From NCBI GenBank assembly GCA_009782435.1, contig WRJA01000018.1:1-34159 (forward strand): a stretch of DNA of 34,159 nt. Reading direction: 5' to 3'. This DNA comes from Oscillospiraceae bacterium (GTDB taxonomy: Bacteria; Bacillota; Clostridia; Oscillospirales; Oscillospiraceae). The translations under genes were made by a program, and so were the position numbers. Shown in pieces: positions 1 to 34,159 of the stretch; the stretch's first letter is position 1, and each line of letters opens with the position of its first letter. Under the pieces are notes generated by a model, which did not search any database, was not told where the DNA came from, and worked only from the letters and a program-made list of their open reading frames with translations.

Positions 1-49
1 CCAAAGCGCGTTTTTCTTCTTGGCTGATGTTTTTCGGCTGTGTTTCCAT
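1..49 (-). CDS. 5' end of an unknown protein, cut by the window edge
   Basis: The first 16 codons of a minus-strand gene are visible and read METQPKNISQEEKRAL. The ATG lies at 47-49. A GTG nine bases further upstream (start at 58) is an alternative start. A GGTGAG stretch just before the ATG could serve as a ribosome site, although the spacing to the ATG is short. The visible part is charged and hydrophilic and carries no recognisable domain, so no function can be given. The gene continues beyond position 1. Confidence 0.45.
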   Translation of the reverse strand, partial: METQPKNISQEEKRAL

Positions 50-107
50 TTTGCTCACCACTTTTCATCTTAACATCAAAATATGCAAATAATCACTCCA
101 TGCGAAC

Positions 108-287
108 TTAACACAAAAAATCTGCGCTGTACTCTTTTAATTTACCAACGCAGATATGAATAATGGGCGCACCATCAGTATAGCATAGCCCCTGCCTGAT
201 TTCCGGATATTTTTTTCTGAATAAGGTAAAGACAACTTCCCCTGTAGCGGCCTTAAATATTATAATCGCATCGCGGTCATATCCCGC
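108..287 (-). pseudogene. Startless ORF remnant downstream of the AAA ATPase gene
   Basis: An open minus-strand frame runs from just after an in-frame TAA near 288 to a TAA at 108-110. It would encode about 58 residues with protein-like composition, including the stretches DAIIIFKAATGEVVF and APIIHICVGKLKEY. It contains no ATG, GTG or TTG start codon. It begins inside the last codons of the AAA gene in a different frame. The simplest reading is the 3' remnant of a gene that lost its 5' end, or chance coding in a 227-base gap. I do not recognise a family. The same gap has no clear promoter or terminator. Confidence 0.25.
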
Positions 288-1734
288 TTAGGAACGAATA
301 TCCTTCGGTTTTCGCTTTGCCGATAAGGAACAAAAGGATATGCGCGGGTATGAGAAAGAGGTTTTCCGGAAGACCGGGTATATGCCCGAAATCCGAATCC
401 TTTTTTGTTACGATCAGTGAGAAATCCGCTCGGTCCGCCATTGAAACGATGGGGTCCTTGCGCGAGAGCCTGACGTCGTTACTATATCGCACGTCGACAA
501 ACAGTTTTTTACTGCCGCTGAGTACCATGTCGATGCCCCGGCCTCTCTCCCGGTAATAATCGATCTTGGCTTCCGTTGAATCGGGACCGAAAAAGCGCAA
601 ATGCCGGTATACGGTGGTTTCCACAGCGTTCCGAAACTGCTCGGGGCTGATTTGCAGATCGTCCAAGATCATCATGGCATTGAACATCGCGGCGTCCGCA
701 AGGTATATTTTCGGCTGTATCTTCTGATTTGCTTTACCGCCCATATCCGCGGGATTGCTTAGATATATGAGACTTGCCCTCTCGATATAACCGGTATACT
801 TTTCGACCGTCAGTCGCGTCAGGCAATCAAGCGCCTTGGCGGTGGCGTCATAACTGATTATGCCCGGACAGTTAAGGCAAAGATAGAGAAAGAGTTTACG
901 GAATTCAGTGCCGCCTCGTATGTTAAAGCCGGCGGGTATGTCCGACAGAAGAGTTTCATTGATAACGGCCTCTTGTATCATGCTTTGTACGCGTACATTG
1001 TTTTCTTCCATAACGAGTTTAGGAAAGCCGCCCGTGTACATATATCTTCCGAACTGTTTGCGAAACGGCGATATTGCGCGCGCGAGCGCTCGCAATTCTT
1101 GGGGGTCGGCTCTTACCACACCTTTTTCGGGAATGATAAATGCCGGGGCAAGGTTTTCGGCCTTGACGCTGACCTGGCAGTATTCGTAAAATGACATGGG
1201 AGGAAGATGCAGCAAGGTTGGGCCTTTTTCGGTGTATTGACCGGAGGGGATAACGGTGCCGGACGCGACGATCATCACATTCGGATATACGCCTGTAAGC
1301 CTTGTCATATTCTCTTCCCAATCCGGGGACAGTTGGATATCGTCGAAAAAGAAATAGACGCGCTCACTGCGTTCGGCGGCGTCTGTACCGAGATGTATAT
1401 TTTCAAAGTAAATACTCAGAATCTCATCCAAGGCCACCGTGCTGAAAAAAGGGTGGCCGACATTCATATAAACGATCTTGCGGGGATCGTTGCCTTCAAT
1501 AATAAGGTTGTTGATCAGCTGATGAAGTATCGTTGTCTTACCGGTCCTTCTGGGGCCGACGATGCACAATGAGCGTTTTTTGCCGACGGCGTTAAGTATT
1601 TTCATCGCTTCTTTGCAAACGGTCCTTCGAACCGGTTTCAGATACTCGACCTGAACACTGCCGAGCTGCCACCAGTGATTGTATCCGGTGAGGATTCTCA
1701 ATACATTTTCCGATGAAGCTATTCCCATGATCAC
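277..1734 (-). CDS. AAA-family ATPase with C-terminal DUF4143 domain
   Basis: This is a predicted cytoplasmic ATPase of the AAA_14/DUF4143 type, a group abundant in anaerobes with no established biochemical role. The Walker A motif GPRRTGKTT is at residues 60-68. A Walker B-like strand VYFFFDD ends at D131-D132. A sensor-like IVASGT follows near 155-160. The C-terminal half from about 250 to 440 matches the DUF4143 layout, including a basic stretch near IDYYRERGRGIDMVL that resembles nuclease-fold cores. At 485 residues it is full length for the family. The first start is GTG at 1734. An ATG two codons later, closer to GGTGAT, is equally possible. It stands alone: neighbours are a remnant downstream and a chemoreceptor upstream with no shared theme. 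Some relatives have been proposed to act in defence or as toxin partners, but nothing here supports that. Confidence 0.85.
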   Translation of the reverse strand: MIMGIASSENVLRILTGYNHWWQLGSVQVEYLKPVRRTVCKEAMKILNAVGKKRSLCIVGPRRTGKTTILHQLINNLIIEGNDPRKIVYMNVGHPFFSTVALDEILSIYFENIHLGTDAAERSERVYFFFDDIQLSPDWEENMTRLTGVYPNVMIVASGTVIPSGQYTEKGPTLLHLPPMSFYEYCQVSVKAENLAPAFIIPEKGVVRADPQELRALARAISPFRKQFGRYMYTGGFPKLVMEENNVRVQSMIQEAVINETLLSDIPAGFNIRGGTEFRKLFLYLCLNCPGIISYDATAKALDCLTRLTVEKYTGYIERASLIYLSNPADMGGKANQKIQPKIYLADAAMFNAMMILDDLQISPEQFRNAVETTVYRHLRFFGPDSTEAKIDYYRERGRGIDMVLSGSKKLFVDVRYSNDVRLSRKDPIVSMADRADFSLIVTKKDSDFGHIPGLPENLFLIPAHILLFLIGKAKTEGYSFLSGI

Positions 1735-1833
1735 CCACCCGCGTCCTAATTCATATACGGCTGCTGTGCGGAAAATCTCTCGGCGGAGTAAACAGAAGCG
1801 CGGATTTTTTATGTCATCTTAAGCCGCGAAGTG

Positions 1834-1859
1834 GTTCCCGCCGGGTTGCGGGCGGGAAC
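1834..1859. terminator. Perfect 9-bp hairpin after the chemoreceptor gene
   Basis: The arms 1834-1842 and 1851-1859 are exact reverse complements around an 8-base loop. The hairpin sits ten bases beyond the stop of the minus-strand chemoreceptor gene. There is no clear T tract on either side, so intrinsic termination is uncertain. It may instead act as a 3' RNA-stabilising stem. Confidence 0.4.
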
Positions 1860-1868
1860 AAACGAGGG

Positions 1869-3902
1869 TCAAAGTCCGGAATCAAGCCGCTGCATCCGGG
1901 AATCACGGTCAATAAGAGGTAAAGCGTCGCTCTCCGGCAGCTTGAAGCGTGAGATCAGCGCTTCGAGCGTTTCTGATTGCTCGCTTATTTCCCGGCTGGC
2001 GGCGGCGCTTTCTTCGGCGGTGGCGCTGTTTTGATGAATTACCTGAGCCACTTGATCAATGCCGGATGTGATCTGAGCTATGGCTTCAGTTTGCTCTCCG
2101 GAAGATTTTGCGATTTGAAGGACGATCTCAACGCTGCGGTTTATGCCTTCGACTATTTCTCTCAATGAATCGGAGGTTTCGGTCGCGATACTCAAACCGA
2201 GGTTTGCCTTGTCTATCGAGTTTTCGATGTATCCGCCGGTGTTCTTCGCGGCGGCGGCGCTTTTTGCGGCGAGATTACGCACTTCTTCAGCGACCACGGC
2301 GAATCCTTTGCCGTGCTGACCTGCGCGCGCTGCTTCCACGGCGGCGTTAAGCGCGAGGATATTTGTTTGAAAAGCTATATCGTCGATGGTTTTGATGACG
2401 TTTTCTATGGATTTGCCCGCATCGTTTATTTCTCTTACAGCGTTCATCATTTTATCCATCTGCAAGCTGCCTTTTTCCGCGTTGCTTTTTATTGACTCTG
2501 ACAATTTGGCGGCTTCGTCGGCTATTACGGAGTTTTGTTTGGTTTTTTGGTTTATATCGTTTATTGAAGATGAAAGCTCTTCAACGGCTGACGCTTGTTC
2601 GGTCGAACCCTGAGCGAGGGACTGAGCGCCGCCGGCTATTTGCTTAACTCCTGAAGCGACCTGCCGGGTGCTTCCGGTTATGCCGACAAACATCTCATCC
2701 AAGCGGCTCAGCATATCCGAAACGGCCCGGCCGATGCGATCGGTTTCGCCGCGTAAAGTGATTTCCACTGACAAATCTCCGTCGGCTATGCGTTTGAGCC
2801 ATTCAGCCTGTTGGCTGTTGAACGCGTCCATCCCGCGAAAAGACTCGGCGAGCAGCGCTATCTCGCCGATGTAGTTATCGTCCAGGCGTACGCCCGTTTC
2901 TCCTTTTGCCAGCAAATTGGCAGCGCGCGTAACATCTTTTACAGGATGCAGAATCAGCTTGTTAAGTGAAAAAAGAGTCAATCCCGCAGCTATTATGAGA
3001 ACGGCGACAAATATGCCGGCAGTCGCTGTTATCTGGCGGTAGACCGGCGCGTCAACAACGCTTACGGGTATGGCTGTGTACAGTATCCATCCCGTGGACG
3101 GCACGGTGCGGGCGGTATAATAGCGCATTGCTCCGTCAGAACTGCGCAGTTTGACTGATTCCCCGGTTATTGCGATGTTTTTTGTCAGCTCGGAGAAGCG
3201 GGCGTCATCAACGAGCGCAATATTCCGGAATATCGTATCGTCGTTGTCGTCAACAACGGGGAGGTATTCGGCGTTCGGATGAATAATGATATCTCCGCCT
3301 GAGGACGTCAGAAAGGCATAACTGTCCCGGCCGACGTCAATGCTGCCCACCACGTCGCTTAAAACGGTTGTAAATACGTCGGCGGCAACGACCCCCGCCG
3401 TTGTTCCGCCGGATGTAAAGACTTTTGAGAAAGTAAGGCAGAAGTTGCCGGTTTCCGCGTCCTTATATATATCAGTGATACAGGTTTCGTTCGGAGAAGC
3501 CGCGGCGCCTTTATACCAGTCCCTCTCATAGGCAATCCATTCGCTGTAGTCAGGCTCCCATTCGTCGTTGAATATGCCGACGCCGTCCGGATATCCCGCA
3601 TAAACGGAGTAATAATCTTCGTTGAGTTCGGTATGCCTGACCAGAGCAGGGAAAATCGTTTCCGCCTTAATGTCCGCCATGGAAGAAAAGTCGGCCGCGA
3701 CAGCTTCTATATAGCCTGTCTGTCTTATGACCCAAGCGTCTATGCTGCCGGCGTCGCGCGCCGTTGTTTCGCCGACTCGGGCAAGAGTTTGCTCATTGAG
3801 AGAGTTTGCGGCAAGAGTTATACTTATTACGGCAATGAATCCCATTCCGATAATATTGATGGCTAAAATGACTGATAAAAGACGGGTGCTGACGCTTTTC
3901 AT
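1869..3902 (-). CDS. Methyl-accepting chemotaxis protein with dCache sensor
   Basis: This is a transmembrane chemoreceptor that passes ligand signals to CheA/CheW. It has an N-terminal membrane helix (about 8-32), an extracellular dCache_1 domain (about 40-280), a second membrane helix (about 290-313) and a HAMP region (about 314-370). A long cytoplasmic coiled coil follows, with the conserved hairpin tip around 505-530 ([21 protein letters not shown]). In the sensor, R127, W129 and Y130 with D175 resemble the amino-acid-binding signature of dCache_1 receptors; the usual leading tyrosine is W122 here. The C-terminus lacks a CheR/CheB-tethering NWETF-like pentapeptide. GGAGGT precedes the ATG at good distance. 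A cheB gene lies 1 kb away with the DHH gene between them. At 677 residues it is normal for the family. Confidence 0.95.
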
Positions 3903-3947
3903 TGTCGTGACCTCCGTTTTTGAAAAATCATCGTGGTATTTTCATCG

Positions 3948-3967
3948 TTATCATGGTAGAATGATAA
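3948..3967 (+). promoter_or_regulatory. Extended -10 promoter within a small inverted repeat
   Basis: TGGTAGAAT at 3954-3962 fits an extended -10 element for the DHH gene starting at 3996. It lies inside a 7-bp inverted repeat (3948-3954 and 3961-3967), so it could also be an operator. No convincing -35 box is visible. The divergent chemoreceptor gene starts at 3902, so both genes share this 93-base region. Confidence 0.35.
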
Positions 3968-3995
3968 TCAACATTAATTAACGGGAGGAATTCCA

Positions 3996-4916
3996 ATGCG
4001 CTTGTTAACCAGATCTGATTTTGACGGGCTTGCCTGTGCCGCGCTGCTGAAGGAACTGAAAGTCATTGACCGGTGGAAATTTGTTCACCCGAAAGACATA
4101 CAGGACGGTCTCGTTGAAGTGACCGAAGAGGATGTTCTTGCCAACGTACCATATGTTAAAGGCTGCAAAATGTGGTTTGACCATCATTCGAGCGAAAACG
4201 AACGCTTGGGCAAAGACATAGTGTTTGAAGGGGAAAGCCGGCTCGAAGACAGTGCCGCCCGAGTTATATACGAATACTACGGCGGAAAAGAAAAGCTTCC
4301 CGGATTTGAAACCATGATCACGGCGGTGGACAAGGTGGACGCCGCAAAACTCACGAAAGAGGAGATCCTGGACCCGGAGGGCTGGGTGCTTTTGGGCTTT
4401 ATTATGGATCCGCGAACCGGTCTGGGACGGTTCAGGGATTTTCGCATCAGCAACTATGAACTGATGGAAAGGCTTATTGATGAATGCGTCTCAAAAAGCA
4501 TTGATGAGATTTTACGCGATCCGGACGTTGAGGAAAGGGTAAAACTCTATTTTGAGCAGGACGCGCTCTTTCGAAAAATGATATTCGAGCATACTCATGT
4601 CGAAGGGAATGTGATCATTTCCGATTTACGCGGAGTTGAAACCATCTATACCGGAAATCGGTTCCTCGTTTACAGTTTGTTCCCCGAACAGAATATTTCT
4701 GTTTGGGTAATTGACGGCAGAGGAAAACAGAATTGCCCGATAGCGGTCGGGCACAGTGTGTTAAATCGAAGCTGTAAGACAGATGTAGGCGCTTTGATGC
4801 TGAAACACGGCGGCGGCGGGCATTTTCAGGTCGGCACATGTCAGGTGCTCTATGACGACGCTGATAAGGTCATAGAGGATATAGTCAAAACGGCGATTGC
4901 AGATTCAGGGAAATAA
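3996..4916 (+). CDS. DHH-family phosphoesterase (exopolyphosphatase-like)
   Basis: This is a predicted cytoplasmic manganese-dependent phosphoesterase of the DHH/DHHA1 superfamily. The metal-binding motif SDFDG is at residues 7-11 and the family-naming DHH triad at 62-64. The DHHA1 substrate-binding motif GGGGH is at 272-276 near the C-terminus. At 306 residues it is close in size to nanoRNase/exopolyphosphatase-type members and lacks the membrane and PAS parts of GdpP. Candidate substrates are short oligonucleotides, linear dinucleotides or polyphosphate, and the sequence does not decide between them. The start is fixed by GGGAGGA seven bases upstream of the ATG. It is a single-gene unit, divergent from the chemoreceptor and convergent with cheB. 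Confidence 0.85.
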   Translation: MRLLTRSDFDGLACAALLKELKVIDRWKFVHPKDIQDGLVEVTEEDVLANVPYVKGCKMWFDHHSSENERLGKDIVFEGESRLEDSAARVIYEYYGGKEKLPGFETMITAVDKVDAAKLTKEEILDPEGWVLLGFIMDPRTGLGRFRDFRISNYELMERLIDECVSKSIDEILRDPDVEERVKLYFEQDALFRKMIFEHTHVEGNVIISDLRGVETIYTGNRFLVYSLFPEQNISVWVIDGRGKQNCPIAVGHSVLNRSCKTDVGALMLKHGGGGHFQVGTCQVLYDDADKVIEDIVKTAIADSGK

Positions 4917-4949
4917 AGCCGGCAGACGGCGCAAACCGGTCTGACGGAG

Positions 4950-5996
4950 TTATTTTGATAAACGCCTCGTAACGGCGTGGCCGATCGACTGCAGCGGCAG
5001 TTGTTCTGCCACGCCGCCTATGTCATACGCGACTTTCGGCATACCGTAGACGATACATGTGTTCTCGTCTTGGCCGATGGTGTGGGCTCCTGACATTCTC
5101 ATTTTTTTCAAGCCTTGCGCGCCGTCGGCGCCCATGCCCGTCAAAATGACTCCGACGGCGTTCCTCCCCGCCGCGCTTGCGACAGAATCGAAAAGAACGT
5201 CGACTGACGGGCAATGACCGCTGACTTTCGGCCCGTGCCTTAAATCTACCGTGTAACCGCCGTCGCTTGATTCGACGCGCATTTGTTCGGACCCTCCGGG
5301 CGCGATGAGTATCAGGCCGCGTTCCACCCGGTCATTGTTTTTTGCCTCGCGCACGGTCATGGAGCAAATCTTATCCGCGCGGTCGGCGTACATTTTTGTG
5401 AATCCCGGCGGCATATGCTGTACAATAACTACTCCCGGCGTGTCCGCGGGAAAAGTCTGTATGACTTGCAGTATGGCCTCGGTGCCTCCCGTTGAGGCGC
5501 CTATCGCTATAAGGCTCCTGCCGGTTCCGGGACGAAGGCCGGCGACCGGCTGCGGAGCTGCCGGCTTTGTTTGCGGGATATACCTTGCCGCCGCCCGCGG
5601 TTTTGCGGTCGCGGCTATTCTGATGGTTTCGATAATATCGGCGGTGAACTCCGTATTTGTATATCCGGGGCGGGAAGCCGGTTTGCTGACAAAGTCTGTC
5701 GCGCCGGCTTGCATGGCGTCAAAAACATTGTCACTCAGCGAGCTTATGATAACGGCTTTCATGTGAGGATTGTTCGGCATCGCTTTTTTCAGGAATTCAT
5801 TGCCGCGGATTTTCGGCATTTCCATATCGATGACCAAAACATCCGGACTGATTTTCGATATTCGATCAAGCGCTTCGACAGGGTCCGCAAAAACCCCCGC
5901 GATTTCAATATCGTGACATGGCTCAAGCGCATGCTGTAAAAATGTTCTGAAAACGAGTGAGTCATCAACTATGACTATACGTACTTTTTTTGGCAT
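4950..5996 (-). CDS. cheB: Chemotaxis protein-glutamate methylesterase CheB
   Basis: CheB demethylates and deamidates chemoreceptor glutamates and resets receptor sensitivity. The 348-residue protein has an N-terminal receiver domain (acidic D11-D12, phospho-acceptor D57, K105) and a variable linker of about 40 residues. The methylesterase domain carries the catalytic triad S168 (GASTGG), H194 (VQHMPPG) and D291 (GMGADG). I place the start at the ATG at 5996, directly after an ACTGGAGGAAGT ribosome site; a longer in-frame reading would add 21 non-homologous residues. No cheR, cheA or cheW lies in the window, so the rest of the pathway must be elsewhere. The nearby chemoreceptor is a plausible substrate. 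It converges on the DHH gene with a 33-base gap and no clear terminator. Confidence 0.95.
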   Translation of the reverse strand: MPKKVRIVIVDDSLVFRTFLQHALEPCHDIEIAGVFADPVEALDRISKISPDVLVIDMEMPKIRGNEFLKKAMPNNPHMKAVIISSLSDNVFDAMQAGATDFVSKPASRPGYTNTEFTADIIETIRIAATAKPRAAARYIPQTKPAAPQPVAGLRPGTGRSLIAIGASTGGTEAILQVIQTFPADTPGVVIVQHMPPGFTKMYADRADKICSMTVREAKNNDRVERGLILIAPGGSEQMRVESSDGGYTVDLRHGPKVSGHCPSVDVLFDSVASAAGRNAVGVILTGMGADGAQGLKKMRMSGAHTIGQDENTCIVYGMPKVAYDIGGVAEQLPLQSIGHAVTRRLSK

Positions 5997-6142
5997 GTGA
6001 CTTCCTCCAGTGAGCCTTCCGCCGGCGTTTCGGATTTTGTTTGTGTATACGCCGAACATGTTTCCGTGTATTCATATCGGATCGGTTCCTGATGATTATA
6101 CCGGATTATCGCCGCGAACACAATCCGAAAAATATCAAAAAC

Positions 6143-6172
6143 TTGCGGCGGGGTTGTCCGTTGTGCTATTAT
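6143..6172 (+). promoter_or_regulatory. Predicted promoter of ddl-murF
   Basis: TTGCGG (6143-6148) and TATTAT (6167-6172) are separated by 18 bases, a reasonable sigma-70/SigA arrangement. It lies about 125 bases upstream of the ddl start. I see nothing else in the 302-base divergent gap (5997-6298) between cheB and ddl: no RNA gene, repeat or small ORF with a ribosome site. Confidence 0.4.
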
Positions 6173-6298
6173 ATAAGTACAGGCCCCGTGCGGGCGGCCC
6201 GGATCGCTCATAACGAAAAACCCGCATTAAATGACAAAAACGGACGCCGGGGCAGCCCGGTCATGTGAGATAAACCACATAAGGGAGGTAGCGCTTCT

Positions 6299-7336
6299 TT
6301 GGATATCGCGGTTCTTTGCGGAGGATTGGGGACTGAGCGCGACGTGTCTTTATCGAGCGGCACATGTGTGGCAAAGGCGCTGCGGGCCAAAGGACACAGA
6401 GCGACGACGGTCGATTTGTTTTTCGGATACAACGGAAACTTCAGCGATCCGAAAGACGTATTTAAAGAGCCGCAGAGCGATATTATTTTTCGCGTACCGG
6501 AAAAAGAACCTGATTTGAACAGAGTAAGATCCGAGCGAAAACGGGATAACGGAGGATTGATGGCAGACAACGTTACGCAAATATGCGCCGCAGCCGATAT
6601 CGTTTTTTTGGCGCTTCACGGTGATGAGGGAGAAAACGGAAAGATCCAAGCGGTTTTTGATGTCGCGGGGATAAAATATACCGGAAGCGGATATCTCGGA
6701 AGCGCCCTTGCAATGGATAAGCATCTTTCAAAAACGCTGATGGAAAACGCCGGGATCAAAACGCCCGTGGGAATATGCCTGCATAAAGACGATTCGCCCT
6801 ATACCGAGCCTGAATTTCCCTGCGTGGTCAAACCATGTTCGGGGGGGTCGAGCGTCGGAGTTTCGATCGTACTTACCCGGGCGGAATACCCCGAGGCTTT
6901 GGAGCTTGCGTTTCGTTTCGAAAAACGTGTGATAGCGGAGCGCTTTATCAAGGGCAGGGAGCTGACTGTCGGTGTTCTCGGGAAAGAAACGATGCCTGTA
7001 ATTGAAATCGTGCCGAAAAGCGGCTTTTACGACTATAAAAACAAGTATTCGGAAGGACTTACAGAAGAGATATGCCCGGCTTCGCTGGATGGGGAAACGG
7101 AAAAAAAGCTCAGAGAATCGGCCTTGATAATACATGAGCTGCTTATGATAGACGTTTATTCGCGTATGGATTTCATTATGGACGAAACGGGGGAAATATT
7201 CTGCATTGAGGCGAATACTCTGCCGGGAATGACTCCGACAAGCTTGGTCCCGCGCATGGCCTCGGAGGAGGGCATGGATTTCGGTGACTTATGCGAAAGA
7301 ATCATAGAGCTTTCACTGGAGAAGTACCGGCAATGA
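6299..7336 (+). CDS. ddl: D-alanine--D-alanine ligase
   Basis: This ATP-grasp enzyme joins two D-alanines to make the dipeptide used by MurF in peptidoglycan synthesis. Visible family motifs are CGGLGTERDVSL (7-18), HGDEGENGKIQ (107-117), the ATP-binding KPCSGGSSVGVS (178-189), and the metal-binding EANTLPGMTPTSLVP (304-318). FYDYKNKY at 243-250 carries the tyrosine-lysine omega-loop pair of D-Ala-D-Ala ligases, not the pattern of VanA-type D-lactate ligases, so no glycopeptide resistance is implied. The start is TTG, supported by GGGAGGT about ten bases upstream and by alignment of the first residues with the family. Length is 345 residues, with a loop of about 40 residues (45-90) longer than in short Ddl forms. 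The stop overlaps the murF start by four bases. Confidence 0.96.
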   Translation: MDIAVLCGGLGTERDVSLSSGTCVAKALRAKGHRATTVDLFFGYNGNFSDPKDVFKEPQSDIIFRVPEKEPDLNRVRSERKRDNGGLMADNVTQICAAADIVFLALHGDEGENGKIQAVFDVAGIKYTGSGYLGSALAMDKHLSKTLMENAGIKTPVGICLHKDDSPYTEPEFPCVVKPCSGGSSVGVSIVLTRAEYPEALELAFRFEKRVIAERFIKGRELTVGVLGKETMPVIEIVPKSGFYDYKNKYSEGLTEEICPASLDGETEKKLRESALIIHELLMIDVYSRMDFIMDETGEIFCIEANTLPGMTPTSLVPRMASEEGMDFGDLCERIIELSLEKYRQ

Positions 7337-8700
7337 GAGATATGACCTTGGAAAATATCGCCGGCGCGTGCGGCGGGAAGCTTTACGCGAATTTGGAGAT
7401 CTGCCGCCGCGAGATAAGTTTTATTACGACGGACAGCCGGAAAAGCGCCGCCGGCTGCCTTTTTGCGGCGATAAAAGGAGAGCGCAGCGACGGGCACGAT
7501 TTTACGGACGCGGCGGCAGCCGGCGGCGCCTTATGCTGCCTTTGCAAGAGAGAGCCCGACAATGCCGCTCTCCCTTACATAAAGGTCGATTCAACTCTTT
7601 CGGCTCTGAGCGACATTGCGGCTTTTTACCGGAGCCTTTTCGATATTCCGGTCCTCGGAATAACCGGAAGCGTCGGGAAGACCTCGACAAAGGATATGAC
7701 AGCGTCGATTTTGTCTCAAAAATACAATACCCTGAAAACCCGGGGGAACTTTAATAACGAACTCGGCGTGCCGCTGACTGTTTTTGAGCTGAATGAAAAA
7801 CATGAGGCCGCCGTCATTGAAATGGGTATATCCGACTTTTATGAGATGGACCGTTTGGCCCGGATTGTAAAGCCCGATATGGCTTTGTATACCGTGATCG
7901 GACACTCTCATCTTGAGTTTTTGAAAAGCCGGGAAGGCGTTTTCCGGGCAAAAGCTGAAATGCTGAGACATGTTCCGGATAAAGGAACGGTGTTCATCAA
8001 CGGGGACGACGATCTTTTACGCAAAGCCGAATACAGGCAAAAGACAGTGACGTTCGGATTCGGTAAAAATTGTGACGTCAGGGCCGAAAACCCCTCGTCA
8101 GCCGGCGTCGCTGTGACAAAATGCGATATAATTTCCGGCGACCGGCGTATTAGCGCCCTGATAAGAGCACACGGGGAACACATGATATACGCGGCGCTCG
8201 GAGGAGCCGCCGTCGGGATGCATTTGGGGCTCAGCAACGCTGAGATACAAAAAGGCGTGTCTGAGTATGAGCCGGCAAGCCGCCGTTCTGTACTTAAAGA
8301 AACAGCTTTTTGCACGGTCATTGACGACTGCTATAACGCAAATCCGAACTCTGTTGAGGCCGCGCTCGGTTCGATGCGGTCGTTTAAGGGCAGAAAGGTG
8401 TGTATTCTCGGCGACATGCGCGAATTGGGACCGGCGTCCGAAGAATTGCACCGCAGGGTGGGGCAGGTCGCGGCGCTCTCCGGAACGGATCTGCTGATTT
8501 GCTGCGGCGCCGAGGCGGAATACATTTATCACGGCGCTTTTGAATCGGAAATGAAACCGAAACTCAAATATTTTGCTTCAAAAAAGGAGTTGACGGGGGC
8601 TCTTTCGGACCTTATCGAGCGCGGCGACACGGTGCTGGTAAAAGCGTCGCGCGGGGCGGGGTTTGAGGAGATCGTCACAGCGCTTGAAAATATGAATTGA
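7333..8700 (+). CDS. murF: UDP-MurNAc-tripeptide--D-Ala-D-Ala ligase MurF
   Basis: MurF adds the D-Ala-D-Ala dipeptide to UDP-MurNAc-tripeptide, the last cytoplasmic step of peptidoglycan precursor assembly. The protein of 455 residues has the N-terminal UDP-substrate domain with TTDSR near 32-36. The Mur-ligase ATP loop GITGSVGKTST is at 109-119, then NNELGVPL, and an EMG stretch followed by the conserved H of IGHSHLE. DDCYNANP leads into the C-terminal domain. I chose the ATG at 7333, which overlaps the ddl stop as ATGA and follows a GGAGAAG site. Direct coupling to ddl fits their consecutive reactions. No mraY or murD follows, so this is a separated ddl-murF pair outside the main dcw cluster. 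Confidence 0.97.
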   Translation: MRDMTLENIAGACGGKLYANLEICRREISFITTDSRKSAAGCLFAAIKGERSDGHDFTDAAAAGGALCCLCKREPDNAALPYIKVDSTLSALSDIAAFYRSLFDIPVLGITGSVGKTSTKDMTASILSQKYNTLKTRGNFNNELGVPLTVFELNEKHEAAVIEMGISDFYEMDRLARIVKPDMALYTVIGHSHLEFLKSREGVFRAKAEMLRHVPDKGTVFINGDDDLLRKAEYRQKTVTFGFGKNCDVRAENPSSAGVAVTKCDIISGDRRISALIRAHGEHMIYAALGGAAVGMHLGLSNAEIQKGVSEYEPASRRSVLKETAFCTVIDDCYNANPNSVEAALGSMRSFKGRKVCILGDMRELGPASEELHRRVGQVAALSGTDLLICCGAEAEYIYHGAFESEMKPKLKYFASKKELTGALSDLIERGDTVLVKASRGAGFEEIVTALENMN

Positions 8701-8732
8701 CAGGTCAAGGCGGGCTGCGTTGCAATTATATA

Positions 8733-8761
8733 TTGACTTTGAATTTTTTATTTGCTACAGT
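8733..8761 (+). promoter_or_regulatory. Strong promoter of nfnAB
   Basis: TTGACT (8733-8738) is followed after 17 bases by TACAGT (8756-8761), preceded by TG in the extended -10 position. Transcription would begin near 8768. This rules out in-frame codons upstream of that point and supports the downstream nfnA start at 8815. Confidence 0.65.
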
Positions 8762-8814
8762 TTATCCGGCAAAAAATGCAGGATAATGAATATACAAACG
8801 GGCGGTGGATGAGT

Positions 8815-9666
8815 ATGTACAAGATAATCGGCAAAAGAAGTCTGAACAAAGCCAAAACGACCACGGAGATGGTGATTGAAGCGCCTCTCGCGGCTAAAAA
8901 GTGCAAAGCCGGTCAATTTATTGTTTTGAGATTGGATGAATACGGCGAGCGGATTCCTCTCACGATAGCGGATTATGACAGAGAGAAGGGCACCGTGACC
9001 GTGATGTTCCAGCCGGCCGGCAAAACAACGAACAAACTCAACCGGATGGAACCGGGAGAGTATTTAAAAGACTTTTTCGGGCCTCTCGGAAAACCCACGA
9101 ATATGAAAGGCTTAAAAAGGGTCGCGGTCGTCGGCGGCGGAGTCGGCTGCGCTATCGCCTACCCGGTCGCGAAAGGAATGTTTGAAGCCGGCATTGAGGT
9201 GGATATGATAGCAGGCTTCAGGACAGAGGATATAGTGATACTGGAAGAAGAAATGCGCGCGGGCTGCACTAATCTTTATATAACGACGGATGACGGTTCA
9301 TACGGAGAGAAAGGCTTTACCACGGATAAACTCAAAGAGCTTATCGAATCGGGAAGGAATTATGACGAGATAGTCGCTATCGGCCCCACGATCATGATGA
9401 AGTTTGTTGCGGAGGCGACGAAACCTTACGGAATAAAGACTGTTGTTTCACTGAACCCGATAATGGTGGACGGCACGGGAATGTGCGGAGGATGCCGCGT
9501 GACGGTCGACGGAAAGATGAAATTTGCCTGTGTGGACGGTCCGGAATTCGACGGGCATCTGGTGGATTGGACAGAACTCTTGGCGCGGAACAGTTTTTAC
9601 AAACCTGAGGAAACTCTTGCCTACGAGCATTTTTGCAAGCTTACGGGAGGTGAGTCGAATGGCTGA
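8815..9666 (+). CDS. nfnA: NfnA: NADH-dependent ferredoxin:NADP oxidoreductase, small subunit
   Basis: This is the small subunit of the cytoplasmic electron-bifurcating transhydrogenase NfnAB, which balances NAD(H), NADP(H) and ferredoxin in anaerobes. The 283-residue protein has an FAD-binding barrel with GERIPLTIAD (44-53), then a nucleotide-binding fold with GGGVG at 107-111. The C-terminal [2Fe-2S] site has C224, C227 and C239. D219 is well placed for the aspartate ligand reported in NfnA structures. The fold is shared with PyrK, but adjacency to the large subunit decides the assignment. The start at 8815 (MYKIIGK) has GGTGG six bases upstream; an ATG two codons earlier is possible. The stop overlaps nfnB by eight bases, so the subunits are translationally coupled. 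Confidence 0.92.
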   Translation: MYKIIGKRSLNKAKTTTEMVIEAPLAAKKCKAGQFIVLRLDEYGERIPLTIADYDREKGTVTVMFQPAGKTTNKLNRMEPGEYLKDFFGPLGKPTNMKGLKRVAVVGGGVGCAIAYPVAKGMFEAGIEVDMIAGFRTEDIVILEEEMRAGCTNLYITTDDGSYGEKGFTTDKLKELIESGRNYDEIVAIGPTIMMKFVAEATKPYGIKTVVSLNPIMVDGTGMCGGCRVTVDGKMKFACVDGPEFDGHLVDWTELLARNSFYKPEETLAYEHFCKLTGGESNG

Positions 9667-11053
9667 CAATATTTCTGTCAAAGTACCCATGCCCGAGCAG
9701 CCGCCGCAAGTGCGAAACAAGAATTTTGAGGAAGTCGCTTTGGGGTATGATAAAACCTCGGCAGGAGCAGAAGCGAAACGCTGTTTGCAGTGTAAGGATC
9801 CGCTGTGTGTGAACGGCTGTCCGGTCAAGGTCAAAATACCGGAATTTATCAAGCTGACGGCTGAGGAGAAGTTTGAGGAGGCTTATCTTGCGGTGACCGC
9901 CGACAATTCTTTACCGGCGGTATGCGGCAGAGTCTGCCCGCAGGAGTCGCAGTGCGAGAAATTCTGTATTCGCGGCCGCCGCGGCGACCCGGTCGCCATC
10001 GGGCGATTGGAGCGTTTTGTTGCCGATCACCATATGGCAAACGAAAAAGCGGAAGACGATAAGGTCTTGCTGCCCCTGCAAAACGGACAAAAGGTCGCTG
10101 TCATAGGTTCCGGGCCGACCGGGCTGACCTGCGCCGGCGATTTGAACCGCATGGGTTTTGACGTTACGATATTTGAGTCTCTGCACAAGCCCGGAGGGGT
10201 TTTGGTTTACGGCATACCCGAATTCCGCCTGCCCAAGGAAATAGTTTCAAAAGAGATAAAAAAGCTTGAACAGCGCGGCGTTAAGATAGTCCTGAACGCG
10301 GCGGTGGGCCGCGCCGTGTCTGTGGATGAATTATTTGAAGAAGGGTTTAAAGCCGTTTATGTCGGAACGGGCGCCGGGACTCCGCTGTTTATGAAGATCC
10401 CCGGGGAGAGCCTCTTGGGAGTTTATTCCGCGAACGAATATCTGACCAGAGTAAACCTTATGAAAGCATATTTGCCCGAGTATGACACTCCGATAAAAGC
10501 CGCAAAACGCGTGGCTGTCGTCGGCGGAGGCAATGTTGCGATGGACGCCGCCAGATGCGCGCTGAGATTGGGCGCGGAAGAGGTACACGTCATATACAGA
10601 CGCGGTCCCGAAGAAATGCCCGCCAGAGCGGAGGAGGTACACCACGCCCGCGAGGAAGGTATCATTTTTAAGTTCCTGTGCAATCCCGTGGCGCTGTACG
10701 GCGACGAAAAAGATCACGTACAAAGCATTGAGTGCGTTGAGATGGAACTCAAGGAGCCCGATTCTTCCGGCAGACGCCGCCCCGCAGTCAAAGAAGGCAG
10801 TAATTTTAATATTGAGGCGGACGCCGTAATAATGGCCCTCGGAACAAGTCCGAACCCTATTATTGAAAACACGACGAAAGGGCTGACCGCAAACGACAAA
10901 GGCTGTATATGCGTCGATGAAAAAATGTGTACCGCCAGGCCGGGAGTATATGCCGGGGGCGATACCGTGACAGGCGCCGCCACGGTCATATTGGCTATGG
11001 GAGCCGGGAAAACGGCCGCGGAAAGCATTGCCGAGTATTTGAACAGCATATAG
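9659..11053 (+). CDS. nfnB: NfnB: NADH-dependent ferredoxin:NADP oxidoreductase, large subunit
   Basis: The large subunit of NfnAB belongs to the glutamate-synthase small-chain (GltD) family. At 464 residues it has two N-terminal [4Fe-4S] motifs: C42, C45, C50, C54 and C89, C93, C99, C103. The FAD loop GSGPTG is at 150-155. A second dinucleotide fold near residue 290 carries GGGNVAMDAAR, and the C-terminal FAD-closing GGDTVTGAATVILAMG is present. No gltB large chain is adjacent, whereas NfnA is, so the bifurcating enzyme is favoured over glutamate synthase. GGGAGGTGA six bases upstream fixes the start at 9659. A longer upstream reading frame overlaps nfnA and is not supported. Confidence 0.94.
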   Translation: MADNISVKVPMPEQPPQVRNKNFEEVALGYDKTSAGAEAKRCLQCKDPLCVNGCPVKVKIPEFIKLTAEEKFEEAYLAVTADNSLPAVCGRVCPQESQCEKFCIRGRRGDPVAIGRLERFVADHHMANEKAEDDKVLLPLQNGQKVAVIGSGPTGLTCAGDLNRMGFDVTIFESLHKPGGVLVYGIPEFRLPKEIVSKEIKKLEQRGVKIVLNAAVGRAVSVDELFEEGFKAVYVGTGAGTPLFMKIPGESLLGVYSANEYLTRVNLMKAYLPEYDTPIKAAKRVAVVGGGNVAMDAARCALRLGAEEVHVIYRRGPEEMPARAEEVHHAREEGIIFKFLCNPVALYGDEKDHVQSIECVEMELKEPDSSGRRRPAVKEGSNFNIEADAVIMALGTSPNPIIENTTKGLTANDKGCICVDEKMCTARPGVYAGGDTVTGAATVILAMGAGKTAAESIAEYLNSI

Positions 11054-11122
11054 AACACAGCGGTTAATACGCGGTCGGGCGCCTTTTCCCTCTCAGGTCC
11101 CCGCGCCGCCGCTCAACAGTAT

Positions 11123-11168
11123 CAAAAACCGGAACGGCCGCGGCTATGGCAGCCGCGGCCGTTCCGGT
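11123..11168. terminator. Bidirectional terminator with 18-bp perfect stem
   Basis: Arms 11128-11145 and 11151-11168 are perfect reverse complements around a 5-base loop. The A5 run at 11124-11128 gives a U tract for minus-strand transcripts of the alcohol dehydrogenase gene. A T5 run near 11181 lies further off on the plus side. It sits between the convergent nfnB and adh genes. Confidence 0.8.
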
Positions 11169-11201
11169 ATATTCGGGGTCTTTTTGCCTCTGCTCTGACC
11201 G

Positions 11202-12263
11202 TCAATCGGTATATACGATTGGTTTAATCAGATCCGGAGTCTTTTCGGCCATCAGATTAAAAGCGTCCTCTATTTTATCAAAGCCGTAAAACTTGTGTGT
11301 AATGAGTTTGGCGGTATCGACACGACCGTATTTGATAAGCTCCATGAGTTTTTTAAGGCGCAACGCTCCGCCGGGGCAAAGCCCGCATCTGATGTCCTTT
11401 CCGGAGAGGCCGAAACCCCAGGCGGCTGCCGGCATGGAAAGCGTTTCGGAGATGTTAAAGAAAGCTACGCTTGATATGATACCGCCGGCTTTTGTCATTT
11501 CCGCGGCTGTGCGAAGGGTGTCCATGTCTCCGCCCGCGAGAATGACCCTGTCGGCGCCGCTTCCGGTCATCTCAAGCACTTGTCGGGCAAGGTCGCCTTC
11601 TTTATAGCTGAGGATATCATTCGCGCCGTATTCCTTTGCGAGTTTGATGCAGACCGGCCTTGTTCCGACGCCGATTATTCTGCCGGCGCGGCTGACGGCG
11701 GCCCCGGCCACAGCCATAAGCCCCACAGGTCCGATGCCGATGACAACGACTGTATCGCCGGATGAGATTTCCGCCATCTCCGCAGCGTAAAATCCGGTCG
11801 TCATCATATCGACCGCCATTAGAGCAGCCTCCGGGGAAACTCCGTCCGGAAGAAGGGCGAGATTGGCGTCGGCATGGTTCACGTGAAAAAACTCACCCAT
11901 AACGCCATCCTTACGGCGTAAAAACTTAAAACTCTCCGTCATGCCGCTGTCGTGCGCGGCGCACCGGGCATCCTGTACACCGAGTTCCGTCCAGTCCGGC
12001 GTAACACTCGGAACAACAACGAAATCACCGACTTTTATTTTTTTGACCATATTACCGATCTCGACTACCTCGCCGACGGCTTCATGTCCTAAGATCAGGT
12101 TTTTTGCGTTCGGGTCTTCGCCGCCGTTCATCATGGTATGGATGTCAGATGTGCAGGGCGAAATTATTTTCGGCCTAATGACAGCGTCCTGCGGGCCGGG
12201 AACGGGCCTGTCTTTTTCCAGCCATCCCGGGCTGCCGACGGAAAGCATACCGAAACCTTTCAT
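11202..12263 (-). CDS. adh: NADP-dependent zinc alcohol dehydrogenase (isopropanol type)
   Basis: This is a medium-chain zinc dehydrogenase closely resembling the Thermoanaerobacter brockii and Clostridium beijerinckii secondary alcohol dehydrogenases, which interconvert ketones such as acetone and secondary alcohols. Catalytic zinc ligands C37, H60, E61 and D152 are present. The Rossmann motif GIGPVG is at 176-181. G200-T201-R202 with Y220 fits the NADP-phosphate pocket of these enzymes. The structural-zinc four-cysteine loop is absent, as expected for this group. At 353 residues it is normal length. GGAGGG seven bases before the ATG fixes the start. The gene begins 16 bases after the end of a decayed TRAP permease gene, so it was probably the last gene of a transport operon. 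Its present promoter is unclear; readthrough from secG is possible. Confidence 0.93.
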   Translation of the reverse strand: MKGFGMLSVGSPGWLEKDRPVPGPQDAVIRPKIISPCTSDIHTMMNGGEDPNAKNLILGHEAVGEVVEIGNMVKKIKVGDFVVVPSVTPDWTELGVQDARCAAHDSGMTESFKFLRRKDGVMGEFFHVNHADANLALLPDGVSPEAALMAVDMMTTGFYAAEMAEISSGDTVVVIGIGPVGLMAVAGAAVSRAGRIIGVGTRPVCIKLAKEYGANDILSYKEGDLARQVLEMTGSGADRVILAGGDMDTLRTAAEMTKAGGIISSVAFFNISETLSMPAAAWGFGLSGKDIRCGLCPGGALRLKKLMELIKYGRVDTAKLITHKFYGFDKIEDAFNLMAEKTPDLIKPIVYTD

Positions 12264-12279
12264 AAAATCCCTCCGAAAG

Positions 12280-12976
12280 TCAGCCGACCGTAGTTTTCAT
12301 AAGGCTCGGAATAAAAAGGCTCAATTCCGGCACTAAGGTCAGCAAAAGAATATGGGCCAAGTCGGCGGCCAAGAACGGAAATATCCCCCTGAACGCCGCC
12401 GAGGTAGCCCGGAAGTTTGGACAGTGCCATAAACCGCAGGAATACATAAGCGCCGACAAGCAGAAATTAAACCATTGCCGAGTTTTTAAGAGCCTCCGCA
12501 GAGGATACGCCGATCTTTCCCTGTATTCGCCTGTTTAAGATGGTAATAATAAGTGAAACACCGGCTCCGATCGCTCCGGCCTCAGTGGGAGTGAACCAAC
12601 CTTGATATATGCCGGTCATGATAATCAGGAAAAGCAGTATGACCGGCCAAACGCTTTTTGTGGATTTTATTTTCTCACTCATGGGGATTCTTTCCCCTTT
12701 GGGAATTAGGGTCGGCTTAACCTTGCCGATAATAATAATCGTTATAATATAAAACAGCACCTGCGTTACGCCGGGGATAATACCGGCCATAAACAGAGTG
12801 CCTATGGACTTCCGGGTTATCAGCCCGTATATGATGAAGCAGATGCCGGGCGGTATAAGCACGCCGACGGTGCCGCCTGCGGCAATGGCTCTTAAAGCTA
12901 TGGAGTCGGCGTATTTTCTCTGTTTCATTGCGGGGCAAGAGACTTTCCCCATTGTGACTGCGGTTGTGACACTACC
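12280..12976 (-). pseudogene. Decayed TRAP transporter large permease (DctM-like)
   Basis: DctM proteins form the main membrane subunit of sodium-coupled TRAP transporters for organic acids. The remnant starts in mid-protein with SVTTAVTMGKVSCPAMKQ near 12976; roughly the first 120 residues of a normal protein are missing. It runs through AAGGTVGVLIPPG and FTPTEAGAIGAG to an in-frame TAA at 12467-12469. Homology continues after the stop (FLLVGAYVFLRFMALSKLPG) to about 12394. It then jumps to another frame at 12390, where the family C-terminus RGIFPFLAADL... ends at a TGA at 12280-12282. The piece of permease between these parts is deleted. The gene therefore has a 5' truncation, a nonsense codon, an internal deletion and a frameshift. 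No DctP or DctQ remains. Confidence 0.85.
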
Positions 12977-13080
12977 CGGCTCCGCCCGAAGAGCGGGAGG
13001 CTTAGGAAACATAAAAAATATTAATTCTTCTGAACAGACCGGCAACTGCGTTTATCGCGGCGCGAGTCTTTTTGTGAGAA

Positions 13081-13308
13081 TTATATAAGGTTTAATACGA
13101 GAGTAAGGACGACAAACGTAAGTGCGACCCATTTTGTCATCTTGGCGAGTTTTTTGTCCAACGTTTTCGCTTTGCCTTTGGACATGAAAGTATCGGCTCC
13201 GCCGGCAATGGCTCCCGACAGTCCCGCGCTTTTGCCGGACTGAAGCAATATTACCATTATCAGGAACAATCCGGCAAGGAGTTGTATTATAGTGAGAGCG
13301 ATAGTCAT
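13081..13308 (-). CDS. secG: Preprotein translocase subunit SecG
   Basis: SecG is a small membrane subunit that aids protein export through SecYEG. The 75-residue product has two membrane helices (about 2-22 and 53-74). The linking loop contains the family stretch LLQSGKSAGLSGAIAGGAD. I prefer the ATG at 13308, spaced nine bases from GGAAGGA, over a TTG three codons upstream that overlaps that site. The usual Firmicute neighbours rnr and smpB are absent; downstream lies the TRAP pseudogene. There is no obvious terminator after the stop, so transcripts may run on. Confidence 0.9.
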   Translation of the reverse strand: MTIALTIIQLLAGLFLIMVILLQSGKSAGLSGAIAGGADTFMSKGKAKTLDKKLAKMTKWVALTFVVLTLVLNLI

Positions 13309-13371
13309 AATATTCAATCCTTCCGTAATAAATGCATTATCCCGCGCGCCCTGCGCAGAGAGAGGGACAAC

Positions 13372-13400
13372 ATAATATCACACAACACCGGCCGATGCAA
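13372..13400 (-). promoter_or_regulatory. Promoter of secG
   Basis: On the minus strand TTGCAT (13395-13400) and TATTAT (13372-13377) are separated by exactly 17 bases, with TG close to the -10. Transcription would start near 13365, giving a leader of about 55 bases before secG. No other gene candidate lies in the divergent gap 13309-13537. Confidence 0.6.
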
Positions 13401-13537
13401 GCATTATTTTTCCTGCAAGGACAGAAGATTTTTGAATATATGAAGTCTGCGACATTTATGATACAATTTATTTGTATATTATACTCCGTTGAAGTTTGCT
13501 GATATCGCAATATGAATGGCAGAGGTGGAGTAGACCG

Positions 13538-15814
13538 GTGAAAAAAATAAGATTCATTGCGGCCGTCGCGGCGTTTTGTCTTTTGCTCACGTCCTCCGGG
13601 TTGGCGGCCGTGCTCGGCAGTCTTTCCGACGGATATATAACGACCGCCCCGGGCGGGATCAGGCTCGCCAAAGGCGTCTATTGGACAGGGAACAACTACA
13701 GAACGGAAAACTACATAGAATACAGTCCGTCGAATGAAGTGTTTCCCGTCGTCGCGTATGGATCGAAAGTGACGAATTACGGGAATTTCTCATCAATGGC
13801 GGCTTTGGAGGAGAGCCGGGGGCGGCGTGTTATCGCGGGAATCAACGGAGATTATTTCAATACATGGGATTACCAGCCGCTCGGTATCGTTATAACTGAG
13901 GGGATATTGCGCTCGTCCGACGGCGGAAATTGGGCTGTGGGCTTTCATGCCGACGGCACGGCGCTGATGGGAAAACCGTCGATGAAAATGACGGTGACCA
14001 TCGGACCTGATGTCTATACATTGGCCTGTGTCAATAAAGCGATGAACAGCGCGGAGTATTCGTTTTTTACAAGCGACTACGCGCCGGACACAAAATACAG
14101 AAGCGCGGCAAGATACGCCGTTTTAAACCTTCTGTCTGATGAGGAATTCACCGTGAGCTGTGAGCTTGACTTCGAGGTCGAGGAGATAATTGAGACAGAC
14201 AAAGCTTTCGATATACCGGACGAAAAATATGTACTTGCGCTTGCGGATACCGCAGACGAGTGGCGAAAGGAAGGTATGGACGGATTGGAAACGGGCTCGG
14301 TCGTGACGGTTAAGATCGAAAGCGCGCCGGGTTGGAGTGAGGTCTCGTATGCGGTGGGTTCTCTTTATAAGCTTTTGACGCGAGGCAGAGAAGAACCCTA
14401 TCCGGATAACGATCAGGCTCCCCGTACCGCAGTCGGGCTGAAAGCGGACGGAACGGTCCTGTTTTATACGATAGACGGGCGGCAGTCGGGATACAGCGTG
14501 GGCGCATCCATGTCTGTGCTGGCAAAGCGGCTCTCGGAACTCGGCTGCGTTGAGGCCTGTATCATGGACGGCGGAGGGTCCACGGGCATAAACGCAATGT
14601 ATATCGGAGATAAGACTTACAGCCAGATCAACAGGCCCTCCGACGGCCGACCGCGCGCTGTGACAAATTATATCATGCTCGTTTCAACGGCGCCGCAGAC
14701 TGGCAGAGCTTCTCAGCTCGCTCTTTATCCGCTCAGTTCTCACGTTTTGCCCGGCGCCCGGATCAAGTTTGATGTTAAGGCGGCTGACGCCGGAGGTTAC
14801 GCCGCATCAGTTCCCTCCGCTGTCAGCTTCGGCGTTGAAGGAGCGATAGGAAGCATAGACGCTGACGGAGTGTATACGGCTTCGGGGACAGGAAGAGGCA
14901 AAATAACGGCGGACGGGCCCGGACAAAGCGGAGCGCGTGTCGACGTTAATGTTGTGGAAACGCCCGATCTCATAACGATAAGAGACGGGGCGACGAACAG
15001 GATACTGTCGAAAATTGAAATAATGCCCGGCGAAACGGCGGAGCTCAAAGCAAACGCCGCCGCGAACTATACAGAGCTTGTTTCCGACAACAGCTGTTAC
15101 GAATGGTCGGTCACCGGAGATATAGGTTCGATCGACGAGGAAGGCAGATTTACGGCCGCCGCCGTGTTCGCGGAAGGGAGCATTGAAGTGACGGCGGGCA
15201 AAAAGACGGTGACGATACCCGTTAAAGTTGCCTATCCCGCCGGAATATTTGAAGACGTAACGGAGACAGACGAGTTCTTCGAAGCTGTCAAATATGTGAC
15301 CGAAGCAGGGCTTTTCAACGGGATGTCGCAAAGCGAATTCATGCCGTATTCCGACATGACCCGCGCAATGTTCGCAACGGTACTTTGGAGAGCGGAAGGT
15401 CAGCCTGAAATCGAGTACAAAGACGTATTTTCCGACGTTCCGGAAGGAAAATGGTACACGCCCGCCGTGATTTGGGCCGATTCTGAGGGAATAGTCCGAG
15501 GCTACGGCGACGGGTTGTTCGGAGTGTCGGATCCGATAACAACGGAGCAGGCCGCCGTGATACTCTACAGGTATGCGCAGAGTAAAAATGCGGACGCTTT
15601 TCCGGACGACTCCGACCCGGAATATTTCGATGATTTCCCTGAGGCCTCGGAATACGCGCTTCCCGCACTGAACTGGGCTTACTCGACCGGTATAATGCGA
15701 AAGGGAGACGAGAGTGCTCCCGGCCCGAGAGAAGCGACGCACAGGCATATTGTCGCGTCGGCGTTTATGAATTACAGCGCTTACAGCATTGACGTTTTAA
15801 AAGAGATGGCATAA
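13538..15814 (+). CDS. Secreted phosphodiester glycosidase-domain protein with C-terminal SLH repeats
   Basis: This exported protein is predicted to be held on the S-layer or cell wall. It has an N-terminal signal peptide (about 1-24) and a phosphodiester glycosidase (NAGPA/DUF2233) domain at about 90-385. That domain carries GINGDYF (101-107), RTAVGLKADG (296-305), DGGGSTG (344-350) and a terminal RAVTNYIML (373-381). Two Ig/Big-like stretches with DADGVYTA and DEEGRFTA signatures follow (395-470 and 485-565). Three SLH repeats cover 570-745. NAGPA-domain proteins remove N-acetylglucosamine from phosphodiesters; bacterial forms have been linked to wall glycopolymers, but the substrate here is unknown. 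I use the GTG at 13538, where signal-peptide residues begin and GGTGGAG lies upstream. It is monocistronic, followed by a new promoter. Confidence 0.9.
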   Translation: MKKIRFIAAVAAFCLLLTSSGLAAVLGSLSDGYITTAPGGIRLAKGVYWTGNNYRTENYIEYSPSNEVFPVVAYGSKVTNYGNFSSMAALEESRGRRVIAGINGDYFNTWDYQPLGIVITEGILRSSDGGNWAVGFHADGTALMGKPSMKMTVTIGPDVYTLACVNKAMNSAEYSFFTSDYAPDTKYRSAARYAVLNLLSDEEFTVSCELDFEVEEIIETDKAFDIPDEKYVLALADTADEWRKEGMDGLETGSVVTVKIESAPGWSEVSYAVGSLYKLLTRGREEPYPDNDQAPRTAVGLKADGTVLFYTIDGRQSGYSVGASMSVLAKRLSELGCVEACIMDGGGSTGINAMYIGDKTYSQINRPSDGRPRAVTNYIMLVSTAPQTGRASQLALYPLSSHVLPGARIKFDVKAADAGGYAASVPSAVSFGVEGAIGSIDADGVYTASGTGRGKITADGPGQSGARVDVNVVETPDLITIRDGATNRILSKIEIMPGETAELKANAAANYTELVSDNSCYEWSVTGDIGSIDEEGRFTAAAVFAEGSIEVTAGKKTVTIPVKVAYPAGIFEDVTETDEFFEAVKYVTEAGLFNGMSQSEFMPYSDMTRAMFATVLWRAEGQPEIEYKDVFSDVPEGKWYTPAVIWADSEGIVRGYGDGLFGVSDPITTEQAAVILYRYAQSKNADAFPDDSDPEYFDDFPEASEYALPALNWAYSTGIMRKGDESAPGPREATHRHIVASAFMNYSAYSIDVLKEMA

Positions 15815-15846
15815 GCAAAATAAAAAATCCAGCGTGACGATTTGTT

Positions 15847-15875
15847 TTGACCGGGCAGAAAAAACAGTATATGAT
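15847..15875 (+). promoter_or_regulatory. Promoter of the nucleotidyltransferase gene, overlapping a palindrome
   Basis: TTGACC (15847-15852) and TATGAT (15870-15875) are separated by 17 bases. The -10 box lies within the left arm of a long palindrome (15863-15914), so the inverted repeat straddles the likely start point near 15882. The gene begins at 15942. Confidence 0.6.
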
Positions 15876-15914
15876 ATGTGCGCGGGTTCCGGCGCGTATA
15901 TATCATATACTGTT
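15863..15914. repeat. 52-bp palindrome over a promoter (operator candidate)
   Basis: Arms 15863-15877 and 15900-15914 are perfect 15-bp reverse complements. The 22-base centre can add six more pairs with two G-U wobbles. Because transcription should begin inside it, the left arm would not be in the transcript. It therefore looks like a DNA-binding site for a dimeric regulator more than an RNA terminator. The upstream SLH-protein gene ends at 15814, so a terminator role for that gene cannot be excluded, but no T tract follows. Confidence 0.6.
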
Positions 15915-15941
15915 AAGTATCAAGAAAGGCGGGGGTTACCT

Positions 15942-16865
15942 ATGAATGCGACTCTTGTTATTATGGCGGCAGGACTCGGGTCGCGTTACGGCGGGGAAAA
16001 ACAGACCGACGGAGTCGGCCCGTCCGGAGAACTGTTGATGGAATACTCCGTTTACGACGCTGTTAGGGCGGGATTCGATAAGGTCGTTTTTATCGTTAAA
16101 CCGGGTATGGACGTTAAACTCAATAAACTCTGCGGAGAAAGATTTGAAAACCGAAAACTGCCCGACGGAAGACCGCTTGTTACCGAATATGTTTTTCAGG
16201 ATTTTTCGGATGTGCCGGATTTTTACAAAACGCCGCCGGAGAGGACTAAACCTTTCGGAACGGTACACGCGACATACTGCGCGCGAAATGCGGTCAAGAC
16301 GCCTTTCGCGGTGATAAACGCCGATGATTATTACGGAGTCAAAGCTTTTAAAACCATGTACGACTCCCTTGCGGGGCTTAAGGCGCAAGGCGAGGCCTCC
16401 ATGATTGCGTATAAACTGAAAAATACCGTAAGCCCCAACGGCACTGTTACAAGAGGAGTGTGTGCAACGGATTCCGGCAAGCTGACAAAAGTAACGGAAA
16501 CATACAAGATAAAGCTTTTTCCGAACGGAGGCATAAAAGACACTGCAAGCGCCCCGGAAGGTATCGATTTGGACCCGGAGAGTTTGGTATCCATGAATTT
16601 TTGGGGGTTCACGCCTTGGATATTCGGTAAGGCGGAAGAGTATTTTTTCGATTATCTGAAAGGTCCGGCACTCACAGACATAAACTGCGAATGTTTGCTG
16701 CCTATGCTGGCGGACAGTTTGATCAGCCGGGGACTGTTAAGCGTTTCCGTGCTGTCCACAGAATCCTCTTGGTTCGGCATGACATATAAAGAGGACCGGA
16801 AATCTACGGAAAAAACTTTAAAAAAACTGCATAAAGACGGAATATATCCCGCCGTGTTGGTTTGA
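15942..16865 (+). CDS. NDP-sugar pyrophosphorylase-like nucleotidyltransferase
   Basis: This cytoplasmic enzyme of the NTP_transferase family probably transfers a nucleotide to a sugar phosphate, as in GlmU, GalU or RfbA. The 307-residue protein opens with the signature MAAGLGSRYGGEKQ (8-21), whose glycines bind the nucleotide and whose lysine is catalytic. It has the metal-binding segment INADDYYG (125-132) and a W-G-F stretch (NFWGFTPWIF) typical of this subgroup. The sugar and base cannot be told from sequence. The start at 15942 follows a GGCGGGGG site and matches the family N-terminus; an in-frame extension upstream crosses the promoter and is rejected. Flanking genes encode exported envelope proteins, which fits a role in surface glycan synthesis, though this is inference. 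Confidence 0.87.
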   Translation: MNATLVIMAAGLGSRYGGEKQTDGVGPSGELLMEYSVYDAVRAGFDKVVFIVKPGMDVKLNKLCGERFENRKLPDGRPLVTEYVFQDFSDVPDFYKTPPERTKPFGTVHATYCARNAVKTPFAVINADDYYGVKAFKTMYDSLAGLKAQGEASMIAYKLKNTVSPNGTVTRGVCATDSGKLTKVTETYKIKLFPNGGIKDTASAPEGIDLDPESLVSMNFWGFTPWIFGKAEEYFFDYLKGPALTDINCECLLPMLADSLISRGLLSVSVLSTESSWFGMTYKEDRKSTEKTLKKLHKDGIYPAVLV

Positions 16866-16882
16866 CCGGCTATGAAAACCGG

Positions 16883-16931
16883 ATGCTCCCTTCTTAAGCC
16901 GGGTAAATAAACCGGCTTAAGAAGGGAGCAT
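16883..16931. terminator. 20-bp perfect hairpin between convergent genes
   Basis: Arms 16883-16902 and 16912-16931 are exact reverse complements around a 9-base loop. A second small stem (ATGAT/ATCAT) with a T6 run follows on the plus side by 16950. On the minus side a TTTT lies close by. It most likely ends transcripts of both the nucleotidyltransferase gene and the convergent small gene. Confidence 0.7.
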
Positions 16932-17019
16932 TATGATGCTGCGATCATTTTTTACACAGGACAAAGACTTTCTGAACTCACTCTCAGGTTCTGCAGCTTC
17001 GCTTTTCGGTTTTGCCGGG

Positions 17020-17406
17020 TCACTTGAGCATGGGAAGCTCTCTCTCGTAATACGCGGCGTACGGTTCTATATTTCCTGACCGCACATGCTCCATAAACTT
17101 CAGCGGTCCGTTATAAAAACTGTTGCAGCAGTTACATGGGATGTAATACCATCTCACCAAATGCGACCAATATGTTTCGTCAAATACTTCATTGCTTTTA
17201 AGCGGCAAGGGTCTTTCCGGCTCTATACCGGCCAGCTTTTTCAGAAAAGCGTCGTCAAAATCTTCAAAATCAAGTCCGGGTGTTTCGATCATTGCTTTTG
17301 TGTATGCGTCGGTAACCAGACCGTAATAGCACAAAAGGCCCTGCCCGTTAACCTCGCGGCTGTACCATTCATATGTACGTTCAACTTTTTGTTCTGCGGC
17401 GCTCAC
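17020..17406 (-). CDS. Uncharacterised 128-residue protein with a Cys-rich patch
   Basis: I do not recognise a family. The protein is acidic and soluble, without signal peptide or membrane segment. It is rich in aromatic residues, and the motif YYIPCNCCNSFYNG lies at about 87-100. The three clustered cysteines (C-x-C-C) could bind metal or form disulfides, but no second Cys/His pair completes a standard zinc site, apart from a single earlier cysteine in LLCYYG. The start is GTG at 17406, with GGGGGAG about eight bases upstream. It is a single-gene unit, and a perfect 15-bp inverted repeat lies 45 bases upstream of the start. Coding is plausible from the ribosome site and the lack of a competing gene. 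Confidence 0.65.
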   Translation of the reverse strand: MSAAEQKVERTYEWYSREVNGQGLLCYYGLVTDAYTKAMIETPGLDFEDFDDAFLKKLAGIEPERPLPLKSNEVFDETYWSHLVRWYYIPCNCCNSFYNGPLKFMEHVRSGNIEPYAAYYERELPMLK

Positions 17407-17450
17407 AGCGGCATCTCCCCCATCTGCTCATGCAAATAATTCCGTAATCA

Positions 17451-17483
17451 GCATATCATAAATGCACGGCATTTATGATATGC
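17451..17483. repeat. Perfect 15-bp inverted repeat upstream of the small unknown gene
   Basis: Arms 17451-17465 and 17469-17483 are exact reverse complements with a 3-base centre, and are AT-rich (core ATATCAT/ATGATAT). No T tract follows. Its place 45-77 bases upstream of the minus-strand GTG start suits an operator or a leader stem-loop. Confidence 0.55.
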
Positions 17484-17525
17484 TCGGCCATGCGGCGCGT
17501 CCCGCCGCCGCCGCCTTAAACAGTA

Positions 17526-17650
17526 ACCGCTTTGCGGTTATTATATCATGTTTACATGGTATAATGAGTCATCTTTCGCGGTTTCCGCGCAAACGGAGAG
17601 CGAAAGGACTTAAATAAGCGTATAATGACCGCTTTGCGGTTATTATATCA
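17526..17650. repeat. Pair of identical 23-bp repeats bracketing two -10 boxes
   Basis: The same 23 bases occur at 17526-17548 and 17628-17650. Each contains the small hairpin ACCGC-TTT-GCGGT. Between them lie two copies of GTATAATGA (17559-17567 and 17620-17628... the second ending at 17628 at most). The first has the extended -10 form TGGTATAAT (17557-17565). The block lies 265-390 bases upstream of the beta-propeller gene. The rest of the 507-base gap 17407-17913 holds the 15-bp inverted repeat at 17451-17483, an imperfect stem with arms CTTTCGC and GCGAAAG (about 17572-17606), and 9-bp inverted arms at 17828-17836 and 17861-17869. I see no RNA gene of known type and no convincing small CDS. 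Confidence 0.5.
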
Positions 17651-17913
17651 CAAAGAGGAAGCCCCCGACAACCGCCGTTTTCCTCCGCCGCCCGCCGTGA
17701 ATTGCTTCTTTTTTCAGGATGCTGCCCGATCGGACAGATTTTTTGATGTTCCGGTTCCTTTATGCGGGTTATCGCGGATACATTCCGACGGAATTGCCGA
17801 CGAAAAAGGGGGAAAGAACCGGATTATCATTGATCACACATTAACTGCGGGAACTTTTTTTGATCAATGCCGTCTTAATGCCGATAACAAAGATAAATTA
17901 CGGGAGGCTCGAA

Positions 17914-20265
17914 ATGAAAAAGATTTTACTCATTGTACTTGTACTCGCTGCGTTTATCCCCGGTCTGATACTGTTGCAAGGGGCTGTCGTATCGGCAAAT
18001 CAAGGGGAACAGGCTCCGGGCGCGCCGCTCCCCTCGACTCTCGGCGGCGGGGATGTCCGGCTTGCGGCTGCCGGCGCGGGCGGACAGCTTGAACTGTATC
18101 TTCATATCGGCAGCCCGATCGCACTGTCCGACGGGAAGATACACCCGATTGACAGCGATAATCCGGGACTTACTCCTGTGCTGCACAAGGACAAGACGTT
18201 GGTCCCCTTGAAGTTTGTCAGCGAATTTTTCGGCGCCGAGGTCAGTTATGACAGCAGGACGCGGACGGGCATCGTTAAAACCGACGGTAAGACCGCCGAA
18301 TTTCCGGTGGGCGGGGATTGGTTTGTTCTCGACGGGGAACGGATCGCTTCAGACGCTGAAACGCTGATTATCGACGGGCGCATAATGCTTCCGCTCAGAG
18401 TACTCTGCGAAAAGGTACTCGGTCTTTCGGTCGATTACCGCAGCAGCATAATATTTATCGCGGAAACGGCCTCACTCAACGAAGCGACGGTAAATGAGGT
18501 CAAATCCAAGATCGGCATGTACGTTAAAGTGGCGGACACGGAAGAATTGAAGCGGTATTTGAAGGAAGCCTCAGGCGGCGGATACCCGATATACGGTGTC
18601 AAGGCGGAAGAAGACCGAGGGAATATGACTGCAGCCGAACCCGCTCCATCGGCGCCCGCGGCGCCGCAAGAGTCGGGATCGATCGCAAATGATATGCTGT
18701 CGGCCGACGCGGCGGGCGGAGCGTCCGGAGGAGCGGCGGGAGGCCACTCCTCAACGAACACGCAGGTCGAAGGCGTCGATGAAGGCGATATAATCAAAAC
18801 CGACGGTAAATATATCTATCTCAGCTGCTTTGACAATGTTAAGATAATAAGCGTTGCAGACAAAATGTCGCTCGCGGCGCAGATCGATACTCCGGGTGAT
18901 TATTTGACGGATATGTATACAGACGACGGGCGGCTTATTCTCATCGGCGGTGAATCAGCTCCTAAAAGCCGGGACCCGGTATCGGGGCGTCGGACGGATT
19001 TTGTTGTCGTAAACGTCTATGATACGAGTGACATTACAAATATTAAGCTTGTGCGCAGCTATAAGACAGAAGGACAGCTTATGACCGCTCGGAAGCAGGC
19101 CGGCTATCTTTATCTTCTCAGCACGCAATATATATATATTGACGGTATTGAGACCGATCCGCGCCCGTTGGCCGGGGAAGGCGAAAGGCTTGTTCCGATT
19201 TCGACAGCCGACATCATGATAGCTCCCGGCTGTCCGGCAGACTCGTTTTTGACTCTCACGGCTGTCAATATCGGAAATCCCGACGAGCCTGCCGCGAGCG
19301 AGACGATTACGGTCAGCGGATACAGCACGGCGCAGTATATGTCAAACAATGCGATGTATATCGCAGCCCGTGACTATATGTACGGCGGCGGTCTGAACAT
19401 TGCCAAGTTTTCCGTTGACGGCGGCAAGATCGGCTATTCAGGATCGGGCGGCGTCAGAGGCGACCTGAACAACCAATTCAGCATGGACGAATACCGCGGC
19501 CATCTTCGCATTGCGACGACAGAGTGGTCAGGGGGGAACAAAAACAACCTGTTCGTGCTTGACGGCAATATGCAGGTTTGCGGATCCGTTGAGGGTTTTG
19601 CTCCGGGTGAACGTATATACTCCGTTCGTTTTATGGGTGAGCGAGGTTATATCGTGACTTTCCGCGAAACCGATCCTTTGTTTGTCTTCGATTTGAGCAA
19701 CCCGGTCGATCCGAAAATTACGGGAGAACTGAAGGTGCCGGGATTCTCGACCTACCTTCATCCGGTTTCGGAGAACGTTATACTCGGCGTCGGAAACGAT
19801 GTATACGATATATACATGAAAGACAGCACCGGCAAAGAGATAGTCGTGGGGCAGAGGACGGGCGGTTTGAAGCTGTCCCTGTTCGATGTGTCCGATATGG
19901 GAAAGCCCAGGGAGATCGACACGCTCGTTTTGGGCGACGGAGGCCACTCGGAACTCCTTTACAACCATAAGGCCGCGATGTTTAAAACCGACGAGAGCAT
20001 TTTGGCGTTTTGCGCCGACATCGCAACCGGCGCGGCGGATAAAGATTGGTTCAGCGGCGCTTTTATTCTCTCATACGCCGGCAACAAGCTGTCCGAACGC
20101 GGCAGGATAGGAGCCGCGCAAAGCGACGGCATCTCTTACGGATACGGTTTTTCGGGCCAAAGGCTCGTTTATTCGGGCAATACGCTGTATTTTGCGCAGC
20201 ATAACATGCTTCGCAGCTTTGACCTTACAACACTTGTCGAAAAACAGTCTGTCCGGTTGGGATAG
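17914..20265 (+). CDS. Secreted beta-propeller protein with copper-amine-oxidase-like N-terminal domain
   Basis: This exported protein of 783 residues has an N-terminal hydrophobic signal segment (about 4-26). Residues 60-185 resemble the copper amine oxidase N-terminal (stalk) domain common in clostridial surface proteins, with paired LVPLKFVSEFFGAEV and MLPLRVLCEKVLGLSV repeats. An Ala/Gly/Pro-rich linker covers about 238-280. The rest matches the secreted beta-propeller family (PF09826) whose opening signature QVEGVDEGDIIKTDGKYIY begins near 284. The family's function is not established; the fold suggests protein or ligand binding outside the cell. There is no SLH repeat or sortase signal, so anchoring may rely on the N-terminal helix. 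GGGAGG seven bases before the ATG fixes the start. Confidence 0.88.
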   Translation: MKKILLIVLVLAAFIPGLILLQGAVVSANQGEQAPGAPLPSTLGGGDVRLAAAGAGGQLELYLHIGSPIALSDGKIHPIDSDNPGLTPVLHKDKTLVPLKFVSEFFGAEVSYDSRTRTGIVKTDGKTAEFPVGGDWFVLDGERIASDAETLIIDGRIMLPLRVLCEKVLGLSVDYRSSIIFIAETASLNEATVNEVKSKIGMYVKVADTEELKRYLKEASGGGYPIYGVKAEEDRGNMTAAEPAPSAPAAPQESGSIANDMLSADAAGGASGGAAGGHSSTNTQVEGVDEGDIIKTDGKYIYLSCFDNVKIISVADKMSLAAQIDTPGDYLTDMYTDDGRLILIGGESAPKSRDPVSGRRTDFVVVNVYDTSDITNIKLVRSYKTEGQLMTARKQAGYLYLLSTQYIYIDGIETDPRPLAGEGERLVPISTADIMIAPGCPADSFLTLTAVNIGNPDEPAASETITVSGYSTAQYMSNNAMYIAARDYMYGGGLNIAKFSVDGGKIGYSGSGGVRGDLNNQFSMDEYRGHLRIATTEWSGGNKNNLFVLDGNMQVCGSVEGFAPGERIYSVRFMGERGYIVTFRETDPLFVFDLSNPVDPKITGELKVPGFSTYLHPVSENVILGVGNDVYDIYMKDSTGKEIVVGQRTGGLKLSLFDVSDMGKPREIDTLVLGDGGHSELLYNHKAAMFKTDESILAFCADIATGAADKDWFSGAFILSYAGNKLSERGRIGAAQSDGISYGYGFSGQRLVYSGNTLYFAQHNMLRSFDLTTLVEKQSVRLG

Positions 20266-20288
20266 ACTGCCCCGAAAAACGCCGTAAG

Positions 20289-20346
20289 GACGGCGGGAGC
20301 CGGACCGTATGCTGCGGATCCGGCTTCCCGCCGTCTTGTTTTTGTC
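20289..20346. terminator. Bidirectional terminator after the beta-propeller gene
   Basis: A stem of about 16 bp with a single bulged A (arms about 20289-20304 and 20319-20335) is followed by TTGTTTTTG on the plus side. On the minus side a T5 run appears further out, from AAAAA at about 20275-20279. It separates the convergent propeller and metallophosphatase genes. Confidence 0.75.
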
Positions 20347-21724
20347 AAGAAAAAATAAGCTGTGAAGTCCGGGTCAGCGCCGCTGTCAGCGAGGACCTTA
20401 CGGCGTCCGGGAAAACAGCCGCCGCTATCGCCGCCAAAAACGCAGCCGACACTGCAGCGACGCCGGTTCCAGTTCCGGTTTGTACAGGGTCCTTAGCGAT
20501 CGTGTATGTATCGGTCATTTTCATGGTGTCGGCCCTGTAGACCGAAATCGTGAGTTCGGCGTCATTTACGTCTATCACGGAGAACTCGGGAGCGCGCGAC
20601 TGTCCGCGCACCGCGGAATACGCCGCCGGCGCGGCGGCCGCGAAATCATAGTATTTGCTTCCGCTTGAAGAATTGAGCGTGATGTACAGCGTTCCGGACC
20701 CTTCCTCCGCGATTTTATTGCCTTTCATCATATGTGTTCGGGTGTAACAGTGATCGTGGCCGGATATGATCAAGTCCGCGCCGATTTCGTCAAACAAAAA
20801 CGGCCAGGAATTGCGGCGGTCTTTTGTGTCGGCGGTGACCGAATGCGGGCCTTCGGAGTACAAGGAGTGATGGAAAATAACTATTTTCCATACGGCGTCG
20901 GAGTTTGCTTTGACGGCGCCGTCAAGGAAGGTTTTATGAGCTTCCGTGTCGGACACATTGGAATCAAGGACCATGAACAGAGTGCTGCCGTATCTGAACC
21001 AAAAGTCAAAATTTGTCGCCCCGGGGCCGACGGCCGCCGTATTGGGGAAATAAAACGATTTGGCGTGCAGCGATAATCCGTTATCGTGGTTGCCGACTGC
21101 AAAGGCTGTCGGCAGACTGTGAAGCTCGCCCGGACTGAAAAACTCCGCGTATTCAAAGGCGGAGTTCCCCCTGTAATTGTCGACCTGATCTCCCGTGCCG
21201 ATCAGAAAAGCGGCGTTCGGGAAATTCGTGACCGCCGCGCTAAGGGTCGCTCTCCAGATCCGGCCGTTGGCGGCGGAGGCGATTTGAGGGTCTCCGACAG
21301 CTAAGAAACTGTATTTTGAAGGACTGCCGGTCTTAAAAGAGAAGACTTCAGACTCGGTTTTATCAGCGCCGATCAATTTATATTCATACGACGCGGAAGA
21401 CTTAAGCCCGCCGACCGTTGTTTTGTGGATATAACCCGCGCCGAAAGCGGAGGTCGCGGCTTCATATTCGATAAAACTGCCTTTGCCTGCTTCCCTCAAG
21501 GCTGTTTTGCCGCTCGATTGATCGTCGGCCCATGAAAAAATGAGTTCACGCTCATTGCCGCCGAGCGAAATGACAAGGTTTTGACAGGAAAGCGTTTCGA
21601 TCGCGCCGGCGCCGGAGGGCAAACACGAAAAAATGCACAGAAATAAAGAAAATATAAGTATCGCCGAAATTATCCTTTCCGGCGGTTTCGTCATACCTCG
21701 CTTTTGCATCGTGTTTTCGCTCAT
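20345..21724 (-). CDS. Exported metallophosphatase with purple-acid-phosphatase-like architecture
   Basis: This calcineurin-fold phosphoesterase is predicted to act outside the membrane. The 459-residue protein has an N-terminal signal or anchor helix (about 17-40) and a fibronectin-like N-terminal domain (45-130). The metallophosphatase core carries GDPQ (144-147), GTGDQVDN (176-183), GNHD (211-214), FHHS (284-287) and GHDHCYTR (322-329). The first motif has glutamine where purple acid phosphatases usually have glycine. A C-terminal hydrophobic stretch (420-440) could be a second membrane anchor. I place the start at 21724, six bases after a GGAG site; an in-frame extension would overlap the obg stop. 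It lies 11 bases downstream of obg and is probably cotranscribed. The substrate is unknown. Confidence 0.87.
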   Translation of the reverse strand: MSENTMQKRGMTKPPERIISAILIFSLFLCIFSCLPSGAGAIETLSCQNLVISLGGNERELIFSWADDQSSGKTALREAGKGSFIEYEAATSAFGAGYIHKTTVGGLKSSASYEYKLIGADKTESEVFSFKTGSPSKYSFLAVGDPQIASAANGRIWRATLSAAVTNFPNAAFLIGTGDQVDNYRGNSAFEYAEFFSPGELHSLPTAFAVGNHDNGLSLHAKSFYFPNTAAVGPGATNFDFWFRYGSTLFMVLDSNVSDTEAHKTFLDGAVKANSDAVWKIVIFHHSLYSEGPHSVTADTKDRRNSWPFLFDEIGADLIISGHDHCYTRTHMMKGNKIAEEGSGTLYITLNSSSGSKYYDFAAAAPAAYSAVRGQSRAPEFSVIDVNDAELTISVYRADTMKMTDTYTIAKDPVQTGTGTGVAAVSAAFLAAIAAAVFPDAVRSSLTAALTRTSQLIFS

Positions 21725-21735
21725 ACCGCGCTCCT

Positions 21736-23019
21736 TTATTTTTTGTAAATAAACTCTGTTCCGCAAATGCTGACCGAATCACCGTCATCAATGCCCGCTT
21801 GTTCCATCCGCTCGGTTATTCCGGCTTTTCGCAGCATGCGCTCAAAGTACATCCGGCTCTCGTTGTCGGAGAAGTTAACGCTTCCGGCGAGGCGGTCGAG
21901 CCACGCCCCTTCAACGAACCATAAGTCGTCTTGTTTTTCTATGACAACGTCTTCCGCCGCGCCGCCGGCGGGCTCGGGAGGAATATAATCCGGTTCGTAG
22001 ACGGTGACCGGAGGCAGCGTTTTCAGTTTTGCCGCGACCGCGTCCGTCAGCCGGCGGCAGCCGTGATGAGTCGCCGCCGAAATCTCATAAAAGTCATAAC
22101 CTTTATCGGACACATGTTTTTTCAGACGTTCGATCGGTTCGCGGTCGTCGCCCAGAAGGTCGATCTTATTTGCCGCGACTATCTGCGGACGCGAAGCGAG
22201 GGCCGGGCTGTATTCTTTCAGTTCGGCGTTGATTATCTCAAAATCCCCGACGGGGTCGCGGCCTTCGATTCCCGAAACGTCTGTTATATGGATGAGAAGC
22301 CTGCATCTGTCCGTATGCCGCAGAAAATCATGCCCGAGTCCCGCGCCGCCGGCCGCGCCCTCGATGATTCCCGGTATGTCGGCAAGCACAAAAGAATAGT
22401 CGTCCCCCTCGTAAACGACGCCGAGATTGGGCGTCAGCGTTGTAAAAGGATAATCCGCCGTTTTAGGACGCGCTTTTGTTACGACTGATAAAAAAGTGGA
22501 TTTGCCGGCGTTCGGGAAACCTATAATACCCGCGTCCGCGAGCAGCTTCAACTCAAGCGCCACTTCAAAGCTCTGCCCCTGAAGGCCCGGTTTGGCGAAG
22601 CGCGGAGCCTGACGCACAGGGGTGGCAAAATGCCGGTTTCCGGCTCCGCCGCGGCCTCCGACGGCCAAAACAAACGGCTCCGGTGAGGAAATGTCTTTAA
22701 TGATGCCGCCGGTCAGCTTGTCGCGGATCAAAGTTCCGCGCGGGACCTTTATAACAAGGTCTTGACCGCCCGGGCCGGATTTGCATTTATTCCGGCCGTC
22801 AGCGCCGTTTTCGGCGGTATACTTGCGTTTTCTGTGAAACTCGGCGAGAGTGGACATGTTGTTGTCGGCAATGACGATTATATCTCCGCCCTTGCCGCCG
22901 TCTCCTCCGTCCGGACCTCCGGCCGCAATGTATTTTTCACGGTGAAAAGAGACGGCGCCGTTGCCGCCTCGGCCGGCGGTCACTTTGATCGTCGCCGTGT
23001 CCGCAAAAAACGTGCTCAT
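21736..23019 (-). CDS. obg: GTPase Obg
   Basis: Obg is an essential GTPase that assists 50S ribosome assembly and responds to nutrient state. The 427-residue protein has the glycine-rich Obg fold (1-157, with GGDGGKGGD at 38-46). The G domain shows G1 GFPNAGKST (167-175), G2 around FTTLTP (192-197), G3 DIPG (214-217) and G4 NKID (284-287). An OCT domain (about 350-427) ends the protein. All catalytic motifs look intact. It follows rplU and rpmA in the common rplU-rpmA-obg order, separated from rpmA by 159 bases that contain a hairpin. A GAAAGAGAG site precedes the ATG. Confidence 0.97.
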   Translation of the reverse strand: MSTFFADTATIKVTAGRGGNGAVSFHREKYIAAGGPDGGDGGKGGDIIVIADNNMSTLAEFHRKRKYTAENGADGRNKCKSGPGGQDLVIKVPRGTLIRDKLTGGIIKDISSPEPFVLAVGGRGGAGNRHFATPVRQAPRFAKPGLQGQSFEVALELKLLADAGIIGFPNAGKSTFLSVVTKARPKTADYPFTTLTPNLGVVYEGDDYSFVLADIPGIIEGAAGGAGLGHDFLRHTDRCRLLIHITDVSGIEGRDPVGDFEIINAELKEYSPALASRPQIVAANKIDLLGDDREPIERLKKHVSDKGYDFYEISAATHHGCRRLTDAVAAKLKTLPPVTVYEPDYIPPEPAGGAAEDVVIEKQDDLWFVEGAWLDRLAGSVNFSDNESRMYFERMLRKAGITERMEQAGIDDGDSVSICGTEFIYKK

Positions 23020-23057
23020 AACAACTCTCTTTCTGCCGGCAGGACCTTAAAAACGCA

Positions 23058-23095
23058 AGGCTTCCGACGTCGGTCGCGCCGGAAGCCTCTTTTTG
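23058..23095. terminator. Hairpin between rpmA and obg
   Basis: Arms 23058-23066 and 23080-23088 are exact 9-bp reverse complements. On the minus strand the stem is followed after four bases by T5. On the plus side CTTTTTG follows directly. It may partly end rplU-rpmA transcripts and lower obg expression. No clear promoter for obg is visible in the remaining gap. Confidence 0.6.
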
Positions 23096-23178
23096 TATAG
23101 ACCGCGGCCATGCCGGCAGCCTTGCTTTTTTGTCGGAAATCCGCGTTTTTTGATAAGCGCCTGCCGGACAATGCGGTG

Positions 23179-23442
23179 CTATTGCCGGATGGTTTCATAA
23201 ACGGAAACTTTCTTGCGGTCTTTCCCGAGACGCTCAAATCTCACCGTGCCGTCTTTAAGGGCAAACAGTGTATAGTCGTTCCCGCAGCCGACGTTGACTC
23301 CGGGATGGATCTTTGTTCCGCGCTGTCTGACAAGAATGTTTCCCGCCGCAACGAACTGGCCGTCCGCTCTTTTTGGGCCCAAACGTTTGGCCTCGCTGTC
23401 GCGGCCGTTTTTTGTGGAGCCCATTCCTTTTTTATGCGCCAT
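23179..23442 (-). CDS. rpmA: 50S ribosomal protein bL27
   Basis: bL27 lies at the peptidyl-transferase centre and helps place the tRNA acceptor end. The 87-residue protein begins [16 protein letters not shown] and is full length. Most Firmicutes make bL27 with an N-terminal extension of about nine residues removed by the protease Prp. Here an in-frame TAA two codons before the ATG proves that no extension is encoded. The gap to rplU is only 41 bases, so there is no prp gene at its usual place. CGGAGGT before the ATG is an excellent ribosome site. Confidence 0.98.
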
Positions 23443-23483
23443 GTCTTACACCTCCGTTTGTATCTGCCTGTAAAATGCCGTGC

Positions 23484-23798
23484 TCAGGCGTTGATCGCGT
23501 TTATTTTGACCTTGGTGTAAGGCTGCCTGTGCCCCATGGTCTTTTGGTAACCCTTTTTGGGTTTTTTCTTAAAAACGCGAATTTTTTTGCTTTTGCCGGT
23601 TTTTATTACTTCGGCGCCAACGCTCGCGCCCTTGACCTTCGGGTCGCCGAACACGGTGTTTTCGCCGTCTGTGACCGCAAGCACGTTTTCAAATGTGACT
23701 GCGTCTCCGGCTTCAAAATCGAGCTTCTCGATGAAAATGACGTCACCCTCGGTGACACGGTATTGTTTTCCGCCGGTCTCGATAATTGCGTGTTTCAC
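23484..23798 (-). CDS. rplU: 50S ribosomal protein bL21
   Basis: bL21 binds 23S rRNA in the large subunit. The 104-residue product has the family start [15 protein letters not shown], the core [11 protein letters not shown], and the C-terminal basic segment [18 protein letters not shown] that contacts rRNA. It leads the rplU-rpmA-obg cluster. The start codon is the ATG at 23798. A strong promoter lies about 86 bases upstream, leaving a leader long enough for ribosomal-protein autoregulation. Confidence 0.98.
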
Positions 23799-23877
23799 CG
23801 GTATAACCTGCCTTGTTAATAAGTCTCGCTCTCACGGGCGGGAAGTTATTCCGCTTAATGAGCCCGTTCAAAGCGGC
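23799..23877 (-). promoter_or_regulatory. rplU leader, possible bL21 autoregulatory element
   Basis: About 79 bases separate the predicted transcription start from the rplU ATG. Bacillota rplU genes commonly carry a structured leader bound by bL21. The length and position here fit, but I could not establish the consensus structure by eye, so this rests mainly on context. Confidence 0.3.
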
Positions 23878-23883
23878 TTTAAA

Positions 23884-23913
23884 ATTATACTACGCTGAAG
23901 CAGATGCTGTCAA
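23884..23913 (-). promoter_or_regulatory. Strong promoter of rplU-rpmA
   Basis: On the minus strand a perfect TTGACA (23908-23913) and a perfect TATAAT (23884-23889) are 18 bases apart. This is the best consensus promoter in the window, as expected for ribosomal protein genes. Confidence 0.85.
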
Positions 23914-23982
23914 CCGGTAATTTTCCCGGAAGACACAAAACCGAGCGCTGAGAGTGATATGACCGGAGCGCCGCCGCCGGGG

Positions 23983-25176
23983 TCAGTGTTTTTTGCCGAC
24001 TATTTCTTGAGTATCCTTTGCGATCACAAGTTCCTCGTTTGTCGGGATCACAAGGACCTTGACTTTTGAACCGGCTTTTGAAACGTCGGCTTCCGCGCCG
24101 CGCGTCTTATTCTTATCGGGATCGATCTCAGCGCCCAAATATTCAAGGCCGCGGGTGATCTTTTCGCGGATGGACGATGAATTCTCGCCGACGCCGGCGG
24201 TGAATACGATGGCGTCGACTCCGCCCATCGCGGCTGCGTAAGCTCCGATGTATTTTCTGACTTCATAAACGAATTTTTCAAGCGCGAGTTCCGCGCGTTT
24301 GTTTCCTTTGGCGATCGCTTCCTCGAGATCTCGGAAATCGGACGAGACTCCGGAGATTCCCAAAACTCCGGATTTTTTATTCAGTATATCGGTCATTTCC
24401 TTTATGCCGTATCCGTAGCGGCTCATAAGGTATTCGACGACCGTCACGTCGATGTCGCCCGAGCGCGTGCCCATTGGAACGCCGGCAAGAGGGCCGAGTC
24501 CCATGCTGGTATCGACGCTCTTGCCGTTTGAAACGGCGCAGAGCGAGGAACCGTTGCCGAGATGGCAGCAGATTATTTTTGCGTCGGGTTTGTTCAGCAT
24601 GGCGGCGGCGCGTCCGGATACATAGCGGTGGGAGGTGCCGTGGAAGCCGTAGCGGCGCACGTCGTCTTTTTCGCAGTATTCGAAAGGAACGGCGTATGTG
24701 TATGCTTTGGGAGGCATCGTCATATGGAAAGCGGTATCAAAAACAGCCACCTGCGGAGTCTTTTTCATCGCCGTGAGACAAGCTTCGATGCCGGTCAGGT
24801 TAGCCGGGTTGTGGAGTGGACCGAGGGGAATGCATTTTTTAATGGCTTCGATGCACTTGTCGTCGATAAGGCAGGATGAAGAAAAAGTCGGACCGCCGTG
24901 GACCACGCGGTGGCCGCAGGCGTCGATTTCGTCAGTTGATTTTATTACGCCGTGTTCCGGGGAAACCATGATATTGAGGGCGGCGTTAATGGCCTCCGCA
25001 TGAGAAGGCATAGAGATATCGCGGTTTATATCGTCGCGGCCCGGGACCTTGTGGTTCAATTTGCCGTCTATGCCGATACGCTCGCAAAGCCCCTTGGCGA
25101 ACACATCACCGGTTTCGGGATCCATTAACTGATATTTCAGCGACGAGCTGCCGGCATTGATGACTAAAATCTTCAT
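23983..25176 (-). CDS. ackA: Acetate kinase
   Basis: AckA converts acetyl phosphate and ADP to acetate and ATP, a main energy-yielding step of fermentation. The 397-residue protein shows N7 in the ASKHA phosphate loop INAGSSSLKYQL, H89-R90 (GHRVVHGG), D147 (FDTAFH), H179 in GFHGTSHRYVS, the arginine of GTRSGDID, and the C-terminal PTNEELVIA glutamate. All match known active-site positions. The usual partner pta is not adjacent. The ATG at 25176 follows GAGGAAG; a longer reading adds 12 residues that overlap this ribosome site. It is divergent from tmcAL. Confidence 0.97.
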   Translation of the reverse strand: MKILVINAGSSSLKYQLMDPETGDVFAKGLCERIGIDGKLNHKVPGRDDINRDISMPSHAEAINAALNIMVSPEHGVIKSTDEIDACGHRVVHGGPTFSSSCLIDDKCIEAIKKCIPLGPLHNPANLTGIEACLTAMKKTPQVAVFDTAFHMTMPPKAYTYAVPFEYCEKDDVRRYGFHGTSHRYVSGRAAAMLNKPDAKIICCHLGNGSSLCAVSNGKSVDTSMGLGPLAGVPMGTRSGDIDVTVVEYLMSRYGYGIKEMTDILNKKSGVLGISGVSSDFRDLEEAIAKGNKRAELALEKFVYEVRKYIGAYAAAMGGVDAIVFTAGVGENSSSIREKITRGLEYLGAEIDPDKNKTRGAEADVSKAGSKVKVLVIPTNEELVIAKDTQEIVGKKH

Positions 25177-25252
25177 AAAAGCTTCCTCTTTCTTTCTTAT
25201 TGTAAAAATCACTGTTTATATGTATTATGATAAAGGATCGCGCTATTTGTTT

Positions 25253-25280
25253 ATTTTATCCGGTTTTCGGAAAAAGGCAA
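25253..25280 (-). promoter_or_regulatory. Promoter of ackA
   Basis: On the minus strand TTGCCT (25275-25280) and TAAAAT (25253-25258) are 16 bases apart, about 75 bases upstream of the ackA start. The same 158-base gap must hold the plus-strand tmcAL promoter, for which I see no convincing boxes. Confidence 0.5.
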
Positions 25281-25334
25281 GCGTTTTGCGATTATTTGTG
25301 CTCTGTTGCGCGAAAAACTTACAAAGGAGCCGCC

Positions 25335-26561
25335 ATGCCGGTATTGGGGATCGTTTGTGAATACAACCCTTTCCATGAAGGGCACAGCCGGATGATCCGG
25401 GCCGTAAAAACGAAAGCGGGAGAGCCTTGCGGCGTTATATGCGTAATGGGCGGCAATTTTATGCAGAGGGGAGAACCCGCCGTTTTCAGTAAACACGCGC
25501 GAGCGGAAGCCGCCGTCTTGTGCGGCGCGGACGTGGTTTTTGAACTTCCTCTCCCGTGGGCCGTTTCTTCGGCGGAGGGGTTCGCGCGCGGAGCGGTGGG
25601 GCTGCTCGGCTCGCTCGGAACTGTCACCCATATAGGCTTCGGCAGCGAGAGCGGCGAAGTGGGGCCGCTTGCCGAAGCTGCCGAAGCGCTTGCCGAACCG
25701 TCGACTGACGCGAAAATCAAATATTGGCTTGACGAGGGGCTGCCCTTTGCTCCGGCAAGGCAAAAAGCCTTGCGGGAGGTCGCGGGCGACTTGGCGCTTA
25801 TTGTGGAAAAACCGAACAATATATTGGCTGTCGAATATATAAAAGCCTTGAATTCGCAAAAACTGCCCATAAGTCCTTTGACCGTCGGCCGCTTCGGGGC
25901 GGAGCATGACGAACCGGGCGGCGGTCGGATTTGCTCGGCGGCTTATTTGCGCTCCCTTATTTTTAAAAAGAGCGATATTTCCGGCTATGTTCCGAAAGCG
26001 GCGGCGGAAATATATGACAGAGAAATACGGGAGGGCAGGGGGCCTGTCGGGTTTTATGAGATCGAGGCGGCTGTTATTTCGCGGTTGAGGACGCGAAGCG
26101 CGCGGGAATTCAACGATCTCCCGGACGCCTCCGGAGGGCTCGGTTTGCGGATGCATAAAGCCGCTGTGTCGGGGCCGACGATAGAGGCGATTTTAAGTGA
26201 GGCCAAAACCAAAAGATATACCGCGGCGAGAATACGCAGGGTGATGATATGCGCCGCCTTGGGGATAAAACCGGAAATGTCCGCCGGAACGCCTCCCTAC
26301 GCGAGGCTTTTGGCCTGCTCGGGGCCGGGCCGCGAGCTGCTGCGGGCGATAAAAGAAAAGTCCGTCATCCCGATAATAACAAAACCGGCCAAAGCCGGGA
26401 AAACCGCGGGAAGCATATCGAAATTATTTTACTTGGAGGCGGCCGCGACTGATCTCTATGTGCTCGGATTTCCGGCGCGGGAACAGCGGCGCGGCGCTTC
26501 GGAGTGGCGCGCGAGCCCCGTTATTGTCAGCAGCCGGCGCAAGACTCCGGGAGGTTTATGA
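25335..26561 (+). CDS. tmcAL: tRNA(Met) cytidine acetate ligase TmcAL
   Basis: TmcAL (YlbM, DUF795) uses ATP and acetate to form N4-acetylcytidine at the wobble base of elongator tRNA-Met, aiding AUA discrimination. The 408-residue protein begins with the nucleotidyltransferase HxGH motif in EYNPFHEGH (9-17). It continues with GGNFMQRGEPAVFSKHARAE (39-58) and GFGSE (101-105), all hallmarks of the family. AGGAG seven bases before the ATG at 25335 fixes the start. Its position back to back with ackA is suggestive, since the enzyme consumes acetate, but this may be coincidence. The stop sits next to the start of a membrane protein gene, so they are probably cotranscribed. Confidence 0.93.
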   Translation: MPVLGIVCEYNPFHEGHSRMIRAVKTKAGEPCGVICVMGGNFMQRGEPAVFSKHARAEAAVLCGADVVFELPLPWAVSSAEGFARGAVGLLGSLGTVTHIGFGSESGEVGPLAEAAEALAEPSTDAKIKYWLDEGLPFAPARQKALREVAGDLALIVEKPNNILAVEYIKALNSQKLPISPLTVGRFGAEHDEPGGGRICSAAYLRSLIFKKSDISGYVPKAAAEIYDREIREGRGPVGFYEIEAAVISRLRTRSAREFNDLPDASGGLGLRMHKAAVSGPTIEAILSEAKTKRYTAARIRRVMICAALGIKPEMSAGTPPYARLLACSGPGRELLRAIKEKSVIPIITKPAKAGKTAGSISKLFYLEAAATDLYVLGFPAREQRRGASEWRASPVIVSSRRKTPGGL

Positions 26562-26563
26562 TT

Positions 26564-27217
26564 ATGAAAGATTTTCTGTTCCGTATGACAAAAATGACCT
26601 TCGGGCTGATATTGTTTTCCTTCGGTGTTGTGATGACCGTTAAGGCCAATATAGGATATGCTCCTTGGGAGGTTTTCCATGTGGGGATATCTATTAACAC
26701 CGGACTGAGTTTAGGCGTCGTCGCGATAATCACAGGGCTTGTGATCGTGGTGCTGGTCACGATTATCGGTGAAAAATTCGGAATAGGAACGATCGCGTGC
26801 GCGGTGCTGACAGGCGTTTTTATTGACCTTATCCTCATGATCGACGTTATACCGCAGGCGGTCAATTTTCCGATCGGTCTTTTGATGCTTGTTATCGGAA
26901 TGTTTATACTTGCCATAGGCACATATTTTTATATCGGGTCGGCTTTGGGGACCGGGCCGAGAGACAGCCTTATGGTCGCTTTGACCCGAAAAACAAAATT
27001 ACCGATTGGCCTTTGCCGCGGCATACTCGAACTGACGGTCACCGTTATCGGATGGCTTTTGGGCGGCATGGTCGGGGTCGGAACGATCATATCGGTTATA
27101 GGGATAGGAACTTGCATACAGATAACATTCAAAGCGCTGAGATTTGACGCCACGGCCGTGAAACATGAGAACTTAGCCGAAACGTACGCTTTGCTGACCG
27201 GAAAGGGGAAAAAATGA
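26564..27217 (+). CDS. YczE/YyaS/YitT-type integral membrane protein
   Basis: This 217-residue membrane protein has about six hydrophobic helices and the family segments GVVMTVKANIGYAPWEVFHVGIS near the N-terminus and GSALGTGPRDSLMVAL in the middle. YczE-type proteins are uncharacterised at the biochemical level. The ATG at 26564 is nine bases from GGGAGG and is preferred. The ATG at 26558 overlaps the tmcAL stop as ATGA but lies only three bases from the site. It is followed after one base by a DUF554 gene, so the two membrane proteins form a pair that may act together. Confidence 0.82.
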   Translation: MKDFLFRMTKMTFGLILFSFGVVMTVKANIGYAPWEVFHVGISINTGLSLGVVAIITGLVIVVLVTIIGEKFGIGTIACAVLTGVFIDLILMIDVIPQAVNFPIGLLMLVIGMFILAIGTYFYIGSALGTGPRDSLMVALTRKTKLPIGLCRGILELTVTVIGWLLGGMVGVGTIISVIGIGTCIQITFKALRFDATAVKHENLAETYALLTGKGKK

Positions 27218-27218
27218 A

Positions 27219-27929
27219 TTGATTGCGACTGTCATCAACGCCGCCGCTGTGTTTTTGGGGAGCATCCTCGGCTTGGTATTTAAAAACAGGATAAAAACCC
27301 GGTATACCGACGCCGTTACAAAAGGCGTCGCCTTGTTTGTTATTGTTATCGGTCTGATGAACGCGATGAAAACGGAAAATATTCTATGCGTCGTCATTTG
27401 CGTCATAGCCGGTATTGTTGCGGGGGAAATGCTCAAAATTGAAAACGGGCTCGAGTATTTCGGCGAGACCGTTAAGAAAAAGCTCTTTAGAGGGCGGGAG
27501 GCCGGCCGGTTTACCGAAGGGTTTATGGGCGCGACCTTATTGTTTTGCGTCGGAGCGATGACGATTACAGGGTCGATGGACGCAGGTATCAGAGGCGATT
27601 ATACGATCTTGCTCTCAAAAAGTGCCATGGACGGCGTTATGGCCTTGACACTCGCCGCGACTATGGGCGTCGGAGTTGTGTTTTCGGGTTTTTCCGTGCT
27701 GATCTGTCAGGGCTTGCTCACAGTTTTGGCCGTTTGGGCCGGACCTGTGCTGCCCGGTCCCGCGGTTACGGAGATGGGCGCTGTGGGAGGGCTCATAATC
27801 GCCGGTATAGGCTTCAACATGCTCGGGATAACGACCGGGAATAAAAAATTGAATATCGGCAACATGCTCCCGGCTTTATTTTTACCGATACTGTACATAC
27901 CCTGCGAGATTTTTATAAGAGGGCTGTGA
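27219..27929 (+). CDS. DUF554 family membrane protein
   Basis: This 236-residue integral membrane protein of the YdfK/DUF554 family has about seven hydrophobic segments. It carries the family features NAAAVFLGSILGLVF at the start, FCVGAMTITGSMDAG (about 108-122) and a glycine-rich C-terminal half. The family is widespread but its function is unknown; a transport role is only a guess. The start appears to be TTG at 27219, one base after the YczE-type stop, with AAGGGG about eleven bases upstream. Confidence 0.85.
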   Translation: MIATVINAAAVFLGSILGLVFKNRIKTRYTDAVTKGVALFVIVIGLMNAMKTENILCVVICVIAGIVAGEMLKIENGLEYFGETVKKKLFRGREAGRFTEGFMGATLLFCVGAMTITGSMDAGIRGDYTILLSKSAMDGVMALTLAATMGVGVVFSGFSVLICQGLLTVLAVWAGPVLPGPAVTEMGAVGGLIIAGIGFNMLGITTGNKKLNIGNMLPALFLPILYIPCEIFIRGL

Positions 27930-28032
27930 ACAATGCCGCGGACGCAGCCGCCCGCCCTTTTTCAACCGGTTTTCATGCTCTCCTAAAGAGGCGGCAGCCT
28001 TGTCTGAGGCAGTATTTCCCGGACACCTAAAA

Positions 28033-28064
28033 CCGATCCGGGAGCCTTTTGGCCCTCGGATCGG
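28033..28064. repeat. Orphan 14-bp hairpin
   Basis: Arms 28033-28046 and 28051-28064 pair over 14 positions with one mismatch and one G-T, around a TTTT loop. No T run follows on the plus side, and only TTTT follows on the minus side. It is about 100 bases downstream of the DUF554 gene, so it may still end that transcript. Confidence 0.4.
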
Positions 28065-28142
28065 CCCGCGCGACGGGGAAATCAGCGGGGCGCGCCCCGG
28101 GACGCCGTTTATTAAGAGATATAATGATATCAGGTGAAAAAT

Positions 28143-28208
28143 ATGAGCAGCAAATTTTTTTGTCATAGTACATTGACAATCATAGTAATATGTATTACAG
28201 TATACTAA
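28143..28208 (+). CDS. Possible 21-residue peptide upstream of padR
   Basis: An ATG at 28143, six bases after AGGTGA, opens a frame of 21 codons, MSSKFFCHSTLTIIVICITVY, hydrophobic at its C-terminal end. TATAAT lies at 28120-28125 without a clear -35. The padR promoter lies inside this frame, so it may be only a chance reading. Confidence 0.2.
   Translation: MSSKFFCHSTLTIIVICITVY
28174..28201 (+). promoter_or_regulatory. Promoter and operator region of padR
   Basis: A perfect TTGACA (28174-28179) is followed after 16 bases by TACAGT (28196-28201). CATAGTA occurs twice around the -35 box (28164-28170 and 28181-28187), and an imperfect inverted repeat overlaps the -10 region. PadR proteins often repress their own operon from such sites, so autoregulation is likely. 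Confidence 0.55.
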
Positions 28209-28227
28209 ATGAATCAAGTGAGGTGAA

Positions 28228-28563
28228 ATGGTGGAATCGAAAACATCAGCCGATTTGCTCCGCGGACACACTGACACGGTTGTTTTGAGCGTATTGCTTA
28301 AAGGCGATAACTACGGGTACGAGATACATAAAAGCATAATCGGCAAACTCGGCGGCGAATACGAGCTGAAAGAAGCTACCCTTTATTCAAGCTACAAAAG
28401 ACTTGAATCAGGCGGATATATAACCTCTTTTTGGGGTGATGAAACGCTTGGCAGCCGACGCAGGTACTACAGTATTACCGACAGCGGAAAAGAGCTGTTT
28501 CGGCAGAATAAAGCAGATTGGGTAAAAACACAAATCGTACTCAATAAGCTGTTGGAGGAATGA
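28228..28563 (+). CDS. PadR-family transcriptional regulator
   Basis: This small winged-helix repressor has 111 residues. It has the PadR helix-turn-helix with GDNYGYEIHKSI (26-37) and the signature ATLYSSYKRLESGGYI (50-65), followed by the wing with RRRYYSITDSGKEL. A short C-terminal helix for dimerisation completes it, as in the small PadR subfamily. GAGGTGA just upstream of the ATG supports the start. It is three bases from the HAAS-type membrane protein gene, the standard pairing in Bacillota in which PadR controls its membrane partner. Confidence 0.92.
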   Translation: MVESKTSADLLRGHTDTVVLSVLLKGDNYGYEIHKSIIGKLGGEYELKEATLYSSYKRLESGGYITSFWGDETLGSRRRYYSITDSGKELFRQNKADWVKTQIVLNKLLEE

Positions 28564-28566
28564 AAC

Positions 28567-29451
28567 ATGAGAGAAAAAGTCTATGTTGACCGCTTGTTTG
28601 CGGATTACGAAGACACTCAGGAAATCAGCGACTTCAAAGAAGAAATAACCGCTAACCTTGCCGAACGTGTCCGAGAGTTCATCTCAAAAGGAATCGGCGA
28701 TGAAGAAGCCTTTGAAAGAGCTGCCGCCGAACTCGGCGATATAACGGCTATCGCTGATGAGACAGGAAAGAAAAAACGCAATGAAGCCATAGGTCAAATG
28801 TACATGAAATCAAAAGTGCCGATCACAAAAAGGACGGCGACAGGAATTACCGCCGCTTCGGGGATGCTCTTGCTTGCCGCAGGATCGGCGCTTATCACAT
28901 TTTTCGGAGAAACAAGCAACACGCCCCTGTTTTATATTTCAGCCGTTTTACTGTCAGCGGCTTGCGGGCTGTACACATTTTTCGGCTTGACACAGGAAAC
29001 CGCCGCTCATTACGCCATGAAAAACGGCCGCGCGTCAGCATACGGAGCCGTATGTTCAGCGGGTTTTTTGGGCGCAGGGCTTGCGAGCGTGACATTTTTC
29101 CTTGACGGATTTGAGATGTCAGCTGCTTTGATAGTAAAAACAATATTTATACTGCCTGCAATATGTGTTTTTATCTTTCTGCTTGCGACAGAACCCGAAC
29201 GTCAAAAACCGTGGTTAAAAACAGTGATCGATAAGGAAATCGAAAACTCAATGAGATATCACCGGGAAATGGTCGACCCCGTAAAAGCCGCGAAATTCGG
29301 CGTTTTAAGCGGCGGGTTATGGATTTCGGCTGTTGCGATCTTTATCACGCTCGGTTTTGTTATCAGTTGGCAGTATTCATGGCTTATTTTTCTTTTTGCG
29401 CTCGCGGTTCAAGTTTTTATGGTAACAATGATCTTTGAAAAGAAAAAATGA
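28567..29451 (+). CDS. HAAS/permease-prefix-domain membrane protein
   Basis: The 294-residue protein has a soluble N-terminal helical domain (1-85). Its pattern (DYEDTQEISDFKEEITANL, then GDEEAFERAAAELGD) matches the HAAS or permease-prefix domain seen next to PadR regulators. About six membrane helices follow (96-118, 122-144, 160-178, 186-206, 250-270, 272-290). Function is unknown; such proteins are thought to sense or respond to envelope stress. It is cotranscribed with padR and ends just before a strong terminator. Confidence 0.75.
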   Translation: MREKVYVDRLFADYEDTQEISDFKEEITANLAERVREFISKGIGDEEAFERAAAELGDITAIADETGKKKRNEAIGQMYMKSKVPITKRTATGITAASGMLLLAAGSALITFFGETSNTPLFYISAVLLSAACGLYTFFGLTQETAAHYAMKNGRASAYGAVCSAGFLGAGLASVTFFLDGFEMSAALIVKTIFILPAICVFIFLLATEPERQKPWLKTVIDKEIENSMRYHREMVDPVKAAKFGVLSGGLWISAVAIFITLGFVISWQYSWLIFLFALAVQVFMVTMIFEKKK

Positions 29452-29472
29452 GTCTCACGTGACGGGCAGATG

Positions 29473-29511
29473 AAAACAGCCGCGGGATCATTGGTCCTGC
29501 GGCTGTTTTTT
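29473..29511. terminator. Strong bidirectional terminator
   Basis: Arms 29476-29489 and 29493-29506 pair over 14 positions with two G-T wobbles around a 3-base loop. A T6 run (29506-29511) follows on the plus side and an A run (29473-29476) precedes, so it can end both the padR operon and the convergent SLH gene. Confidence 0.88.
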
Positions 29512-29558
29512 GTGAGAGGGAAGCGCAGGTTTATGACCCTTATCGCTTTGCCCGGCGG

Positions 29559-31424
29559 TCAAGACGTTTTCGCAGTGGCGACGATTATGCGGACCTGGCC
29601 GCCGTCGTCGAAGTCTTTGTCGTAATAACCGCGAAGATTATAGGCGGAGGCGTCGCTGACGGCGGTGATATTGGCGGGGGAATAATTCCTGTCCCGATAG
29701 ATGTAAACGGATACGTTTTCCGCCGTGCCGTATTCTTTTGAGCCGTTTTTCGCCGAAATTCCGCTGATGAAAGTCAGTTCCGTCGATTTTAGATTCGAAA
29801 GGCTGTTTATCGTTCTGCCGTCCGGCGAGAGACCGAAGGCGGCCGGCCCGATATTGACTCCGAAAGCTGAGTTCCCGCTGGAATACGCGCCGGGCGTTCC
29901 TGCGATTATGTATTCATATGAACCGGAAACCGACATTTCGGCGTTGGTCTCTCTGACTGAGGTCAAAATGCCGTATGTCAGAGCGTCGCCGGTGGCGTCT
30001 TTCAGTACTAAATCGCTTATGCGGCCTTCGGAATCCGCGATGTAATACATAACATTTACAGCGTTGAGCTTCATGCCGGATAAGCGGCGCGGCTGTATCA
30101 TGGCGACATTTTCCCCGGAAGCGTCGAGTATGCGGATGTTGTCTGCGAATTTATGATCCCCGGCTGAAGTGCCGGCGCTGTTTACAACGGCTGTCAGAGC
30201 GCGTTTACCGGGGGAGCGCGTGGTTATCGTTCCGTTGGTTATCTGAAGAAGGATCAGATCCCCGGGTTTGTAACTGTTGTTGTTTATCGGATAAGTATAT
30301 GTATTTCCGTCGGTCGCCGTAAAGGTCACGGTACTGCTTGAGACCGTCGAACCGAAACTGTCGGAATAAGGACTGATACCGGCGCCCTGCTGCACGATTC
30401 CGAGCAGAGACATGTTTATCAGCGAGCTTTCGATCGCTGCGACGACGCCGCCGTCAAGCCCGAGTAACAGCGTCACGTCGTCCCCCGGATGGAATTTACC
30501 GGAGTCGGACATTTCAAATGCCGCGGAGGATGTGGTGATCGCGTAAGTGATGCCCGATACGACGACGGAGGAAGGCGCGGCGGTCGACGGGTACGCGGCG
30601 GAATAAACGCCCGTAACATTGTTGCGGCATATCCAAACGGTTTGAATGTTTTCATTGTAATAGAAGACGTCGTAAGTCTGCATATCCGAGGCTGAAGCCG
30701 GTTTGCCGTTCAGGAAGTATTCCGCGCCGGAGGCTTTGAAAGGCAGCCGTGACGCCCACGAACGGTCCGCCGTAAACGGGCCTTTTCGGTCTGAAGACAC
30801 AAGGGCGGTGTAATCGACGTTGCCGGCCGTATCCAAAACTATTCCGACCGAGAGGCCGTAAGCCTGCCCGGATTTCGTATCAGCCCTCAGCAGGTTGTAA
30901 AACAGTTTGACGCAATCGGCTCTTGTGACCGTTCCGCCGCGGCCGAGACCTATGCCTTCGGACAGGCCGGCGCTGCGGTAGCGCGAGAGCTGCGGCTCGG
31001 GATATGAGCCGCCGAAATCGGCGCTGTCGGTGTAGCCGAGCATACGCAAAAGCGCTGTGGCGGCTTCCTCTAACTTGATGTTGTCGGAGGGGCGAAAAGT
31101 TCCGTCCGCGTAACCCGCGAACCAGCCGGCGCTGACAGCCGTTTTGATATATCCGGCCGCCCAGTGGGTTTGCCGAACGTCGCTGAAGGAGGACAGCCCG
31201 GCCGCGGCGCTGTTTTTAAACGCGGACGCGCTTACCATCATTTTTGCGAATTCGGCGCGGGTCACCGGATTGTTCAAGTTCAGATTTCCTTTTTCGTCGC
31301 CTGTGATAATGCCCGCCGCCCGGACCGCCAAAAGAGCCTGATCGCCGGCGGAAGCCGCGCCGGCTGAAATCGGCAATGCTGAAATGAGGCTGATCGCAAG
31401 TAAAAATGACAAGATCCGTTTCAT
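29559..31424 (-). CDS. Secreted SLH-domain surface protein
   Basis: This exported protein of 621 residues has a signal peptide (about 1-24) and three N-terminal SLH repeats (about 28-75, 78-130, 145-195) that would bind the cell wall polymer. These include FSDVRQTHWAAGYI and GYADGTFRPSDNI. The remaining 420 residues are rich in Ser, Thr, Gly and beta-forming residues and match no domain I recognise. I choose the ATG at 31424, where the signal peptide begins; a longer reading adds 24 hydrophilic residues. AAAGGA upstream is rather far (about 12 bases). It lies 64 bases after the exporter permease gene on the same strand with no terminator between, so it may be cotranscribed with the ABC exporter. 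Confidence 0.88.
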   Translation of the reverse strand: MKRILSFLLAISLISALPISAGAASAGDQALLAVRAAGIITGDEKGNLNLNNPVTRAEFAKMMVSASAFKNSAAAGLSSFSDVRQTHWAAGYIKTAVSAGWFAGYADGTFRPSDNIKLEEAATALLRMLGYTDSADFGGSYPEPQLSRYRSAGLSEGIGLGRGGTVTRADCVKLFYNLLRADTKSGQAYGLSVGIVLDTAGNVDYTALVSSDRKGPFTADRSWASRLPFKASGAEYFLNGKPASASDMQTYDVFYYNENIQTVWICRNNVTGVYSAAYPSTAAPSSVVVSGITYAITTSSAAFEMSDSGKFHPGDDVTLLLGLDGGVVAAIESSLINMSLLGIVQQGAGISPYSDSFGSTVSSSTVTFTATDGNTYTYPINNNSYKPGDLILLQITNGTITTRSPGKRALTAVVNSAGTSAGDHKFADNIRILDASGENVAMIQPRRLSGMKLNAVNVMYYIADSEGRISDLVLKDATGDALTYGILTSVRETNAEMSVSGSYEYIIAGTPGAYSSGNSAFGVNIGPAAFGLSPDGRTINSLSNLKSTELTFISGISAKNGSKEYGTAENVSVYIYRDRNYSPANITAVSDASAYNLRGYYDKDFDDGGQVRIIVATAKTS

Positions 31425-31488
31425 GATAAAACTGTTCCTTTCATACGGATGATGGGGCGTTGACCGCCGCGCGAGCGGCTTATCGGAG

Positions 31489-32682
31489 TTATTCATATCT
31501 CAAAGCGTCGATGGGATTGAGCCGGGCGGCTTTTTTGGCGGGCAAATATCCGAAAAAGATACCAATTGCCACCGATATGCAAAACGCCATCATTATTGAC
31601 CCGAAAGTCGGGGTTACGGCCAGATTCTCTTCGAGTATGCGAAGGATCAGCGCCGTCGCGATTCCAGACAAAACATATCCGAAACCGATGCCGATGACCC
31701 CGCCTATACCGGCGGTCGTCGCGGCTTCGATCACGAATTGGCTCATAATATTTCGCTGCTTCGCGCCGAGCGCTTTGCGAATGCCGATCTCGCGGGTGCG
31801 CTCCGAGACGGACACGAGCATGATATTCATTATGCCGACCCCGCCGACGACAAGCGAAATGGCCGCTATGGCGGCAAGTATGAACACCAATACGTTCAGC
31901 ATCGTGCTCATCATGTCGAGTATCTCGGACATGCTTATGACGACGTATGCGTTTTCGTTGCCGAAGGCCTTGTAAAGGCGCTGTTCGATGACGGCTTTGG
32001 CCGCCTCTACGGTGTCTTCCGACACGCTGCTGAAATAATAGTTGCTGATGCGGCCGCTGAAAGTCATTTTGGCCGCGTTCGTATAGGGAATGAATATCGC
32101 GTTATCGTCCCCGTTCTCGCCGCCGTCGGCCTTTTCGTCGAACATGCCGACGATGGTATAGGTCTCGCCGGAGATTTTCAGGGTCTTGCCGACAGGATTC
32201 CCGTTAAAATATGTGTTTGCGATGTAAGGGCCGACCACGCATACTTTATGCCGGCGCAATATGTCTATATATTGGATGAACCTGCCGGAATACATATCAT
32301 AGTTGCGTACCCGGCAAAAATCCTCGCCGACGCCGGTTATGCTCGTTGATTCTGACGTTTCCGTTCCGATTTTTACTGTGCCGCTGACTGAGACGTCCGG
32401 TGTAACGGCGGCCAAGACCTCGCTGTTATCTTCAACGAGTTCATACATGTCGTCGGCGCTGATATTGCGCGAACTGCCGCGGCCCCTGACCATAGCGGTG
32501 ATAAGATTGCTGCCCATGCTCTCGAAGCTCTCCCTCATGTAGATCTCCAGACCGTTGCCGAGACCGATTATGACTATCACGGCGGAGACGCCTATAATAA
32601 TGCCGAGCATGGTGAGCAAAGAGCGGGCTTTGGAAGCGAGGATGCTGGAAAAGGCCAATTTGAAGGACTGAAGAAATTTCAT
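31489..32682 (-). CDS. MacB-like ABC transporter permease
   Basis: This membrane subunit of a MacAB-type exporter has 397 residues. An N-terminal helix (about 20-45, LLTMLGIIIGVSAVIVI) is followed by a large extracytoplasmic MacB_PCD domain (50-265). Three C-terminal helices follow (about 270-295, 320-345, 360-382), with the FtsX-type segment RTREIGIRKALGAKQRNI. Such permeases work by mechanotransmission, moving substrates outside the membrane, for example peptides or lipopeptides. Its start overlaps the ATPase stop by four bases (ATGA), so the two are translationally coupled. Confidence 0.95.
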   Translation of the reverse strand: MKFLQSFKLAFSSILASKARSLLTMLGIIIGVSAVIVIIGLGNGLEIYMRESFESMGSNLITAMVRGRGSSRNISADDMYELVEDNSEVLAAVTPDVSVSGTVKIGTETSESTSITGVGEDFCRVRNYDMYSGRFIQYIDILRRHKVCVVGPYIANTYFNGNPVGKTLKISGETYTIVGMFDEKADGGENGDDNAIFIPYTNAAKMTFSGRISNYYFSSVSEDTVEAAKAVIEQRLYKAFGNENAYVVISMSEILDMMSTMLNVLVFILAAIAAISLVVGGVGIMNIMLVSVSERTREIGIRKALGAKQRNIMSQFVIEAATTAGIGGVIGIGFGYVLSGIATALILRILEENLAVTPTFGSIMMAFCISVAIGIFFGYLPAKKAARLNPIDALRYE

Positions 32683-33425
32683 GCGCCCGCCCCCTTATCG
32701 GCATAGTGCTGCGTCGCTGCGGGTCCGGCCGGCTCGGGCGGACCGTCGTAACTGACGACGCCGTCTTCGAGACGGATGATCCGCTGCGCCTGCGACGCTA
32801 TGCTGTTATTGTGCGTTATCAGAACGATCGTATTGCCCTCACGGCTGAGCTCCTGCAAAAGCCCGACCACCTCGCGCCCGGTCCGTGAATCGAGCGCTCC
32901 GGTCGGCTCGTCCGCCAATATCACGGAGGGACCTCCCGCCAGAGCGCGGGCAATGGAAACGCGCTGCTGCTGGCCTCCGGAGAGTTGGTTCGGGCGGTTT
33001 TTCAGCTTATCGCTGAGACCCACGCGCTCCAAAACCGTGCGGGCTCTTTTGCTGCACTCGCTTTTGGATATCCCTCCGTAAATGAGGCTTATCATTACAT
33101 TGTCCAAAACATTCAGCTTGGGCAGCAGATTATACTGCTGGAATATGAAGCCGAGCATTTTGTTGCGTATCTCGGCGAGCGAATTGTCGTCTAAATTACT
33201 GACGTCGTATCCGGCCAAAAGATATTGCCCGGAGGTCGGTACGTCGAGACAGCCTATTATGTTCATGCATGTGGATTTGCCGCTTCCGGACTGGCCCACT
33301 ATCGCGACGAATTCGCCCTGATATATCTTGATCGAGATTCCGTTGATCGCGCGGACCTCATTGTCTCCCATAAGATATATCTTGTATACGTCGCGAAATT
33401 CTATAAGAGGAACGGAATTCTCCAT
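32679..33425 (-). CDS. MacB-like ABC transporter ATP-binding protein
   Basis: This nucleotide-binding subunit of the exporter has 248 residues. The Walker A motif GQSGSGKST is near residue 44, then a Q-loop FQQYNLLPKLN. The signature LSGGQQQRVSIARAL is near 148, Walker B VILADEPTGALD follows, and the switch histidine lies in LITHN. It belongs to the LolD/MacB/FtsE-like group. The last 20 residues are a Pro/Ala/Gly-rich tail beyond the family core. It starts seven bases after the adaptor gene, completing an adaptor-ATPase-permease order. Confidence 0.96.
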   Translation of the reverse strand: MENSVPLIEFRDVYKIYLMGDNEVRAINGISIKIYQGEFVAIVGQSGSGKSTCMNIIGCLDVPTSGQYLLAGYDVSNLDDNSLAEIRNKMLGFIFQQYNLLPKLNVLDNVMISLIYGGISKSECSKRARTVLERVGLSDKLKNRPNQLSGGQQQRVSIARALAGGPSVILADEPTGALDSRTGREVVGLLQELSREGNTIVLITHNNSIASQAQRIIRLEDGVVSYDGPPEPAGPAATQHYADKGAGA

Positions 33426-33432
33426 TGTCTTT

Positions 33433-34159
33433 CTACCTCTGCGCGCTGTAGTAAACGGTGCCGCCGCCGGGACCGCTGCCGGAGGAGGAGCTGCCTGACG
33501 GCGGCCCTTGTATGACGGTCACGTTTTGGGCTCCCTGCGGCGGGCCGCCCATTTGCATGAACTGCTCCATCAGACTGCGCGACTGATACGGCATGTAAGC
33601 TATGCCGTCGCCTTCGCTGAGCCCGCCGAGTATCTCGATGTAGTTGTCGTCGCTGACCCCGAGTTCGACCCTGACATAGCCGTAACCATCCGGCGCTCCG
33701 GTTACTGTGGGCTGATCGGGCTGCGGCTCATAAGCGTCGGTGAGCACCCTGTTGCCCCGCTCCACAGAGGTGACGGGCACGGAGAGTACATTTTCATGAT
33801 TTTCCACCACGATCTCAACATCCACGCTCATGCCCGGGTACAGACCGTCGGTTTCGTCGATGCGCAGCGTGACGGGATATGTGGTGACTCCTCCGTAAGT
33901 CGTGCCGTTGATGTTGACGCGGGTAATGACGCCTTTGTATTCGCGGCCTTCGACGGCGCCGGCCGTGACGCGAACGTCCTGTCCGACTTTTATCTTTGAG
34001 ATGTCAAGTTCGTCGACGTTCAGCGTCATTTCGAGGTATGTCAGGTCGAATATGACGCACAGGTTTTGCACCATGCCGGCGCCGGAGTTTATTTTGTCGC
34101 CTTCTTTAAAGTTTTTCTCGACTATGGTTCCGGAAATGGGAGATGTGATATTGTAGTTG
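33433..34159 (-). CDS. Membrane fusion (HlyD/MacA-like) adaptor, 5' end missing
   Basis: This periplasmic-adaptor-type protein would link or assist the MacB-like transporter. The first 241 codons within the window begin inside the lipoyl-like half-motif (NITSPISGTIVEKNFKEGDKI). They continue through a beta-barrel domain (YLEMTLNVDELDISKIKVGQDV) and a membrane-proximal domain with DETDGLYPGMSVDVEI. They end in a Gly/Ser/Pro-rich tail of about 35 residues. The frame is open to the window end, so the ATG at 34074 is internal and not the start. In a Gram-positive host without an outer-membrane channel, such adaptors probably act at the outer face of the membrane. Confidence 0.92.
   Translation of the reverse strand, partial: NYNITSPISGTIVEKNFKEGDKINSGAGMVQNLCVIFDLTYLEMTLNVDELDISKIKVGQDVRVTAGAVEGREYKGVITRVNINGTTYGGVTTYPVTLRIDETDGLYPGMSVDVEIVVENHENVLSVPVTSVERGNRVLTDAYEPQPDQPTVTGAPDGYGYVRVELGVSDDNYIEILGGLSEGDGIAYMPYQSRSLMEQFMQMGGPPQGAQNVTVIQGPPSGSSSSGSGPGGGTVYYSAQR

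Follow-up and report, generated by a model that had tools for sequence, protein, structure and literature searches.

The locus and its closest relatives

DctM is the large permease subunit of TRAP transporters (PF06808/TIGR00786); a functional member has a complete, uninterrupted frame of ~430 residues, and in a dctPQM operon its gene has dctP and dctQ adjacent to it. The closest relative that we found for the locus described here is a full-length DctM paralogue (L010) on contig C50 of the same genome, which is 58% identical over residues 24-192 of the open part of the remnant and has the C-terminal end in common with it. The C50 gene is a full open frame that lies after an open frame placed as dctQ, and its 3' neighbour reads like a short-chain dehydrogenase (both labels are our own reading of the frames), whereas the remnant adjoins secG and has a zinc alcohol dehydrogenase (ADH) gene on its 3' side. 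The window, i.e. the whole stretch of DNA that was analysed (34,159 nucleotides), is contig C18 of an assembly (genome G000) of 127 contigs with an estimated contamination of 5.8%; it contains no SSU rRNA from which the organism could be placed by 16S. The features are as follows.

11202..12263, minus strand: intact zinc alcohol dehydrogenase gene of the NADP-dependent secondary-alcohol/isopropanol type, starting 16 nt after the dctM stop
12280..12393, minus strand: true DctM C-terminus in a shifted frame, with five extra residues and then TGA at 12282-12280 (alignment to the C50 paralogue)
12394..12409, minus strand: junction left by the internal deletion, 16 nt against 97 codons (291 nt) in the C50 paralogue, a net loss of 275 nt that shifts the frame
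12410..12466, minus strand: DctM homology past the stop in the same frame, 19 residues long, with 79% identity to the paralogue on C50
12467..12469, minus strand: premature TAA in frame with the remnant (open frame and C50 alignment)
12470..12973, minus strand: middle part of the dctM remnant, an open reading frame whose alignment to the C50 paralogue (open frame of 450 residues) begins at residue 132
12974..13080, minus strand: spacer between the truncated dctM and secG, with no dctP or dctQ, second copy in the genome or Rfam match
13081..13308, minus strand: secG, encoding the SecG preprotein translocase subunit (75 aa), single copy, the upstream neighbour (Pfam SecG, E 2.3e-20)

The middle and C-terminal parts of the remnant align clearly with DctM. 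Pfam PF06808 matches 12973-12401 with 116.8 bits (E 5.6e-34) across one internal TAA, and NCBIfam TIGR00786 (dctM) matches the open part at E 2.4e-37, with 128.6 bits against a family cut-off of 268.45. When compared with intact DctM proteins in a small database of fetched sequences, the 19-residue piece after the stop gave a best E of 4e-11 and the C-terminal piece one of 9.4e-13; significant homology is thus found separately before the stop, after it and at the C-terminus. The last 33 residues of the C50 paralogue score 108 without gaps against the C-terminal frame, while their best score in the rest of the window is 23 (12 frame-chunks, all frames). The homology at this locus is beyond chance, and the preliminary description was right that it resumes after the stop and that the true family C-terminus returns and ends at 12280, with DctM matches in the segment 12280-12390.

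The remnant departs from the family in having lost the first 116 residues and in carrying an in-frame stop, a net internal deletion of 275 nt and a frame change. The complete permease frame expected of a functional DctM is absent from the locus, and the lesions present (the TAA, the lost N-terminal part and the deletion with its frame change) preclude a full-length product. We therefore read the locus as a pseudogene of the TRAP transporter large permease DctM, with a probability of about 0.94. The other DctM genes of the genome, 24 of them full length and free of stops, speak for this reading. The locus is a dead gene of an ordinary kind, derived from one for a well-known transporter subunit, and had been correctly seen as such in the preliminary description, save for the count of lesions and the proposed operon. 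For annotation, it should be recorded as a pseudogene and not as a hypothetical protein of 192 aa.

Lesions in the remnant

A frameshift-tolerant alignment of the window DNA with the C50 protein runs in one frame from residue 132 at 12973, through the TAA, to residue 320 at 12410; it returns in another frame and reaches the last residue of the paralogue at 12298, with one frame change in all. The C-terminal frame has its stop (TGA) five codons further on, and the stretch of the C50 frame opposite the junction zone lies between residues 320 and 418. Provided that translation of the C50 gene begins at methionine 16 of its open frame, the N-terminal loss amounts to 116 of 435 residues (27%), so that the truncation reported earlier is real, but is smaller than the missing third that was claimed. 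The in-frame TAA at 12467-12469 is present on the minus strand as had been described. The loss of a permease segment and the change of frame, placed earlier at about 12390, are real as well, with the C-terminus resuming from about 12393; they need not, however, be separate events, since 275 is not a multiple of 3 and the deletion alone explains the frame change. With these two possibly forming a single event, the earlier count of four separate lesions is too high and the minimum is three: most simply, the aligned sequences require loss of the 5' part, a nonsense codon and an internal out-of-frame deletion.

In the best-supported account, a rearrangement took the first 116 codons along with whatever preceded them, normally dctP and dctQ, leaving the rest of the gene next to secG. 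What remained of dctM was struck by a nonsense mutation and by an internal loss of ~275 nt, which also changed the frame. We infer the order of these events, as well as the loss of dctP and dctQ together with the 5' part. What is left cannot yield a complete permease and is most likely without any function itself.

Since the window comes from a metagenome assembly, the assembler might have joined different dctM copies and so created false deletions and a false stop. The number of contigs (127), the estimated contamination (5.8%) and the presence of 24 full-length paralogous dctM genes speak for such an artefact; against it, no paralogue in the genome is closer to the remnant than 58%, which is too far for assembly collapse, and the same paralogue is the best or second-best match of the middle part, the post-stop piece and the C-terminal piece. 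We regard a misjoin as highly improbable. The stop codon by itself could be a consensus error, but an error in one base would leave both deletions unaccounted for.

The 192-codon open frame extends over 13045-12467 on the minus strand, its first ~24 codons being spacer, and DctM homology begins within it at 12973. A reduced yet functional small membrane protein encoded by this frame is extremely unlikely. The frame is open and has kept conserved DctM residues, departing at 4 of the 34 positions conserved at 80% where 35 intact proteins depart at 3.5 on average; nevertheless, its start codon is a TTG in unrelated spacer upstream of the homology, and the product would lack both the 116 N-terminal residues and the greater part of what lies between positions 320 and 418 in the open frame on C50.

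The upstream neighbour and the 5' break

At the 5' side of the remnant, secG stands in place of the adjacent dctP and dctQ genes of a dctPQM operon. No Pfam match to dctP or dctQ was found in the 28 window ORFs scanned in frame (several of which have no match at all) or in secG. SecG was found in 60 of the 61 genomes of the family sample. Neither an ADH nor a DctM gene lies within ~1.5 kb after secG in the best 29 of the 59 relatives with a secG match (60 searched). The ORFs on the 3' side of secG (loci L082-L110) vary among the 29 relatives that were read, the largest cluster of similar ORFs having 4 members; as they differ from relative to relative, the family seems to be variable on this side of the gene.

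A GC-rich near-palindrome at 12978-13001, resembling a transposon end, was considered as an insertion-sequence scar at the 5' break and rejected. It folds no better than shuffled sequences (z -0.15 and -0.29 on the two strands), and no second copy with up to 3 mismatches occurs in the genome, although repeats can drop out of such assemblies. The 151 bases around it have only short, chance-level matches elsewhere in the genome, and the one TnpB-type match of the genome sits on another contig, giving no support to a scar. Between 12200 and 13600, no Rfam match was obtained at E up to 1 and promoter-like sites are at shuffle level (3 against a shuffle mean of 2.2). Terminator-like sites in the same range are somewhat above it (4 against a mean of 1.8, sd 1.4), and no site of either kind was used here.

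The downstream alcohol dehydrogenase

The ADH can be aligned almost from end to end with NADP-dependent secondary-alcohol dehydrogenases whose structures have been solved (3ftn, E 6.3e-126), and 18 of the 19 sequences listed among its structure matches bear that name. ADH genes of the same type, at 47-54% identity, occur in 8 of 40 relatives from other genera of the family. Within the stretch read of each contig, DctM lies upstream of the ADH in none of these eight, the contigs of G025 and G034 being less informative as they end ~1 kb upstream of the gene. In G023 and G015 a DctM gene is found within 3 kb of the ADH, on the opposite strand. An intact dctPQM-adh operon, for which the preliminary description suggested comparing sister genomes, was not encountered in the comparison of these eight genomes and the 29 secG loci, and with no DctM upstream of the ADH in any of the eight as far as they were read, an ancestral operon of this kind is unsupported.

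The 16-nt spacing suggests that the dctM remnant and adh are co-transcribed. It is conceivable, though very unlikely, that the remnant has been retained because it is transcribed and serves as a leader or spacer separating secG from adh, with adh now expressed by readthrough from secG; were this true, decay of the permease gene would have put a fermentation enzyme under new control.

Age of the decay

Beyond the lesions themselves, the pseudogene shows little point decay. Conserved alignment columns were taken from 35 different intact DctM proteins. Of the 9 columns conserved at 95% or more, the remnant deviates in 1 (intact proteins: 0.31 on average, at most 3 of 10); of the 34 conserved at 80% it deviates in 4 (3.5 on average, at most 10 of 31), and of the 51 conserved at 70% in 5 (9.0 on average). 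Since the remnant breaks with conserved sites at roughly the rate of intact proteins, there is no sign of decay by numerous point changes, and a frame kept this well counts against the pseudogene reading. Its GC3 of 0.553 falls within the range of 0.519-0.751 for the 16 listed intact dctM open frames of the genome, which include one gene fetched twice (L007 and L018). This fits a recent loss, and the recent decay proposed in the preliminary description is plausible from these sequence comparisons, but it carries no date, as the genus is represented by this genome only. Among 394 genomes of the order, no intact orthologue of the remnant was found (with a threshold of E 1e-38, a single other genome had a match, at 42%), and the best matches outside its own genome are 42-43% identical in the family sample of 61 genomes, its own included. 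This restricts statements on the age of the loss and leaves the status of the locus as a pseudogene unaffected. A scan of named genomes gave one weak relative, a Nitratireductor MAG, at 31%.

DctM genes elsewhere in the genome

The dead gene is of little importance by itself: where a genome has many paralogous uptake systems, some are lost, and here the pieces are still readable. It points, however, to an unusually large set of TRAP transporters. The 2.15 Mb assembly has 26 places matching PF06808, namely 24 full-length genes without stops, one cut by a contig end (C79) and the remnant. Across 60 other genera of the family, 106 such places were found in 35 genomes (E at most 1e-20), one of them with an internal stop; 25 genomes lack them altogether, and with a median of 1 and a maximum of 12, most genera have none or one. 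The seven best paralogues of the remnant (46-58%) outscore every match in the other genomes sampled from the family, suggesting that the subgroup to which the remnant belongs has expanded within the lineage. The 24 full-length DctM genes, against a family median of 1, are more notable than the pseudogene itself.
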